A DNA stretch of 64,000 nucleotides from Loigolactobacillus coryniformis subsp. coryniformis KCTC 3167 = DSM 20001 (GTDB lineage: Bacteria > Bacillota > Bacilli > Lactobacillales > Lactobacillaceae), in contig NZ_CP017713.1 in the NCBI RefSeq assembly GCF_002706425.1, positions 2,790,001 to 2,854,000 on the forward strand, in the 5' to 3' direction. The translations under genes were made by a program, and so were the position numbers. How positions within the stretch are numbered: position 1 is the first letter of the stretch; every line of letters begins with the position of its first letter. The notes under the pieces are model-generated. The model saw nothing but the letters and a program-made list of their open reading frames with translations. It had not been told where the DNA came from and searched no databases. This document shows positions 1 to 64,000 of the stretch, in pieces.

Positions 1-339
1 GGTACCTTCGGTAAAGGGTACCGGTGGTGTCGTTTCTTTTTGCGGTGTTTGCAGATTTGCTTGGACTTGATCACCTTGGTGAACGAGCGGTAAAGTTGCT
101 GCTTCTTGCTGTTCGGCTTTGTGATCATCAAATAAAGCTTGCCAACCTTGCTTAGTTGGGACCTTACCGGTTGCTTTAAAATTGGCGTCACCAACTTGGG
201 TAATAATGGTGGTTTCCTCGTACTCGTACGGATCAGCAAACATCGCTAACGTCGTTCTTAAAACCAGGTCGTAGACTTGTTGCTGTAATTTAGGCAAGCT
301 GGCTAGTTTCTCTTTCGTCGGCACGTAACAAGAATACTG
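1..339 (-). pseudogene. topB: DNA topoisomerase III (TopB) remnant, 5'-truncated, runs off left edge
   Basis: Reading the minus strand from 339 down gives about 113 codons that match the middle of bacterial topoisomerase III. The recognisable blocks are an LAMFADPYEYEET stretch, a FKATGKV stretch and PPVPFTEGT, in the family's order. TopB is a type IA topoisomerase that decatenates DNA. The reading frame is closed by TAA at 340-342 with no start in front of the homology, so the N-terminal part that carries the TOPRIM domain is absent. Upstream DNA is AT-rich and non-coding. The C-terminal part lies outside the window. I infer a 5'-truncated gene left by a rearrangement. A frameshift joining further N-terminal sequence is not visible upstream. 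Confidence 0.7.
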
Positions 340-342
340 TTA

Positions 343-762
343 AATCATCTATTAAAAACACTTATGCATAAAGAATCACAGAAAATAAATTAACAAGTTC
401 ATACATTCATTAACACCGCTAAATATCTGATAACAATTAAATTGCGCACAATTTTCATGATAACGTTGTGACCACGAAATTAAACTGCGTCTCCAAGAAC
501 ATTGCAAGCAAATGTTGTCCGTCATATTTCTGTTAAATTCAGTCAAAAATCAGGTCATTTTTCGATTTTATGTTAAGACTTGTGCAATTTTAAGCAAATA
601 TCTAAAAATAATTCAAAAAAAATTCGCTTTTTATGTGACATTTACACATATTTAAACAAGTTCTAAGACCAAAGGCTTAGGCTTTCATGATTTTTCAATT
701 ACGTTATGTTACAAACATGTAACGATATTTCAATTTCGGCCAGTTTTGTAATATCGTTGGTA
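343..762. other. AT-rich non-coding stretch
   Basis: About 420 bases between the topB remnant and the apf promoter. The DNA is strongly AT-rich with short A and T runs, and I find no convincing reading frame, RNA motif or tandem repeat in it. It may hold upstream promoter elements of the surface-protein gene that follows. Confidence 0.5.
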
Positions 763-790
763 TTGGTTTGTTACAGTACACCACTATAAT
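763..790 (+). promoter_or_regulatory. Promoter of the apf-like gene
   Basis: A TTGGTT -35 box at 763-768 is followed after 16 bases by a perfect TATAAT -10 box at 785-790. This gives a 5' untranslated leader of about 85 bases before the Shine-Dalgarno sequence at 872-876. Confidence 0.55.
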
Positions 791-884
791 TATCACTGTT
801 GAATCGATAGTAACTAAGCAACGTCAGTCGATAGTCAGAAATTTATATAGAAATTAAAGCATAAATCCTTTAGGAGTGATTATT

Positions 885-1523
885 ATTTTATTAAGCAAAC
901 GCGTTAAAATGTTAATGTTCACCACAGCCGGTGCCGCAGGTTTATTCCTAGTCGGTGCACAACAAGCACAGGCCGCAACTGTAACAGCACAATCTGGTGA
1001 TACAGTTTCCGAGCTTGCTGATAAATACGGTGTTTCTATTGATAGCATTGAAAAAGCTAACGATATTGACGCTACTACTCATTTGATCTTTGCTGGTCAG
1101 AATTACGAAATTCCTGACGGCACAGATACAACAACTACACAGGCTGCGACTACACAACAAACTGCAGCACAATCTGCTCAAGCTACACAAGCAGCTCAAG
1201 CACAACAACAAGCTAGTGCAGCTCAAGCACAACAAGCCGCACAAACACAACAAGCTGCTTCAGCTACAACTAGTACAACTTCAACTTCTACTGGTTCAAG
1301 TTCAGAAGAAGCTGCTAAGGCTTGGATCGCTAACAAAGAATCTGGCGGTTCATATACAGCAACAAATGGCCAATACTATGGTAAGTATCAATTAAGTTCT
1401 TCATACTTAAATGGTGATTACTCAGCTGCCAACCAGGAAGCAGTTGCTAACAACTACGTAACTTCACGTTACGGTTCATGGGTTAATGCTCAATCTTTCT
1501 GGCAATCAAACGGTTGGTACTAA
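885..1523 (+). CDS. apf: Apf-like LysM surface protein with C-terminal transglycosylase-like domain
   Basis: Secreted cell-wall protein. After a hydrophobic signal peptide ending near AQAATVT comes one LysM domain (about residues 30-75, SGDTVSELADKYGVS) for peptidoglycan binding. Next is a long Gln/Ala/Thr-rich low-complexity linker, then the C-terminal block KAWIANKESGGSY to SFWQSNGWY typical of lactobacillar aggregation-promoting factors and their relatives. The start is unusual: the Shine-Dalgarno AGGAG at 872-876 is followed by ATT ATT at 882-887. The only canonical options are GTG at 876, inside the Shine-Dalgarno, and ATG at 909/915 with no ribosome site. I place the start at ATT 885 (8-base spacing); this is inference. 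A strong terminator follows. Single-gene transcript with a long leader. Confidence 0.8.
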   Translation: MLLSKRVKMLMFTTAGAAGLFLVGAQQAQAATVTAQSGDTVSELADKYGVSIDSIEKANDIDATTHLIFAGQNYEIPDGTDTTTTQAATTQQTAAQSAQATQAAQAQQQASAAQAQQAAQTQQAASATTSTTSTSTGSSSEEAAKAWIANKESGGSYTATNGQYYGKYQLSSSYLNGDYSAANQEAVANNYVTSRYGSWVNAQSFWQSNGWY

Positions 1524-1549
1524 GCCAACACATAAATTCGAAATTTCAA

Positions 1550-1577
1550 AACGTCCGCATTTGCGGGCGTTTTTTTT
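1550..1577 (+). terminator. Terminator of the apf-like gene
   Basis: GC-rich hairpin with arms ACGTCCGC and GCGGGCGT around an ATTT loop, followed by eight T residues. Confidence 0.85.
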
Positions 1578-1737
1578 ATGCACTTTTTAGGCTGAACGAA
1601 CAGCAGGACTGCCTTTCCCGTCGGTTATATGCTATGATTAAAGCGATAACATCTGCGTTAAGCGCGAACAGTAAGCCCCAGATGGCGCTGTTCGGTTTGA
1701 CGGCTTTTAGCTAATTATGTATATAGGAGGTTTTTAT

Positions 1738-3549
1738 ATGTCAACGAAAACATTACCTACGCGTGAGCAGGTGCCCACAGAACTAACTTGGGATCTGACC
1801 ACGGTTTACCCCAGTGATACAGATTGGGAGAACGCTTTTAAAGAAATCACAACGCTGGGGCAGGATGCCGCTAAACTTAAAGGTACCCTTGGCGATAGCG
1901 CACGCGATCTAAGCGACGGTTTGGATCAGATTTTTGATCTTTATCGTAAACTAGAAAAATTATACGTTTATGCTAGTTTGAAACATAACCAAGATAACGA
2001 TAACCCCACTTATCAAGGTATGGATCAACGAGCTGGTGCATTAGTAGCACAAGTATCTGCTCAGGTTTCCTTTTTAGAACCAGAAATTTTAGCGATTCCG
2101 GCTGATGAACTGAAAAATTATATTGATAGCAGCACTAATTTGCAGGTTTACCAACATTACTTAGAACAAGTTACGGCAACGCGTAAACATGTGCTTTCCG
2201 CTGAAGCCGAAGAATTATTGGCTGGTGCTAGCGATGTTTTTGATGCTTCTGCCGCAACGTTTAATGTCTTGAACGATGTTGACCTACCATTTCCAACCGT
2301 TAAAGATGCTCAGGGCAATGATGTTGAATTGTCACAAGGTGTTTATGGAACTTTGATCGAATCAACCAATCGTGACGTACGTAAGCAGGCGTTCCAACAA
2401 CTCTATAAAGTTTACCGCCAGTTCCGTAATACACTGGCTTCAACTTTGTCCTCACACATTAAGATGCACAACTACCAAGCGCGAGTTCATCACTATGATT
2501 CTGCCCGCCAAGCCGCCCTTTCTGCCAATCATATTCCCGAAAGCGTTTATGATACGCTAGTCGCTGAGGTCGAAAAAAATCTACCGTTACTACATCGCTA
2601 TGTGGCTTTGCGCAAAAAGATCCTTGAGGTCGATCAACTCCACATGTACGATATGTATACGCCTTTGACTGGTGAACCTAGCCTATCTTACACTTACGAC
2701 GAAGCTAAAGCTGAAGTATTGAAGGCCACCAAAGTGCTGGGTCGTGAATACACCAGTATCGTACAAGAAGCTTTTGATACCCGGTGGATCGATGTCGTTG
2801 AGAATAAAGGCAAAACAAGTGGTGCCTATTCATCCGGCATGTACGACACTAATCCCTACATTTTATTAAACTGGCAGAATAATTTAAACAATCTGTACAC
2901 GTTAGTTCATGAAATGGGGCATTCAGTCCACAGCCATTATACGCACCATAATCAGCCATACGTGTATGGTGACTACGCTATTTTTGTCGCCGAGATTGCT
3001 TCAACAACCAACGAAAATTTGTTAACTGATTACCTATTAAAGCAACAAACTGATCCACGGACGCGGGCCTACATTCTGAATTATTATTTAGATGGCTTCA
3101 AAGGCACAATTTTCCGGCAAACCCAATTCGCTGAATTTGAGCACTTCATTCATACCGAAGATGCTAAGGGCGTACCGTTGACTGCAGAACATTTATCTGA
3201 TTACTACAGTAAATTGAACCAGAAGTATTACGGTCCAGCGGTCGAAAATGATCCCGAGATCGCTTTGGAGTGGTCACGGATCCCTCATTTCTACTTCAAT
3301 TACTACGTTTATCAGTACGCAACTGGTTTCGCGGCCGCCACAACGCTAGCCGATAAAATCATTAATGGTGAGCGCGCTGACCGCAATGCCTACATTGATT
3401 ATTTGAAGTCTGGCAGTTCTGCTTACCCAATCGCAATCATGCAAAAGGCTGGCGTTGATATGACACAGCCAGCTTACTTGGAACAAGCATTTAAAGTCTT
3501 TGAGCAACGTTTAAACGAATTAGAAACACTATTAAAAAATTTAGACTAG
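1738..3549 (+). CDS. pepF: Oligoendopeptidase F
   Basis: Cytoplasmic zinc metallopeptidase of family M3 that cleaves medium-length peptides during peptide use and protein turnover. The zinc site HEMGH sits at residues 391-395. The 603-residue length and the N-terminal STKTLPTREQVP stretch fit the PepF family. The upstream ATG at 1717 is rejected, because AGGAGG at 1726-1731 lies downstream of it and correctly spaced before ATG 1738. The gene stands alone between the apf terminator and its own terminator. The 150-base upstream region contains TATGAT near 1633 as a possible -10. Confidence 0.95.
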   Translation: MSTKTLPTREQVPTELTWDLTTVYPSDTDWENAFKEITTLGQDAAKLKGTLGDSARDLSDGLDQIFDLYRKLEKLYVYASLKHNQDNDNPTYQGMDQRAGALVAQVSAQVSFLEPEILAIPADELKNYIDSSTNLQVYQHYLEQVTATRKHVLSAEAEELLAGASDVFDASAATFNVLNDVDLPFPTVKDAQGNDVELSQGVYGTLIESTNRDVRKQAFQQLYKVYRQFRNTLASTLSSHIKMHNYQARVHHYDSARQAALSANHIPESVYDTLVAEVEKNLPLLHRYVALRKKILEVDQLHMYDMYTPLTGEPSLSYTYDEAKAEVLKATKVLGREYTSIVQEAFDTRWIDVVENKGKTSGAYSSGMYDTNPYILLNWQNNLNNLYTLVHEMGHSVHSHYTHHNQPYVYGDYAIFVAEIASTTNENLLTDYLLKQQTDPRTRAYILNYYLDGFKGTIFRQTQFAEFEHFIHTEDAKGVPLTAEHLSDYYSKLNQKYYGPAVENDPEIALEWSRIPHFYFNYYVYQYATGFAAATTLADKIINGERADRNAYIDYLKSGSSAYPIAIMQKAGVDMTQPAYLEQAFKVFEQRLNELETLLKNLD

Positions 3550-3579
3550 CTTATTGCAATTAAATCCTCTAAAATGAAG

Positions 3580-3640
3580 CAAAGAGCGCCACAAACGCAG
3601 GGAGCACCCTCTGACGATTGCGACGCTCTTTGTTTATGGA
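3580..3640 (+). terminator. Terminator after pepF
   Basis: Arms CAAAGAGCG (3580-3588) and CGCTCTTTG (3624-3632) enclose an inner CAGGG/CCCTCTG hairpin. The T-tract is weak (TTTAT). Confidence 0.55.
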
Positions 3641-3772
3641 AAAATTGCGAAAACTTTAGCTAAAATTTAGAATTTTACGATAAGCTAAAACTTGGGTGAT
3701 TTAACATTAACAATGCTAAATTGGAACTGAAAAAGTTTGCTATACTAACTATTTAAAAAGGAAGTTATATGA

Positions 3773-4459
3773 GTGAATCTACGATTAAAAAAGCGGCCAC
3801 CAGCCTTGTTGGTCGTTTTAATAATTTTAATGATATTAGCGCTGCTAGCACATTTTCAAGCGGCACCGCTGACCTTTATTGATCAAGCCTTGACCACACC
3901 GCTTCAAGCAATCGTAACGCCAACTAAAACTTTTCTCATGCGTTTGATCAGCGTGATCGCTAAACCGGCAATGGCGGTTCTATACGCAGTGGTATTAAGC
4001 GGCGCGCTCTGGTATTTCCAGCGGCGCGCCGCCGCAATTTGGGTTTTAGTCAGTTTCGGTATTGGGGGCGTCATTTCTTGGCTACTTAAATTTATCGTTG
4101 CCCGACCGCGGCCAACGTCCCATGTCCTACTGCCGGAAAACGGTTATAGTTTCCCCAGCGGTCATGTATTTAGCGCCGTTATGATCTTAAGCTTGGTGTA
4201 TTTTATTTTTGCCCGACCATTACCCCGATTATGGCAACGTTTAGCTAGCTTGATTGCTATCGGCTTGTGGCTAGGACTCGTCGTCGCTTCACGCGTTTAC
4301 TTAGGTGCCCATTATCCGAGTGACACGATCGCTGCGCTATTACTTGGCTACTTATGGCTACACATTGCACTTTGGTTACATCGCCATTATTACGCGTGGC
4401 TACAGGTACATTTGGCGCATACCCTACCAGAAATGCGCCACGCTAATCGGAATAAGTAA
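3773..4459 (+). CDS. PAP2-family membrane phosphatase
   Basis: Membrane lipid phosphatase of the PAP2/PgpB superfamily, expected to dephosphorylate phosphatidate, phosphatidylglycerophosphate or undecaprenyl pyrophosphate on the outer membrane face. All three motifs are present: K-x6-RP (KFIVARPRP), PSGH (FPSGHVFS) and SR-x5-H (SRVYLGAHYPSD). There are about five or six hydrophobic segments. The start is GTG 3773 with GGAAG eight bases upstream. The nearer ATG at 3769 is in another frame that soon stops. The substrate cannot be told from the sequence. Confidence 0.85.
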   Translation: MNLRLKKRPPALLVVLIILMILALLAHFQAAPLTFIDQALTTPLQAIVTPTKTFLMRLISVIAKPAMAVLYAVVLSGALWYFQRRAAAIWVLVSFGIGGVISWLLKFIVARPRPTSHVLLPENGYSFPSGHVFSAVMILSLVYFIFARPLPRLWQRLASLIAIGLWLGLVVASRVYLGAHYPSDTIAALLLGYLWLHIALWLHRHYYAWLQVHLAHTLPEMRHANRNK

Positions 4460-4587
4460 CAATTATCCCAATAATATTAAAATAATATATCATTTTGATG
4501 ACATTGCGCCTTTTGACTGGTTTTTTATTGAAAAGTCCCCTAAAATAGGAAACAACAATAAGCGATTTATTTTAGGGATGTGATATT

Positions 4588-4893
4588 ATTTTTGGAAAAC
4601 GGCCCCTTTTACGGCAACTATCTGATGGCGTCCAGGAAGAATTACCCCGTTATTTCACAAATTATCTTTGGAACTTTTATGATTCATTACGCGTCCAAGA
4701 TACACGTTTCCCTTACAATGTAGCTTTTATCATTACGAAGCGTGGACGGCACTGTGACATTTACTGTGAACAATTTGACCCCGCTGAACACTTGACACTT
4801 GAACTCATTGACAATGCCTTAGTTTTACCTGATGAAGTTGTCATTCAACGCCAAGCCAATCGCCAATTGATGCGTTTGCCTGATGAATATTAG
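4588..4893 (+). CDS. DUF960-like protein, apparent ATT start
   Basis: A reading frame of 102 codons opens after TAG 4573 and ends at TAG 4891. It encodes a small acidic protein with a GVQEELP block near the N-terminus, as in the DUF960 family of Firmicutes; function unknown. No ATG, GTG or TTG occurs in frame in the first half of the protein. A Shine-Dalgarno-like AGGGATGTGAT (4574-4584) lies correctly before ATT 4588 (or ATT 4585), and translation from 4588 gives a family-like M-F start. The alternatives are a decayed start codon (pseudogene) or a sequencing error. The coding frame is otherwise intact. Confidence 0.55.
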   Translation: MFGKRPLLRQLSDGVQEELPRYFTNYLWNFYDSLRVQDTRFPYNVAFIITKRGRHCDIYCEQFDPAEHLTLELIDNALVLPDEVVIQRQANRQLMRLPDEY

Positions 4894-4994
4894 GCACTGT
4901 AAATTGTAAATCAACTAATTTAGTCTCAAATTTATTACGCGCGTTTTAGCTATTATTACGCTACTTTTTCAGTTAAAAACTATAATTTCATTAG

Positions 4995-5047
4995 TAAAAA
5001 AGTAGGCACCACCTCAGATTAGCTGCTGGGGTAGTGCCTACTTTTTT
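4995..5047. terminator. Bidirectional terminator
   Basis: Arms AAAAAAGTAGGCAC and GTGCCTACTTTTTT with an inner CCTCAG/CTGGGG region, between two convergent genes. A and T runs on both sides suit both directions. Confidence 0.85.
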
Positions 5048-5055
5048 ATTTATTC

Positions 5056-6201
5056 TTATTCTTCAACCGTCCGCCGCAAGATCGCAGTGGCATCTGTATG
5101 CAATTCATCAGCCGGTAGCACGTAAACTTGCCCGCCTAATTGTAAAACCTGGACACTAAGTTCGTTCAGCAAGTTAGTCGCTTTGGCCGCTGGACTACTA
5201 GTATCGAGTTCTTCACCGACTAACCGACCCGCAACATATGCGCCCTGAGCGACAAACAAGGTCGCTACATTGCCTTCAGCTGCCCGCTGCGTGATCGCAC
5301 CGAGGTCACTAATATACTTTTTTGCTGAACGAGCACGATCAACTTGGCTTTGTAATACAGCCAATACCTCAGTTGCCAGCTGTTGATTGACCTGCGCAAC
5401 GATTTGCGCAATTGCCTGACGGTCTAGTTTTGCTGGCACTTTACTGATCTGCGTATTTTGCAGCAAATATTTATTCTTACTTAATTTACGGAAAATAGCC
5501 TGATTTTCACTGACCGCTAATAAAACAAGCGGTTTATGCGTTGATTTGGAGTAATTGGTCAGAATATAGTCATCAACTTGTTTAAAATAATTCTGCGTAT
5601 CGCTAGCCTGGCTTGCTTCTTTAGGATCATTACCGTGCGAAGCTTGACTAGCACCTAAGCCAGTCCGTGTAGTCCGTGTTTTCCCGGTTGTCAGTTCGGT
5701 ACCCAACGCTTGTTCCCGCGTCAAGGGTGCCGCTGCTGGCAAATCAACTGGGGTGGCGACTCCTTCAGTAACATCCCACAAGGCCATACTATCTTGGCTA
5801 ACTTTCAACAAATGATAGTCCCAGCTAAATTGATCATTGGCGATCAGCGGTAAAGCATAGACCGTATCACCGACATGCGCACTATTAGCCACTTCCTGTG
5901 CTAACGGATAGATAAAGGTATCATTCTGGCCAACGACGACAACAATACTAGTGGCGCCGTTATTGCCTAGTGCCCGCTGCTGCAATACTTGTGCTAATTT
6001 ATCCTGATACGCCGCCCATTCTTTTTCAGTAAAACGAGTGACAAACGTTTTTTTCGCCTGTTGCACCAAATTACGGAACGTTGCCTTATCTTCAGCAATA
6101 TCACGCTCATAAGGTGAGACTTTCATGAAAATGGAGACAAATGGGCCTTGTTCACCTTGCGCCCGAATCAATTGTGCTAGATCATTTTGTAATTCTGCCA
6201 T
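5056..6201 (-). CDS. baeRF-family protein (bacterial eRF1-like)
   Basis: A 381-residue cytoplasmic protein resembling the bacterial archaeo-eukaryotic release-factor (baeRF) families, which share the eRF1/Pelota fold and are thought to act on ribosomes or as stress hydrolases. The GASQASHGNDPKEASQASD region (about residues 183-201) corresponds to the conserved loop of these families. It is followed by the DYILTNYSKSTHKPLVLLAVSENQAIFRKLSK core typical of the eRF1 domain 2-like part. The ribosome site AGGAGGAATC precedes ATG 6201. It is monocistronic and ends at the shared terminator. The exact subfamily is uncertain, and the physiological role is not established. Confidence 0.65.
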   Translation of the reverse strand: MAELQNDLAQLIRAQGEQGPFVSIFMKVSPYERDIAEDKATFRNLVQQAKKTFVTRFTEKEWAAYQDKLAQVLQQRALGNNGATSIVVVVGQNDTFIYPLAQEVANSAHVGDTVYALPLIANDQFSWDYHLLKVSQDSMALWDVTEGVATPVDLPAAAPLTREQALGTELTTGKTRTTRTGLGASQASHGNDPKEASQASDTQNYFKQVDDYILTNYSKSTHKPLVLLAVSENQAIFRKLSKNKYLLQNTQISKVPAKLDRQAIAQIVAQVNQQLATEVLAVLQSQVDRARSAKKYISDLGAITQRAAEGNVATLFVAQGAYVAGRLVGEELDTSSPAAKATNLLNELSVQVLQLGGQVYVLPADELHTDATAILRRTVEE

Positions 6202-6357
6202 AAAGATTCCTCCTACTCCACAATAGAGATAATTTGTCCCCCAGCCTTTACTGTGGCAAATAATAGCCGCGATAAAAACAGGGATCAGACTGAATTTGAA
6301 AACGTTTCATTTGTACAGCTTCATCTTAGCATTTTTGCCTACTTTGTTCAAAAATGT

Positions 6358-6969
6358 TTAAATAATAATTCGGCGACTTAAATGCAAATACGCATAAAAG
6401 TGAAAAATAATCCCACCGACTAGCAATAATGCACCTAACTCAACTGAGAAGAATGTGGCTACGATCGACAAAAAATAAATGACCATACTGCGTAACGGAT
6501 CATAACTGATCGTCGCAAATAATTCAGGACTAACGCGCTTAGATTTTAGTTCCGGATGCTGCGATAAATAACTGTATAGTAACAAAAAAGTCAACGAAAT
6601 AAATAGTGCAATAGCGGCGTAACTAATAAATGCCACCTGTAGATCAGCGCGTTCATGTTGCATCAACGTATGTGATAACAGTGCCGTTGGGTAATTGATC
6701 AACGTAATGGCAAACAACATCAATAAATTCAGCAAATTCACGTTACGGTCGATCTGCGCGAAAACACTGAATAGGTCGTGATGAAATAGCCATAAGATCC
6801 CGATATACATAAATGATAAAATATAAGCCGCTAGCACTGGCCATTGCTGTAGCACCGCCGTCAGTAAATGCCCCGTTTGATAATTGGGCACCTTAAAATC
6901 TAAAACTAAGATCGTGATCAAAATCGCGAAAACCCCGTCGCTAAAAGCTTGTAAGCGACTTAACTTCAT
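6358..6969 (-). CDS. TMEM175-family (DUF1211) potassium channel-like membrane protein
   Basis: A 203-residue membrane protein with about six hydrophobic segments. The first helix carries RLQAFSDGVFAILITILVLD, holding the FSD signature of the TMEM175 family. Bacterial members form K+-permeable tetramers. I chose ATG 6969 because GGGAGGTG lies just upstream; the longer frame to 7002 places the ribosome site inside the gene. It is monocistronic, facing its neighbour's terminator. Confidence 0.8.
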   Translation of the reverse strand: MKLSRLQAFSDGVFAILITILVLDFKVPNYQTGHLLTAVLQQWPVLAAYILSFMYIGILWLFHHDLFSVFAQIDRNVNLLNLLMLFAITLINYPTALLSHTLMQHERADLQVAFISYAAIALFISLTFLLLYSYLSQHPELKSKRVSPELFATISYDPLRSMVIYFLSIVATFFSVELGALLLVGGIIFHFYAYLHLSRRIII

Positions 6970-7056
6970 CCACTGCACCTCCCTTAATTCAACTGACTTC
7001 ATTATACCGCGCCAGTCACTGAAGCAGTCATTGTTTCACTCTTACACTTAATAAAA

Positions 7057-7106
7057 ACGCAGCGAGCGCAACGCCACCAAAATTGGCACGTACACGCTCG
7101 CTGCGT
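7057..7106 (-). terminator. Terminator of the ABC exporter operon
   Basis: Perfect 12-base arms ACGCAGCGAGCG (7057-7068) and CGCTCGCTGCGT (7095-7106). The minus-strand side ends in a T run. Confidence 0.85.
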
Positions 7107-7116
7107 ATTTTATTTT

Positions 7117-9213
7117 CTATTCAAACACAAACTGGTTGTGGTAAAGTTCGGCGTAGAAACCGCCTTGTTCAACTAACTCATGATGTGTGCCTTCTTCGAT
7201 GACTTGACCATCCTTAAGCACGACGATCTTGTCGGCGTTCAAAATAGTCTTCAAACGATGGGCGATCACAAACGATGTCCGGCCGGCAATGGCTGCTTCC
7301 ATAGCCCACTGGATCTGTTGTTCTGTAACCGTATCAACGTTAGATGTTGCTTCATCCAAGATCAAAATCTTCGGATTAGTCAAGATCGTCCGCGCAATCG
7401 AAATTTGTTGCTTTTGACCAACTGAGAAAACCGAATTGGTGTCATCCACTTGCGTTTCGTATTTATCTGGTAGACTATCGATGAATTCATGAATATGCGT
7501 AGTTTTAGCTACGGTGATCACTTCATCCATTGTGACGTCTGGCTTACCAAAGCGGATATTATCGGCGATCGTGCCGGCAAATAGCACTGACTCCTGGAGC
7601 ACGATCCCCACATTGGCGCGTAAGCTATCCAGATCAAAATCACGAATATCAGTGCCGTCATACTTGATCACACCACGATCAACATCATAAAAACGATTCA
7701 TCAAGTTCATGACCGTCGTTTTCCCCGAACCAGTTGGCCCCACCAAAGCAACCATTTGGCCTTTATTCACGTTGATATTCACGTCTTTCAAAATAGGCGT
7801 TTCTGGTAAATAGCCAAAATCAACGTGTTCGATTTGAATGCCTTCATCCATATGGTCAAACTGCTTCCCGTTTTCCGGCCGTACTTCATCTGGTTCATCA
7901 AACATGACGTTCAAGCGCGTTGCACCGGTTACGGCCAACTGTAACTGACCAAATGACGACGAGATCTGCATGATTGGATTGTAATATTGTTGTGCGTACT
8001 GAATAAAAGTGACGACTAAACCTAGTGCTGCAGCGGCACCAAGTGATTTATCATTCAACGCGATCTTAGTACCCAAGAAAATGACTAACGCGGTGGTCAA
8101 CAAGGAGAAACCATTCATCAATGGTAAGATCATTCCTGACCAAACTTGGGCGCCAAAAACAGATTTCTGCACTTTGGCGTTGCGTTCAACAAAACCATCG
8201 ATGGCGTCTTGTTGCTGGCCTTCAACGATGATCGCCTTTTGACCAGAGATTTTTTCATCCATGTAGGCATTCAACACCCCGATCTCCGCTTGTTGGCGAT
8301 CAGTATTACGCTTAGCTTGGATAATGATGATAATGGCACACAATACTGCCACCGGCGTGGTTGAAACTGTGACCCAAGCCATGCTGACGTTTTGGCGGAA
8401 GATCATGACCAATACCCCAACAAAGAGCGCAATATTGGTTGTCACGTTGACTGCCGCTTGGTTCAAGGTATTTTGAATATTATCAAGATCGGAAGTAAAA
8501 CGAGCTAAGATATCGCCGTCTTCGTGGCGATCAAAATAAGCGATCGTCATTCGTTCTAGTTTACCGAACAAGCCTTTACGCATCCGGTTAGTCGAGTGAG
8601 CCACGATTCGCGCAAACAGCAGCGTATAGATCAACTGAGCCACGCCAGTCATGACATAAAAGGCCAATAACTTCCACATTATTGCAAAGAAATCAGCTTT
8701 ACTAGCTGGCGCCGACAAGGCCACTTGGTGCAAGCTATGAATCGTCGTCCCTTTTGGCAATGACGACAAAATACTTGCAGGCACGTTAGCATCGGTGAGT
8801 TGCTTCCAGTTAGTCGGCATGTCGGCTAATTTTTGCAAGCTATCAATGGTAGTACCCTTCGGTAATGACGATAAAACTTGTTGCGGCACATTGCTATTAG
8901 TCAACGTTGTCCAATCAATATTATGCCCCGTTGCTTGACTCATTTGCGCAGCAATATTGCGTAACGCCTCCCGCGATTGACTAGCGCCAGCAGCAATTTT
9001 CTTCAACGCTTTGATTGCATCATCCGCATGCTGGTGGGTGAAGAAGTCGGTCACATATGTCGTTAAATGGGTGATCGCATCGCCCATCACGACTGGTGCT
9101 GCAACTTGGAGATAAGTTGCCACAACAATAAATACCGCAATGATCAAGAATTGTAGCTTATATTTTTTAAGATAGAGGTAAAAGAATTTTATTGCTCGCA
9201 TTGTATCATTCAT
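7117..9213 (-). CDS. ABC exporter half-transporter, LmrD-like (canonical Walker B/H-loop, altered signature)
   Basis: Membrane-spanning domain fused to an ATPase domain, 698 residues. Walker A is GPTGSGKT at 492-499, Walker B ILILDE ends in catalytic Glu621, and the H-loop is His652. The signature is SVGQ (597-600) instead of SGGQ. It pairs with the next gene as a heterodimeric drug or lipid exporter of the LmrCD/BmrCD type, in which only one composite ATP site is fully active. Between TM1 and TM2 (about residues 51-172) is a long extracellular insertion. It carries two copies, 35 residues apart, of a motif with core [10 protein letters not shown] (from 108 and from 143). The ribosome site AAGGAGG precedes the ATG, and the stop of the upstream gene lies 4 bases away. 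Substrate unknown. Confidence 0.85.
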
Positions 9214-9217
9214 ATTT

Positions 9218-10954
9218 CTAGTCCTCCTTTGCCTTCTGGGTCGCGTAGATTTGTCGATAAACTTCCGAGTTTGCTACTAGTTCCTTATGGTTACCGACAG
9301 CTACTAAACGACCTTCATCCAGTACCAAAATTTTATCCGCGTGGACCACTGATGAGATCTTTTGCGCAATAATGATCATCGTGGTACCACTAAGTTCGCG
9401 GTTAAAGGCGTCCTGAACTAGTTTTTCTGAACGCGCATCTAACGCGGACGTTGAATCATCTAAAATCAAAACCTTCGGCTGCTTAATGATGCCACGGGTG
9501 ATCGACAAGCGTTGCTTTTGGCCACCGGAGAAGTTATTACCCCGTTCTTCAACCTCAGCGTTATACCGCTCCGGTAAACGATCAATAAATTCAGCTGCTT
9601 GGGCGATTTTAGCGGCACGATCCATATCAGTCGTATCCGCATCCTGTTTCCCTTGCTTCAAATTACCAGCGATCGTCCCGGAAAAGAGGATCGCTTTTTG
9701 CAAGACGATTGAGATCGTCTTTTTCAATGTTCCCTGCGATACTTGACGAATATCCTTACCGCCGACTTTGACTGTGCCTTCAGTCGGATCAAACAAGCGG
9801 GGAATCAATTGGGCTAAGGTTGATTTGCCGGCCCCAGTTGCGCCGACAATACCAACCATCTGGCCTGGTTCGATTTTAAAACTGATATCCTTCAACGTTG
9901 GTTTTTCATCGTTAGGATAAGCAAAGGTCACTTGGTCAAACTCAACAGTACCGTCAAGCTCCTCATCGGTAGTTGTTGTAAAGTGCATCGACGTTTCCGC
10001 ATCCAAAACTTCGCGGATCCGGCCCATTGAAACAAAGCCCCGAGAAGCAAACATCGACATCATCCCACCCATAATAATGGCGAACATAATTTGCATCATG
10101 TACTGAATAAATGACATAATACCGCCTAATTGATCCTGAGCAACTGATGGCGATTTAGTGATAAAAGTTGATACCAACATAATTGCAGCAAAAATTGCTA
10201 ATTGCGAAATAATCATAAACGCCGGAATCATCGTCGAGAACGTATAGCCAACTGCCAAATTATGTCCCAACAGATCATCAGATTCTTTATCGAATTTTTT
10301 AGCCTGATTCTTTTCTTGGACGAAGGATTTCACCACTCGAGCACCACGCAAATTATCACGAGCGATCGCATTGATTCGGTCCATCAACTTCTGAAAAGCC
10401 CCAAAATGTGGACCCATTGAGCGCATCGACAGCCCAGTGACGACCACGATCAAAACGACCATCACAATAATGATCCACCACAGTTGTGGTAAGGTAATGA
10501 TCGATAGAATAAATGCACCAATGAATAATAGCGGTACGCGAATCAATACTTGGAAAATCATCATCATCAACGTTTGGATCTGGTTGATATCGTTGGTCAT
10601 GCGCACAACTAAATTAGCTGAATTGAATTTCTCAATATCCGCGTACGCGAATGTTTGGATCTTACGAAAAGTCATTTCCCGCAAATCGGCTGACACAACT
10701 TGCGCCAACTTAGCCGCAGTGATCGTATTTAAAATCGAGCCAACTAAGCCGATCACAGCGATCACGATCAATGCGATCCCGTAATTACTGATCTTATCGA
10801 CCTTCCCCGCCGTTGTCAGCGTTGTATCGGCCATTACACTTAATATGCGTTTCATATAACTTGGCTGCCATAATGCCGCACCGACTTGCAAAAGCATGGT
10901 CAACAATGCTGCAATGACCAGCGCTTTGTACTTGCCAATTGCCTTGATCATCAT
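9218..10954 (-). CDS. ABC exporter half-transporter, LmrC-like (degenerate catalytic residues)
   Basis: First gene of the exporter operon, 578 residues, with an N-terminal six-helix membrane domain and a C-terminal ATPase. Walker [10 protein letters not shown] starts at 371, and the signature FSGGQ is normal. Walker B ends in Asp-Asp, with Asp500 where catalytic Glu is expected, and the H-loop histidine is replaced by Gln531. These are the substitutions of the degenerate partner in LmrC-like subunits, and they complement the altered signature in the following gene. I chose ATG 10954 (ATG ATG) because a run of six G residues (GGGGGGA) lies 7 bases upstream; the frame to 10984 lacks a site. A promoter with a palindromic operator lies directly upstream. 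Confidence 0.85.
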
Positions 10955-11001
10955 ATAAGTATCCCCCCATGTACAATTTGTCATAATTTCGGTTATAATA
11001 A

Positions 11002-11030
11002 ATTAGTGCTCCAACACTGTTGGATACCAA
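11002..11030 (-). promoter_or_regulatory. Exporter promoter with TetR-type palindromic operator in the spacer
   Basis: Minus-strand -35 TTGGTA (11025-11030) and -10 ACTAAT (11002-11007) are 17 bases apart. The spacer holds a perfect 15-base palindrome, TCCAACA-C-TGTTGGA (11010-11024). A repressor bound here would block RNA polymerase. The divergent TetR gene starts about 130 bases away and is the obvious candidate. Confidence 0.6.
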
Positions 11031-11150
11031 AATAAAAAAATCGCTTTGCAAAACAAAACGGTTTTAATTGTATCAAAAGTTAATGGATAAAACAATATTA
11101 TTTTTTAAAATTTGAGAAGCTATTCAAATAAAAATGGAGGCTTGAAATCA

Positions 11151-11810
11151 ATGGCAAATCGTAAAATTGATCGGGAGCAGATCATTGCACAAGCCTTGAA
11201 GACTTTGGGTAATACACATTCCTTCACCGACTTTTCGCTGCGCAAAGTGGCTGCCGATCTACACGTTGATGTTTCAACGCTTTACTGGCATTTTAAAAAC
11301 AAACAAGATATTTTACAGGCTATGGCTGAAGCGGTGATCGAACACGTTGAGCTTCCCGATACGCAGCTAGAATGGACTGTGCAGCTCAAACAATTATTCA
11401 GTAACATCTTTGACGTTTATGAACGTTACCCATTGGCAGCCGTTCTAATGGTTGAAACGATACCGTCTGCACTAGTACGACTACACTTGATCGACCACAC
11501 GATCGGAATCATCACCACCGCTGGCATCAACGAGCAAACCGCCAACATCGCCGTCACTTCGATTGATTTCTTACTAACCGGCTTAATGATCGACTTATCG
11601 ATTGAAAATCGCTTCCGCCAGCAGATCACAACTCAACAAGATCCAGGCTTAGCCGAACACGTCAAAAAAATTCATGCACAAGCGCAAAGTCATCATTTAG
11701 AACACATGCAAGCCTCAATTAAAATGCGCAACCAATTGTCCGCTAAACAACAGTTTGAAAAGGGCTTGGATTTGATTATTGCTGGATTGCAGCAGTATTT
11801 AGCTGAATAA
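11151..11810 (+). CDS. TetR-family repressor (likely controls the ABC exporter)
   Basis: A 219-residue regulator. The N-terminal helix-turn-helix covers about residues 24-50 (FSLRKVAADLHVDVSTLYWHFKNK), and the C-terminal part resembles the tetracycline-repressor-type ligand domain. I chose ATG 11151 with TGGAGG at 11135-11140; the longer frame to 11112 places that site inside. It is divergent from the LmrCD-like operon, with a palindromic operator between them, so it very likely represses the exporter until an exported compound binds. The ligand is not known. Confidence 0.85.
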   Translation: MANRKIDREQIIAQALKTLGNTHSFTDFSLRKVAADLHVDVSTLYWHFKNKQDILQAMAEAVIEHVELPDTQLEWTVQLKQLFSNIFDVYERYPLAAVLMVETIPSALVRLHLIDHTIGIITTAGINEQTANIAVTSIDFLLTGLMIDLSIENRFRQQITTQQDPGLAEHVKKIHAQAQSHHLEHMQASIKMRNQLSAKQQFEKGLDLIIAGLQQYLAE

Positions 11811-11811
11811 C

Positions 11812-11843
11812 AAAAAAGAACACAATATGCTGTGTTCTTTTTT
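11812..11843. terminator. Bidirectional terminator between tetR and ilvE
   Basis: Arms AAAAAAGAACACA and TGTGTTCTTTTTT around a six-base loop; serves both convergent genes. Confidence 0.85.
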
Positions 11844-11853
11844 CGACTTCATA

Positions 11854-12888
11854 TTAGTCAACGTCAACTTTTTGGATCCAGCCTTCTGGCGCTTCAACAT
11901 CACCGAATTGGATACCAGTCAATGTATCATACAATTCTTTAGTTACAGGACCAACTTCAGTTTCAGAGTAGAAGACATGTTTGTTACCTTCATGAGTCAC
12001 ACTGCCGATTGGTGAAATAACGGCAGCGGTCCCGCAGGCACCAGCTTCCTTGAAACGATCGAATTGGTCAACGTAAACGTCGCCTTGTTCAGTACCTAAG
12101 CCTAAACGTTCCTTAGCTAAATACAATAAGGAGAATTTAGTGATCGATGGCAAGATCGATGGTGATTTTGGTGTCACGAACACGTTGTCTTTAGTAATGC
12201 CGAAGAAGTTAGCAGAACCGACTTCTTCAACTTTACGATGAGAAACTGGATCAAGGTAGATACAGTCACTATAGCCATTTTCATGCGCATATTGGCCGGG
12301 GAACAAGCTAGCTGCATAGTTACCGCCGACTTTGTTAGCACCAGTCCCTTTGTGCGCGGCACGATCATATTCGGAAGTAATAAATGCTGTTGGAGTTAAG
12401 CCACCCTTGAAGTAGTTACCAACTGGCATGGCGAAGATCGAGAAAATATATTCTTTAGCGGGATGAACACCAATGTTACCGCCGACACCAACCATGTAAG
12501 GCCGCAAATATAAAGTCCCACCGTTACCGTAAGCAGGTACGAAATCTTTATTCGCTTTAACGACTTGCTTAACCGCGTCAACAAATTTATCTTCTGGGAA
12601 AGTCGGCATCAGTAGACGTTCACAGGATTTAGCCATCCGTTTGGCGTTTTCGTCAGGTCGGAATAAATTGATGCTACCGTCTTTAGTCCGGTAAGCTTTT
12701 AAGCCTTCAAACGAACCTTGACCATAATGGAGAATCGTTGAACCTTCACTGATATGGATGTTGGGGTCATCAGTTAAACCTGCTTCTTGCCACTGGCCGT
12801 CACGATAATACGCGCGGAAACGGAATGGCAGGTCCATATAATCGAACCCTAAATTATCAAAATCAACTTCACTTGCTTTAACTGACAT
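11854..12888 (-). CDS. ilvE: Branched-chain amino acid aminotransferase
   Basis: PLP enzyme of fold type IV, 344 residues. It interconverts Ile, Val and Leu with their 2-keto acids using glutamate/2-oxoglutarate, the last step of synthesis and first of catabolism. Family blocks seen are YGQGSFEGLKAYR near the N-terminus, the PLP lysine in GANKVGGNYAAS, and EVGSANFFG. The ribosome site AGGGGGA precedes ATG 12888. It has its own promoter (12946-12974) and no T-box leader, so it is probably transcribed apart from the ilvBN genes. It is divergent from ridA. Confidence 0.95.
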   Translation of the reverse strand: MSVKASEVDFDNLGFDYMDLPFRFRAYYRDGQWQEAGLTDDPNIHISEGSTILHYGQGSFEGLKAYRTKDGSINLFRPDENAKRMAKSCERLLMPTFPEDKFVDAVKQVVKANKDFVPAYGNGGTLYLRPYMVGVGGNIGVHPAKEYIFSIFAMPVGNYFKGGLTPTAFITSEYDRAAHKGTGANKVGGNYAASLFPGQYAHENGYSDCIYLDPVSHRKVEEVGSANFFGITKDNVFVTPKSPSILPSITKFSLLYLAKERLGLGTEQGDVYVDQFDRFKEAGACGTAAVISPIGSVTHEGNKHVFYSETEVGPVTKELYDTLTGIQFGDVEAPEGWIQKVDVD

Positions 12889-12945
12889 GATGTTTCCCCC
12901 TTAAAATTACAAAACGATTATTTTTATTATTTAATTTTAATATTA

Positions 12946-12974
12946 AGTGTAGTAACCTACCGTCACTTTGTCAA
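12946..12974 (-). promoter_or_regulatory. Promoter of ilvE
   Basis: Consensus -35 TTGACA (complement 12969-12974), 17-base spacer, -10 TACACT (complement 12946-12951). Confidence 0.65.
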
Positions 12975-13027
12975 CCTTGTTTCTGAAATTCATAATTAAA
13001 GTCGGCAATTTAAGTATCATAATTACA

Positions 13028-13056
13028 TTTACTTTAAGCTTAATCTCACGTATGAT
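13028..13056 (+). promoter_or_regulatory. Promoter of ridA
   Basis: TTTACT at 13028-13033, 17-base spacer, TATGAT at 13051-13056. Confidence 0.5.
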
Positions 13057-13134
13057 AAAAGTAGCGAGTGCGCAGATCGGCTTTGTTAGTTCGATTTACA
13101 CTACCGGCTAATTTCTTATTGAGGTGAAGTTTTT

Positions 13135-13518
13135 ATGAAAAAAGTAATTGCAACAACCAAGGCACCGGCAGCATTAGGACCTTATTCACAAGCTGTCCTC
13201 GTTGACAGCACACTATATGGTTCCGGCCAAGTTGGTATTGATCCTGCCAGCGGTAAATTAGTTGGTGCGGGCATTGAAGCCCAAACCAAACAAGTTTTGG
13301 CGAATATCAGCCAAGTTTTAGCTGCTGCCGACATGACTTTTGCCGATATTGTTAAAACAACGATCTTCCTTGATGATGTCACCACTTTTGCCCAAGTCAA
13401 CGACTTGTACGCTGCCGCTTTCACGGATGCCGCTACTTTACCAGCACGTTCAACAGTTGAAGTTGCTAAATTACCTGCCGGTGCACTGATCGAGATCGAA
13501 TACATTGCCAGCAAATAA
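13135..13518 (+). CDS. ridA: RidA-family 2-iminobutanoate/2-iminopropanoate deaminase
   Basis: Small trimeric enzyme (127 residues) that hydrolyses reactive enamine/imine intermediates released by PLP enzymes such as threonine dehydratase. The family pattern is clear: TTKAPAALGPYSQAV at the N-terminus, YGSGQVGIDP, and the substrate-binding arginine in PARSTVEVAKLP near residue 105. It lies in the branched-chain island, between ilvE and ilvA, where IlvA would generate its substrate 2-iminobutanoate. The ribosome site GAGGTGAAG precedes ATG 13135. Confidence 0.95.
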   Translation: MKKVIATTKAPAALGPYSQAVLVDSTLYGSGQVGIDPASGKLVGAGIEAQTKQVLANISQVLAAADMTFADIVKTTIFLDDVTTFAQVNDLYAAAFTDAATLPARSTVEVAKLPAGALIEIEYIASK

Positions 13519-13520
13519 GT

Positions 13521-13554
13521 AAAACGCGCACCGTAAACGGGTTGCGCGTTTTTT
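13521..13554. terminator. Bidirectional terminator after ridA
   Basis: Arms AAAACGCGCA and TGCGCGTTTT with an inner CCGT/ACGG pair, followed by T residues; shared with the convergent ABC ATPase gene. Confidence 0.8.
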
Positions 13555-13556
13555 CG

Positions 13557-14339
13557 TCAACGTGGGTAAACCGCCAATCGTTGTTCACTTAAGGCTGCCG
13601 TCTGGATCGGCGCCGGATAAAAATCGGACAAAACAGCTTCAGTCAATAAGTCAGTCCGCTTGCCTTGGCGAATTACTTGTCCATCGCGCAATAACATCAC
13701 ATTTTGAAAACAAGGTAATAGCTCTTCGGTGTAGTGTGAAACAAACAACAACGCCGGGCTATCCGGTGCTTCAGCTAGCTTAGCCACGCGCTGTAATAAC
13801 CGCTCACGAGCAAAAAGATCTAACCCATTACATGGTTCATCAAGGATCAATAGTTGCGGTCGCGCCATTAATGCCCGTGCAATCAACACCGTCTGCCGCT
13901 CACCTTGCGATAGCACCTGATATCGTTTGCCGATCAGCTCAGCGCCACCCATTTGCCGTAGAATCTGCTTGGCTTGTTCAACATCCGCTTGCGTATATTT
14001 TTCGTAAACACCAATACTGGCAAATTTGCCCGATAAGACAATTTTTTCTACCCGATCGCCAACGTGCAGCGCATCCTGTAAGGCCGTGCTGACCCAACCA
14101 ATTTTTCGTTGTAACTCAGGGATCGAGGTATGACCAAAAACACCGCCGAGCACTTCTAAACGACCAGTTGTTGGCCATAGATCACCGTGGATCATTTTGA
14201 GTAACGTGGTCTTACCGGCACCATTTAAGCCGAGAATCGCCCAATTTTCCTTGACGTGGGTTGTCCAATTGATGTTCTTTAAAATTGTCCGCTCGCCACG
14301 CTCCAAGGTTACATTTTGAAAATCTAAAATCTTTGTCAT
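13557..14339 (-). CDS. Stand-alone ABC ATPase (YlmA-like)
   Basis: A 260-residue ATP-binding protein with a single ATPase domain: Walker A GLNGAGKT (about residue 38), signature LSQGERQ, and Walker B LLILDEP. No permease gene adjoins it. Proteins of this layout resemble the YlmA/ModF-like group, whose partners or targets are poorly known. I chose ATG 14339 because GGAGGTGTGGT lies directly before it; the frame to 14363 would contain that site. The gene sits between ridA and ilvA on the ilv strand, but nothing links it functionally to that pathway. Confidence 0.8.
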   Translation of the reverse strand: MTKILDFQNVTLERGERTILKNINWTTHVKENWAILGLNGAGKTTLLKMIHGDLWPTTGRLEVLGGVFGHTSIPELQRKIGWVSTALQDALHVGDRVEKIVLSGKFASIGVYEKYTQADVEQAKQILRQMGGAELIGKRYQVLSQGERQTVLIARALMARPQLLILDEPCNGLDLFARERLLQRVAKLAEAPDSPALLFVSHYTEELLPCFQNVMLLRDGQVIRQGKRTDLLTEAVLSDFYPAPIQTAALSEQRLAVYPR

Positions 14340-14419
14340 ACCACACCTCCAGCTGCTACACAAACAAACCTCATTTTCTGGCGGAAACGTAATCTGAGCG
14401 TTTTTTAATACACGCTGCC

Positions 14420-15694
14420 TTAAACCATCATCGTGTACAGCATCTGATTGTCCTTTAAATTAATGTACCGTGGATCAAACTGTGACAAGCGTTCCAGTAA
14501 ACCTGGTAATGTAGCCCGATCTCCTAAACGTACGCCAATCAAAACTGGTCCTTCACCGCGATTAACTTTTTTAGTGTACTCAAATTTCGTGATATCATCG
14601 TCGGGGCTAAGAATTTCATTGACCACTTCGCGTAAAGCGCCAGGCCGTTGCGGAAAATTGACGATGAAGTAGTGTTGGTACCCTTCAAAAATCAATGAAC
14701 GCTCTTCGATTTCTTGCATCCGATTAATGTCGTTATTACCACCACTGACGACGCAGACGACTGTTTTACCAGCAATTTGCTCTTGTTGTGCCGCTAAAGC
14801 CGCTACACTTAAAGCGCCGGCTGGTTCCGCGACGATGGCTTCCTTGCTGTACAAGTCTAAAATAGCGCTACATACTTGGCCTTCTGGTACGGCGATCACG
14901 TCATCAACGTATTCTTTCACATTGGCGTAAGTTAGCGCGCCAACTTTTTTCACCGCCGCGCCATCGACAAATTTATCCATTTCGCGCAACGCGATCGGCC
15001 CACCAGTTGCCAAAGCTGCTTTCATTGAGGCCGCACCAGCTGGCTCGACACCAACAACTTTAGTTGCGGGGTTGGTGCCTTTAACGTAAGCGGCCACACC
15101 ACTGATCAGGCCACCACCACCAATTGCCGCAAACATATAGTCAACGTTGATTCCAGCTTTAGCCGCGTCAGCCAGCGTTTCTACCGCCAACGTCCCTTGA
15201 CCAGCCATCGTCCGTTTATCATTAAATGGGGCAATAAACGTTTGCTCATTTTCTTTGCAAAAAGCTTCCGCAGCCGCTGCGGCCGCATCAAAAGTGTCAC
15301 CAACTAATTTGATCGTCACATCATCGCCGCCAAAAAAGCTGACTTGACTGACCTTTTGCTTGGGTGTCGTCACCGGCATAAAAATTGTTGCTGGTACTTG
15401 CATTTGATGACAGGTCCACGCCACGCCTTGGGCATGGTTACCGGCACTAGCACAGACCACGCCACGTTGGCGTTGTTCGGCCGGTGTATCGGCGATTGCA
15501 TAGTAAGCGCCGCGAATTTTAAATGAGCGGACACTCTGCAAATCTTCCCGTTTTAAGTAAACTTGACAGTGATATTTTTGTGATAAATAAACATCGTATT
15601 GTAGCGGCGTGTGGCGAATAATCGGCCGCAACACCTCATAAGCTTTGTCGACGTCGGTTTTAGTAAGTAATGCGGATTGTTGCATGACGACCAT
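14420..15694 (-). CDS. ilvA: Threonine dehydratase (threonine ammonia-lyase), biosynthetic type
   Basis: PLP enzyme making 2-oxobutanoate and ammonia from threonine, the first step to isoleucine. The Schiff-base lysine is in VRSFKIRGAYYA (about residue 59), the glycine-rich phosphate loop is GGGGLISG, and VVCVVSGGNND is the second PLP-binding stretch. A C-terminal ACT-like regulatory domain follows, with YQHYFIVNFPQRPGALREV near residue 340, so feedback by isoleucine is expected. It is 424 residues long, the usual length for the single-ACT form. AAGGGATG precedes ATG 15694. It lies downstream of ilvC behind a terminator, so read-through or a separate promoter drives it. Confidence 0.93.
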   Translation of the reverse strand: MVVMQQSALLTKTDVDKAYEVLRPIIRHTPLQYDVYLSQKYHCQVYLKREDLQSVRSFKIRGAYYAIADTPAEQRQRGVVCASAGNHAQGVAWTCHQMQVPATIFMPVTTPKQKVSQVSFFGGDDVTIKLVGDTFDAAAAAAEAFCKENEQTFIAPFNDKRTMAGQGTLAVETLADAAKAGINVDYMFAAIGGGGLISGVAAYVKGTNPATKVVGVEPAGAASMKAALATGGPIALREMDKFVDGAAVKKVGALTYANVKEYVDDVIAVPEGQVCSAILDLYSKEAIVAEPAGALSVAALAAQQEQIAGKTVVCVVSGGNNDINRMQEIEERSLIFEGYQHYFIVNFPQRPGALREVVNEILSPDDDITKFEYTKKVNRGEGPVLIGVRLGDRATLPGLLERLSQFDPRYINLKDNQMLYTMMV

Positions 15695-15782
15695 CTAGTC
15701 ACATCCCTTCAATTTTTTAAGAGTATCGTCTCAATTATGTGTGTAAATATATTTCGCCGTTAGCTACCGGCGATATGTAAAG

Positions 15783-15815
15783 AAAAAGAGTCAGGGACCA
15801 AGTTACCCTCGACTC
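15783..15815 (-). terminator. Terminator after ilvC
   Basis: Minus-strand hairpin GAGTC-GAGGG/CCCT-GACTC followed by TTTTTC. It separates ilvC from ilvA. No T-box motif lies in front of it. Confidence 0.7.
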
Positions 15816-15936
15816 ATTTTCCGGTGATCTTGTTTAAGGCGTCTGGAAAGCTACTTTTGGGGCTAAAACGTGGCATTAATTTCCAAACACATTTTAGGCT
15901 ATGAGTATTGTTTAAGTGTTGAATCGATATTCCTGA

Positions 15937-17031
<1,095 letters not shown>

Positions 17032-17142
17032 CTATATAATAGGAAGAATTGAAAATTGTGACCTACATTAATCAAACTTTTTTGAGATAGTGTGTGGGAT
17101 TGAACGTGATTATTGAACGGTTCACTCACTTTTGATAGCGGA

Positions 17143-17258
17143 AACGTGTTCCAAAGGGCAACTTCTTCCATATAGCTACGCTTGCCGAACACTCCACTAC
17201 GTGTAGCTTATCGTCAAGCTAGGCTATATTCCAGAAGTTAAGCGCCCTTTGTCACACT
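17143..17258 (+). repeat. Long-hairpin intergenic repeat, copy A
   Basis: A 116-base imperfect palindrome between ilvC and ilvN. Paired arms are AAAGGGC/GCCCTTT (17153-17159 with 17244-17250), AACTTCT/AGAAGTT (17160-17166 with 17233-17239) and ATATAGC/GCTATAT (17170-17176 with 17223-17229). Copy B at 20294-20410 is the same length and orientation, with point differences. Copy C at 29778-29850 is a shorter inverted relative. Confidence 0.8.
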
Positions 17259-17741
17259 CTATCCTTCTGCTCTGGTAAAGCCTGCAACCCCGGTGCGTAC
17301 GACTTGGGTAACGCCGTACGGTTGGACTACGCGGAGTAGTGCGTTGACTTTCTCGCGCGATCCGGTGATTTGGATCATTAGTGAATCTAGTGCGACATCG
17401 ACGACATCGGCACGAAATGGTTGGACCATCGCGAACAACTCCGCCCGTTTGTTCGTTGCGGCGTTGACGCGGATCAGCGCCAACTCGCGCTCGATGTGTG
17501 GTTGTTCCGTAATATCGTGGATCTCCAACACATCGATCTGCTTATTTAACTGGGCAACTAATTGCTTAGCCGCCGCGGTGTCATCTAAATAGATGACTGC
17601 AGTCACCCGCGAAGCACTTTTATCGCCAACTGGACTAATTGAAATACTGTCAATATTGACTTGACGCCGAGTCAGCGTCCCAGTAAAGCGATTCAGCACT
17701 CCCGGGTTATTACTCAAGAGACAAGTAAGTACCCGTCGCAT
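17259..17741 (-). CDS. ilvN: Acetolactate synthase small (regulatory) subunit
   Basis: A 160-residue regulatory subunit with an N-terminal ACT domain (RRVLTCLLSNNPGVLNRFTG) and a C-terminal half (ERELALIRVNA). It binds valine or other branched-chain end products and activates and inhibits IlvB. Its ATG follows the ilvB stop codon directly (TAG at 17742-17744), with GGAGAGTGATTAG as ribosome site, so the two are translationally coupled. The gene ends at copy A of the hairpin repeat. Confidence 0.95.
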   Translation of the reverse strand: MRRVLTCLLSNNPGVLNRFTGTLTRRQVNIDSISISPVGDKSASRVTAVIYLDDTAAAKQLVAQLNKQIDVLEIHDITEQPHIERELALIRVNAATNKRAELFAMVQPFRADVVDVALDSLMIQITGSREKVNALLRVVQPYGVTQVVRTGVAGFTRAEG

Positions 17742-19442
17742 CTAATCACTCTCCATCATTTCATTATTAGCGCTGCCTGGCGCGATCATCGGCATTACGG
17801 GTTCCAAAGCTGGAATCGCAACTTCGATCAGTGCGGCATGTGGTGCTGCAAATGCTTTGGCCAAATCGGCCGCCACTGTTTGTGGATCAGTGAGATGATG
17901 TGCTGCCAAACCATACGCTTCAGCCAACTTCATGAAGTTAGGCTGATGTTCAAACATCGTTTGTGAACGCCGCTGATCATAGAATAGATCCTGCCACTGT
18001 CGGACCATACCTAAAGTGTGGTTATTTAATAGTACAATTTTGATATCCAAGTCATAAGTTGCGATAACTTCTAGCTCTTCACTAGTCATTTGGATACCGC
18101 CATCACCGATAAATAACACCACTGGTTTATCCGGCGCAGCTAGTTTGGCGCCGATCGCTGCAGGTAAGCCAAAGCCCATCGTGCCTAGGCCGCCGCTGGT
18201 GATCAATTGGTGCTGATGTTTAAACGGATAATACTGTGCTGCCCACATTTGGTTCTGGCCGACATCGGTAACCACATACGCATCGCCATGCGTTAGCTCT
18301 CCCACTAACTCAACAACTTGTTGTGGCTTGATCTCGGTAGCACTCTTTTGATAATGCATTGGATGTTGGCTCTGCCATTCCTGCAACTGTTGGTGCCAAG
18401 CGCTGACTTCTGGTCGTGTTGCTGAACTACGCAGCATCAACTTCAAAACAGCTTTGGCATCGCCCACTAGTTGGTAAGTGGTGGCGATCACTTTATCCAT
18501 TTCTGCAGCATCAATATCGATATGCGCGATCGTTGCGTGTGGTGCAAATCGCTGTGGCGCCGTGGCTAAACGATCATCAAACCGCGAGCCGACATTGATC
18601 AGCAGGTCACACTCGGAAAGTGCCATATTAGCTGCATAAGTACCGTGCATACCGCCCATACCCAAGAACATTGGATCGTTGGTTGGCATAACTCCAAGTC
18701 CAAGCAGTGTAGCCACGACTGGCACTTGGTAACGCTGCGCGAAACGTTGCACTTCCGTTTGCGCTGCGGCGGCGTGAACGCCGTTGCCGACTAATAATAC
18801 TGGTTTGTGCGCCTGGCTTAAAGCCTGCATTAGCTGTGCGACCCGGTGCTTATCAACGGTTGGTGCTGGTTGATATTGCGGTAAATTAACTTGCTCTGGA
18901 AACGGTGCGTTCGTCGTTTGATTGGCGATATTCTTAGGTAGATCGATCAACACTGGTCCTTTGCGACCAGTTGAAGCAACGTAGAACGCTTCATTAATAA
19001 TTCGCGGTAAATCACGCACATCGTGGACCTGATAATTATTTTTGGTGATCGAAGCCGTCATACTGAGAATATCCGCTTCTTGGAATGCATCACTGCCAAT
19101 GGCTTGAGTACCGACTTGGCCGGTAAAAACAACCAAAGGTATTGAATCCATCATCGCATCCGCAATTCCGGTGATCGCATTGGTTGCACCTGGACCGCTA
19201 GTAACAAAAACGACACCAGGTTTGCCGGTTGCTTTAGCATAACCTTCGGCAGCGTGAGCAGCAGCCTGCTCATGCCGGACAAGAATATGACGGAACTTTT
19301 GCCGATAAACGGCATCGTACAATGGGAGGACTGCGCCACCCGGATAGCCGAAAATCATTTCGACATTTTGTGCAGTTAATGTATCAAGCAATAATTCAGC
19401 GCCATTACGTACTGGCATGGGCTGTTCTTCTGGTGCTTGCAT
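17742..19442 (-). CDS. ilvB: Acetolactate synthase large (catalytic) subunit
   Basis: Thiamine-diphosphate and FAD enzyme joining two pyruvates, or pyruvate with 2-oxobutanoate. It is 566 residues long. YPGGAVLPLYDA and the catalytic glutamate in RHEQAAAHAAEGYA lie in the N-terminal domain; the ThDP motif runs from GDGGIQM to LLNNH in the C-terminal domain. The presence of ilvN and this motif set mark it as the anabolic enzyme, not the catabolic AlsS. GGAGGTGAGCAG precedes the ATG. A T-box leader of about 300 bases (19571-19876) controls the operon. Confidence 0.95.
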   Translation of the reverse strand: MQAPEEQPMPVRNGAELLLDTLTAQNVEMIFGYPGGAVLPLYDAVYRQKFRHILVRHEQAAAHAAEGYAKATGKPGVVFVTSGPGATNAITGIADAMMDSIPLVVFTGQVGTQAIGSDAFQEADILSMTASITKNNYQVHDVRDLPRIINEAFYVASTGRKGPVLIDLPKNIANQTTNAPFPEQVNLPQYQPAPTVDKHRVAQLMQALSQAHKPVLLVGNGVHAAAAQTEVQRFAQRYQVPVVATLLGLGVMPTNDPMFLGMGGMHGTYAANMALSECDLLINVGSRFDDRLATAPQRFAPHATIAHIDIDAAEMDKVIATTYQLVGDAKAVLKLMLRSSATRPEVSAWHQQLQEWQSQHPMHYQKSATEIKPQQVVELVGELTHGDAYVVTDVGQNQMWAAQYYPFKHQHQLITSGGLGTMGFGLPAAIGAKLAAPDKPVVLFIGDGGIQMTSEELEVIATYDLDIKIVLLNNHTLGMVRQWQDLFYDQRRSQTMFEHQPNFMKLAEAYGLAAHHLTDPQTVAADLAKAFAAPHAALIEVAIPALEPVMPMIAPGSANNEMMESD

Positions 19443-19570
19443 CTGCTCACCTCCGTTTTGATTAAAATACGATTAGATTTTATGTAAGTTACTTTACTCT
19501 TTTTATTAATAATGTCAACTGCTTTTTGAAATTTTTTTGAAACTGTTTTTAGCTAGCGGTTTAGGGTATA

Positions 19571-19876
19571 AAAAAACGTCCTTCGAGATAAAATTACTTA
19601 TCTTGAAGGACGTTATATTAACGTGGTACCACCTTTATTTGTAGCGACATTACTGCAACTACCTCTTCACGTGCGGGCAAAAATTGCCGATACGCTAGCC
19701 AGATAATGGTGGCAGCCAGTGAATTCTACTAAAAATTTCGATTCATTGCTCAGAGCCGATTTTCTTGATCATAGTTGGTACCGCCTCTCACCAAACGCGG
19801 TTCGCTTACCCAAGCCATGAAAAATACTTTTGCTCGTCAACACATTATTAGTTTAAATGTAACTCGATTTCTATGT
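19571..19876 (-). promoter_or_regulatory. T-box leader of ilvBN, Ile-type specifier
   Basis: tRNA-sensing leader on the minus strand. The conserved T-box AAAGGTGGTACCACG (complement of 19622-19636) lies directly before a terminator (19575-19614). Stem I begins with GAGC and AGTA near the 5' end and closes with GCTC. The loop opposite AGTA reads GAA-A-ATC-G, so the specifier triplet appears to be ATC, isoleucine. Uncharged tRNA-Ile would stabilise the antiterminator and let transcription enter ilvB. Confidence 0.9.
19575..19614 (-). terminator. T-box attenuator terminator (ilvBN)
   Basis: Arms AACGTCCTTC and GAAGGACGTT around an AT-rich loop, followed on the minus strand by seven T residues. 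It competes with the T-box antiterminator. Confidence 0.85.
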
Positions 19877-19881
19877 TGCTC

Positions 19882-19911
19882 ATAATACACGTGATCTTAG
19901 TTCATTGTCAA
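19882..19911 (-). promoter_or_regulatory. Promoter of the ilvBN T-box transcript
   Basis: Consensus -35 TTGACA (complement 19906-19911), 18-base spacer, -10 TATTAT (complement 19882-19887). Confidence 0.65.
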
Positions 19912-19918
19912 CACTTTT

Positions 19919-20131
19919 TTAGAAATAACGATCAAAATCTTTTTCAAAGCCACAAACGCTGCAATATTTGGCGTTAGGCGTTTGTGCACCGCAATTGACG
20001 CAGAAGCTGGTGCTAAACACGTTATGCCCTTGTTCTTCAAAGAGATGCTGTCCGCAGCAAGTACAGAAGTTACCGCTGGGGACGGTGTGATTACAGTTAG
20101 CGCAGACGATCATTTCATAAGTTGTTTCCAT
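19919..20131 (-). CDS. Small double zinc-ribbon protein
   Basis: A 70-residue protein with eight cysteines in two C-x2-C pairs of pairs: CANC and CTCC in the first half, CVNC and CSVC in the second. This is a tandem zinc-ribbon layout, with an aromatic acidic tail ending RYF. The function is unknown; such proteins can bind nucleic acid or act as adaptors. AAAGGGGAATTCC precedes the ATG. It is the only gene downstream of the Val-type T-box at 20412-20801, and its 3' end adjoins the promoter of the ilvBN leader. Confidence 0.65.
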   Translation of the reverse strand: METTYEMIVCANCNHTVPSGNFCTCCGQHLFEEQGHNVFSTSFCVNCGAQTPNAKYCSVCGFEKDFDRYF

Positions 20132-20293
20132 AATGGAATTCCCCTTTTCTATTGATAGTTACGGTTAATTTATTTTCTTCTATGTTACGGACAAATGACT
20201 CACATCACACTTCATGCCGCGAGTAGCTTTAGCGCAAATTCAGATACTGCCTTCAAGATATAGTTGTCAAAGAACAATCTAATCTAAAGGGAG

Positions 20294-20410
20294 AACGTGC
20301 TTCAAAAGGCAACTTCTTCCGTATAACTACGCTTAGCGAACGAGCCACTGCGTGTCTCTTATCACTAAGCTAGGTTATACTCCAGAAGCTGAGCGCCTTT
20401 TGTCGCACTC
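20294..20410 (+). repeat. Long-hairpin intergenic repeat, copy B
   Basis: A 117-base imperfect palindrome closely matching copy A (17143-17258) in the same orientation; arms AAAAGGC/GCCTTTT and AACTTCT/AGAAGCT. It lies between the terminator of the orphan T-box and the zinc-ribbon gene. Direct copies A and B bracket a 3-kb segment with ilvN, ilvB, their T-box and the zinc-ribbon gene. Confidence 0.8.
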
Positions 20411-20411
20411 C

Positions 20412-20801
20412 ACAAAAAAAGCGCCCAAAGTGATCTATGAGATTAGATCACTAAGGACGCTTATCGCGCGTTACCACCTTTAATTTACATCTACGTCACC
20501 GCAAATGCCTCTGCCGCGCACAAACTTCTAGAAATCAGAATACTACGTCTGCTTGGAGCCTTCAGATAGATCACAAACGTAGAAACGAGCTAGCTCATCC
20601 CTTCTAGAGTTGATGCGTTGGTGCGATAATGGGCACTCCCAATCCCGCCTACTTTGTTCAGCAGATAGCTCAAAGGTTACTTTCATCAATAACAGTACTG
20701 CCTCTCTCAGCTCACAAGGCTCTCTGTTCAGGTACTGCAATCGACTACTCTTCCTCGTCGAAGCTTTTAGATTAGATAATAATTAAATTTTATTTCGATT
20801 G
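20412..20801 (-). promoter_or_regulatory. Second T-box leader, Val-type specifier, without an obvious target gene
   Basis: Complete T-box leader on the minus strand. T-box AAAGGTGGTAACGCG (complement of about 20467-20481) precedes a terminator at 20420-20462. Stem I carries GAGG and AGTA on the 5' side, an AGAGAG stretch, and GAA-A-GTA-A followed by CCTT on the 3' side, so the specifier reads GTA, valine. The promoter (20808-20836) is near consensus. Read-through would enter hairpin repeat B and then the zinc-ribbon gene. It points away from ilvD and overlaps no coding gene. Confidence 0.85.
20420..20462 (-). terminator. T-box attenuator terminator (orphan leader)
   Basis: Long hairpin, outer arms AAGCGTCC/GGGCGCTT with inner AGTGATCTA/TAGATCACT, followed on the minus strand by seven T residues. 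Confidence 0.85.
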
Positions 20802-20807
20802 AGGCTC

Positions 20808-20836
20808 ATTTTACACGGCTAAAGATACTATGTCAA
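20808..20836 (-). promoter_or_regulatory. Promoter of the orphan T-box leader
   Basis: TTGACA (complement 20831-20836), 17-base spacer, TAAAAT (complement 20808-20813). Back-to-back with the ilvD promoter. Confidence 0.7.
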
Positions 20837-20870
20837 CAGTGTTTCGTAAAAAAATTATTATTTTTCTTGG

Positions 20871-20899
20871 TTGACGATTAAAAAAATCGGTGTTAATAT
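20871..20899 (+). promoter_or_regulatory. Promoter of ilvD
   Basis: TTGACG at 20871-20876, 17-base spacer, TAATAT at 20894-20899. The leader of about 60 bases is too short for a T-box, so ilvD is not under T-box control on this strand. Confidence 0.6.
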
Positions 20900-20961
20900 T
20901 CGTACCATTACAACTTTTACTCATCAAATTCACATTTTAAAATTAAAAAGGAGCTGATCAC

Positions 20962-22716
20962 ATGAGTGACACCTTAAATTTTTCGATCTCTGGTAAAGAT
21001 ATGCAGAAGCGCAGTGACGAAATTAAGGTTGGCGATGATCGAGCACCGGGACGTAGTTTGTTATATGCCACTGGCAAAGTCAAAAACACCGATGATATGA
21101 AAAAACCGTTTATCGCCATCTGTAATTCCTATATTGAAATTGTCCCTGGCCACGTTCATTTACGTGAACTTGCCGATATCGCAAAGGAAGCGATCCGCGA
21201 AGCTGGCGGGATTCCATTTGAATTTAATACGATCGGCGTTGATGATGGGATCGCCATGGGCCATATTGGGATGCGTTACTCATTACCAAGTCGGGAAATT
21301 ATCGCTGATGCGGCCGAGACCGTGGTCAACGCCCACTGGTTTGACGGTGTCCTCTACATGCCTAATTGTGACAAGATCTCCCCAGGGATGATGATGGCAG
21401 CGGCGCGGACCAACGTGCCTTCTGTGTTTGTTTCCGGTGGCCCGATGAAAGCCGGCTTAGATCCTAATGGTAAAGCCGTGACGCTATCCAACATGTTTGA
21501 GGCAGTCGGCGCCTTCAAGTCTGGCAAAATGACCAAGGAAGATTTCCTTCAATTAGAACAAAATGCTTGTCCCAGCTGCGGTTCCTGTGCCGGCATGTTC
21601 ACCGCCAACTCAATGAACTGTTTGATGGAAATGACTGGCTTAGCCTTACCATACAACGGTACTGCCCTAGCAGTTTCTGAAGAACGCCGTGATTTAGTTC
21701 GCAAAGCTGCCAAACAATTGATGACCGTGGTCAAAAATAATATCCGGCCACGTGATCTTTTGACTAAAGAAGCTTTTGATGATTGTATCGCACTTGACAT
21801 GGCGATGGGAGGTTCAACTAATACCGTATTACACGTGTTAGCCATCGCTCACGAAGCCGGCGTCGATTACAGTGAACGTGATATCAACGCAATTGCTGCG
21901 AAAACCCCATTCTTAGCTAAAATTGCGCCATCCTCTTCGTGGACAATGCAGGATGTCCACGAGGCTGGCGGTATGCCAGCCATCATTAATGAACTGATCG
22001 AAAAAGGTGGCATCATTCATCCCGATCGACCAACGATCACCGGCAAAACGTTACGCGAAAACGTTGCGGGTGCTAAGAGTTTAAATCACGAGGTCATTCG
22101 GCCGTTAGATAATCCATATTCTAGCGAAGGCGGCTTATCCGTTCTTTACGGTAATATCGCTCCTGATGGTTCCGTCCTTAAAGTTGGCGGTGTCGATCCT
22201 GATATCCGCGTCTTCACTGGTAAAGCCGTCTGCTTCGACTCCCATGATGATGCTGTCACCGGGATCGATGATGGCACTGTCAAAAAAGGCGATGTGGTCG
22301 TTATCCGTTATGAAGGTCCCAAAGGCGGCCCCGGTATGCCAGAAATGTTGAATCCAACTTCGGACTTAGTTGGACGTGGCTTAGGCCGTGATGTTGGTTT
22401 GATCACTGATGGGCGCTTTTCCGGTGCCACTCACGGGATCGCTGTCGGTCACATTTCACCAGAAGCTGCCGCTGGCGGTCCGATCGCATTGATCAAAGAT
22501 GGTGATGAAATCACTATCGACATGATCAATCGGACATTGAACGTTAAAGTCTCTGACGCCGAATTTGCGGAACGGCGCAAGCATTTAAAGCCGTTCCAAC
22601 CAAAAGTACGCCAAGGTTACTTAGCACGTTATACCTACTTAGTCACTTCCGCTAATACCGGCGGCATCATGAAAAGTGCCGACGAATTATTTGGCCCCGC
22701 AACTGAGCAAGAATGA
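20962..22716 (+). CDS. ilvD: Dihydroxy-acid dehydratase
   Basis: Iron-sulfur enzyme dehydrating dihydroxyisovalerate and dihydroxymethylvalerate to the 2-keto acids used by IlvE. It is 584 residues long, within the family range. Cluster and substrate blocks are [43 protein letters not shown] and [24 protein letters not shown] precedes the ATG. Its transcript ends at a terminator before a DUF59 gene whose family assists Fe-S cluster assembly. It is divergent from the orphan T-box. Confidence 0.96.
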
Positions 22717-22754
22717 GTTGAAAAAGCGATAGTTTTTTCGACCACGTTTAAACT
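22717..22754 (+). repeat. Short TTGAAAAA/TTTTTTC hairpin repeat, copy 1
   Basis: TTGAAAAA, short loop, TTTTTTCGA, then ACCACGTTTA. A near-identical unit follows the BASS transporter gene at 24249-24283. Confidence 0.55.
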
Positions 22755-22790
22755 GCATTAGGCAACCGTAATCAGTTTAGTTGTATCCTT

Positions 22791-22826
22791 AAAAACGCCT
22801 AGCACCAACTACGCAGGGCGTTTTTT
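22791..22826 (+). terminator. Terminator after ilvD
   Basis: Arms AAAAACGCC and GGCGTTTTTT around an 18-base loop. Confidence 0.75.
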
Positions 22827-22911
22827 GTTCCAATTATATAGCAACAATGGGTCTCATTAGCCAAGTGTGCTAATAAATGACTTTAACTGTGTAATAAGGA
22901 GGTATCAGTTT

Positions 22912-23241
22912 ATGGCCGAAAATACCGCAACACAAAGCGCCACCGAATTGCAAGATCGGATGCTGGATGCGTTAAGCACTGTTATTGATCCTGAACTTGG
23001 TTGCGACGTGGTCAACTTAGGCTTGATCTACGGCCTGAGCATGGTCGATAGTGTCGTCACCGTCACGATGACCTTGACCACCATGGGCTGTCCGATCTCA
23101 GATGTGTTAGAACAAATGATCGATGATGCCTTAACTGCCTTACCAGAAGTCACCGCGGTTAACATCAATCTCGTTTGGGAACCCGCCTGGGGCATCGACA
23201 AAATGAGTCGCTATGCCCGTATCGCCCTCGGTGTTCATTAA
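22912..23241 (+). CDS. DUF59/MIP18-family metal-sulfur cluster assembly factor (SufT-like)
   Basis: A 109-residue cytoplasmic protein. The DUF59 core starts with DALSTVIDPELGCDVVNLGL and carries the conserved cysteine in TLTTMGCPIS (about residue 62). Such proteins help mature Fe-S enzymes. Its position directly after ilvD, an Fe-S enzyme, suggests it serves IlvD; this is inference. I chose ATG 22912 with AAGGAGG upstream; the ORF to 22867 places that site inside. It is followed 27 bases later by the BASS transporter and probably co-transcribed with it. Confidence 0.85.
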   Translation: MAENTATQSATELQDRMLDALSTVIDPELGCDVVNLGLIYGLSMVDSVVTVTMTLTTMGCPISDVLEQMIDDALTALPEVTAVNINLVWEPAWGIDKMSRYARIALGVH

Positions 23242-23268
23242 AAAATAATCTAATTTGGAGGTTTTTAT

Positions 23269-24243
23269 ATGCAAAAAGTTGAATCACTGGGCAATTGGGT
23301 CAGCAAATGGTTTACCCTACTTGTCGTTATTGTCGCTGCGTTTAGTTTCTTCGTTCCTAGTGTGGGGACCGCAATTGCGCCACACACGTCATTACTTTTA
23401 GGTGTCGTTTTGTTCGGTATGGGGCTAACCCTATCACGTAAAGATTTCGCGCGGATCCTACGGCGGCCCTGGCCTGTTATCGCTGGCACTGTGGCTCACT
23501 ATGTGATCATGCCTGGCATCGCCTACTTACTCTGCCTGATTTTTCACTTATCTGGTCCAACAGCAGTGGGCGTGATCTTAGTTGGTTCTTGTCCTAGCGG
23601 AACATCATCAAACGTCATGGCTTACCTTGCTGGCGGTGACGTAGCCTTAGATGTTTCGATCGGTATGTTATCCACTTTACTAGCACCGATCATGCTACCA
23701 TCCCTACTGATGCTTTACGCTGGCCAGTGGGTGACGATCCCGGCGGCATCATTGTTTTTAGGCGCGATCCGCATTGTCCTGTTACCCGTCTTCTTAGGCG
23801 TCTTGGTACATACCCTCTTCGGCGATCGCATTGCGGCGGTTAATCACATATTACCGTTAGTTTCACAAACAGCTATTCTTTTGATCGTCTGCGCGGTTTT
23901 TGCCGCTAACCACGCCCATTTGTTTACTAGCCAAACAGCTTTAGTGATCCCCGTTGTCATGCTGCATAATCTATCCGGTTATGGTCTCGGTTTTCTATTT
24001 TCCAAGCTGATCCGCTTGAATTATCCGCAGCGTAAAGCAATCACGTTTGAAGTTGGCATGCAAGACTCGGCTTTAGGTGCAACGTTGGCCATGCAATACT
24101 TCCATCCCGCTGCTGCGATCCCGTCAACGATTTTTAGTATCTGGCACAACATTTCTGGTTCCGTTCTGTCATCGTACTGGCGCAACAAAGCGGTCAAAAG
24201 TGAGCAAGCAACGCCGGCTAAGGCTGTCTTACAACATAGTTAG
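23269..24243 (+). CDS. Bile acid:sodium symporter (BASS)-family transporter, PanS-like
   Basis: Membrane protein of 324 residues with about ten helices. It shows GVVLFGMGLTLSRKDF, the GSCPSGTSSNVMAYLAGGDVALD region and EVGMQDSALG, the paired crossing motifs of the BASS/YocS/PanS family. Members carry bile acids, pyruvate or 2-ketopantoate with sodium. In the ilv island, 2-keto acids or ketopantoate (made from 2-ketoisovalerate) are plausible substrates, by context only. TTTGGAGG precedes the ATG. Confidence 0.85.
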   Translation: MQKVESLGNWVSKWFTLLVVIVAAFSFFVPSVGTAIAPHTSLLLGVVLFGMGLTLSRKDFARILRRPWPVIAGTVAHYVIMPGIAYLLCLIFHLSGPTAVGVILVGSCPSGTSSNVMAYLAGGDVALDVSIGMLSTLLAPIMLPSLLMLYAGQWVTIPAASLFLGAIRIVLLPVFLGVLVHTLFGDRIAAVNHILPLVSQTAILLIVCAVFAANHAHLFTSQTALVIPVVMLHNLSGYGLGFLFSKLIRLNYPQRKAITFEVGMQDSALGATLAMQYFHPAAAIPSTIFSIWHNISGSVLSSYWRNKAVKSEQATPAKAVLQHS

Positions 24244-24248
24244 AGTGC

Positions 24249-24283
24249 GTTGAAAAATCGGTTTTTTCAACCACGTTTAGACT
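24249..24283 (+). repeat. Short TTGAAAAA/TTTTTTCAA hairpin repeat, copy 2
   Basis: Perfect arms TTGAAAAA and TTTTTTCAA, then CCACGTTTAGACT. It matches the unit at 22717-22754 and also precedes a terminator. Confidence 0.55.
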
Positions 24284-24284
24284 A

Positions 24285-24326
24285 AAACAGGACCGGCGAC
24301 AGTATTTGTTGCGGTCCTGTTTTTTA
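24285..24326 (+). terminator. Terminator after the BASS transporter
   Basis: Arms AACAGGACCG and CGGTCCTGTT around a 16-base loop, followed by T residues. Confidence 0.85.
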
Positions 24327-24358
24327 ATTTAAGTTCAATTAAGAAAGTAGGCGGGTTT

Positions 24359-25573
24359 ATGACCCAAAATATCACTTGGCGGCAAAACCTCGCCGTTTTA
24401 TGGGCAGGTAATTTCATGACGGGTATGGGCTTTTCCATGACCATGCCCTTTTTGCCGCTATTTATCAAAACTTTAGGTAATTTCACCAAACCACAGTTAA
24501 CCTTGTTAAGTGGTTCGGCCTTTGCGATTACTTTTTTAGTCAAAGCAATTGTTTCACCATTTTGGGGGCGCTTGGCTGATGCCCACGGGCGCAAGATTAT
24601 GTGCTTACGCGCTGCTTTGGGAATGACGTTTACGATCACCGCTTGTGGTTTAGTCAACAGTATTGGTAGCTTGATTATTTTGCGGGCGCTGCAAGGCGGC
24701 TTTTCCGGATATATTAACAATGCCAACGCGATCGTTGCGGCCGCCGCTCCTCGTGAACATAGCGGTAAGGCTATGGGTACACTGGCCACTGGAAATGTGG
24801 TTGGTACACTGCTAGGTCCCTTATTAGGTGGCGTGATTGCCGGTACATTCGGCTATCGCAGTACATTTTTTGTCACTGGTGCGCTAATGGCAATTGTCTT
24901 CATTGCCACCTTAGTATTAGTTCATGAGCAATTTACTCCTGTTGCCGCTAAGGATCTACTACCAACCAAGCAAATTTTTCACAAATTACGGTATCCGCAA
25001 TTGATCTTAGGGATGTTCATCACGACATTGATCATTCAAACCGCTAACATGTCGGTCACGCCAATTATTAGTTTATTTGTCGGTGAATTACTGCACCAAC
25101 ACGGTCCTATCGCTATGGTCAGCGGTGTGATCGCTGCCTTACCCGGCGTTGTCACCTTGATCAGTGCCCCTAGTCTAGGTGCTTTAAGCGATCGTGTTGG
25201 CCCGGAAAAAGTATTACTCGTCGGTTTATTATTTGCCACCTTGGTGTTTATCCCAATGAGCTTCGTCCAAAATATTTGGCAGCTAGGCTTCTTGCGTCTC
25301 TTGGTCGGTGTATCTGACGCCGCCTTGTTACCTGCTGTTCAAACAATTATGACCCAGCATGTACCCCAAAGTGTTTTTGGCCGTATTTTTAGCTACAATC
25401 AATCGTTTCAGGCTATTGGTAGTGTAGTTGGCCCGATGTTAGGTGCCGTCATCTCCGGTCAGTTTGATTATCGCGGTGTTTTTGCCATGACCGCTATTTT
25501 ATTACTGATCAACTTGATCGTGATCCATTTTGCCAGTCGGCCTTTGCTCCATACTGCACAAAATGAGGCTTAG
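24359..25573 (+). CDS. MFS efflux transporter (MdtG-like)
   Basis: Twelve-helix major facilitator protein, 404 residues. The loop 2-3 motif is GRLADAHGRK (about residue 70) and the antiporter-type motif C region is TGNVVGTLLGPLLGG in helix 5, which mark drug:proton antiporters. The N-terminus NLAVLWAGNFMTGMGFS is typical of MdtG/YfiS-like proteins of Firmicutes. The ribosome site is weak (AGGCGGG). It is flanked upstream by a terminator, so it probably has its own promoter. Substrate unknown. Confidence 0.85.
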   Translation: MTQNITWRQNLAVLWAGNFMTGMGFSMTMPFLPLFIKTLGNFTKPQLTLLSGSAFAITFLVKAIVSPFWGRLADAHGRKIMCLRAALGMTFTITACGLVNSIGSLIILRALQGGFSGYINNANAIVAAAAPREHSGKAMGTLATGNVVGTLLGPLLGGVIAGTFGYRSTFFVTGALMAIVFIATLVLVHEQFTPVAAKDLLPTKQIFHKLRYPQLILGMFITTLIIQTANMSVTPIISLFVGELLHQHGPIAMVSGVIAALPGVVTLISAPSLGALSDRVGPEKVLLVGLLFATLVFIPMSFVQNIWQLGFLRLLVGVSDAALLPAVQTIMTQHVPQSVFGRIFSYNQSFQAIGSVVGPMLGAVISGQFDYRGVFAMTAILLLINLIVIHFASRPLLHTAQNEA

Positions 25574-25632
25574 ATTAGAACCTCCTCACAAAAAAGGCGT
25601 TAGCTCGCGTTTTCGCGTATACTAAAAATATA

Positions 25633-25646
25633 AGTAAACGTTTGCT
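25633..25646 (+). promoter_or_regulatory. Candidate cre (CcpA) site before the L-HicDH gene
   Basis: AGTAAACGTTTGCT, an imperfect palindrome matching 11 of 14 positions of the cre consensus. It lies just after a TATACT -10-like box and 33 bases before the start codon, where CcpA would repress. Confidence 0.4.
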
Positions 25647-25678
25647 AAATTGTTTAATTGTGAATTGGAGGTTTTTTT

Positions 25679-26611
25679 GTGCGTAAAATTGGAATCATTG
25701 GTCTTGGTCACGTTGGCGCAGCCGTTGCCTATACACTGGTGACTAAGGGAATCGCAGATGAATTAGTCCTGATCGATCAAAATGAAGCAGTCGTCTTAGC
25801 GGAAAAGTTAGACCTTGAGGATACGCAAGCTGGTTTAGCCACACATACGCACATCATCACGCAAGATTATTGGCAATTACGTGATGCCGATATTGTGATC
25901 ATAGCAGCTGGTGATATTTCGATTTTCAGCGATGGTAAAAATAATCGTCAAGCTGAGCTTAGAATCACTAGTCAAATTGCCGAGGAAACGGCGCCAAAAA
26001 TTATGGCCAGTGGTTTCAACGGTATTTTGCTGGACATTACCAATCCTTGCGATGTCGTCACTACTTATTTACAACGATTGACTGGACTCCCCCAGCAACA
26101 AGTTTTCGGCACTGGCACCTTACTCGATACCATGCGGATGCGGCGTGCTTTAGCTAATGAGTTACATGTTTCACTGCAAGACATACAGGGTTACAATCTT
26201 GGCGAACATGGCGAATCACAATTTACCGCTTGGTCAACGATCACAGTCGCAACACGGCCGATCGCCGAAGTCTTAGCACAACGCAAGACCGATTTTACCG
26301 CATTAGAAAAAGCCATCCGCACACGCGCATGGCAAATCATTAGCGGTAAGGGCTTTACCAGTTACGGAATCGCCGCGGCAGCAGTCACTGTTGTGCAAGC
26401 CATCTTTAGTGATGCGCACGTTACGCTACCGATTTCTAGCTGGAATTCCGAACATCAACTATACATCGGTCAGCCCACGCTGATTGGCCGCACCGGCACT
26501 TTACGGGTCGTTGATGTCGCATTAACTGAGCAAGAACAACAAAAATTTAACCATTCAGCGACCTATATTCAACAAAATCTCGATTCATTAGTAGCTAACT
26601 TACCTCGGTAA
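25679..26611 (+). CDS. L-2-hydroxyisocaproate dehydrogenase (LDH family)
   Basis: NAD-dependent L-2-hydroxyacid dehydrogenase, 310 residues. It has Rossmann loop GIIGLGHVGAAVA at the N-terminus, Asp in VLIDQNEA for NAD, catalytic histidine in NLGEHGESQF, and GTGTLLDTMRMRRAL. This pattern matches lactobacillar L-HicDH more closely than L-lactate dehydrogenase. It reduces branched 2-keto acids such as 2-ketoisocaproate to hydroxy acids and re-oxidises NADH. GTG start with TTGGAGG upstream. It ends the ilv island, and its 3' end overlaps the convergent sfsA gene by 17 bases. Confidence 0.85.
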   Translation: MRKIGIIGLGHVGAAVAYTLVTKGIADELVLIDQNEAVVLAEKLDLEDTQAGLATHTHIITQDYWQLRDADIVIIAAGDISIFSDGKNNRQAELRITSQIAEETAPKIMASGFNGILLDITNPCDVVTTYLQRLTGLPQQQVFGTGTLLDTMRMRRALANELHVSLQDIQGYNLGEHGESQFTAWSTITVATRPIAEVLAQRKTDFTALEKAIRTRAWQIISGKGFTSYGIAAAAVTVVQAIFSDAHVTLPISSWNSEHQLYIGQPTLIGRTGTLRVVDVALTEQEQQKFNHSATYIQQNLDSLVANLPR

Positions 26612-27326
26612 ACGGCTGCGCCAGATCAATCGTTACTGGATAAGTCGCGTTTAACGTTGCGGGTGTCACTGCACAGCCATAGGCTAGCAGGTGGACACCC
26701 GCTTTTTGTGCAGCCAAAATAGCGGCGTAAAGCGCAGGATCACGTTGTTGATAAATCGTCACCTTGCTGATCCCACTCATTTGGATAATAAAACATAAGT
26801 AAGCTTGATACCCAGCTGCTTGAGCGCGAATTAAGGTCGCAACATGCTTAGACGCGCGGCTAGTCGGCGCATCCGGAAAAGCGGCCAGCGCACCATTAGC
26901 TAACGTGACGCCTTTTAATTCGACAAAAAACGGCTGCTTAGCGGTACTGCCAAAGATATCAAAACGCGCATCTTCAAAGGTCACTTCGCGTTTTAACGAT
27001 AAAATATCACGAGTAGCGATTCCCGGTAACTTGATTAACCCAGTTTTAATACTCTCAAATGCAACTTGATTCGGCGCTTGGCTATCAATATTGATCCAGC
27101 GTGGACCGACTTTTGCGGCAACTAAATCATACTGTGTTTTACGCTGTGGATTATCACTTTTAACCAACGCTACCGGTACTTCCGGTTGCAAGATCTCCTT
27201 ATTGCGACCTGTATTTTTAACATGGACTTGAATCAATTCATCATGTAATCGGCAAGTCGCAATAAAACGATTCGGCCGTGCTACAAACCGTGCTAAATAA
27301 CTATTCGGATACTCCAATTTTTTCAC
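26595..27326 (-). CDS. sfsA: SfsA-family protein
   Basis: A 243-residue homologue of sugar fermentation stimulation protein A, a nucleic-acid-binding protein with a nuclease-like fold. Family blocks are RPNRFIATC near residue 18, CRLHDELIQVHVKNTGR, and ARFDIFG with PFFVELKGVTLANGALAAFPD, whose D and E-x-K residues match a nuclease-type centre. Its true role is not settled. Its 3' end overlaps the HicDH gene by 17 bases on the opposite strand. It is downstream of the usp gene and its terminator. Confidence 0.85.
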   Translation of the reverse strand: MKKLEYPNSYLARFVARPNRFIATCRLHDELIQVHVKNTGRNKEILQPEVPVALVKSDNPQRKTQYDLVAAKVGPRWINIDSQAPNQVAFESIKTGLIKLPGIATRDILSLKREVTFEDARFDIFGSTAKQPFFVELKGVTLANGALAAFPDAPTSRASKHVATLIRAQAAGYQAYLCFIIQMSGISKVTIYQQRDPALYAAILAAQKAGVHLLAYGCAVTPATLNATYPVTIDLAQPFTEVS

Positions 27327-27335
27327 GCCCCTACA

Positions 27336-27368
27336 AAATAAGACGCTGCACCCTTACGGTCCAGCGCC
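27336..27368 (-). terminator. Terminator after the universal stress protein gene
   Basis: Minus-strand hairpin GGCGCTG/CAGCGTC with an inner ACC/GGT pair, then TTATTTTG. Confidence 0.55.
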
Positions 27369-27381
27369 TCACCATTAATTT

Positions 27382-27882
27382 TTATGCCTCATATTGGTCA
27401 CTAGCCCGCACAACAATAACAGAGCAAGGTGCGTTCTGCGCCATGTAGCTGGCCTGCGAACCAATAAATAAGCGACCTTTTTCCTTAGTTTCCGAGCCGA
27501 CGATCAATAGGTCCGGCCGCCATTCAGGAACGACTTGGTTAACGATCACTTTCCCTGGTTTACCCTCGCCGATCAAAGATGAAACTTCAACTACACCGAA
27601 ATCTTTAGCCTTCTGTGCGTAGCGATTGACCTTAGCCAATACTTCTTCGCGTCGATTTGCCAAAACATCAGGTGACAGTGAATCATAGATATTTAAATCA
27701 CTTGTCTCTAAAATCGTTACCACCGCTAACGGCACATGGTAGGATTTGGCCAACGTCACCGCATAGTTGAAAGCGCGAATTGACGAGGTCGAATCATCCT
27801 CATCTACGGCCACTAACAGCCGCCGAAATGCCATTGTTTGCACTTCAAAGTCTAATGGATCCTGCGTATTTTTTGCGCTCAT
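27382..27882 (-). CDS. Universal stress protein (UspA family)
   Basis: A 166-residue cytoplasmic stress protein with one Usp domain. The N-terminal strand is RRLLVAVDEDDSS and the C-terminal ATP-binding-type loop is LLIVGSETKEKGRLFIGSQASYMAQNAPCSVIVV, matching G-x2-G-x9-G-S. The ribosome site GAGG lies upstream of ATG 27882. It is monocistronic with a terminator. A second usp gene is at 42051. Confidence 0.9.
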   Translation of the reverse strand: MSAKNTQDPLDFEVQTMAFRRLLVAVDEDDSTSSIRAFNYAVTLAKSYHVPLAVVTILETSDLNIYDSLSPDVLANRREEVLAKVNRYAQKAKDFGVVEVSSLIGEGKPGKVIVNQVVPEWRPDLLIVGSETKEKGRLFIGSQASYMAQNAPCSVIVVRASDQYEA

Positions 27883-28031
27883 CTTTACCTATACCTCACT
27901 TTTCTGAACTAACCTGTCGGCAATCAACCTTATCCCGATTGCCAAACATGCTAGGAATCTGTTCCAACTCCATTATAGCTGGTTCGATTTACCAATAGCA
28001 AGCGTTTTAGTACGCCGACTGCTGATCAGAA

Positions 28032-28059
28032 AATAAAAAGGCCACCAAATATTGGTAGC
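28032..28059 (-). terminator. Terminator of the small unknown gene
   Basis: Minus-strand hairpin GCTACCAATATTTGGTGGC followed by CTTTTTATTTT. Confidence 0.7.
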
Positions 28060-28074
28060 TTCGCTTAATGAACA

Positions 28075-28293
28075 TTATTTAGCTTTTGCCGTTGTCGGCT
28101 TAGTGACGTTGATCGATACAATATCTGCATAAGATCCATCATTCTGACTTAATTTATGCGTCAAGTAATCCAGCATTTGCTGTTTTGCTTCGCGCTTAGT
28201 CGCGTTATGCATAATGCAGTGTTCTGTTTTACGCGTATTCGCCATCGTGTAAACGCCAGTTACCAAATAATCCATCGGTTTATTAAAAAACAT
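28075..28293 (-). CDS. Small conserved-looking protein of unknown function
   Basis: A 72-residue soluble, basic protein that I do not recognise. It has a short N-terminal MFFNKPMDYLVTGVY segment, a lysine-rich amphipathic helix around residues 32-50, and a Thr/Lys tail. The start at 28293 is supported by TTGGAGG upstream. A good terminator at 28032-28059 shows it is a transcription unit of its own. There are no cysteine pairs, signal peptide or membrane helix. Confidence 0.6.
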   Translation of the reverse strand: MFFNKPMDYLVTGVYTMANTRKTEHCIMHNATKREAKQQMLDYLTHKLSQNDGSYADIVSINVTKPTTAKAK

Positions 28294-28438
28294 TGTTACT
28301 GCCTCCAATAGACTGTTATCCAGTGGCTACGTATCTGCGCCACACTTTTAAAATATAAATTAGCTTAGGACTGTTATATCATCATTTTCACGAAAATACT
28401 ATTACAAACATGTAAAATTTTGATGGCAATGGCAACAC

Positions 28439-28882
28439 TCAATCACGACGGCGCACCAATTGTCCTGGTGAACTAACTAATTGCGCCAACATAAATCCAA
28501 CCGCGATCGCACCAGCAATCATCATGACTTGCACCATAAAGCCAATACCTTGCGTATAATCACCTAAAACAAAGGCGCGCACCGTTCGATAAGCAATTCC
28601 CCCAGGCACCAGTGGCACTAAGCTAGGAATGTTAAAAATAATCACCGGAATTTTATCATGCCGCGCAAAAAATAAACTGACCATCGCGATGACAAAAGCG
28701 CCAACTAAATTAGGCAGCATATGGCCCAATTTTAATTGGACCAAGCCCCAATAAACCAGCCAACCGGCGACACCAGTGAGTCCGCACGCATTCAGCGCAC
28801 GATGGGGCACATTGGTACAAATGCCAAACGCTACCGTTGCTAAATAACTAAAACCAACTTGTAACAATACTTGTTGCCACAT
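28439..28882 (-). CDS. Threonine/serine exporter, small subunit (ThrE C-terminal type, DUF3815)
   Basis: A 147-residue membrane protein with about four or five helices. It matches the second half of ThrE-type exporters, with PSLVPLVPGGIAYRTV as the typical conserved loop. It works with the adjacent larger subunit (28910-29656), 27 bases upstream, as a split ThrE that exports threonine, serine or related solutes. The gene order is the usual one for split systems in Firmicutes. Confidence 0.85.
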   Translation of the reverse strand: MWQQVLLQVGFSYLATVAFGICTNVPHRALNACGLTGVAGWLVYWGLVQLKLGHMLPNLVGAFVIAMVSLFFARHDKIPVIIFNIPSLVPLVPGGIAYRTVRAFVLGDYTQGIGFMVQVMMIAGAIAVGFMLAQLVSSPGQLVRRRD

Positions 28883-28909
28883 GCCGCCACCTCCACTATT
28901 TTTCAGCCG

Positions 28910-29656
28910 CTAAGAAAAGAAACGGAAAATCAACGCAATACCGATGCCGATCGCACTCACACTAAATAAAGCTTCCATCCCCCGCGCCAGCCCAGATAAC
29001 AAATGACCAGCTAGCATATCGCGCACTGCATTAGTAATCGCTACCCCAGGCACTAGTGGCATCACGGCACCAATAATAATCATATCTAAGCTCTGACCTA
29101 AATGCCAATGCACCAGCGCCCATGATAACAAACCAATCGTGAAAGCCGCCATAAATTCACTGAGGAAACTGACAGCTAAACGTTCGCGAATAAAATAAAA
29201 CACTACATAACCGATGGCACCGACGACGGCGCTAGGAATAAAATCCGCCCAGACCCCACCATAAATAATCATTAAGGTACAACTGACTACAGCAGCTGCA
29301 ATAATTTGTAACCATAGCGGAAAAAACGGCACATCGTGATCCAGCATTTCCAAGCGTTGATGCAATTGGTGCAAGGTGACTTTATGCTCAGCAAATTGCC
29401 GCGATAGTGCGTTAACGCGATCCACCTTCTCCAAATTGATTGTTCGAGTGGTGATCGGCTGGATCTGAACTGTATCTTGCGCTGGTAACGCCATAAATAA
29501 ACCGGTCGGTGTCGAAAAAATACTGCTGGCGCTAGCGCCAGCATTGTGTGCGATCCGCTGCATTGTATCTTCAACCCGATACATTTCTGAACCACTTTCG
29601 ATCATGATCCGTCCCGCCATCAGACAGGTATCTAAAATTTCATTTTTCTGCGTCAC
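28910..29656 (-). CDS. Threonine/serine exporter, large subunit (ThrE N-terminal type, DUF1212)
   Basis: A 248-residue protein. The soluble N-terminal part has CLMAGRIMIESGSEMYRVEDT (about residues 11-31), followed by about five helices with PLVPGVAITNAVRDMLAGH, the DUF1212 signature. It partners the next gene. I chose GTG 29656, since GGAGGTGG lies directly before it; the ATG at 29677 is upstream of that site. It makes a two-gene operon. Confidence 0.85.
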   Translation of the reverse strand: MTQKNEILDTCLMAGRIMIESGSEMYRVEDTMQRIAHNAGASASSIFSTPTGLFMALPAQDTVQIQPITTRTINLEKVDRVNALSRQFAEHKVTLHQLHQRLEMLDHDVPFFPLWLQIIAAAVVSCTLMIIYGGVWADFIPSAVVGAIGYVVFYFIRERLAVSFLSEFMAAFTIGLLSWALVHWHLGQSLDMIIIGAVMPLVPGVAITNAVRDMLAGHLLSGLARGMEALFSVSAIGIGIALIFRFFS

Positions 29657-29777
29657 GCACACCACCTCCGATTGCATTTAGTATAGCGACAAACCCGTAA
29701 CGACGCAATAGGATCGCATTATATTCAAAGTTAAGCGTGCTCGATAACGCGCTTAACTTTACCAAAACAAAAAGAGA

Positions 29778-29850
29778 GTATGCTCTAAGGCGCTCAGCTT
29801 TTGAGCATTAGCCTAAAGCGGCGAAAAAAGTTGCCTTATGGCACTGTTCG
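29778..29850 (-). repeat. Long-hairpin intergenic repeat, copy C (short, inverted)
   Basis: Its sequence resembles the reverse complement of copies A and B. GGCGCTCAGCTTTTG and ATTAGCCTA match one arm and AAAAGTTGCCTTATGGCAC the other, while the central 40 bases are missing. AAGGC/GCCTT and AGCTTTT/AAAAAGTT pair. Confidence 0.6.
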
Positions 29851-29855
29851 AACAT

Positions 29856-29899
29856 AAAAAGAAAGGGTTGGACATAAATTACTTATGTCACAACCCCTT
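29856..29899 (-). terminator. Terminator of the C39-like peptidase gene
   Basis: Minus-strand arms AAGGGGTTGTGACATAA and TTATGTCCAACCCTTT, then CTTTTT. It begins at the stop codon. Confidence 0.85.
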
Positions 29900-30547
29900 C
29901 TAATAAGTCATGGCCCGATAATGTTGCGACGCCATTAGCTCCCACAGATGCTGACTACTCATACGACGTTCAGCTTTACCAGTGTAAGGATCATTATAAA
30001 TAAAGGTACTTGTCGAATAGCCGGTCAACAAGATGGCATGCGCCGGAAAACCGTGCATTTCCACCCAAACAACGATCGGCTTGCCTTTGGCTAACTGTTG
30101 CCGGAACGTACTTACCGGCTGTTTGGAAAGATCGGTAAAACTGCCTAGATGCTTTTCAAAATAGCGACGCCACGCGGGTGGATACATCGTATAACCAGTA
30201 TCATTAAACGGATTACCCCAAAAACCAGTTTCAGGATCATCACTATAAGGAATCTCATTAGCAATTTTAGCCAACGATTGCTGCTTACCACGAAATTCCA
30301 GTAACATCGCAACATCGGCGATCTCACAGCCAGTGGGCAAAATTGGTCGTTGCGCTTTTGCAGCAACTTGTAATTGAAAAGCCACCGGTTGCTGCCCAGT
30401 CAGCTTATCCCAACCATTTTCCAACGCCACTGGTGCGGATGTTTGTGCCGGCACCGTATGCCAACCAACAAATAAAAGACTGGCGATCACTATTGCAGCT
30501 AAAGGTATCAGCAATAGTACACCACGCCATAATTTTTTAACACTCAA
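29900..30547 (-). CDS. Membrane-anchored C39-like cysteine peptidase
   Basis: A 215-residue protein with an N-terminal membrane anchor (about residues 6-28), exported or facing outwards. The peptidase C39-like domain has the catalytic cysteine in LPTGCEIAD (Cys74), and a histidine in FPAHAILLTGY followed by YNDPYTG with the third catalytic Asp. Related lactobacillar proteins are annotated as C39 family peptidases of unknown substrate. No bacteriocin or ABC transporter gene adjoins it, so a maturation role is not supported. It stands alone with its own terminator. Confidence 0.8.
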   Translation of the reverse strand: MSVKKLWRGVLLLIPLAAIVIASLLFVGWHTVPAQTSAPVALENGWDKLTGQQPVAFQLQVAAKAQRPILPTGCEIADVAMLLEFRGKQQSLAKIANEIPYSDDPETGFWGNPFNDTGYTMYPPAWRRYFEKHLGSFTDLSKQPVSTFRQQLAKGKPIVVWVEMHGFPAHAILLTGYSTSTFIYNDPYTGKAERRMSSQHLWELMASQHYRAMTY

Positions 30548-30683
30548 ATTGTTACCTCGTTCTATTGAAATATCACGTCTACATAATTTGATCGTTATAC
30601 ATTATAGCAAATCTCTATAAAGATAGTCTTAATTTGATTTATTTTTTCAGAGTACACTTGCTTGATCTACGATAACTACAAGA

Positions 30684-31622
30684 TCACAGTAAGTTCAATT
30701 TACCCAAGAACTCCCGTAATACGGCTTCGTAACGCGCCCGATTAAACATATAAGCTTCAATATGATTGGCCTGCGGTACAAAGTACGCCATTTTTCGCAT
30801 TGTAGCTGCGTTGTAAAGATCATGAAAAGCCTTTGGTGGTACGTAATCATCCTGACCACCATGAATAAACAAGGTTGGTGTCTGACTGTGTAGGACTTGC
30901 TTCAAAATATTACCTTGATAGTAGGAATAGCCCGCCTGCTGCTTCGCAAATAGCGCCATCAATGGAATAAATGGATACGTCGGAATATTATACCGCGAGC
31001 GCGCTCGATAACTTACTTCTTTGACCACTGAGCTAAAGCCACTATCTTCGATCACCGCTTTGACTGTTGCTGGTAAAGCCGCTTCACCACTAGCTGCCAT
31101 CACGGTTGCTGCGCCCATACTAATACCAAATAGTACCAAAGTCGCGCTACTACCAAATTCTTGCGTCATTAGTTGCGCCCATTGGACGTAATCCTTGCGG
31201 TCTAACCAACCGAAACCGATCGTATGCCCATCGCTATCACCATGGCCACGCGCATCTGGAACCAATATATTGTAACCAAAATCATAAAACAACTTAGCGT
31301 ATGGCGCCATCTGTTCCCAGGAATGATGATAACCATGCGCTAAAATAGCAACCTTAGTCGTGGCTTGCGGCTGCCGAATCAAAATTGCACGCAAAGTTAG
31401 CCCATCAGCCGTCGTTATTTGTCGCGGTTCGCGTTTTTGTGCTTGAAACCACTGCTTTTCCAATACCCAGGGATCACTGTTGTCAAAATTCAGATCACGT
31501 TGTTTGCGGCTATCTTTACGCCAATTCATCGTTGAACCCTGAAAGGTCAAGTAGCTCCCCAGTAAGAAACCTGCGCTACCAACTAGAGTTGTTGTTAATA
31601 AACGTCGCGTTGATCGCTTCAA
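30684..31622 (-). CDS. Alpha/beta hydrolase with N-terminal membrane anchor
   Basis: A 312-residue hydrolase with a short N-terminal hydrophobic anchor (LLTTTLVGSAGFLLGSYL). Catalytic triad candidates are serine in GISMGAA, aspartate in GGQDDYVPP and histidine in QANHIEAY; LVPDARGHGDSDG supplies the oxyanion-side loop. It resembles the YqkD/BEM46-like group, substrate unknown. It follows the SDR gene by one base (its ATG at 31622, SDR stop at 31624), so the two form an operon. Confidence 0.85.
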   Translation of the reverse strand: MKRSTRRLLTTTLVGSAGFLLGSYLTFQGSTMNWRKDSRKQRDLNFDNSDPWVLEKQWFQAQKREPRQITTADGLTLRAILIRQPQATTKVAILAHGYHHSWEQMAPYAKLFYDFGYNILVPDARGHGDSDGHTIGFGWLDRKDYVQWAQLMTQEFGSSATLVLFGISMGAATVMAASGEAALPATVKAVIEDSGFSSVVKEVSYRARSRYNIPTYPFIPLMALFAKQQAGYSYYQGNILKQVLHSQTPTLFIHGGQDDYVPPKAFHDLYNAATMRKMAYFVPQANHIEAYMFNRARYEAVLREFLGKLNLL

Positions 31623-31623
31623 A

Positions 31624-32493
31624 TTAATGTCCCCCTTGCTTTTGATAATGTCGATATAGCTGATAACTTAAACCTAACGTTGCCGCCATGACCACATCGA
31701 ATTGCCGATCAGACAACAAATGCCGCCCAATCAATGACGCACGGCTGCCAAAACCACCAACATAGCGTGTGCGCGGCCGCTTAGCTGTCGCCGCACGCTC
31801 CATCAAATCGGCAATCACGGTGGGCGCTGAGCCCATTTTAGCAAATAAACTTAGCTGCCCGGCCATTTCACGAACCGCCGCCGTATAAGCACCATGGCCC
31901 GATATCTGCGTCAATTTAGCTTTAGCAATGCCAGCCCATTCAGTTTTAGTAGCTCCCGGCTCGATCAACACCACATCAATACCGAATGGCTTAACTTCCA
32001 TGCGTAACGAATCGCTCATTCCTTCTAACGCGTGCTTAGTACCCATGTACCATGCTGACAACGGCTGATAAATTTTACCACCGATCGAGCTCGTATTAAT
32101 GATGCGGCCAAAATGCTGGCGCCGCATGATCGGCAGCACCAGCTGAATCAAACGCATCACACCGAAAACATTAACTTCAAATTGCCGCCGACCATCTTTT
32201 ATTGGCACATCTTCCACCGCACCATACTCACCAAAACCAGCATTATTGATCAAAATATCCAACCGCTGCTCGCGGGTCATGATCTGTTGCACCACATTTT
32301 TTAAGGCAGCTTCATCCGTCACATCCAAAGGCAATACATGTACGCCTAAACCAGTTAAATGCTGCATCCGTTCCACGCGCCGCGCCGCCGCATAAACAAT
32401 AAAACCGCGCTGCCGCAAACGAATCGCAGTCGCTTCACCAATGCCCGATGATGCCCCAGTTAATAGAACAACCTGTTGTGTAAAAGGTCTCAT
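31624..32493 (-). CDS. Short-chain dehydrogenase/reductase
   Basis: A 289-residue SDR. The cofactor loop is TGASSGIG (about residues 13-20), NNAG is at about 90, and the catalytic pair is Tyr-x3-Lys in YMGTKHALEG with an upstream serine in NTSSIGG. Arg residues after the second strand (AARRVERM) suggest NADP. Substrate unknown. It is the first gene of a two-gene unit with the anchored hydrolase. A cre-like site lies 60 bases upstream. Confidence 0.87.
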   Translation of the reverse strand: MRPFTQQVVLLTGASSGIGEATAIRLRQRGFIVYAAARRVERMQHLTGLGVHVLPLDVTDEAALKNVVQQIMTREQRLDILINNAGFGEYGAVEDVPIKDGRRQFEVNVFGVMRLIQLVLPIMRRQHFGRIINTSSIGGKIYQPLSAWYMGTKHALEGMSDSLRMEVKPFGIDVVLIEPGATKTEWAGIAKAKLTQISGHGAYTAAVREMAGQLSLFAKMGSAPTVIADLMERAATAKRPRTRYVGGFGSRASLIGRHLLSDRQFDVVMAATLGLSYQLYRHYQKQGGH

Positions 32494-32555
32494 CCGCTCA
32501 TCCCATTTCTAATTAATTTAATCTGTTGAAAAATTTTTTCAGTCGATTTTAATTT

Positions 32556-32569
32556 AAAAAGCGCTCTCA
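32556..32569 (-). promoter_or_regulatory. Candidate cre (CcpA) site before the SDR operon
   Basis: AAAAAGCGCTCTCA, about 11 of 14 matches to a cre palindrome centred on GCGC. Confidence 0.3.
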
Positions 32570-32688
32570 ATACTTTGAATATAGCGTATTTCCTAGTGAA
32601 GTCAAGCAGCATCTGTACTAAGTAGACTGCGGAAAGTGTTATAATTAAACTAGTCAGTTTCAGTGTCAATAATGAAAGAAGGATTAAA

Positions 32689-32952
32689 GTGGCACAACCT
32701 AATAGTACCGCCCCAGTAGAAAATGAGCAAAGTCGGCGCTTTACCGCTGGTGATCAGGTCAATGTAACCAAAGAACAAGGTATTCCCGATTGCACTGGTG
32801 TTATCGCCAAGAAATACGTTAACAGCGCGCTAGTCAAACTCGAAGTCGGCGGCAAGATCACGCAAAAGATCATGGAAGAAATCAACGGTCGTTATGTTGT
32901 TAGTTATCGGCATTTGAAAAAAAGTAAACCTGCGCTCGACGCAACTAAATAG
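32689..32952 (+). CDS. DUF2187-like KOW-type small protein
   Basis: An 87-residue cytoplasmic protein. The core, from FTAGDQVNVTKEQGIPD to KYVNSALVKLEV and INGRYVVSYRHLK, resembles the DUF2187 family of Firmicutes, small KOW/SH3-like barrels of unknown function. GTG start with AGAAGGA upstream and a TATAAT box at 32640-32645. A strong terminator follows. Confidence 0.7.
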   Translation: MAQPNSTAPVENEQSRRFTAGDQVNVTKEQGIPDCTGVIAKKYVNSALVKLEVGGKITQKIMEEINGRYVVSYRHLKKSKPALDATK

Positions 32953-32960
32953 TTTTTAAT

Positions 32961-32990
32961 AAAAAACAACCAGGCAGCTGGTTGTTTTTT
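32961..32990 (+). terminator. Terminator after the DUF2187-like gene
   Basis: Arms AAAAAACAACC and GGTTGTTTTTT with an AGGCAGCT loop. Confidence 0.85.
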
Positions 32991-32993
32991 ATT

Positions 32994-33163
32994 TATTTTA
33001 AAAATGCAATCGGCCTAAAGTCGGGTTATTATCCCCACTTCAGCCGGATACAATTATTTGCGTAGATGTATATATTTTACAGGTACTGAAGATTTAGCGG
33101 GGTTTATCTATAGCAATAATTTTCCCAAATTGCAAGAACAAATTAGCCACGCAATAAATCCCG
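32994..33163 (+). other. Unassigned stretch left of the IS30 element
   Basis: A frame without stops (YFTGTEDLAGFIYSNNF region, 33070-33160) runs up to the element boundary and stops soon inside it. It has no start codon and no family I recognise. It may be the remnant of a gene cut by the insertion, or chance. Confidence 0.2.
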
Positions 33164-34300
33164 GCAAGACAGTATTTTCATTGATATTCATATTTTAAAG
33201 ATTCAATCTTTAGCCAGCGGCAGCGGAGAAAAGCTCTTTTGGGGTTTGGTAACCTGACTGCCGGCGTGGTAAGTTGTTTAGCTTGGCTTCCACTGCTTGG
33301 ATATCACTAGGGCCTAAAGTATCCATGGACAGGCCCTTAGGCACATCACGACGGATCATTCGATTATGCGCCTCATTTGTGCCTCGTTCTGAAGAGCGGT
33401 AAGGGTGGGCATAATAAAGGTCGGCAACCCCGTCAAGCACCGTCCCCGCCGCTGCGAATTCTGCCCCGTTGTCAGCGGTAACGGACTTCATGATGTGCCC
33501 GTATTCTTGGCAGATCTTAGCCAGTTCGTAGTTGACTGAATCGGCGTCACGGCCATCAATCAAACGCAGGATCTGACAGCGAGATTGGCGCTCGATCAGC
33601 GTTAGAATGACACTTTCTTGGCCGTTACGTTTACCGACTACGGTATCCAACTCAAAGTGACCGAACTCTTGGCGCTGATCAATACTTTTAGGTCGCTCTT
33701 CGATACTTCGTCCGGCCAGACGCTTATGCTTGGGTGAATGGTGGTGTTTGGTGCGGCGCCGGTTTTTTTCGAGCAGATCAAGATTACGGACTTCAAGTAG
33801 TTGCGCATCGATATAGTGGTATAACGTCTTGGTCGAAACCATCTCCTCAGGTTGATATAAGCCTTCAAGTTTAGCGCGGCCCACCGCGGCATCAGGCGAC
33901 CAACCGTCTTGGTGCAAATGGGCCGTAAAGTAGTTGATAAAGTCAGCGACACCAGCGAGTTTCAAAGGTCGATGACAGGACATTCGGTTAGCTTCGTATT
34001 TGGCCTGTGCCGCTTCTGGCGAGTATTCGCGGTGATATTGCCGTTGACCGTTCACTTTTTTAACTTGGTCGATCTCACCACGGCGTAGTTCATTACTGAT
34101 TGTTTGATGACAAACGCCGATAACTCTAGCAATTGCGCGGTTAGAGTATCCTTGGCTGTGTAGCGTGGCGATTCTGCCGCGCTCAAATGAAGTTAGGTGG
34201 TGACCTTTTTCTCGGACTGTGGTATTCTGTTCTTGCATCAAGACAATAACCTCTTTCATTTTTGTGTTGGAACATCAATGATAACAGAGATTTGTCTTGG
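33164..34300 (-). mobile_element. IS30-family insertion sequence
   Basis: The transposase gene is flanked by related ends. CAAGACA and TTCATTGATATTC at the left (33165-33186) correspond to the reverse complement of ATCAATGATAACAGAG and TGTCTTG at the right (34274-34299). The 1.1-kb length fits IS30. Boundaries are approximate, and no clear target duplication was seen. Confidence 0.7.
33210..34238 (-). CDS. IS30-family transposase
   Basis: A full-length transposase of 342 residues. The N-terminal helix-turn-helix has TSFERGRIATLHSQGYSNRAIARVI, the family start. The C-terminal DDE integrase core has Asp in HFELDTVVGK, Asp in SVTADNGAEF, and Glu in SSERGTNEAHNRMIRR, the last being the (33)E site. 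No frameshift or premature stop is present, so it may be active. I chose ATG 34238 with GAGG upstream; the frame to 34259 is longer by 7 codons. Confidence 0.93.
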   Translation of the reverse strand: MQEQNTTVREKGHHLTSFERGRIATLHSQGYSNRAIARVIGVCHQTISNELRRGEIDQVKKVNGQRQYHREYSPEAAQAKYEANRMSCHRPLKLAGVADFINYFTAHLHQDGWSPDAAVGRAKLEGLYQPEEMVSTKTLYHYIDAQLLEVRNLDLLEKNRRRTKHHHSPKHKRLAGRSIEERPKSIDQRQEFGHFELDTVVGKRNGQESVILTLIERQSRCQILRLIDGRDADSVNYELAKICQEYGHIMKSVTADNGAEFAAAGTVLDGVADLYYAHPYRSSERGTNEAHNRMIRRDVPKGLSMDTLGPSDIQAVEAKLNNLPRRQSGYQTPKELFSAAAG

Positions 34301-34456
34301 TGTTTTTTATTTTTTCAATTAGCTGGATCTAATTGGCTAACTTGATTATAAAACGCGCGTAGCAATAATTTTTATACATAAATGAAGATAAAATTGACAG
34401 TAGATTCTCATTTCTGTATAGTGTCTCGGTACGCAAAAAAGCGAGGAGGTGCCAAT

Positions 34457-36439
34457 TTGGCATTCTTAGAATTACACAACATCCACAAGTCCTATTTCTT
34501 AGGTAAGGAAGAATTTCCCGTTCTTAAAGGAATCGACCTTAATTTCGAATTAGGCGAATTTGTTTCGATTTTAGGTGAATCTGGTGGCGGTAAATCAACG
34601 TTGATGAATATCATCGGTGGACTTGACCGTAACTTTGACGGTGAAGTCCGCGCTGACGGCCAGCTGCTTGATCACAAAAAAGAAAAACAGTTAGACGACT
34701 ATCGACGTGGCACGATCGGCTATATTTACCAATCGTACAATTTGATCAGCCACTTAAACATCGTCGATAACGTTCTAGTCTCACTAAATATGACCAATCT
34801 CAATAATCGTGATAAAAAAGAACGCGCCATCGACTTACTAAAACAAGTCGGTTTAGGCGATCAGTTAAAAAAACACCCCAACCAATTATCTGGTGGCCAG
34901 AAGCAGCGGGTCGCAATTGCCCGCGCTTTAGCTAGTAATCCGCAAGTGATCATCGCTGATGAACCAACGGGGGCGCTAGATTCTAAGAATACCGCCGAAG
35001 TATTAGAGATTCTAGAAAACATCGCGGCGGAAGGTAAATTGGTCATCACCGTGACCCACTCCCAAGACGTGGCTAATTACGGCACCCGGATTGTCCGCCT
35101 CGCTGACGGTAAAATTGAAGACGACACCCGCTTAAAACCAGCTTACGAAACAACCGCTGAACAACCAAATATTAAGCCGAAAGTGTTATCAGCTGGCGCC
35201 AGTTACAAAAATGCTTTCCAGCACTTATCCTATAATTTTTGGCGTAATTCCCTGATTATGCTCGGTACGGCAATTGGCTTGTTCGCTGTCTTGCTTTTCA
35301 GCGGCATTGGTAATGGTGTCAACGCCTTTATTCAAGACCAAATCAATTCAATGATCAACCCGAACTCGATCACGGTCATGAAAAATCCTACCGGTAAAAA
35401 ACTGAGTAACACTGAATTTCAGCAGCAACTAGCCCAGTTCGCCGATGATCCAACTAAACTCTTATTTTCAGATCAGCAAGTTAAACAATTAGAAAAAGTT
35501 AAAGACGTGGACGATGTTGAAGCTGGCTACCAATTGAACAGCTACACCTTATCCTATAAAAATAAAAACCAAACAAGTTCAGGTATCCAGACGTGGACTA
35601 AAGCTTTCGCCAGCGACACGATCAAAAGTGGTCATGCGCCCAAAGATAACGAGATCGTGATCGATAAAGCGCAGGCGATCGCCTTAACTAGCGAAAAAAC
35701 GTACAAAAAAATGCTTGGTCAAAAAATTAAAGTCACCCTTCCATGGATCAATCAAAGTAATCAACCAGTACAAGTTAGCGCTGAATTAACGATTGCTGGC
35801 TTTGCTGACGGTGGTCAAGCAGGTTCGATCACCACCACTAATTACAAAACGATGCGCAACTTATTGCGTGACGCTAAGGCGGACACCCGTACTAACTTTA
35901 TTTCGGTTAACGTCAAAGACAGCAATGACGTTAAGGCCGTTGCCAATCGGATCCGTGCCCTAAAGGACAACGGTAAATACAATTATGGCGCAGTAACCGT
36001 CGGCGATATCCTCGATACCGTCAACCGGTATGTCAGCATTGCATCGATCGTCCTAGCTGCGATCGCCGGTATTTCACTGATTGTTTCCGCATTGATGATC
36101 ATCGTCACCATGTACATGTCCGTTTCTGAACGGACCAAGGAAATCGGGATTCTCCGTGCTTTAGGTGAACGGAAAAAGGATATCCGTCGCTTATTTACCG
36201 CTGAATCGGTTTTGATCGGCTTGTTCTCTGCTGCATTAGCGTTAGTTCTCGCATATGCTGCTAGCTTAGGCCTGAACCATGTGCTTTACGGTATTGTGAA
36301 GTTTAATATGGTACAGATCACCCCAGGCAACATTATCTTTACCATTGTCGCCGCGATCGTCATCTCTTTTGTCGCGGCACTACTACCAGCCCGTAAGGCA
36401 TCGCGCTTGAACCCAATCGACGCATTGTCTGCTGACTAA
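34457..36439 (+). CDS. MacB-like ABC transporter, ATPase fused to FtsX-type permease
   Basis: A single 660-residue protein. The N-terminal LolD/MacB-type ATPase has Walker A GESGGGKST (about residue 39), signature LSGGQKQR and Walker B VIIADEPTGALDS. The C-terminal permease has one helix, a large extracellular MacB-type domain (about residues 290-530), then three helices with the FtsX signature ERTKEIGILRALGERKKDI. Such pumps move peptides or lipids by mechanotransmission. TTG start with GGAGGT six bases upstream; the frame to 34382 has no such site. Right flank of the IS30 element; no regulator adjoins. Confidence 0.87.
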   Translation: MAFLELHNIHKSYFLGKEEFPVLKGIDLNFELGEFVSILGESGGGKSTLMNIIGGLDRNFDGEVRADGQLLDHKKEKQLDDYRRGTIGYIYQSYNLISHLNIVDNVLVSLNMTNLNNRDKKERAIDLLKQVGLGDQLKKHPNQLSGGQKQRVAIARALASNPQVIIADEPTGALDSKNTAEVLEILENIAAEGKLVITVTHSQDVANYGTRIVRLADGKIEDDTRLKPAYETTAEQPNIKPKVLSAGASYKNAFQHLSYNFWRNSLIMLGTAIGLFAVLLFSGIGNGVNAFIQDQINSMINPNSITVMKNPTGKKLSNTEFQQQLAQFADDPTKLLFSDQQVKQLEKVKDVDDVEAGYQLNSYTLSYKNKNQTSSGIQTWTKAFASDTIKSGHAPKDNEIVIDKAQAIALTSEKTYKKMLGQKIKVTLPWINQSNQPVQVSAELTIAGFADGGQAGSITTTNYKTMRNLLRDAKADTRTNFISVNVKDSNDVKAVANRIRALKDNGKYNYGAVTVGDILDTVNRYVSIASIVLAAIAGISLIVSALMIIVTMYMSVSERTKEIGILRALGERKKDIRRLFTAESVLIGLFSAALALVLAYAASLGLNHVLYGIVKFNMVQITPGNIIFTIVAAIVISFVAALLPARKASRLNPIDALSAD

Positions 36440-36447
36440 TGATCATG

Positions 36448-36487
36448 AAAAAGAGCCACTCCAGTTAACGCCGGAGAGGCTCTTTTT
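36448..36487. terminator. Bidirectional terminator
   Basis: Arms AAAAAGAGCC and GGCTCTTTTT with inner CTCC/GGAG, between convergent genes. Confidence 0.87.
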
Positions 36488-36497
36488 GCGTTTCAAT

Positions 36498-37516
36498 TTA
36501 AATTTCGTTAGTTTTAAACGTTAAATCGATTGGGGTATAGGTGATCGTATCAGTTGTTTGATCAAGGGCTTTACTAGTGAATGTTGGGCAAGCATAGTCC
36601 TGCACGTAGAGTTTGCGTGCAGTCAAGTCATAGCCGCTCCAATACTGTGTATAATCAGTGACCGTTTCGTGTTGCGGTGTGCGCCCTAATCCCTTAGGAA
36701 TCATAACTGAGCTAAACGTATTATATAACACCGGAATACCCGCTGAACTGGCAAACGGATCAATATTCTTAGCAATCAAAGTTGCCCGTACAAAGCGTGA
36801 CGGCGAAGTATAATCACCAGGCATGCCAAAGAAGCCATGGCCTGTCCCATTTTCGCTCGGTTCTAATTCTAGATCTGCACCCACTGTCTTTTTTGCTTTA
36901 TTCAGATTGTCCAAAGAAATATAATTACGCAGGTTAGTCGTATGGTAATCATATTCGGGGCTATTGGTCAACACGCCAACACTATCGTATAACTTAAAAG
37001 TACCGTTATCAGTCGATTCCAAAACGACCATTGCGCCAGTTGGATCAATAAATGTATAATGCGCTGGAATCTGTGCCGTTTGACCCATAAATGAGTAAGG
37101 CTGATCAACCGAAGCTAACGTCGCCGCTAATTCTTTCACTGCAGCGACATCCTTACATTGAGTTAATATGTATGTAACTAACTCTTCGCCTAAGATCGGC
37201 TGCAGCCCTCTTTGTTCCAAATCGTCAGCACTGGCGCGGCCGCACTCCATCAAAACTTGTAAATCGCCTGCTAGGCCGCATTCATTGATGCCATCGTATA
37301 GCACCAGCGAATTAGTTAAACCAACACCTAGCGTCGCGTAATTTGATCGCCAAGTCGTACTTTGCCCCGTCATGGTGATATTGGCTGGCATATTAATAAT
37401 CTGTGATGGCATGTAACCATTCGGATCAGCTGCATGGAAAAACTGACCGGATAATCCATCGTCCGCCCCCAGAACTGATCACCGGTTTCCGATGTAAGCT
37501 TAATCGATGTACACAT
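36498..37516 (-). pseudogene. Choloylglycine hydrolase-family gene with a frameshift near the N-terminus
   Basis: An Ntn-hydrolase of the bile salt hydrolase/penicillin V acylase family. From ATG 37516 (GAGGGGGAATTGAT ribosome site) the frame reads M-C-T-S-I with the catalytic Cys2, then GRTMDYPVSF, and then runs out of frame. The remaining 304 codons, ending at 36498, continue in another frame with NYATLGVGLTN, LYDGINECGLAGDLQVL and later family blocks. The two join perfectly if the five-T run (37438-37442) had six T residues. As written the enzyme cannot be made in one piece. The alternatives are a recent mutation, slippage at the T run, or a sequencing error. Confidence 0.85.
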
Positions 37517-37606
37517 ATCAATTCCCCCTCGTAATTTTTAATAAAAAACCGCTTAAAAAAAGTATATTCTTTCAGCAAAAAAATGCCAAACGAACATACT
37601 TTAAGG

Positions 37607-37957
37607 TTAAATCAATGTGGCTGCCGTATGCAGATCAACCGGCTGCGCCTGATACATAAATGCCTGCGTGACAAAACCTTGCCGCAACTCAGGTGTCATC
37701 GCCTGCCAGTGAAAGGGATGGATCGGAAACGAGAACAGACTGCCATCACCGTTGATATTCTGCACGTAAAAGATCTGAAAGCGCGGAAATGATAAATTGT
37801 CTTCAATTAGCGCTACAATTGCCTGTTCTAACGCATTCGTACGTGGTAAGGCTAGCGTCGCTAATTGGCGCTTGAATTCACTGATTTGTTCAACGGTTAA
37901 TGGCGCTTGCATAATGGCTTGCTTAGTTGCCGCATACAATGCTAATAATTCAGTCAT
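37607..37957 (-). CDS. Unknown soluble protein downstream of a Gfo/Idh oxidoreductase
   Basis: A 116-residue protein that I do not recognise. The N-terminal half is helical (LLALYAATKQAIMQAPL and similar), and the C-terminal half has aromatic strands (FPRFQIFYVQN and FPIHPFHWQAM). It has no signal peptide, cysteine pairs or membrane helix. It starts 12 bases after the oxidoreductase stop with AAGGCGG as ribosome site, so the two are co-transcribed and it may serve the same pathway. Confidence 0.6.
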   Translation of the reverse strand: MTELLALYAATKQAIMQAPLTVEQISEFKRQLATLALPRTNALEQAIVALIEDNLSFPRFQIFYVQNINGDGSLFSFPIHPFHWQAMTPELRQGFVTQAFMYQAQPVDLHTAATLI

Positions 37958-37969
37958 TGAAACACCGCC

Positions 37970-38893
37970 TTATTTCGTCAATTTATTTTTCTGAGCATAG
38001 GCTAATAGGTTTTGGCAAACTTCATGGGTCAAAATACTGGATGCTGGGCTAACCGGATTGACTTGTTGCCCTTGAACCGCCGCAATAAAAGCACGAATCA
38101 GGGGTGCGAAGCCACGGCGTTCCAAATTAGGCGTCCAATCCGGAAATACTTGCTGCGTCGTGACCCCATTTGCTTGGACACTGTACGTTGCTAGATCCGT
38201 CACTTGGGCAATACCCTGTGGATTCTGTAATTCAGCCGTTTCACTATTCGCCCCTGCCTGCATATTCAGCAACGCATAGGCAGTCGCAGTCGGCGTTTCC
38301 AGCACTACACTGGCCTGCTGCAGCAGACCATCCTGCGCCAAGACACGATAGTGATAATGCGTCGGTGTTTGGCCCAGTAAAAATAGTGCCGTATCTACAA
38401 CATGAGGCATCAGGTCAAACAACACAAACGGTACCGGCTGTGCAGTTGCGATACGATTCTTCTGTACCAAAACCGTTTGTGCTGGCTGCCGTTCTTGTAA
38501 CTTGGCATTAAACGGCGCAAACCGCCGATTAAAACCTGCCGTTAATAATAAACCTTGTTGTGCTGCCAGTTGATACAAGCGTTTCACTTCAGCCGCGTTA
38601 GCGCTAACTGGTTTATCCACGTAGACATGGACCCCAGCGCGCAAACATTTCTCGATATAGGTTGCGTGAGTCGGTGTCGGCGTGTGAATAAAAATTGCCG
38701 TTGGCTGCTGCGCTAATAAGTCATCTAGGTCCGCAGCCGTGTGGGCAAAGCCGAACTTTTGCTGTAAGTTTTTTAATTTTGCTACGTTGCGGGTACATAA
38801 TACCCAATCAACTTGATCCTGCAATTGTGCCATTACCGGTAGATAGGCCTTTTGGGCGATGTTACCTAACCCGAGTACGCCAATTTTTAACAT
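37970..38893 (-). CDS. Gfo/Idh/MocA-family oxidoreductase
   Basis: NAD(P)-dependent dehydrogenase of sugars or inositol-like compounds, 307 residues. The Rossmann loop GVLGLGNIAQKAYLP is at the N-terminus, VDKPVSANAAE (about residues 92-102) carries the catalytic lysine of the E/D-KP motif, and AGFNRRFAPFN follows. Substrate unknown. A cre-like palindrome lies 35 bases upstream, so it is probably under carbon control. Operon with the unknown 116-residue protein. Confidence 0.87.
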   Translation of the reverse strand: MLKIGVLGLGNIAQKAYLPVMAQLQDQVDWVLCTRNVAKLKNLQQKFGFAHTAADLDDLLAQQPTAIFIHTPTPTHATYIEKCLRAGVHVYVDKPVSANAAEVKRLYQLAAQQGLLLTAGFNRRFAPFNAKLQERQPAQTVLVQKNRIATAQPVPFVLFDLMPHVVDTALFLLGQTPTHYHYRVLAQDGLLQQASVVLETPTATAYALLNMQAGANSETAELQNPQGIAQVTDLATYSVQANGVTTQQVFPDWTPNLERRGFAPLIRAFIAAVQGQQVNPVSPASSILTHEVCQNLLAYAQKNKLTK

Positions 38894-38927
38894 CTGCTCA
38901 CCTCATTTATTTTTATTCTAGCGTTTC

Positions 38928-38941
38928 GTTAGCGCTAACAC
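38928..38941 (-). promoter_or_regulatory. Candidate cre/LacI-type operator before the oxidoreductase
   Basis: Perfect 12-base palindrome GTTAGCGCTAAC (38928-38939); the minus strand reads TGTTAGCGCTAACG, matching 12 of 14 cre positions. A dedicated LacI-family repressor is also possible. Confidence 0.45.
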
Positions 38942-39053
38942 AACCGATAGACTGCAACGCAACCTACTAATATGTTGCACAAGGATGACTTTGCTACTAT
39001 AGCGTAATAGCTGGCGCCTTATGCCACACGCTCACTCATTTTATGTTAGTCAG

Positions 39054-39785
39054 CTATTTTTCGCTATCCCCCGCCCAAAAGCGCTGCAGATTATCCACCA
39101 ACTGCGCTGCTACGTGATCCGGCGCAACATGGTGTGCCTGCGATAACGCCTGGATTCCAGAATCCATGATCCGTGGATAAGCACTCAACGGTAGTTCTTG
39201 ATTCAGGGCCCAAGCGATACTATCCATTCCGTCTGACTCCAACAAAACTCTGTTCAGCGGTACCGCATTTAACAAGTAATGAACGCTCTCTTCAGTGGCA
39301 AATGACGGCCCAATACTGAAATAGCAGCCTAACGCCAAGTAATCCTCAATATATTCAGTACTAGAATACCAATGCAATAAATACGTGTTAAAATACGTCT
39401 TCAAAATTCGTAACGTTTCTTGCTCCATCCCTTTAGTATGGATGATCACTGGCTTATGTGCTTGTTCCGCGTAAGCTAGTTGCTTGGTAAAAATTTGCTG
39501 CTGTAGTTGCGGATCTGTTTTAGTCCAAACGTTGTCCAACCCAATTTCACCGATCACCGGTACCTGTGCTAAAATCGGCGCCATGTCAGTCCACGCAACT
39601 TGGTCGACCTGCCAGGGATGAATACCAGCACTTAAGCGTAAACGCCGGCTATTACCGACCCAACTTTGATTACGGGTAAACTCTGCTGGTGTGCCACAAT
39701 TAATCGTGGCGTAGATTTTTTCTCGTTTTAATAGACGAACGTAACTTTGTTCTTCTGTATGCGTATGCGCATCAATTAATTGCAT
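39054..39785 (-). CDS. TatD-like metal-dependent hydrolase
   Basis: A 243-residue TIM-barrel hydrolase. The N-terminal metal pair H-x-H is in IDAHTHTEE, the glutamate is in VIGEIGLD, and histidines are in PVIIHTKG and LLHWYSS; a late Asp is in LLESDGMDS. TatD relatives are nucleases or amidohydrolases. It is somewhat diverged from the standard TatD spacing. I chose ATG 39785 with TGGAG upstream; the ORF to 39887 has no site. Single gene. Confidence 0.8.
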   Translation of the reverse strand: MQLIDAHTHTEEQSYVRLLKREKIYATINCGTPAEFTRNQSWVGNSRRLRLSAGIHPWQVDQVAWTDMAPILAQVPVIGEIGLDNVWTKTDPQLQQQIFTKQLAYAEQAHKPVIIHTKGMEQETLRILKTYFNTYLLHWYSSTEYIEDYLALGCYFSIGPSFATEESVHYLLNAVPLNRVLLESDGMDSIAWALNQELPLSAYPRIMDSGIQALSQAHHVAPDHVAAQLVDNLQRFWAGDSEK

Positions 39786-39900
39786 GTTCAAACTCCATTC
39801 TAAGTGACCAACTTCTCTTTCAATTCTAACATTAATCTCACTAATTATTTGCCAATTGAAAGCAGATTTACGGTATACTATTACCATTGGAGGGAATTAC

Positions 39901-40275
39901 ATGCAAAAATTAGTCAAAATCACAACTATTTTTACGTTAAGTGTGGGATTACTCGGTGCCAGCGCACAGCCAGTTGCGGCGGCTAAAGCTAAAACCGTCA
40001 AGGCACAGATCACATTAACGGTTGATCATAAGAAAGTCAGCACCAAAAAAGTGACAACCACCAGCAAGCAAACACTGATGAAAGTCATGAAACAACATTA
40101 TCAGATCAAGGAAGACAACGGGATGATCACCGCGATCAATGGGCATAAACAGAATACCAAAGCACAAAAGTACTGGCTGTACAAAATCAACGGTAAAGAC
40201 GCCACTAAAGGGGCTGCTGCAACTTATCTAAAAAACAACGATAAGGTTAGCTTCACGCTAAATGCCAGCAAGTAA
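39901..40275 (+). CDS. Secreted DUF4430 protein
   Basis: A 124-residue protein with a signal peptide (to about residue 28, ending near AQPVAAA) and a lysine-rich linker. Its DUF4430 domain has QTLMKVMKQHYQIKEDNG and KYWLYKINGKDATKGAAATYLKNNDKVSFTL. This domain resembles the C-terminal domain of transcobalamin-like binders and is a small surface ligand-binding module. No lipobox is seen. GGAGGG precedes ATG 39901. It overlaps the next gene, an ECF S component, by 14 bases, so the two are coupled and probably bind and import the same ligand. Confidence 0.8.
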   Translation: MQKLVKITTIFTLSVGLLGASAQPVAAAKAKTVKAQITLTVDHKKVSTKKVTTTSKQTLMKVMKQHYQIKEDNGMITAINGHKQNTKAQKYWLYKINGKDATKGAAATYLKNNDKVSFTLNASK

Positions 40276-40786
40276 ATCACGTTATACCCCACGTTACATT
40301 GCTGTTGTTTCGTTGATCACAGCATTATGTGTCGTCGGTCGTTACTTATTTCAGTTTCTACCCAATATCCAACCAGTCACCGACATCATTATTTTCATGA
40401 CCTTGAGTTTTGGCGTCGTTACCGGCGGTTATATCGCGATTCTATCGATCTTGATCTCCAATGTTTTACTTGGTTTTGGGATCTGGACCTTACCACAAAT
40501 TTTTGCCTATCTCATGGTCGTTGGTCTGACTTGGCTATTTGGACATTGGCCATACTTGCGCCGTCATCTTTGGGTACAAGCGGCGTTCAGTTTATTTGCC
40601 GGTTACCTGTACGGTTTCTGCGTTAGTATCGGCCAATACCCACTACTAGGTGGTTGGCCGCAATTTGTCGCTTATTATATTGCCGGGTTGTATTTCGACA
40701 CCTTCCATGCCGTTGGTAATCTGGTATTGTACTTTATTCTAATTCCACCGTTAAGCAAAATTATTCCCCGCTTGCGGCTAGATTAA
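40262..40786 (+). CDS. ECF transporter S component (unknown substrate)
   Basis: A 174-residue membrane protein with about six helices. It starts ATG CCA inside the end of the DUF4430 gene. The N-terminal helix IAVVSLITALCVVGRYLFQF and the gating loop PNIQPVTDIIIF resemble S components, which bind small vitamins or cobamides and dock with a shared EcfAA'T module (not in this window). The pairing with a DUF4430 protein suggests a cobamide-like or other cofactor-like ligand; this is inference. Confidence 0.8.
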   Translation: MPASKSRYTPRYIAVVSLITALCVVGRYLFQFLPNIQPVTDIIIFMTLSFGVVTGGYIAILSILISNVLLGFGIWTLPQIFAYLMVVGLTWLFGHWPYLRRHLWVQAAFSLFAGYLYGFCVSIGQYPLLGGWPQFVAYYIAGLYFDTFHAVGNLVLYFILIPPLSKIIPRLRLD

Positions 40787-40795
40787 GGAGAAAAC

Positions 40796-41137
40796 ATGAA
40801 AACAATTGACGACTATATCGCAACTTTACCACCGAGGCAGCAGGAAGTGGCACAAATCATGCGCGAACTGCTGCACGACGCAGCGCCACAAGCGATTGAG
40901 ACTATTGCCTATAATATGCCGGCCATTAAGCAAAATGGTAAAGTATTGGTTTATTTTGCCCCGACAAAGCAGCATTTAGGCTTCTACCCAACACCAGAAC
41001 CAATCGTAGCTTTTGCGGAACAACTACGCGGTTATCAAACCAGCAAAGGGACGATTCAGTTACCTTACGATCAACCGCTGCCGGTAAAATTAATCAAGCA
41101 AATTGTCGCTTACCGAATCAAGCAAGTTAATGATTAG
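40796..41137 (+). CDS. DUF1801/YdhG-like protein
   Basis: A 113-residue cytoplasmic protein of the DUF1801 family (YdhG/YdeI-like fold): TIDDYIATLPPRQQEVAQIMREL, AYNMPAIKQNGKVLVYFA, KQHLGFYPTP and TSKGTIQLPYDQPLP. Function unknown. AAGGAG lies 5 bases before the ATG and it starts 9 bases after the S-component stop, so it is the third gene of that operon. Confidence 0.85.
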   Translation: MKTIDDYIATLPPRQQEVAQIMRELLHDAAPQAIETIAYNMPAIKQNGKVLVYFAPTKQHLGFYPTPEPIVAFAEQLRGYQTSKGTIQLPYDQPLPVKLIKQIVAYRIKQVND

Positions 41138-41141
41138 TCAC

Positions 41142-41176
41142 TCCCCTCTGCAGCTTTTGTGCTGAGGGGATTTTTT
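41142..41176 (+). terminator. Terminator of the DUF4430/ECF operon
   Basis: Arms TCCCCTC and GAGGGGA with inner CAGC/GCTG, followed by six T residues. Confidence 0.85.
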
Positions 41177-41342
41177 ATTTAGATAAGTATTTGGCTAATT
41201 TTGGCGTATGTTATCGATAATGACTTTGTTTTTTTCTGATCACCGCACATATTGATTGCCGGACATGCCGGTAAAAGTAGGGTTTCGTAATATCGCTGCT
41301 GATTTACTGGGCAAACAACTGAAAGTCCACGTAGTTGGCACT

Positions 41343-41393
41343 AAAAAAAGACCGTTAAGGAACTACGACATAGCGCAGCTTCTTAACGGTCTC
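41343..41393 (-). terminator. Terminator of the usp-spoIIM operon
   Basis: Minus-strand arms AGACCGTTAAG and CTTAACGGTCT followed by six T residues. Confidence 0.8.
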
Positions 41394-41416
41394 CCGAATA
41401 TTATAGTTAAAGTATC

Positions 41417-42043
41417 TCAACGTACTAAAGTTAATAACCACGGTGTAACATAGCTTTCAATCGCTGCAGCCAATAATAAACCAGGCACCACAATCATCAG
41501 ATACCAACGCAGCAGCGGTCGGATAAACGGCCACCATGGTAAACGACCAATCCAATCATAACGGCGTTTGCGCCAATTGCGCGTACGACTACGAATATAG
41601 TAATTTAACTGGCTAGCTAAGGCCAACGCAAAGGCAAAACAAGAAATCTCAAAAATACCATGCGGTACTAAACCCGCTAAAATCAGCATTCCCACACGTG
41701 TTTGTCCCGCGTTCACATAAAGCACAAGGCCGATACTCGCTGCCGTTCCAACTAAATTAAGCCAGTATAATAGCGGCACAGGAATCAAGCTTAGCATAAA
41801 TACAATCAAAACTGCCCGTTCATTATGCCAAGCAATTCGCAAAAACATTTGCCAGTTAGAATCACTTTTAATACCGCTAACTGCACGCTTCAAAGCTCGT
41901 TGAATCGTCGTTATATCTGGTTGTGCCCATGCTAAAACCATATAGATCAGCGCCGCGACAATAATCAATGCCGCCCATGCACTCAATAAATTAGTCCAGA
42001 TTTGCCGGCGGCGCCATTGTCGTAGCTCGGTCGTTTTGTCCAT
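41417..42043 (-). CDS. SpoIIM-family (DUF95) membrane protein
   Basis: A 208-residue membrane protein with about five helices. LAGLVPHGIFEISCFAFALALASQL (about residues 121-145) is the DUF95/SpoIIM signature. In sporulating bacteria SpoIIM works in engulfment; in non-sporulating lactobacilli the role is not known. It starts 7 bases after the usp stop, so the two are co-transcribed. Confidence 0.85.
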   Translation of the reverse strand: MDKTTELRQWRRRQIWTNLLSAWAALIIVAALIYMVLAWAQPDITTIQRALKRAVSGIKSDSNWQMFLRIAWHNERAVLIVFMLSLIPVPLLYWLNLVGTAASIGLVLYVNAGQTRVGMLILAGLVPHGIFEISCFAFALALASQLNYYIRSRTRNWRKRRYDWIGRLPWWPFIRPLLRWYLMIVVPGLLLAAAIESYVTPWLLTLVR

Positions 42044-42050
42044 AAGTCAC

Positions 42051-42530
42051 CTACTTTTTCTTTTTAGGCAACTTATTGGCGCTATCAGTTTTAACCACTA
42101 ATACATCCGTGATTGCCGCTCGATTAACGTACGACGCCACTGAACCGATCAGCATCCGCTCAACTGCATTTAAACCAGTTGCACCGATCATGATCAGATC
42201 ATTTTTATGCTCCTGTGGAAAATCGCGGGCAATGACCGTTTTCGGATTGCCAAAGCGAATATGAATGTCAATATCATGAAAATCACTATCTTTTTCGATT
42301 CGAGTCACTAAGTTATCTAAATAAGTTTTCACATCTTCAGACATTTTATAGATGACGTCACCATCGACAAAGCTGGAATAGCTGACCTCAAATTGTTGCG
42401 TAGCCAAAACGTCCAACACATCCAAATGTGCCTCGTTGCGTTTGGCAACCTCAACAGCCTTTGCCAAAGCTAATTCTGCTTCTTCAGAACCATCAACTGG
42501 TACTAAAATATTCCGATATTCTTGTAGCAT
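42051..42530 (-). CDS. Universal stress protein (UspA family)
   Basis: A 159-residue protein: RNILVPVDGSEEAELALAKAVE at the N-terminus, and the nucleotide-binding loop DLIMIGATGLNAVERMLIGSVASYVNRA near the C-terminus, matching G-x2-G-x9-G-S. A lysine-rich tail follows. I chose ATG 42530 with AAGGAGG upstream; the ORF to 42578 has no site. First gene of an operon with a SpoIIM-like membrane protein. Confidence 0.9.
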   Translation of the reverse strand: MLQEYRNILVPVDGSEEAELALAKAVEVAKRNEAHLDVLDVLATQQFEVSYSSFVDGDVIYKMSEDVKTYLDNLVTRIEKDSDFHDIDIHIRFGNPKTVIARDFPQEHKNDLIMIGATGLNAVERMLIGSVASYVNRAAITDVLVVKTDSANKLPKKKK

Positions 42531-42619
42531 AGCGATCATCCTCCTTGTGCTGATGTTTACACTTACATTATAGTCCAAATCCGTAAATTATGCCGCATAC
42601 AAAATATCACACGCCGCGT

Positions 42620-42781
42620 TCATTTGCGTTTATGACTTGCAACTAAGGCTAACCCAGCATCAAGCAACATCCCGATTGCCATCATATACATCGCCAACAT
42701 ATTCTGTCCAAAGGCAACCGCCACCAACAAGACAAGATAAAAAACAAAGAAAAATAAGGCTAAATGACGTGAACGGCCCAT
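42620..42781 (-). CDS. Small membrane protein (53 residues)
   Basis: An intact frame of 53 residues with two hydrophobic stretches (LALFFFVFYLVLLVAVAFG, then MLAMYMMAIGMLLDAGLALVA), an N-terminal R-S-R-H and a C-terminal HKRK tail. AAGGAAG lies 9 bases before ATG 42781. It is between the multicopper oxidase (16 bases upstream) and the usp gene and reads in their direction, so it may belong to the oxidase operon. Function unknown. Confidence 0.6.
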   Translation of the reverse strand: MGRSRHLALFFFVFYLVLLVAVAFGQNMLAMYMMAIGMLLDAGLALVASHKRK

Positions 42782-42796
42782 GACCATCACTTCCTT

Positions 42797-44335
42797 TTAC
42801 ATCTTCATGCCCATTTTAGCGTAAGATTCCATACCACCCATCCAGAGCTGATCCATTGGAACACCACGCTCTTCAGATAGAGCCTGCATCATCGTATCCA
42901 TGTCCATTAATTTATAACTAGGATTAGGATCAGCAGCAGTATACGCCAAAATTTGTGCCATCATGCCACCATCTTCGTGTTCGATAATATGGCAATGGTA
43001 CATGTATAGTCCCGGTAGATCGAATTTAACTTTGATACGCACAGTTTCACCAGGGTTAACACCCACCGTATCCTTATACCCGTGTTCGTTAGGATATGGT
43101 TCGTGCCCATTACGTGAGATCACCGTAAATTGGGTACCATGCATATGGAAAGGATGAACCATACCACCATTCATCGTGTTGGTGTTAGTAATATCCCAAT
43201 ACTGAACATCGCCAACTTTTTGTCGTGCATCGATCCGCTGCATCGCAAATTTTTTACCATCGATCATGACTTCTTCGTCCATCCCCGACATCACAACTTT
43301 ACGGACTGGTAAGCCTGGTGTAACTGTCGGATCAGCAATATCGACTAAATGCTCAGGCAGTTGCGTTTCATCAGTTGCAAATTGATGCACACGGAAACGA
43401 ACTAACGGTACATCATCAGAATACAAAGTGACTTCATCGCCCGGTTTATATTGACTAAAATCAACGATCACTTCGGCCCGCTCCGCACAGGTCAGCATTA
43501 ATTTAGTCAATTTGACTGGTGCCGGCATGATCCCACCGTCAGAGCCGATCTGAGTAAAGGCCAAGTCATCACTAAAGTGCAACCGCCATTCACGCCGATT
43601 AGCACCATCTAAGATTCGCAAGCGCAGTCGTTGTGTAGTGACATCAAAGTAAGGATTAACCGTGCCATTGATCAAAGCAGTTGGTCCCTGAACGCCATCG
43701 GGATCATAGTCAGCGCGATAATCCCACTGGTTATTTTCGTGAAAGCGCCGATCTTGCAAAATTAACGGAATATCGTCAATACCCCAATTACGTGGAAATG
43801 GCAATTTAGCTTCAACTTCGTCCTTAACTAAAACCATAGCGGCTAAACCATGATAAACTTGAGCGGCAGTTTCTGGACAAGGATGGGCGTGCAGCCAGAC
43901 CGTTGCCGCTGGTTGATCAAGCGTAAAGTCGATCTGGCTACTTTTACCAGGATAGACGGGCGCGTGGCAGCCACCATCTACGTAGGGACCGATCACGTTG
44001 AGACCATGCCAGTGAAAGGTCGTTAGCTCCGGGAGTTCATTTTTTAAAGTGACGTGAATGTGCTTACCTTTTTCAAAAACGATCGTCTGACCCAAAACAC
44101 TATTGTTGTAACCCCAGGTTTTCGTTTTTGCGCCGGGCAGAAATTGCGTTTCACCAGTTTGCGCTACCACGGTATAATAAGTATCCGTGGCGGTCTCCTT
44201 ATCTGGTTTGAGTAGTGGTGGTACGTTCAATGGCTGCTGTGGGACCTTTGCCTCTTCTAATGGAACGTAGCCGCCATCATGAGTATTAAACGCGGGCTCA
44301 TCGAAGAAATAATCAGTATAAACCTTATCAGACAT
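42797..44335 (-). CDS. Multicopper oxidase
   Basis: A three-cupredoxin-domain oxidase, 512 residues. The copper motifs are HWHG (in TFHWHGLNV), HAHP (in VWLHAHPCPE), HPFHMHG, and HCHIIEHEDGGMM at the C-terminus, where HCH and Met form the type 1 centre. There is no signal peptide, so it is cytoplasmic or exported by an unusual route. It resembles CueO/bilirubin oxidase-like enzymes used in copper tolerance and metal oxidation. I chose ATG 44335 with AAAGGACG upstream. It is divergent from a DJ-1-like gene. Confidence 0.9.
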   Translation of the reverse strand: MSDKVYTDYFFDEPAFNTHDGGYVPLEEAKVPQQPLNVPPLLKPDKETATDTYYTVVAQTGETQFLPGAKTKTWGYNNSVLGQTIVFEKGKHIHVTLKNELPELTTFHWHGLNVIGPYVDGGCHAPVYPGKSSQIDFTLDQPAATVWLHAHPCPETAAQVYHGLAAMVLVKDEVEAKLPFPRNWGIDDIPLILQDRRFHENNQWDYRADYDPDGVQGPTALINGTVNPYFDVTTQRLRLRILDGANRREWRLHFSDDLAFTQIGSDGGIMPAPVKLTKLMLTCAERAEVIVDFSQYKPGDEVTLYSDDVPLVRFRVHQFATDETQLPEHLVDIADPTVTPGLPVRKVVMSGMDEEVMIDGKKFAMQRIDARQKVGDVQYWDITNTNTMNGGMVHPFHMHGTQFTVISRNGHEPYPNEHGYKDTVGVNPGETVRIKVKFDLPGLYMYHCHIIEHEDGGMMAQILAYTAADPNPSYKLMDMDTMMQALSEERGVPMDQLWMGGMESYAKMGMKM

Positions 44336-44432
44336 CACAATCGTCCTTTCCAAACTCATTTTGTATTCACTTTCATTATAACACTACATCCAAAACTTAA
44401 AAGTTTGGTAAGCCGAATTACATGCGTATTTA

Positions 44433-44462
44433 TTGAGTTAAGCGGCCAGCCCTTGCTACACT
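44433..44462 (+). promoter_or_regulatory. Promoter of the DJ-1/PfpI gene
   Basis: TTGAGT at 44433-44438, 18-base spacer, TACACT at 44457-44462. Confidence 0.5.
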
Positions 44463-44488
44463 ATCCATATCATAGAGGAGGTTGCTAA

Positions 44489-45007
44489 ATGACTGATAAC
44501 AAATTAATCGCTGTCCTTGTCACTAACGGTGTTGAAGATGTTGAGCTCACTAGCCCACGTGAAGCGCTAAGTAAGGAAGGGTACCAATTCTGTTTGATCG
44601 GCCAACGTGCTGGCGAGATCATTCAAGGTAAGAAAGGCACGCCATTCTTGATCGATAAAGGGATCGATGACGTGCAACCTCAAGATTTCCGAGCATTATT
44701 TTTACCTGGTGGCTTTTCACCCGACCAATTACGAGGTGATCAACGCTTTGTCGACTTTACCAAGGCCTTTCTGGACCAAAAGCGGCAAATCTTTGCTATT
44801 TGTCATGGTCCGCAATTGTTTATCCAAACTGGGCTGACCGCACAATTAGAACTCACCGCCTACAAAACCGTCCAACCAGACTTGGCTTACGCTGGCGCAA
44901 CGGTAAAAAATCAGCCCGTTGTTGTTAGTGACCATTTGATTACCAGCCGTAATCCTAATGATTTACCCGCCTTCAATCAGGCGATTGTTTCCGCATTAAC
45001 TGAATAA
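44489..45007 (+). CDS. DJ-1/PfpI-family protein
   Basis: A 172-residue protein of the DJ-1/PfpI superfamily. The nucleophile cysteine is in the AICHGPQLF elbow, the glutamate is in NGVEDVELTSPREAL, and LFLPGG is present. Relatives (YhbO, PfpI) act as deglycases/glyoxalases or chaperones under stress. GAGGAGGTTGC precedes the ATG. It is divergent from the multicopper oxidase and ends at a terminator shared with mntH. Confidence 0.9.
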   Translation: MTDNKLIAVLVTNGVEDVELTSPREALSKEGYQFCLIGQRAGEIIQGKKGTPFLIDKGIDDVQPQDFRALFLPGGFSPDQLRGDQRFVDFTKAFLDQKRQIFAICHGPQLFIQTGLTAQLELTAYKTVQPDLAYAGATVKNQPVVVSDHLITSRNPNDLPAFNQAIVSALTE

Positions 45008-45042
45008 CAAAAAAGCATCCAGCGACTCTGGATGCTTTTTTG
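45008..45042. terminator. Bidirectional terminator
   Basis: Arms AAAAAAGCATCC and GGATGCTTTTTT around an AGCGACTC loop. Confidence 0.85.
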
Positions 45043-45072
45043 TTATAGTATTAGCGCTTTTTCAAACAAACG

Positions 45073-46458
45073 CTAAGCCATAACGCCTATAGTTTGTAAA
45101 ATCAGATAGACGTTCAAGATGATCAAGATAATTGCGATGATCCAAGCAATGTACTTGACCCAACTGCGATTTGCATAATCTCCCATCAGATCCTTGTTAC
45201 TCGTGAAAATAACTAGTGGAATGATGGCAAATGGTAGCGCAACACTCAAGAATACCTGAGAGAACGTCAGTAGATTTTCAATTCGCGCTTCGTTGCCATG
45301 ATAGTAGATCGCAAAAATCAATACTGGCAAAACTGAAAGCAAACGGGTCAACAAACGCTGCGCCCATAGTGGCATTTTTAAATGAATGAAGCCTTCCATA
45401 ATGATCTGGCCGGATAAGGTCCCGGTAATCGTCGAACTTTGCCCCGATGATAGTAAGGCAATGGCGAACAAGCTACTTAGCAATGGACTCGCAATCGCGC
45501 CGACAATATTTTTATCATTTAAAGCATTAAATAAATCGACGAACCGACCTAAGTCGCTATTAGTCCCAAAGAACAATGCCGCCCCTAAGATCAACAGTAA
45601 ACTGTTCACAACAAAGGCTAACGTTAGCTGAATATTAGAGTCAGCAACGGTAAAGCGAATCGCTTTGGCCAAACTCTTTTTATCAGTCCGATCGTACTTC
45701 CGCGTCTGTGAAATGGATGAGCCCAAATACAAGTTATGCGGCATAACCGTTGCACCGACAATACCTAATGACAAGTACAACATACCTTTGTTGGTCATGA
45801 TATCAATATTAGGTACATAACCGGCAAAAATCTGCGGAATGTCTGGCCGTGCAAGAATTACTTCATAGGTGAAGACGATCAAAATGATCGCCACTAAACC
45901 GGCAACAATGGCTTCAATCTTGCGAAAGCCTAACTTCATCAATAATAATAGCAATAAAACGTCAAATGCAGTGATGATGATGCCGACGATCAGTGGAAAC
46001 CCGAAAAGTAATTTCAGCGCGATCCCGGAACCAATGATCTCGGCCATATCGGTGGCCATGATTGCTAGCTCGGTGACGATCCACAGGAAGATCCCCATAC
46101 CTTTACTCGTACGTTCCCGGGTCAACTGCGCTAAATCTTTCCCGGTGACGATCCCTAACCGCGCCGCCATAGCTTGTAGCAACATGGCAATCAAACTAGA
46201 GATCAAGATCACCGTTAGCAAGGTGTATTTATATTGTGCCCCACCGGCGATCGAGGTGATCCAGTTACCTGGATCCATGTATCCTACGGCAACCAGCGTC
46301 CCTGGCCCAGTGAAGGCTAACAGCGTCCGCCAATAACCGGCGTTCTCTGGCACCTCAACACTACCGTTTACTTCATCCAAACTCTTGTTATCACTATCAG
46401 TGGTATACAAGAAATGTTTCTTCTCCCGCGGCGATTTCTTCGTTGGTTGTTGACTCAT
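45073..46458 (-). CDS. mntH: Manganese/divalent metal transporter, Nramp family
   Basis: A proton-coupled Mn2+/Fe2+ importer with eleven or so helices, 461 residues. Helix 1 has [14 protein letters not shown] with the metal-binding DPGN; helix 6 has [10 protein letters not shown] with the MPH motif. GAGAGGGC precedes the ATG. Lactobacilli often carry several mntH copies and use Mn against oxidative stress. The promoter is at 46561-46588, and a DtxR/MntR-like palindrome lies further upstream (46763-46786). Confidence 0.93.
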
Positions 46459-46560
46459 TTCAAGCCCTCTCTTCCAGTTAATTTTTCAATGTAGTGCAGT
46501 AACATCAGGCAATAATTAAGGTGCCGCTGCTACTGGATAACTGAGTTAATTCCGAATTAC

Positions 46561-46588
46561 AGTGTACCGCTTTACCGGTGGATGTCAA
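46561..46588 (-). promoter_or_regulatory. Promoter of mntH
   Basis: TTGACA (complement 46583-46588), 16-base spacer, TACACT (complement 46561-46566). Leader of about 95 bases. The upstream region up to 46906 holds no gene. Confidence 0.55.
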
Positions 46589-46762
46589 ACGGATATTAAA
46601 ATTTGATGCCGAATCAATGATGCTTTCATGAAAATGCCGTGATTATTTTCATTTGATCCCAGACCCATATCAAATTTAGCACATAATCAGTTGAATAGAT
46701 AGTTTCGGACCTTATCATAAGTCCACTACACATTGTACACTAAAATATGTTAAAGTAAATAA

Positions 46763-46786
46763 AAAGTTTAGGCTAACTTAACTTTT
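46763..46786. promoter_or_regulatory. Possible DtxR/MntR-type operator
   Basis: Imperfect palindrome AAAGTTTAGGCTAACTTAAC within AAAAA/TTTTT flanks, in the shared upstream region of mntH and a small membrane-protein gene. A second minus-strand promoter (TTTACT, 16 bases, TACAAT) lies just beyond it. Confidence 0.35.
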
Positions 46787-46906
46787 TATATTTAAGCGTT
46801 AAATTAATCATCAAAGTAACGCGTAAATGCGATTATTAGACTAGATTTTTTGAATCACTTCGCGTACGCTGAGAACAAATAGTTTAACCCTAAAAGGAGT
46901 GATCTG

Positions 46907-47107
46907 ATGCATAATTTAGCAATATTGGCGGTCATACTAGGCTTACTGGGTTTTATCGGCTTCATTTGGCAAGCCTTAAAATTACCCCGCGAGCAGCGCT
47001 CATTAAAAAGTGTCTTTAATATCTATGGTTCTTGGCTGATCAATCCGATCAGTTGGTTGTTTATCGTGTCATTAGTCCTGATTTTCTATGTTTATTGGAA
47101 TCGTTAA
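46907..47107 (+). CDS. Small membrane protein (66 residues)
   Basis: Two membrane helices (about residues 3-24 and 47-64) joined by a basic loop, KLPREQRSLKSVFNIYGSW. AAAGGAGTGATC precedes the ATG and a terminator follows. Function unknown. It lies opposite mntH across a 450-base region, with a possible metal-regulator site between them, so a link to metal homeostasis is possible but unproven. Confidence 0.65.
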   Translation: MHNLAILAVILGLLGFIGFIWQALKLPREQRSLKSVFNIYGSWLINPISWLFIVSLVLIFYVYWNR

Positions 47108-47120
47108 AATAGTATGCATA

Positions 47121-47158
47121 TAAAAAAGGCTCGATCCAACGCGGATCTGAGCCTTTTT
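47121..47158. terminator. Bidirectional terminator
   Basis: Arms AAAAAAGGCTC and GAGCCTTTTT with inner GATCC/GGATC, between convergent genes. Confidence 0.85.
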
Positions 47159-48497
47159 AACCGCCTTTAACTTGAACGATACCGTAGAATAATTCTAGTA
47201 GGTCACGTAAATTCTTTGTGATCGATTTACCGTTTTCCCACTGATAATTTGGCGTTTCAGTTAAAGCATCATCAGGCAAAGCCTGACTAGTGATCACTAG
47301 ATCAGCCGGATAAGTTAAGCCGTCAATAAACTTAAGCGCAAAGGGACTAAATGATTTCAAACAATTGATCACCCGATTATGAATTGACGGATCAACTGCT
47401 AGCCACAAACAAACCGTTAATTCTTGTACTTCGATGAATGGTGCTAAAATCAACGACAGATTCGTCGTTAACAACTGCACCTGCCGCGCTGGCAACAAAG
47501 GTAAACTCAGGCGGATCGCTTGCTTGATCTCGGCAGTCTGTTTACTCGCCGGTGGTGTCATCAATGACCAGATCACAACCGGCAGATCACAAGTGATCAC
47601 ATAGCTGACACAAGCATTCAAATAACTGCCTAACCCAGTGTAATAATGTGTTGACGAAGTTAAATTCAGATCGGCGATCAAGCGCTCGCTCAATCCTTCA
47701 ATGGTATGCCAATTCGCAACTTTTGCTGGCGGCCAGAAATAAGGTGAATGGCGCAGAATTTCATTTAGCCAAGTCAATTCACGAACCAATTCCGACTCAG
47801 AAAAGTTCATTTCTGTGGCTAAATTACTTAAAACAGTCGTTTGTGTGATTTCAATTAATTGAACGTAACCAATTTTGTCAATCATAAAGCCATTTAAAAT
47901 ACGCCCTAAGGTGACTTGAATATAGGCCAACTGCATCGCCTGCCGGGGTGATTGCGCCGTGGCCGGTAAATTAAAATATTTACTAGCACTCGGCAGCCAT
48001 TGCTTGATCTCTGGCATCAGCTCAGACACGTCTTCAGCGACATCAGAAAAAAGATACCAGTAGAAAAGCCTGATCTGCCGCTCATCCCCACGTAAACGAA
48101 CATGACTGAGATCAAGGCGAATATCGCGCTGCGCCAAAAAAGTCTTCAAGTTTTTCAGACGCCGCTGCAAGGTGGATCGACTAATCGATAAGTCACTTAA
48201 GATCTGATCTAATGAAGTCACATCTGCCTGATAGGTCGCATAGATAATCTGATAAGGCACTGATTGTTTGATCAATAATTGTCTATACGCACTCGCGCTC
48301 ATTGAATAGCGCTGATCAGGTGGTGCATCAGTCGTCAGATCAGTAGGTAACGATCGAAAAGTACGATAAAACTCAACATAGCTCATACCATCTTGTTCCG
48401 CCAATGCGGCCAGATTTAAATCTCCAGCAATATTAGTTGCACGAAACACCTTAAGCTCGCGTTGTTTTTGTGGCGTTAAGAATACGTTATCCAGCAT
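47157..48497 (-). CDS. Mga-like transcriptional regulator
   Basis: A 446-residue regulator with two N-terminal helix-turn-helix regions. The better one is LDQILSDLSISRSTLQRRLKNLKTFL (about residues 94-119), typical of the Mga helix-turn-helix domain. A helical middle with PRD-like spacing and a C-terminal EIIB-like part follow. Mga-type regulators control surface proteins or sugar use under phosphotransferase control. No target operon adjoins it; its neighbours are a small membrane protein and TerC. The ATG is preceded by AAAAGGAG. Confidence 0.75.
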   Translation of the reverse strand: MLDNVFLTPQKQRELKVFRATNIAGDLNLAALAEQDGMSYVEFYRTFRSLPTDLTTDAPPDQRYSMSASAYRQLLIKQSVPYQIIYATYQADVTSLDQILSDLSISRSTLQRRLKNLKTFLAQRDIRLDLSHVRLRGDERQIRLFYWYLFSDVAEDVSELMPEIKQWLPSASKYFNLPATAQSPRQAMQLAYIQVTLGRILNGFMIDKIGYVQLIEITQTTVLSNLATEMNFSESELVRELTWLNEILRHSPYFWPPAKVANWHTIEGLSERLIADLNLTSSTHYYTGLGSYLNACVSYVITCDLPVVIWSLMTPPASKQTAEIKQAIRLSLPLLPARQVQLLTTNLSLILAPFIEVQELTVCLWLAVDPSIHNRVINCLKSFSPFALKFIDGLTYPADLVITSQALPDDALTETPNYQWENGKSITKNLRDLLELFYGIVQVKGG

Positions 48498-48756
48498 CAG
48501 TCAGTAATCACTCCTTTTTAATTAAATACGGATCAAGTTGGTAGCCAATATTGACATTAGAAAAAATAATCTGTTCTATTAGCCGACGTTAATCACTTGT
48601 CTACAAGTATACATTACTCTACTGAATTTTCACCTCATGATTGACCCAAAAAATGTACTTTAGTGATAAAAATGCAGAAAAACAGGTGGATTTTCCCAAT
48701 GTTAACGAGGTTTATACGTACCAATATCAAATATACATTATTTTTAAAAAAAATAC
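48498..48756. other. Intergenic stretch without a gene
   Basis: AT-rich DNA upstream of the Mga-like gene, ending at the terC terminator. I see no reading frame or RNA motif. Confidence 0.5.
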
Positions 48757-48797
48757 AAAAAACCATTAAATCAGCCCATAACTGATTTAATGGTTTA
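48757..48797 (-). terminator. Terminator of terC
   Basis: Arms AAACCATTAAATCAG and CTGATTTAATGGTTT overlapping the end of the gene, then a minus-strand T run. Confidence 0.75.
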
Positions 48798-49539
48798 ATT
48801 GTTTATGTGGTGTTGTTTTGACTCGCGCTTTCTTTTGTTTACCATAATGAATCAATAAAGTGATCCCAATTGCGGCAATCAAAATAGCGACAAACCAACT
48901 AGCTGGGATCTCAATATTAATTTGCGGAATGGCTAGGAATAATTTTACCGCAATGATGGCAATTAAATAATAAGCCATCGATTCCAATTCAGGAATATAC
49001 CGCATCACTTTCAGAATCAACTGAGCAACCCCACGCATGACTAAAATACCGATCAAACCGCCGATCAACACGATAATCGGTTTACTTGAAACTGCCAATG
49101 CTGCTAGAATTGAATCAACTGAAAAAATGGCGTCCATAAAAACGATCTGTATAACTGCTTGCCATAATTTGCTACTACCACCCGTTTTTTGCTGCTGATT
49201 GTGCCGCTGGTAAAAAAAGTGTACTGACAAATATAACAGATAAATTGCCCCGACAACTTTGATCCACCAAACTTTGATCAGAAAAGTGCCCAGCCCGATC
49301 ATCAAGAAGCGCATAACATATGAACCCCATAGCCCATAAATCAACGCTTTTTCCTTTTGCCGCAGCGTCGGTAACTTTTGCGTTTGTGCCGCTAAAACAA
49401 CTGCATTATCCACCGACAATAAACACTCGATCATGATCAATGAAAAAATAATCGCCCAATCAGCCCCTGAGGTCACGACATTTTCCCAAGCGTGCAGGCT
49501 AAAAAACGGCCCGTACAGCTCGACTAACCAGTGTAACAT
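48787..49539 (-). CDS. TerC-family integral membrane protein
   Basis: A 250-residue membrane protein with about seven helices. LLSVDNAVVLAAQTQKLP in the second helix and DAIFSVDSILAALAVS later hold the paired acidic DN/DS residues of TerC/YkoY/MeeY proteins, which are linked to manganese export at protein-secretion sites. A Mn role would fit the nearby mntH, but they are 2 kb apart and not in an operon. GGGAGGG precedes the ATG. Confidence 0.87.
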   Translation of the reverse strand: MLHWLVELYGPFFSLHAWENVVTSGADWAIIFSLIMIECLLSVDNAVVLAAQTQKLPTLRQKEKALIYGLWGSYVMRFLMIGLGTFLIKVWWIKVVGAIYLLYLSVHFFYQRHNQQQKTGGSSKLWQAVIQIVFMDAIFSVDSILAALAVSSKPIIVLIGGLIGILVMRGVAQLILKVMRYIPELESMAYYLIAIIAVKLFLAIPQINIEIPASWFVAILIAAIGITLLIHYGKQKKARVKTTPHKQLNH

Positions 49540-49641
49540 GTAGACCCTCCCTTTGCTTCTGTTCTATAGTGTAGCATAGTTTTTCAGAAAACAAAGGTGC
49601 CAGTATGAAAACTTAACTAAAAGGCCATTTAGTGTCCATGC

Positions 49642-50475
49642 CTAAAGTTTAGCAAACACTGGATAAACCGCCATATCAAGCAAATGCTTATCAAAAGCAT
49701 TGCGCGCCTCTTCAGCAGTATTTAGCTGACCAGTGAAAATTGGTCGTTCAGTATCCAAGGCAAAAATACGGAACAAATATTCATGGTAGCCAGTATTCTG
49801 CACTGGGGCCACACCGCGGAAACGATGCATCGTTTTTTGTTGCTGCGGTGCATCTGCTGCGATCCGCTTTATGTCCGGTACTAATGGCATAACGGTCCAG
49901 TAGCTATAACCAGCATTTAATGGATGTTCGTCAGTAAAGAACAAAGCCATTGATTTGGTACCTGCCGGGATACCATCCCATTCCAACGTTGGTAATTGTG
50001 CCTGCCCACCAATGTCCTTCGCCATAAACTGTTTGGGCAACACACTAAAAGGTGCAAACTCACGCGCAGCGATCTGGAAAGTTTCGTTCTCCAAACCTTC
50101 AAACACCAACAGACGATTTTCATCAAACCACTCATAAATATGTTGGGTCACCACCGCTACAAAAAAGGTAGTTACGTAGATTTCCTGATTAGTCCCAAAC
50201 GGCGCCGCGTCCAAATGGTAGGTCACCCCATTCAACCGTAATGTCTGTGTTCCAATGGTAAAATCAAACAAATTACCTTTGTAAGTGCCATTAACATTAA
50301 AGCCTTGCATCTGAATCGGCTGTTTAATTTCTTTGAATAACGTTTTTAGTGGTACATAAATTTGTGAATTCGACATGATGCCCGTTGCCGATATTTCTAG
50401 ATCGTCGATCACGATTTTTACCGGTAAATTCCACTGATAGTAGCTCCGTAGTCGTGCTTCAATTGCTTCAGCCAT
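49642..50475 (-). CDS. Fusion of an unknown N-terminal domain with a PEBP (YbhB-like) domain
   Basis: A 277-residue protein. Residues 1 to about 115 form a strand-rich region: LEISATGIMSNSQIYVPLKT, then TIGTQTLRLNGVTYHLDAAP, with a pattern seen in copper amine oxidase N-terminal-like domains. Residues about 130-277 resemble the phosphatidylethanolamine-binding family: LPTLEWDGIPAGTKSMALFF, YSYWTVMPL, and TGYHEYLFRIFALD. The usual DPD and GPCPP ligand-site motifs are altered to DEHP and GVAPVQ. No signal peptide. I chose ATG 50475 with AGGA 8 bases upstream. Function unknown. Confidence 0.65.
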   Translation of the reverse strand: MAEAIEARLRSYYQWNLPVKIVIDDLEISATGIMSNSQIYVPLKTLFKEIKQPIQMQGFNVNGTYKGNLFDFTIGTQTLRLNGVTYHLDAAPFGTNQEIYVTTFFVAVVTQHIYEWFDENRLLVFEGLENETFQIAAREFAPFSVLPKQFMAKDIGGQAQLPTLEWDGIPAGTKSMALFFTDEHPLNAGYSYWTVMPLVPDIKRIAADAPQQQKTMHRFRGVAPVQNTGYHEYLFRIFALDTERPIFTGQLNTAEEARNAFDKHLLDMAVYPVFAKL

Positions 50476-50702
50476 GTTGGTCATCCTATTCTACTTATTT
50501 TGATCCGAATTTCCGGACTAGTTTTATTATAAGCGAAAGCGCTGAAGCTTGACTACCACTGCGCGTGAATTTAAGGATTTTGTGAGAAAATAATATCGTC
50601 AAAATTTAGAAACTCAATTAATCCAGACAAGCTCACCTTTAAGCCCCATTTAAGCTCACCCCATTATGCTTGCTAATATCAATTAAAGGGAGCTGATCAA
50701 TC

Positions 50703-50954
50703 ATGAAAAAACACGTTATCTTAGGTGCTATTATCGGATTAAGTTTGTTGGGCAGCATGCCACACTCACCAGTCCAAGCGGCGGTGGTCACAACTAGCAG
50801 CGCGCCAATGATCACAACGACCCAATTAACCACAACGCCGATGATACCAAAAGCTAATCCGTATGCCGGCTTAACGACCACCAATGAGGCCATCGTTTAC
50901 ACCACCCAAAGTAGCGTCACGATCGAAACCAGCGGCCGCACCAAGGTCATTTAA
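50703..50954 (+). CDS. Small secreted Thr-rich protein
   Basis: An 83-residue protein: signal peptide MKKHVILGAIIGLSLLGSM ending near VQAA, then about 58 residues rich in Thr, Ser and Pro with repeats of TTTQLTTT/TTTP type. AAGGGAGCTGATC precedes the ATG. The mature part is low in complexity with no cysteines. Its stop overlaps the convergent yeiH-like gene by 4 bases. I do not recognise the family; a secreted peptide or surface linker is possible. Confidence 0.6.
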   Translation: MKKHVILGAIIGLSLLGSMPHSPVQAAVVTTSSAPMITTTQLTTTPMIPKANPYAGLTTTNEAIVYTTQSSVTIETSGRTKVI

Positions 50955-51973
50955 AAGAAGGCCTTGCTGACCACGATCACGAACACTAGTAAAATACACG
51001 ACGCACTGCCGGCAGCTAAAAAGGCTTTGCCGCCGCGTTGGCCGATCACACGGAAATTAACGCTCATCCCTAGCGCCGCCATCGCCATGCCTAAAAAGAG
51101 GTAGGCCAACTTAACTAAAGCGGCCAGTGTTGCCGCGCCTAAAGGCAAAAAGGTACCGCAAATACTAGCTAAAATGAAGCCGCCCATGAACCACGGAATC
51201 GGTAATTTATGCGCGCCAGCCGCCGTGTTTAACTGATTTTTGCGTTGGTACCAGATGCCAATGATCAAAGCCGCTGGCGCCAGCAGTAGTACCCGCGATA
51301 ATTTGGTGATGATCGCTGTATCGAGGCTGACTGGCCCGCCAGCGCTACCGGCAGCGACTGCATGAGCAATCTCGTGTAGCGAACCACCCGTCATAATACC
51401 AAACTGTTGTGGCGTCATGTGTAATAGCGGCTTTAGTCCTAACTCGATCAGTGTAAAAACGGTCCCCAAAATAGCGACGATCGCCACTGCCAACACTTCA
51501 TCCTCACGCTTTTGCTCTGCTTGCGCCGACGTAGCAGGTAATTGAGGTGAGATGCCCATCACCGCCGCAGCACCGCAGATACCCGTACCACTGGCGGCTA
51601 AAATTGCTAATCGCTGCGACACTCCTAATTTACGTGCTAATTTATAAGTTAATGTGATCGTGCCGCTGACCACAAAAATCGCCAACAAAATCGTCTTTAC
51701 CCCCGCTTGCGCCAAATCGATCAAATTCAATTTGAAGCCCAGCAAAATAATTCCTAACCGCAAAAATTTATTGGAAATAAAGCCGATCCCCGCCTGAGCC
51801 TGCTGCACTACCGGCTGAAAAACTTGCAATATCATCCCTAAAACCAGGGCTAAAACCAACGCACCAATTACTTGTAAATACGGGAAGCCCGCTAAAAAGC
51901 TCCCCAACAGTGAACAAAATAACGTTAACGCCACCGCCAAATAAAATCGACCTGATTTTAATAAAACTAACAT
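50951..51973 (-). CDS. YeiH-family (UPF0324) putative sulfate exporter
   Basis: A 340-residue membrane protein with about ten helices. It shows the family blocks ILLGFKLNLIDLAQAG, AASGTGICGAAAVMGISP and GGSLHEIAHAVAAG with conserved Glu and His. Relatives are annotated as sulfate or other organic anion exporters. I chose ATG 51973, as AAGGAG lies upstream; TTG 51979 is two codons earlier. It is divergent from a LysR gene, the common layout for yeiH with its activator. Confidence 0.85.
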   Translation of the reverse strand: MLVLLKSGRFYLAVALTLFCSLLGSFLAGFPYLQVIGALVLALVLGMILQVFQPVVQQAQAGIGFISNKFLRLGIILLGFKLNLIDLAQAGVKTILLAIFVVSGTITLTYKLARKLGVSQRLAILAASGTGICGAAAVMGISPQLPATSAQAEQKREDEVLAVAIVAILGTVFTLIELGLKPLLHMTPQQFGIMTGGSLHEIAHAVAAGSAGGPVSLDTAIITKLSRVLLLAPAALIIGIWYQRKNQLNTAAGAHKLPIPWFMGGFILASICGTFLPLGAATLAALVKLAYLFLGMAMAALGMSVNFRVIGQRGGKAFLAAGSASCILLVFVIVVSKAFF

Positions 51974-52087
51974 GATCAAACGCTCCTTCCATAATTATTT
52001 AAGCTTAGCAGTTAATTTCTATAAGAAAAAATTAGTAATTATTGTATGCTAATAAATTTAGCTTATAATCAGAAAGGGAGGTGCGTT

Positions 52088-52960
52088 ATGTTAGATCGAA
52101 AAATGTATACTTTTGCACGCTTGGCTCAGACAGGCTCCTACACGGCCACGGCACAGCAGCTTTTTGTGACCCAGCCAGCAGTGACTCAACAGATCAAAGC
52201 ACTCGAAAATGAACTAGGACTAGTGTTAGTCAGCTATGAGCATGCCCAATTAACGATCACACCAGCCGGCCAGCAGTTAGCCGACTACATCAATAAAATC
52301 GACCACGAAAGCCAAAAACTATTAACGCAACTACAAACGCCAGCACAACCAATAATCAAACTCGGCTGCACCCGTTCATTAAGTGCTTTTCTACTGACTA
52401 GTGTTTTACAACAATTACAGGACCAAGGGCAACAGATCCGCTGCCAAATTGCCAATACCGATACCATTTTAAAGGCTTTGACCGCCGGCACGATCGATTT
52501 TGGCTTAGTGGAAGGTAATTTTGATAAAAATAAATTTGCTTCTATCCGACTACGCCGTGAACCCTTTATCGGCGTGACTTTTGCGAATAATCCATTGCTT
52601 AAACAAAAACAGCCACTTAACCTAAATGAGTTATTAACACAAACCCTGCTAGTGCGCGAACCCGGTTCTGGCACACGGGAAATTTTTGCAAACTGGCTTA
52701 CCATGCAAAACGCGCAGATCACGGATTTCAAACAAGTGATCGAGATCGCCACGCCAACGCCGATCATCCAATTATTGACTGCTGGCTGCGGAATTAGTTT
52801 CATGTATCAATCACTGGTCACCACTGAATTAGCCCATGGTCAACTGGTCAAATTATCCGTGCGCGGTTTTGAATTACAGCACGAGATCAACCTAGTTTAT
52901 CCAAAAGATAGCTATTTTGCAGCACAGTACCAGGCAATTGCAGCGCAAGTGATACAATAA
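52088..52960 (+). CDS. LysR-family regulator (probably of the yeiH-like gene)
   Basis: A 290-residue LysR protein: the N-terminal helix-turn-helix is FARLAQTGSYTATAQQLFVTQPAVTQQIKALENELG, and the C-terminal half is the substrate-binding domain with VREPGSGTREIF. The ATG at 52088 follows GGGAGGTGCG; the ORF to 52046 has no site. It is divergent from the YeiH-family exporter with 114 bases between, where a CysL/YeiE-like control site is expected. Effector unknown. Confidence 0.9.
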   Translation: MLDRKMYTFARLAQTGSYTATAQQLFVTQPAVTQQIKALENELGLVLVSYEHAQLTITPAGQQLADYINKIDHESQKLLTQLQTPAQPIIKLGCTRSLSAFLLTSVLQQLQDQGQQIRCQIANTDTILKALTAGTIDFGLVEGNFDKNKFASIRLRREPFIGVTFANNPLLKQKQPLNLNELLTQTLLVREPGSGTREIFANWLTMQNAQITDFKQVIEIATPTPIIQLLTAGCGISFMYQSLVTTELAHGQLVKLSVRGFELQHEINLVYPKDSYFAAQYQAIAAQVIQ

Positions 52961-52977
52961 CGGCCAAAATTAAAAAA

Positions 52978-53016
52978 CGACCCGTTAGTGACAATACTCA
53001 AGCCACTAACGGGTCG
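52978..53016. terminator. Terminator after the LysR gene
   Basis: Perfect 13-base arms CGACCCGTTAGTG and CACTAACGGGTCG. An A run is on the left and none on the right, so it also suits the minus-strand WxL remnant. Confidence 0.8.
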
Positions 53017-53077
53017 CAAAATAAGACTATTTTTATTTGAACTGGAAGCAGCAACTAAAAGGTTGCGTTTAGTCGCT

Positions 53078-53201
53078 TTAATTAACACCATCCGTCCATG
53101 AATACGTGATCGTCGCGTTATAATCACCAGGTTGAATGCTGGTGCCAGCTAACTGAAGTTGGATGTTTTTAAAAGTATACGCCATCGTTGTTTGTTTACT
53201 A
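53078..53201 (-). pseudogene. C-terminal stub of a WxL-domain surface protein, cut by an IS element
   Basis: The last 40 or so codons of a minus-strand gene read AYTFKNIQLQLAGTSIQPGD, then NATITYSWTDGVN and stop. This is the end of a WxL domain, the peptidoglycan-anchoring module of Lactobacillales surface proteins. The frame runs directly into the IS5-type element at 53202. Sequence beyond the element (54055 on) does not continue it, so the N-terminal part is gone, probably by deletion. Confidence 0.6.
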
Positions 53202-53216
53202 GGGTCCGTCTGAAAA

Positions 53217-53666
53217 CTACTTAAGTAAGATGCAAATTGAGGCAATGTAGACCGTAGCCAGATAAACATGAGCGAGCTTATCATAACGCGTTGCAATCCT
53301 ACGAAAGTTCTTCAACTGATTGAAGAAGTTCTCAATCAAATGGCGCTCACAATAAACGTGGTAATCACAGGTCCACTTGTCTTTGGTATTTTCCTTTGGC
53401 GGAATGGTATAGACGCCTGCTTTATCTTCAATATACTGGCGAAGTTTCGCGGTGCCATAGGCTTTATCCGCGATAATATTTGATTGAGAAATATCGAAGC
53501 CTTCCAGCTACTCACTGGCAACTTGGCTATCATGTACTTGACCACCTGTTAGGCGAAAACCCAAGGGATTCCCTAATCCGTCAACGAGTGCGTGAATCTT
53601 GGTCGTTCGGCCACCTCGACTTAGTCCAATAGCTTGATTTTCGACCATACATTCGGCGTTTTTTTT
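53217..53666 (-). pseudogene. IS5-type transposase orfB, with an internal stop
   Basis: Second half of the transposase: second catalytic Asp in HALVDGLGN and Glu in YCERHLIENFFNQLK. It is read from the A8 run (complement 53659-53666) by a -1 frameshift out of orfA. A TAG at 53508-53510, between QVASE and LEGFDIS, splits it, so a full transposase cannot be made. Confidence 0.85.
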
Positions 53667-53992
53667 GCCCCAGTGGCCTTTTGATGCGCTCGAACGATCG
53701 TTGAATCTAAGCTCAAGTTTTCCATGTCGGGATCGTCAATCAATTCGAGAAAAACCTGTTCGAACAAACCTGAACTTACCCAGGCTCGGAAGCGACTATA
53801 CACCGTTTTCCAAGAGCCATAGCGTTCAGGTAGATCACGCCAAGGAGCCCCGCTGCGCATGAGCCAGAGGATAGCGTTGAGGGCGGTACGGTTGTCTAGG
53901 CTTGATGGACGGCCAGTCCGGTATGGCGGGAAGTATCCTTTGATTCGGTCCCACTGAGCATCTTCCAGTTCATATCGTTTAGGTGTTGTCAT
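53621..53992 (-). CDS. IS5-type transposase orfA
   Basis: A 123-residue first half of the transposase with the DUF4096-like start YELEDAQWDRIKGYFPP, WLMRSGAPWRDLPERYG, and the first catalytic Asp in SLDSTIVRAHQ. It ends at TAA 53621. A slippery A8 run at 53659-53666 allows -1 frameshifting into orfB. Confidence 0.9.
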   Translation of the reverse strand: MTTPKRYELEDAQWDRIKGYFPPYRTGRPSSLDNRTALNAILWLMRSGAPWRDLPERYGSWKTVYSRFRAWVSSGLFEQVFLELIDDPDMENLSLDSTIVRAHQKATGAKKTPNVWSKIKLLD

Positions 53993-54169
53993 CGGAATGC
54001 CTCGATTCGTTTTTCCTCAGATTATACCTGAATTTTTAGTTTTCAGACAGTCCCTAGTTTATCGTTGCATTGTGTACTCACTTATTCTCTTGAATTTGCT
54101 GGTTCGCTATCGTTTAACCATCAATTAATATAATCCGCCGATTAATATTAATTTCCTCCTTAATAAGGC

Positions 54170-55825
54170 GGTACTGTCAAACGTACCCGATTTTGTCTAG
54201 TTTTAATTATTGTTTCTAATGGTTTTGTATTATCTAAGTGAAATTAAAAAACACCCGGACCAATTCTTCTGTTATCCTTGGTGTGCAACCAACAAGAATT
54301 CCAAGAAAGAAGGAGATCCGAGTGCTTACACCATTATTAACTTATTTAGTCCAAATAATCAAGTTCCAACGTGCATTGATCATCTTTTTGTTGGCCCAGC
54401 TGATTGATATTTTTGACCATTCGCGCTTGCCCAGCACCGATAAACCAACCTATAAACGCTTTAATCAATTTCAAGTTGACGATAAATTACCAATTTTAGC
54501 AGCCGATATTGGTCCAGAATCACTTAATTATGAGCAACTGATCATTGACTACATGACCAAAACCGGCAAAGATCTAAAACCAATTCGGCGCCGACAAGGC
54601 ACCGTGATCACGTTCCAGAACCAACGTTGCCCACGCTGTAATGCCCCAAGCGACTATCTATACGCTAATAACGGTAAAGGTAATCAGCTTAAGTGTAAGA
54701 TCTGCGCTTTTAGCTTCCAAAATGGTGATGCGCAGAAGAAGAAAGCGGTGGTACTTCGTTGCCCATACTGCCAACATCGATTGGAAGCTCATCACCACCG
54801 TAGTAACTTCGATGTGTTACGTTGTCCTAATGACCAATGTTCATTTCGTTTAAAACAAATCAAGCAGTTATCCGTAGCTGAAGCCAAACAATTCAAGGAA
54901 CAGCCATCTAGCTTCAAAGTACGCTACACTTTCCGTAACTTTAAATTCGATCTCAAAGGCTTAGCGGCTAGTTCGCCAGTTCAAGCCAAGGTCGATTTGA
55001 GTAAGATCCAAGCCAGCCCTGAGGTTTTAGGGCTTGTCCTGACCTATCACATTAACTATGGCCTGTCGGCCCGTCGTACCGCAGCCATCATGTACGACGT
55101 TCACGGCGTTAAGATCTCCCACCAAACCATTCACAACTACGAAGAGGCGGTAGCGACCGTTATTCGACCATTCTGGGCTAACTATCCTTACGAACTTTCC
55201 AACCAATTAGTTGGTGATGAGACTTACGTCAAGGTCAAAGGTAAGTGGAACTATATCTTTTACTTTTACGACGCGGTTAAAAAGCTAATTCTAGCCGACT
55301 ATATAACGCCCAACCGCACAACTGAATCAGCGGTCGTTGCCATCAATCAAGTCCTACAGAAGATGTCCGAACGTCCAGCCGACCTACAGTTCGTAGTCGA
55401 CGCCAATCCCATTTATCAAGTAGCACAACTTTATTTTGCTCAACAAGGGATCAATTTTAAAATCAAGCAAGTAGTAGGGTTGACCAACAAAGATCCAATC
55501 AGTAAAGAGTATCGTTTCTTGAAACAAACAATTGAGCGTTTAAACCGTAGTTTTAAGGGCAATTATCGGTCGGCCACTGGTTTTAACTCACCAACCGGTT
55601 CAGCCAGTTATACCGCCTTATATTCAGCGGCTTATAACTTTTTACGCCCGCACGAAGCGCTAGATTATAAGGTGCCGGTACACCTACCAGAGCTGGACAA
55701 TAAACCGCGCATGTACGATAAATGGTTGGCCTTGATTGATCTAGCACAAAGCCAATTACCAACTGCATAAGCAAGCATTAGTTTAGGACTAGAATCAAAC
55801 TTGTCTAAGCTGACTTTGTGTTGCC
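54170..55825 (+). mobile_element. IS6-like insertion sequence with zinc-ribbon transposase
   Basis: The left end GGTACTGTCAAACGTACCCG and the reverse complement of the right end (GGCAACACAAAGT, then TTAGACAAGTTTGA) align over about 30 bases with gaps, and both bear IS6-like GGNNCTG/GGCAAC ends. No target duplication seen; the right end is approximate. It lies 115 bases from the IS5-type element. Confidence 0.6.
54322..55770 (+). CDS. DDE transposase with N-terminal zinc ribbons
   Basis: A 482-residue protein. Two zinc-ribbon pairs lie in the N-terminal third: CPRC with CKIC (about residues 100-130) and CPYC with CPNDQC (about 145-170). A helix-turn-helix follows (YGLSARRTAAIMYDVHGVKI). The IS6-type DDE core has Asp in LVGDETYVKVKGKW, Asp in FVVDANPIYQ and Glu in KQTIERLNRSFKG. 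The length is about twice a classical IS6 enzyme. GTG 54322 has AAGGAGATCC upstream; ATG 54238 is less likely. Frame intact, so possibly active. Confidence 0.8.
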   Translation: MLTPLLTYLVQIIKFQRALIIFLLAQLIDIFDHSRLPSTDKPTYKRFNQFQVDDKLPILAADIGPESLNYEQLIIDYMTKTGKDLKPIRRRQGTVITFQNQRCPRCNAPSDYLYANNGKGNQLKCKICAFSFQNGDAQKKKAVVLRCPYCQHRLEAHHHRSNFDVLRCPNDQCSFRLKQIKQLSVAEAKQFKEQPSSFKVRYTFRNFKFDLKGLAASSPVQAKVDLSKIQASPEVLGLVLTYHINYGLSARRTAAIMYDVHGVKISHQTIHNYEEAVATVIRPFWANYPYELSNQLVGDETYVKVKGKWNYIFYFYDAVKKLILADYITPNRTTESAVVAINQVLQKMSERPADLQFVVDANPIYQVAQLYFAQQGINFKIKQVVGLTNKDPISKEYRFLKQTIERLNRSFKGNYRSATGFNSPTGSASYTALYSAAYNFLRPHEALDYKVPVHLPELDNKPRMYDKWLALIDLAQSQLPTA

Positions 55826-55996
55826 TCGAAACGGGCGATTGGCCGGATTAATACTGTGCGCGTACAGAACTAACCAACTAGACCACTCAATCCTTAAGTC
55901 GATTTCTACAGTTGCATCTACACCACCTTCTGAACCACGGTTTTCATAGAACTTTTGACGTTACCAATAAGGCCAAAACCTATGTGTGCGGAGCAG
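55826..55996 (-). other. Unassigned remnant right of the IS6-like element
   Basis: A minus-strand frame with residues such as GSEGGVDATVEIDL runs from about 55950 into the element end. It has no start codon, and I cannot assign a family. It may be the remains of a gene cut by the element. Confidence 0.2.
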
Positions 55997-56040
55997 AAAA
56001 AAAGAGCCAACACCATTAAATTCACTAATGGTGTTAGCCC
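55997..56040 (-). terminator. Terminator of the tetR/ABC-2 operon
   Basis: Minus-strand hairpin with arms GGGCTAACACCATTA and TAATGGTGTTGGCTC, then seven T residues. Confidence 0.87.
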
Positions 56041-56064
56041 CGTTAATAATAATTAAATATTTAG

Positions 56065-56706
56065 TTAATCCGCCAAAAAGCCGTGCTCAACAATATCCAT
56101 CAGCGCCATCGCCTGCTCAACGATTCCATCAAAATCAGCCACTTTAAGCTGCGGATTCGCCTGGATCATCACTTTGCTTTGCTCGCCGATAAAATTAGAG
56201 ATCGCCAAGATCATCGCCTGCACATCATCCCGCTTAACGCCAGAACGTAACGGCAGTCGGTCGATAACTGGGGTCACTAATAAAGGTACCGAATTGGCCA
56301 AAACGCTGCGCCAGATTTCCTGCATCTGCGGCCGTAGTTTTTCCGGCAACGCATTGGTATCACCGTAGGCCTGCATCGCCAGCGTAAATTCATCCGGGTA
56401 CTGTAATTGCATTTTAATTTTATAGCGCAGCGCACGTACGATCATGGTTTTCAAATCGGTGGCGTCTTGCCAGACACTCAAGTCCGCCGCTTGATTGATC
56501 TTATCAAAAGTCCGGCGAACTGTTTCCAAATAAAGATTAGCTTTTGATTTAAAATAGTGAAAGATCAGCCCTTTGGAAACATCGGCTTGTGTGGCAATGT
56601 CGTCAGTTTTTGTGTCCCGGTAACCATGTTGTGCAAATTCATGCATTGCCACGTCAATAATTCTTGCTTTCTTTTCTGGATCGATCGGTTGTCTTGTTTT
56701 TGCCAT
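56065..56706 (-). CDS. TetR-family repressor of the ABC-2 exporter operon
   Basis: A 213-residue TetR: DNA-binding part KKARIIDVAMHEFAQHGYRDTKTDDIATQADVSKGLIFHYFKSK, ligand part with PDEFTLAMQAYGDTNALPEK. It is the third gene of the exporter operon, 100 bases after the permease. Two tandem palindromes at the operon promoter are the expected operators, so it is probably autoregulated with the exporter. Ligand unknown. Confidence 0.87.
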   Translation of the reverse strand: MAKTRQPIDPEKKARIIDVAMHEFAQHGYRDTKTDDIATQADVSKGLIFHYFKSKANLYLETVRRTFDKINQAADLSVWQDATDLKTMIVRALRYKIKMQLQYPDEFTLAMQAYGDTNALPEKLRPQMQEIWRSVLANSVPLLVTPVIDRLPLRSGVKRDDVQAMILAISNFIGEQSKVMIQANPQLKVADFDGIVEQAMALMDIVEHGFLAD

Positions 56707-56808
56707 AAACTGCCTTCTCCCTACTACACAATTAATGATAGCTTATTAACGTTTAATTGGCTGCCTTTTTTAGCTGTTTTAGCGCAAAAGTACTGTTATT
56801 TATCGCTG

Positions 56809-58440
56809 CTAATTTACTAACAGGTCACGGCGAGCGTACGTGAGATACCCGGTAAGAATCAAAATCAAGCCCAAAGCGGTCATCCAACCAGCGGTATCCC
56901 ACGCAACTGCATTGATCGGCACTTGATTGACCCAACCGTATGGCGAAATACGAGTCGCCCATTTAGGAAAGTCTAGTAACGGACCAAGGTACAGCGAGAT
57001 CAGCCCATAAACCGGAATCGCCCAGGCAATATTTTGCAGCTTAGGCGCTAGCCCAGCCAGTAACGCCGCAATACCAAAAGTAACGATCAGCGCCGGCGCG
57101 TAACCCCAGAATGCCCGCATGAAGCGGCTAACAGCCAAGGCTTCATCGCCCATTGACGCCGCGCCAGCCACGTACATCCCTAGAATGCCCAGCAACAAAG
57201 CAATCACGGCACTGACCAAGCCAAAGGCCACGATACTGAGATACAAGTGCCCGCGGGAAACTGCCTTGGCGTGCAGCTGCTCAAAATAGCCGTTGCGTTC
57301 ATCGCGATTAAGCCGGAACAAAATGATCAAACCAGGAACTGTCGCTAATACAACAAAGATGATCACTAATTTATTGGCAAAAGCCAGCACGATAGCGCGA
57401 TTGGCCTGGGTCACCGCTGTAGTACCGATCAATTTAGCCATGGTTGGATTGGTTTTCATCAAATCGCCGGCAGTGCCAAAAATCGAGCCGTAGGTGGCAC
57501 CAAGAATAAACAACGCCACTAGCCAAATAATTGTACTAGTGCACTCCAAACGTGCAATCAGGGTCAATGGACCACGCAATAGGCTTGAAGCACGACTGCG
57601 GCCAGCCCGTTGTGGCAACAAGCCAGCACCAACATCACGGGTCGCCCCTAGTGTAATTGCCATTCCGCCGACAAGTCCGATCAAGATCAGCATCAAGCCC
57701 ACCGGCCACCAAATATTCTGACCATAAATATCTAACTTCTCGATCCAGCCATAAATCGTCCACCAAGTTAGATCCGTATTTTGAATATCAGTCACCATGC
57801 GCGCAACAAATAAGAGCCCAAGAATTAAATAACTTAAAATCGTGGCGCTACGACTGGAACTGGCTAGTTGTGCGGCTAGTAGCGAAAAAGCCCCAAACAT
57901 CAGCCCAAATGCAGCTAAACTGAATCCAAACAGCCAGTTTCCTGCGGCATTAATACCTGACATACCAGAAACTTGTAATCCCACCGCTTCAAGCACGCCA
58001 GCAATCAAGTTGATCAATACCAATTCAAGAATAGCCGCAGTCAGACTAGCATTCCGACCAGTGGCCCGCGCTCTGACCAATTCAGTGACGCCAGACTCTT
58101 CATCGGTACGTGTGGCGTGGATCGCAAAATAGATATTCATTATCGCCACGAATAACCCCATGAAGACCATCATTTCAGCTGCGTAAACGCTTGCCACTGT
58201 GTACGGCTTTTCTGCAGTAAAGGGACCTAGCAGCGATACCATTGCCGGTGTGCGTAAAGTTGTAATGATCGAGTTCATGGCCTTGCTTGAGCCGTACAGC
58301 GTATCAAATTTACCGGCAGCCCCCGCCATCAAGCCAACAACCCCGATCAACCACAGCATAATTTTTAACCAGTCACGACGTAAATAAACCCGCAGCAAAA
58401 AGCCGGTTTTCGCATAATTAGTGTTGGTCATCAGCGACAC
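56809..58440 (-). CDS. ABC-2-type exporter permease
   Basis: A 543-residue permease with about twelve hydrophobic segments in two similar halves, as in the Firmicutes ABC-2 exporters for drugs or peptides (anthrachelin/tetronasin-type group). It shows the FYYRTDEESGVTELVRARAT-like region as ATRTDEESGVTELVRARATG near residue 120. It overlaps the ATPase gene by 23 bases, so the two are coupled. Substrate unknown. Confidence 0.8.
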   Translation of the reverse strand: MSLMTNTNYAKTGFLLRVYLRRDWLKIMLWLIGVVGLMAGAAGKFDTLYGSSKAMNSIITTLRTPAMVSLLGPFTAEKPYTVASVYAAEMMVFMGLFVAIMNIYFAIHATRTDEESGVTELVRARATGRNASLTAAILELVLINLIAGVLEAVGLQVSGMSGINAAGNWLFGFSLAAFGLMFGAFSLLAAQLASSSRSATILSYLILGLLFVARMVTDIQNTDLTWWTIYGWIEKLDIYGQNIWWPVGLMLILIGLVGGMAITLGATRDVGAGLLPQRAGRSRASSLLRGPLTLIARLECTSTIIWLVALFILGATYGSIFGTAGDLMKTNPTMAKLIGTTAVTQANRAIVLAFANKLVIIFVVLATVPGLIILFRLNRDERNGYFEQLHAKAVSRGHLYLSIVAFGLVSAVIALLLGILGMYVAGAASMGDEALAVSRFMRAFWGYAPALIVTFGIAALLAGLAPKLQNIAWAIPVYGLISLYLGPLLDFPKWATRISPYGWVNQVPINAVAWDTAGWMTALGLILILTGYLTYARRDLLVN

Positions 58441-59329
58441 CCTCCTGCTGGTTGTAATAGCGCATAAACAGATCTTCCAATGTTGGTGGCGTACTTTGCA
58501 ATGATTTAACGCCTAATGGGGCTAAATCGCTGATCACAGTTGCCAACGCTTCTGAATCGACGGCAAAAGTTGCTTTGTTGCCCGTCTGTTTAAAACCGTG
58601 GACCGCCGGATTTTCACCGATCTGTGTATTTTCCTTTTCTGTGGTCACCGTCACCTGTGTACGACTCAGTTGACGCATATCGTCTAAGGTACCAGTTTCA
58701 ATAATTTGTCCTGCACGAATAATGGCGATGCGATCACACATATGCTCCACTTCACTTAAAATATGGCTGGACAGTAGCACACTTTTACCAGCATCCTTTA
58801 ATGCTAAAACCTGCTTTTGGAAAACTTCTTCCATTAGCGGATCTAAGCCACTAGTTGGCTCATCAAAGATATACAAATCAGCTGCCGTGGATAACGCCGC
58901 AATCAAAGCTACCTTTTGTCGGTTCCCCTTAGAATAGGTATGACATTTTTTAGTAACATCGAGCTCGAAAGCTTTGATCAGCGTATCAGTACGCGCAGAA
59001 TGTTTTTGATCATTCAGTTTTAAAAAAAGATCAATCACTTCGCCGCCACTTAAATTCGGCCAGAGATAAACATCCCCCGGAACATACGCTAAACGTTTAT
59101 GAATCGCTACGGCATCGCGCCAAACATCCTGACCAAAAATCGTTGCCGTTCCGCCGCTTTTCTTCAAAATACCCAGCAGCGTGCGAATAGTTGTCGATTT
59201 ACCCGCACCATTTGGACCAATAAAACCGAAAACTTCACCGGAATTGACGGTCAGTGTAATATCTTTCAAAGCTTGAAACTTACCAAAATGCTTCTGCAAA
59301 TGCTTTATTTCTACAACTGATTGGGCCAT
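58418..59329 (-). CDS. ABC exporter ATPase (DrrA/YhaQ-like)
   Basis: A 303-residue ATPase: Walker A GPNGAGKST (about residue 38), signature YSKGNRQKVALIAALS, Walker B LYIFDEPTSGLD, switch His in LSSHILSE. The C-terminal extension is typical for drug exporters. AAGGAGG precedes the ATG. First gene of the operon ATPase-permease-TetR. Its promoter is overlaid by tandem palindromes at 59383-59412. Confidence 0.9.
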   Translation of the reverse strand: MAQSVVEIKHLQKHFGKFQALKDITLTVNSGEVFGFIGPNGAGKSTTIRTLLGILKKSGGTATIFGQDVWRDAVAIHKRLAYVPGDVYLWPNLSGGEVIDLFLKLNDQKHSARTDTLIKAFELDVTKKCHTYSKGNRQKVALIAALSTAADLYIFDEPTSGLDPLMEEVFQKQVLALKDAGKSVLLSSHILSEVEHMCDRIAIIRAGQIIETGTLDDMRQLSRTQVTVTTEKENTQIGENPAVHGFKQTGNKATFAVDSEALATVISDLAPLGVKSLQSTPPTLEDLFMRYYNQQEGVADDQH

Positions 59330-59369
59330 TATAATAGCCTCCTTACACGGATTAATTGATTACGGCCAT

Positions 59370-59412
59370 AGTGTAATCCTAATTGACTTACTAGTCAATG
59401 ACTAACCAGTCA
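59370..59412 (-). promoter_or_regulatory. Exporter promoter with tandem TetR-type palindromes
   Basis: -35 TTGACT (complement 59393-59398), 17-base spacer, -10 TACACT (complement 59370-59375). Two adjoining palindromes, TTGACTTACTAGTCAA (59383-59398) and TGACTAACCAGTCA (59399-59412), share TGACT/AGTCA arms. The first contains the -35 box, so a bound repressor would exclude polymerase. Confidence 0.65.
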
Positions 59413-59470
59413 ATTTTGAAAAGTTTTTTATGCTGGCCCAATAAACGCGCAGTATAGCGGCCTTTTGACC

Positions 59471-59510
59471 AAAAAAATAGCCTGCGCCAGAGCAAATCCG
59501 GCAACAGACT
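59471..59510 (-). terminator. Terminator of the cupin gene
   Basis: Minus-strand AGTCTG/CAGGCT stem with inner GCCGGA/TCTGGC, then ATTTTTTT. Confidence 0.6.
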
Positions 59511-59583
59511 AACGTACGTTTGAAAAAGCTTATGGAATATCGCTACATCATAAGCTGTTTCAACCACGACCTAAATCAATTAA

Positions 59584-59883
59584 TTATTCAAAACGGCTCA
59601 AGACGACCATTAATTCACTGTCTTCCAAGCCTTCCATATTATGCAATTCGCCACGTTCCATCACAACGGCGCGCCCAGGATAAATTTCTTCGCTGCCCTT
59701 TTCAGTAAAAAACTTGATCCGCCCTTTGACTGGGATCACAACACCATGTGCTGGTGCTGGATGCAACTTACCATTACCCGTTACTTCGCCTTTAGCGATC
59801 GTACGGTGCCCAACAACTTGAGAAGGGATATTAAAAAGATGCTCGTGAACGCCAGCACCTGTAGTTCCAGTTAAAAATTCCAT
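59584..59883 (-). CDS. Small cupin-domain protein
   Basis: A 99-residue single-domain cupin: GVHEHLFNIPSQ, PAPAHGVVIPVKGRIKFF, then GRAVVMERGELHNMEGLEDSELMVV. The second cupin box (G-x5-P-x-G-x2-H-x3-N) is represented by PGRAVVMERGELHNMEG with conserved His and Asn. Metal-binding histidines in the first box are reduced. Function unknown. AAGGAG lies upstream of ATG 59883; the ORF to 59946 has no site. Confidence 0.7.
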   Translation of the reverse strand: MEFLTGTTGAGVHEHLFNIPSQVVGHRTIAKGEVTGNGKLHPAPAHGVVIPVKGRIKFFTEKGSEEIYPGRAVVMERGELHNMEGLEDSELMVVLSRFE

Positions 59884-60008
59884 CAATGAACAACTCCTTA
59901 AGTCGCGCGTGTATTTTGCAATACTGCGTGCTGAGATTATAACCAAGCCAGCATTAAGATCCGACCTAGCTTATCTATCATTAAAGGCGTCCACCATAAA
60001 ATTGTCAA

Positions 60009-61358
60009 TTAGGGTTTCACCGCAGATTCCTGTGCCATCGCAGCTAAACCGAGCTGGTTCAGGTAATTAAATGGTCGATCATAGTAAGGCGAGAACAACA
60101 TGTCGACAAACGCCAACTGCTCGATCGTATTCTCATTTTGAATACAAACGGATAGTAAATTCGCTGACTGCGCAACATCATATTCACTATAAAGTTGGCC
60201 GCCTAGAATTTTATGGGTGGCGCGGTCATAAACTAGGCGCATATCGATCGGCGTGGTCGATGGCATAAACTCTGGTCGATAATTATCGGTCAGACTAGCT
60301 ACGGCAGCAGTGAAGCCGTGACTTTGTGCCCGCGCCAGTGTCAGGCCAGTTGAAGCCAACGTTTTGCCATAAAGGTGCAACGCCGAAGTCGCCTGCGTGC
60401 CAATATCCGGCAAGGTGGGTTGAAAAATATTCATCCCCACCAACAATCCTTGGCGAACGGCATTTGTTGCCAACGGCGTGTAGGCGTCTTCTTGCGTTGG
60501 GTTAAAATGGACCGCCACCGCATCGCCGGCTGCATAAATATTCGGATCAGATGTACGCATATAACGGTCAACGTGGATCGAACCGTCCTGATTCAATTTG
60601 ATTTGGCCCACCAACAGATCAGTTTGCGGGCGAAAACCAACGCAGATCACCGCCAGATCAGCCTGATGCTCAGCCTGATCCGTTTGAATATAGACATGCT
60701 GTTCATCACTATCAAATTTCAACGCGGTTTCATTTAGCTTTAACTTGACACCATGTGCCGCCAAATCAGCCGCCACTTTTTCAGAAAAATCGGTATCCAC
60801 ATAATGACTTAACAGCGGATGCAAGCCATTGATCAGCGTTACTTGATGGTCAGTGTTGCTGTAACTTTCCGCTAGTTCAACGCCGATATAGCCGCCACCA
60901 ATGATCGCAATGTGCTTCTTGACCCGCGCCGTTGCTGCAATTTTGGTGGCATCCGCATAGTCCTTACAGATCAGAATATTCGGCAAACTAACTCCCTGAA
61001 TTGGCGGCACCACTGGAACCGAGCCAGTTGTGATCACTAATTTATCGTATTGGTCGACAAATTTGCGTCCAGAAAGCAGATCCTCAACTAGGACTTGCTT
61101 TTTGGCCACATCGATTTTATAAACATCATGCTGCGTGTGCACTTGCGCGCCCAGGTCTTTCAGATCCTGAGGCGTGGCGTAAAACATATCTTCCAGCGCC
61201 TTAACGGTACCGCCTAAATACAGCGAGATCCCGCAGGACAGAAACGAAATGTTATTATTACGTTCATAAATCGTCACCGCTGTCTCCGGATGCGTTTTTA
61301 GTATCTGTTGTGCCACGCTGGTGCCAGCATGGGTACAGCCAATAATGATCACTTTCAT
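60009..61358 (-). CDS. FAD-dependent NADH oxidase/peroxidase family protein (Nox/Npx-like)
   Basis: A 449-residue flavoprotein of the NADH oxidase/NADH peroxidase/CoA-disulfide reductase family. FAD loop VIIIGCTHAGTS, redox cysteine Cys42 in FLSCGISLY, NAD loop IAIIGGGYIGVELAESYS, FAD-binding IYAAGDAVAV. Npx reduces peroxide and Nox reduces oxygen to water; the sequence alone does not separate them. I chose ATG 61358 with GGGAGACTGC upstream; the ORF to 61400 has none. Gives oxidative-stress defence or NAD+ regeneration. Confidence 0.9.
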   Translation of the reverse strand: MKVIIIGCTHAGTSVAQQILKTHPETAVTIYERNNNISFLSCGISLYLGGTVKALEDMFYATPQDLKDLGAQVHTQHDVYKIDVAKKQVLVEDLLSGRKFVDQYDKLVITTGSVPVVPPIQGVSLPNILICKDYADATKIAATARVKKHIAIIGGGYIGVELAESYSNTDHQVTLINGLHPLLSHYVDTDFSEKVAADLAAHGVKLKLNETALKFDSDEQHVYIQTDQAEHQADLAVICVGFRPQTDLLVGQIKLNQDGSIHVDRYMRTSDPNIYAAGDAVAVHFNPTQEDAYTPLATNAVRQGLLVGMNIFQPTLPDIGTQATSALHLYGKTLASTGLTLARAQSHGFTAAVASLTDNYRPEFMPSTTPIDMRLVYDRATHKILGGQLYSEYDVAQSANLLSVCIQNENTIEQLAFVDMLFSPYYDRPFNYLNQLGLAAMAQESAVKP

Positions 61359-61470
61359 AAGCAGTCTCCCTTTACCAACTCGACCAAATAAAACCATCAA
61401 CTGATTTTACCACGGCCCAGTCAGTAAGAATAGCGGTTACTTTTTAGCAGCGCGTGAGTTGAAATACAGT

Positions 61471-61962
61471 CTAATAAAGGCGTAGCGTCACTGGTGTCTT
61501 AATCGCAGCAAATAAACTCGCCCACTGACTCAACGACAACATTGTATTTACCCGTTCTGCCCGCGCGATCTGTGATTGATTAATATTACCAACTTTTGCC
61601 GCTACTTCTTTTTGCGTCATTTTAGCTTGTCGCCGGGCAATTTGAAACTTAAGCGCTAATTTGACTTCCGGTGATAAGTCGAGCACTTCGCTAATATCCT
61701 TACCAGTATAACTGGCAACGATCAACGCCGCGGTCTCCTGGTATGTGATCGTGTGGTCCAGCTGCGTGAGCATCAAGTGATAAACACGAATCGGAATATG
61801 ATCATAGATCAGCGCACTTTGCGCATCCCCAGCCACCATAGAACGCTGATCATCACTGGCATAAGTTTCAATAATCTCACCGTAATGTTTTAACGCCGCA
61901 GCAACCGCATTGCTGTCAGTCAAATCTAGTTGCTTTCCTGCTGATTCATTTAGATTGATCAT
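61471..61962 (-). CDS. XRE-type helix-turn-helix protein paired with a GNAT
   Basis: A 163-residue protein. Residues 1 to about 95 form an unrecognised helical domain (KHYGEIIETYASDD and VYHLMLTQLDHTITYQETAALIVAS). The C-terminal Xre/HipB-like helix-turn-helix follows: LKFQIARRQAKMTQKEVAAKVGNINQSQIARAERV (about residues 103-137). ATG 61962 with AGTGGAGGAAATT inside the end of the GNAT gene; the two overlap by 17 bases and are coupled. The palindromic promoter at 62407-62440 fits autoregulation. This layout is like that of type II toxin-antitoxin pairs, but no toxicity is shown. Confidence 0.75.
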   Translation of the reverse strand: MINLNESAGKQLDLTDSNAVAAALKHYGEIIETYASDDQRSMVAGDAQSALIYDHIPIRVYHLMLTQLDHTITYQETAALIVASYTGKDISEVLDLSPEVKLALKFQIARRQAKMTQKEVAAKVGNINQSQIARAERVNTMLSLSQWASLFAAIKTPVTLRLY

Positions 61963-62398
61963 GGCAATTTCCTCCACTCAAATAACGTTTGATCAAGGCC
62001 ATGCTTGCATCAGGATAGAAAATAACATTTTGATGATCAACAATGCCGCCCAATCGCGCATAGAACTTTTCAGCACCGTTAGTCTTGGTCGTTAGTTGGA
62101 CAAATCCGGCAAACGCGTGATCAAATGAGTCTTGCGCAACTTGAGCGATCAGGTGCGCCCCGATATGGCGCTGACGCATCTGACTAGCGACTTCCACATT
62201 ATGGATCCGATCAAATTCGTTGCTGAAAATCCGCTCAAATAGAATCACACCAACAAGTCGTGTTTCCAACAATGCAATAAATAGTTGCCCGTTTGGGTAC
62301 ATTTGAAGTAAATTTGCCCAATTAAATTGGAAATTTATTTCTGGCCAATACTTAGCCAAAAATTCTGCTTGGGTAACACGTTGATAAGTCATTTCCAT
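61946..62398 (-). CDS. GNAT-family N-acetyltransferase
   Basis: A 150-residue GNAT. The acetyl-CoA-binding motif A has RQRHIGAHLIAQVAQDSF, with R-x2-x-I-G in place of the usual R-x2-G-x-G/A. The C-terminal motif B-like part is KTNGAEKFYARLGGIVDHQNVIFY. It is first of a two-gene unit with an Xre-like protein. No clear Shine-Dalgarno before ATG 62398, and a TATAAT lies only 12 bases upstream, so the transcript may be leaderless. Substrate unknown. Confidence 0.8.
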   Translation of the reverse strand: MEMTYQRVTQAEFLAKYWPEINFQFNWANLLQMYPNGQLFIALLETRLVGVILFERIFSNEFDRIHNVEVASQMRQRHIGAHLIAQVAQDSFDHAFAGFVQLTTKTNGAEKFYARLGGIVDHQNVIFYPDASMALIKRYLSGGNCHDQSK

Positions 62399-62406
62399 AG
62401 CTTTAT

Positions 62407-62440
62407 TATAGCATAATATGCTATTTTAGCATATTATACA
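62407..62440 (-). promoter_or_regulatory. Palindromic promoter/operator of the GNAT-HTH pair
   Basis: AGCATAATATGCT (62410-62422), a perfect 13-base palindrome, is followed seven bases on by a related half, GCATATTATAC (62429-62439). Both contain TATAAT-type -10 boxes on the minus strand. The repeats suit a dimeric Xre-type autoregulator. Confidence 0.55.
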
Positions 62441-62519
62441 GAACTCCCTCGTCATTAATTATAGCTAGCTATTAAAACCACAGCCCCACTATATTTAATC
62501 TACGCAAAAAGTCACCGCT

Positions 62520-62765
62520 TTATTTCGTCTTCGCAATTAAATCTAACGCCGCCTGCAATTCCGGCGTGACTGCCGTTGCCGGTAAATTAGCCGCCACGTT
62601 AGCCGCTAAAATCAAGCCGATCGTTTTATCGATGGTCGAACGGACTGCAGTTAACTGAATCAGCACATCTTTGGCGGCGCGCTCCTCGGTCAGCATATTT
62701 TGAATGCCGCGCAACTGACCTTCCGCGCGCTTTAATCGGTTTAAAAGTTGGTCGTTAGTTGTCAA
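62520..62765 (-). CDS. CsoR/FrmR-family (DUF156) repressor lacking metal ligands
   Basis: An 81-residue protein with the family's N-terminal LLNRLKRAEGQLRGIQNMLTE and VLIQLTAVRSTIDKTIG core. The Cu-sensing Cys-His-Cys set is absent: Ala31 replaces the first Cys (ERAAKDVL), and Asn56 and Asn60 replace His and the second Cys (LAANVAAN). It cannot sense Cu(I) by the canonical site, nor formaldehyde or persulfide by the first cysteine. It may bind other ligands or serve a structural role. It is downstream of asnB behind a terminator. Confidence 0.8.
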   Translation of the reverse strand: MTTNDQLLNRLKRAEGQLRGIQNMLTEERAAKDVLIQLTAVRSTIDKTIGLILAANVAANLPATAVTPELQAALDLIAKTK

Positions 62766-62790
62766 GTCGATTCCTCCCTGCTACTATATG

Positions 62791-62840
62791 AAAAAACGTT
62801 TCGGCCACTCTTTTTAGCGAGTAACTGAAACGTCTTTCTT
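62791..62840 (-). terminator. Terminator of asnB
   Basis: Minus-strand arms ACGTTTC and GAAACGT with inner ACTC/GAGT, followed by six T residues. Confidence 0.75.
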
Positions 62841-64000
62841 CTATTGAAATTGATCCAAGTTGATAAAGTAATCTTGATACCAAACTAAGAACGTGTAAAT
62901 GACCCAAACTTGGCGACGACCATCTTGGGTATCCTTGTGGGTCGCCTCTAATAGATCAAGAATTTGTTGTTGATCGAAGAATTCCTTGACGAAATCCTGA
63001 CTGAAAAGATCACGTACTTGTTGATAGTACTTGTCTTCTAGCAGCCATTGATGGATCGGTACTGGGAAGCCTAATTTTGGCCGACTAGCAAATTCTTTAC
63101 CTAAATGTTTTTCAGAAGCGCGGCGGAATGCGTACTTAGTGTCCTTAGTGTTCAACAAATACTTGCTAGGAATACTGTTGGCCAATTCAGCCACATCGCG
63201 ATCTAAGAATGGTACCCGCAATTCTAAGCTGTGCGCCATCGAGATCTTATCAGCTTTTTGTAAAATATCGTTGGCCATAAAATGATGCAGATCAATGTAT
63301 TGCATTTGCTTCACTTCGTCAGCGTCTTTAACTTTTTTGAAATCACGTTGGTAGTTATCACTAACGTTCAAATCATTTTTGTACGCAGCGGTCACTAAAT
63401 TATTGGCTTCATCAGCGCTGAAAATCGTTGGGTGCTCGAAAGTATAGATCACTGATTCACCAACATAAAATTCGCTAGGTTTGGCTAAGCGCGTGTACAA
63501 ATGGACCTTACCGTGGAAGTTACGACCTTTTTTGATTCGGTTAGCCAACCGATAGCGCGTACCCCGTGGCAATTTGCGCAAGCCTTCCGCAAAAACTTTG
63601 ATCACTTCATTGTGCGAATGCATCCCATAATTGACGTAGCCGGCAAACATTTCATCAGCGCCCTCACCGGATAGCACCACGGTAACTTCCTTAGCGGCCA
63701 TTTCTGACAAGAACCACAGCGGAATTAGGCTAGGATTACCATCAGGTTCGTCCATGTGATACTGCATCAATGGGAACTTAGCGAAGGCATCGTCACCATG
63801 GACCGTGGTCGTGTGAAATTCCAACCCGAGATCGTCAGCTAACACTTTAGCCCGACCAGCTTCGTTGTAAGTTTCATCAAAACCGACACTGAAGACTTTT
63901 TCTGGCTTCAAAACGCTGGTTACGTAACTACTGTCGACCCCTTCAGAAAGGAAGCTACCCACAGGTACGTCCGCGATATGATGCAATTTAACTGATTCTT
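62841..64000 (-). CDS. asnB: Asparagine synthase (glutamine-hydrolysing), C-terminal part, runs off right edge
   Basis: The synthetase domain of AsnB. The frame is open to the window edge, reading ESVKLHHIADVPVGSFL and then SEGVDSS (PP-loop for ATP), LVLSGEGADEMFAGY-like VVLSGEGADEMFAGYVNYG, and SLELRVPFLDRDVAELANSIP. The N-terminal glutaminase domain is outside the window. It makes asparagine from aspartate, glutamine and ATP. Relatives that amidate cell-wall precursors also exist in lactobacilli, so the target could be other than free aspartate. A terminator follows. Confidence 0.87.
   Translation of the reverse strand, partial: ESVKLHHIADVPVGSFLSEGVDSSYVTSVLKPEKVFSVGFDETYNEAGRAKVLADDLGLEFHTTTVHGDDAFAKFPLMQYHMDEPDGNPSLIPLWFLSEMAAKEVTVVLSGEGADEMFAGYVNYGMHSHNEVIKVFAEGLRKLPRGTRYRLANRIKKGRNFHGKVHLYTRLAKPSEFYVGESVIYTFEHPTIFSADEANNLVTAAYKNDLNVSDNYQRDFKKVKDADEVKQMQYIDLHHFMANDILQKADKISMAHSLELRVPFLDRDVAELANSIPSKYLLNTKDTKYAFRRASEKHLGKEFASRPKLGFPVPIHQWLLEDKYYQQVRDLFSQDFVKEFFDQQQILDLLEATHKDTQDGRRQVWVIYTFLVWYQDYFINLDQFQ

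Follow-up and report, generated by a model that had tools for sequence, protein, structure and literature searches.

The window, the whole stretch of 64,000 nucleotides analysed here from Loigolactobacillus coryniformis subsp. coryniformis KCTC 3167 = DSM 20001 (contig NZ_CP017713.1), carries on its minus strand, in this order, a Val T-box riboswitch, a gene for a small zinc-ribbon protein (termed ZR here), an Ile T-box and the genes ilvB-ilvN-ilvC-ilvA (Table 1). The initial annotation had located a minus-strand T-box leader with promoter, GTA specifier, T-box sequence and terminator, followed by a 70-residue double zinc-ribbon open reading frame. All the leader parts were found at the places given, and the reading frame is real as judged by ORF and Pfam analysis. 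It had also stated that no branched-chain gene stands behind the T-box and that the zinc-ribbon gene is the only gene downstream; both statements are refuted, as the Ile T-box comes next and ilvB, ilvN, ilvC and ilvA, assigned by Pfam, follow on the same strand.

Table 1. Features of the ZR-ilv locus, in window coordinates
Feature	Position	Strand	Basis or remark
ilvD, dihydroxyacid dehydratase, divergent upstream	20962..22716	+	ILVD_EDD_N + ILV_EDD_C
Promoter P1 of the Val T-box unit, TTGACA-17-TAAAAT	20808..20836	-	promoter scan 11/12
Direct repeat TTTAATTATTATCTAATC, between P1 and T-box, candidate operator	20770..20787	-	
Val T-box riboswitch (Stem I, Stem III, antiterminator)	20450..20770	-	RF00230 and covariation, 8 genomes
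Specifier codon GTA (Val)	20678..20680	-	aligned to RF00230 specifier position
T-box sequence AAAGGTGGTAACGCG, TGGT for tRNA acceptor end	20467..20481	-	
Intrinsic terminator competing with antiterminator	20414..20462 (about)	-	16-pair stem, then T run
Dispersed imperfect palindromic repeat, ~108 bp	20290..20405	-	
boxA-like element TTCTTTGACAACT	20262..20274	-	
ZR, 70-aa double zinc-ribbon protein, four CxxC, first cistron	19919..20131	-	
Promoter P2, just past ZR stop, TTGACA-18-TATTAT	19882..19911	-	promoter scan 11/12
Ile T-box riboswitch	19603..19849	-	RF00230 114.2 bits, above cut-off
Specifier ATC of Ile T-box	19760-19758	-	
Promoter P3, downstream of both T-boxes, before ilvB, TTGACA-16-TAAAGT	19491..19518	-	promoter scan 10/12
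Direct repeat TCTAATCGTATTTTAATC, downstream of P3, candidate operator	19460..19477	-	
ilvB, acetohydroxyacid synthase large subunit	17742..19442	-	Pfam TPP_enzyme N/M/C
ilvN, acetohydroxyacid synthase small subunit	17259..17741	-	ALS_ss_C + ACT
ilvC, ketol-acid reductoisomerase	15937..16947	-	KARI_N + KARI_C
ilvA, threonine dehydratase	14420..15694	-	PALP + Thr_dehydrat_C

A search of 862 bases with the covariance model RF00230 revealed a minus-strand match at 20770-20450 with an E value of 1.4e-19, covering model positions 1-219 of 219. The expectation of the initial annotation that a covariance model would recognize a Val T-box thus held for the length of the match, its E value and the Val specifier, but not for the score of 87.8 bits, which lies below the RF00230 gathering score of 93; for this reason a default RF00230 scan finds the Ile T-box alone. 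The shortfall arises without any structural part missing, and a long insert separates Stem III from the antiterminator. The GTA specifier is invariant across 8 aligned genomes, and three tRNA-Val genes in the same genome carry the matching anticodon UAC. The T-box sequence and the competing antiterminator and terminator are also conserved in the 8-genome alignment. The Rfam-derived structure is paired in 96.6% of the cells of these genomes and shows 23 two-sided changes; none of 500 shuffles reached either value, and sliding the partners as a control lowered the pairing to 37-51%. The terminator stem is paired in 95.2% of the cells. The T-box is genuine.

P1, P2 and P3 are the top three promoter-like sites on the minus strand. 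The -35 element of P1 is conserved in the Loigolactobacillus alignment and that of P3 within the genus, and P2-like promoters are also found in relatives. A further candidate promoter ahead of ZR, at TTTGACAA, was rejected as it has no acceptable -10 element.

Comparison of eight Loigolactobacillus genomes, with relatives including Loigolactobacillus jiayinensis, binensis and zhaoyuanensis, revealed ilvB in seven, and all seven carry the Val T-box and ZR. The order Val T-box, ZR, Ile T-box, ilvB is intact in six of them; in the seventh (G007) it is split by a contig break behind ZR, with the Ile T-box and ilvB at the start of another contig. The eighth genome (G001) is without this ilvB, ilvC and ZR. 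The leader and ZR are also conserved together in a second genus. The distance from the terminator to ZR is 281 bases in the window, 130-190 bases in other genomes and about 70 in one genome of the genus g3. The gap in the window is largely one copy of the palindromic repeat, which has 17 matches in the source genome, including one in the interval from ilvN to ilvC (17143-17253, minus strand), and is matched in 6 of the 7 other genus genomes (7/8 with the source genome). At the leader locus it is missing or different in several relatives, and therefore the hairpin is not part of the regulatory design. The long hairpin repeat reported earlier is indeed present ahead of ZR, but as a dispersed element and not as a conserved part of the leader; its candidacy as a regulatory part was rejected.

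The ZR protein of the window scored 22.8 bits against Pfam DZR (PF12773), under the curated cut-off of 27.3, and matched Zn_Ribbon_1 (PF13240) likewise below the curated cut-off. It shares the spacing of its CxxC pairs with the members of both families, differing from them in these sub-threshold scores. Among the orthologues, 13 of 14 match each family at E<0.001, the best reaching an E value of 3e-7 against PF12773. The name DZR refers to a fold and says nothing of function, and none of the NCBIfam families fits ZR. In 14 ZR sequences 16 alignment columns are invariant, eight of which are the cysteines. The window gene and that of G003 differ at 20 nucleotides and at no amino acid, and over the three closest genomes dN is 0 to 0.006 against a dS of about 0.9-1.1. 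These values indicate that strong purifying selection acts on ZR, and the dN/dS comparison rules out a non-coding ZR. The AlphaFold model is poor, with a mean pLDDT of 55.5, and at that quality no helix is predicted. A search of the ZR profile against PDB sequences yielded ribosomal zinc-ribbon proteins among others, and no solved relative that indicates a function.

A scan of 397 Lactobacillaceae genomes found full-length ZR orthologues only in Loigolactobacillus, g3 (2 genomes) and g48 (8 genomes), that is in 17 genomes. ZR occurs in 17 of the 48 genomes with ilvC and in 0 of the 349 others (Fisher 1.4e-17); conversely, ilvC is present in all 17 ZR genomes versus 31 of the remaining 380. In 16 of the 17 genomes ZR immediately precedes ilvB, and in the remaining one it ends a contig. 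The genus g3 has one Val-type T-box, followed by ZR and by ilvB with a P3-like promoter. In g48 neither ZR nor ilvB was found to have a T-box motif ahead of it, and an attenuator, consisting of an Ile/Val/Leu-rich leader peptide and terminators, lies between the two genes. ZR thus stays where it is in the three genera although the sensor differs among them. Since ZR of g48 has no T-box, its role does not require T-box control. Beyond the family, 395 order-level and 398 class-level genomes yielded just weak partial zinc-ribbon matches. Carriage of ZR by mobile elements was considered and rejected, the sole plasmid match being a partial hit in Cupriavidus.

The divergence of ZR correlates with that of IlvB (Spearman 0.55, reached by 0 of 5000 permutations), and in G005 both ZR and IlvB are nearest to g3. 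The correlation and the case of G005 suggest that the ZR-ilvB block moved or was inherited together. Five genomes whose IlvB falls inside the ZR-bearing cluster are without ZR and retain the ilv operon; ZR is therefore dispensable and can be lost. A single origin of ZR with IlvB was rejected, as the trees need at least 4 changes on a quick IlvB tree, and the history of ZR would be either a gain plus losses or a transfer.

Tandem T-boxes are a common arrangement ahead of ilv operons in Bacillota (PMC12452182). As in those operons, ilvB is preceded here by two complete T-boxes with a terminator apiece; the present locus differs from them in the conserved protein gene and second promoter between the two and in the specificities, Val and then Ile. 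The T-box is thus an ordinary one in a known kind of arrangement, and the new conserved element is the zinc-ribbon gene between the T-boxes. Most probably the Val T-box and ZR belong to a tandem T-box leader of ilvBNCA, of which they are the upstream half, with ZR as a true target and the first cistron. This reading is based on the sequences of both T-boxes, the gene order, the conservation of the leader with ZR and the purifying selection on ZR; the last two lend support to the earlier suggestion that the zinc-ribbon gene is a T-box target.

We infer from this arrangement that transcription reads through in two stages. On valine shortage, uncharged tRNA-Val (UAC) would read GTA in Stem I and stabilise the antiterminator, and RNA polymerase would then go past the terminator (20462-20414) and transcribe ZR. 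The transcript from P1 would continue from ZR into the Ile T-box, because no terminator is evident after ZR, and uncharged tRNA-Ile would be needed to relieve the Ile T-box before ilvBNCA is reached. P2 and P3 may serve as extra entry points, P2 for the Ile T-box unit and P3 for ilvB. P3 is also a counterpoint to the proposal, as it would permit expression of ilvB independent of both T-boxes.

The nearest precedent for a gene such as ZR is anti-TRAP. In B. subtilis, the T-box-controlled gene rtpA encodes a small zinc protein with a regulatory effect on trp expression (PMC11255114, PMC2494555), which contradicts the earlier generalization that the known T-box targets are always genes for aminoacyl-tRNA synthetases or for the synthesis or transport of amino acids. 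Anti-TRAP is raised by a Trp T-box and frees the trp operon from TRAP; it has 53 residues, a zinc-ribbon motif and a C-terminal trimer-forming helix, and answers tRNA-Trp (PMC11255114). Similar to the anti-TRAP (rtpA/yczA) operon, the locus has a small zinc protein behind an amino-acid T-box, linked to the control of the same pathway. Unlike anti-TRAP, ZR has 70 residues and four CxxC with no helix in its low-confidence model, is predicted to answer tRNA-Val and sits inside the ilv operon. A profile search of PDB sequences, up to E 1, found no sequence match between ZR and anti-TRAP, which is thus the best precedent but not a sequence relative. Of the possible roles for ZR the likeliest, at slightly less than even odds, is that of a small trans-acting regulator made at valine shortage, which would adjust ilv expression or acetohydroxyacid synthase activity, in an anti-TRAP-like arrangement that would have been reached independently. 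A further step, somewhat more tentative, is that ZR might be the first member of a new family of zinc-ribbon proteins that are under T-box control and regulate branched-chain amino acid synthesis, independent of anti-TRAP. Placed between the two amino-acid sensors of a single operon, it would act in a scheme in which valine shortage alone would call for the regulator and shortage of both valine and isoleucine for the enzymes.

Other readings of the locus were weighed against these proposals. ZR could assist or activate acetohydroxyacid synthase as an additional subunit, binding IlvB and being co-expressed with it, and not be a regulator of expression. ZR directly precedes ilvB, and no ALS_ss_C small subunit was detected in the g3 and g48 genomes, both consistent with a subunit; however, Loigolactobacillus has ZR in addition to a normal ilvN, and six other genera tested that are without ALS_ss_C are also without ZR, which makes this reading rather unlikely. 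It is still less probable that the two T-boxes simply control ilvBNCA in series and that ZR is a passenger ORF irrelevant to branched-chain metabolism. Although the frequency of tandem T-boxes before ilvB in Bacillota noted above and the 31 of 48 Lactobacillaceae ilvC genomes without ZR would fit a passenger, the strong purifying selection on ZR and its constant linkage to ilvB in three genera, even where an attenuator replaces the T-boxes, speak against it. The suggestion of the initial annotation that the leader is an orphan, having lost its gene and ending before nothing of consequence, could draw on a gap before ZR that seems empty at first sight but can practically be dismissed, since that gap is mostly a repeat copy and is shorter in other genomes, ilvBNCA lies on the same strand behind the leader, the Val T-box structure is maintained in 8 genomes, and the operon is headed by two tandem T-boxes, of which the Val T-box comes first.

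A limited literature search returned no account of a zinc-ribbon gene with ilvB or between tandem T-boxes. The ilv operon here opens with the gene of a conserved, undescribed small protein, and this gene stands under a valine sensor distinct from the isoleucine sensor of the enzymes. Should ZR prove to be a regulator, the anti-TRAP principle, in which a tRNA-sensing RNA makes a pathway-tuning zinc protein, would have a second and unrelated example. ZR would then also be a concrete candidate for the balancing of valine and isoleucine synthesis in these lactic acid bacteria, some of which have no acetohydroxyacid synthase small subunit that can be recognised. As small genes of food bacteria, ZR and its neighbours lend themselves to testing.

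Several other features of the ilv loci were observed. The direct repeats past P1 and P3 both fit TYTAATYN4TYTAATY, with an 11-bp period. This pattern has 2 sites in the window versus 0.02 expected, and 11 genome-wide versus 5 for a reversed-pattern control. The repeat is present in close relatives, with a variant form in G006, and might be the operator of a DNA-binding branched-chain regulator. TYTAATYN4TYTAATY repeats are also common to ilv loci of other genera. Ile/Val/Leu-rich leader peptides with terminators were seen upstream of ilvB in L091-L098, L139, L147, L149 and L150, which suggests that ilv operons are under ribosome-mediated attenuation in several genera of the Lactobacillaceae. 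All 16 ilvC genomes tested outside the genus have no recognisable ALS_ss_C, and known control genomes nearly all have one. The boxA-like element is not seen in the g3 leaders and is kept in 7/7 Loigolactobacillus ilv leaders amid divergent sequence. It matches the rRNA spacer boxA of the same genome at 15 of 21 positions (reached by 1 of 1000 shuffles) and the 16S leader boxA at 12 of 21 (reached by 593 of 1000), and lies in a non-ribosomal leader, upstream of ZR.
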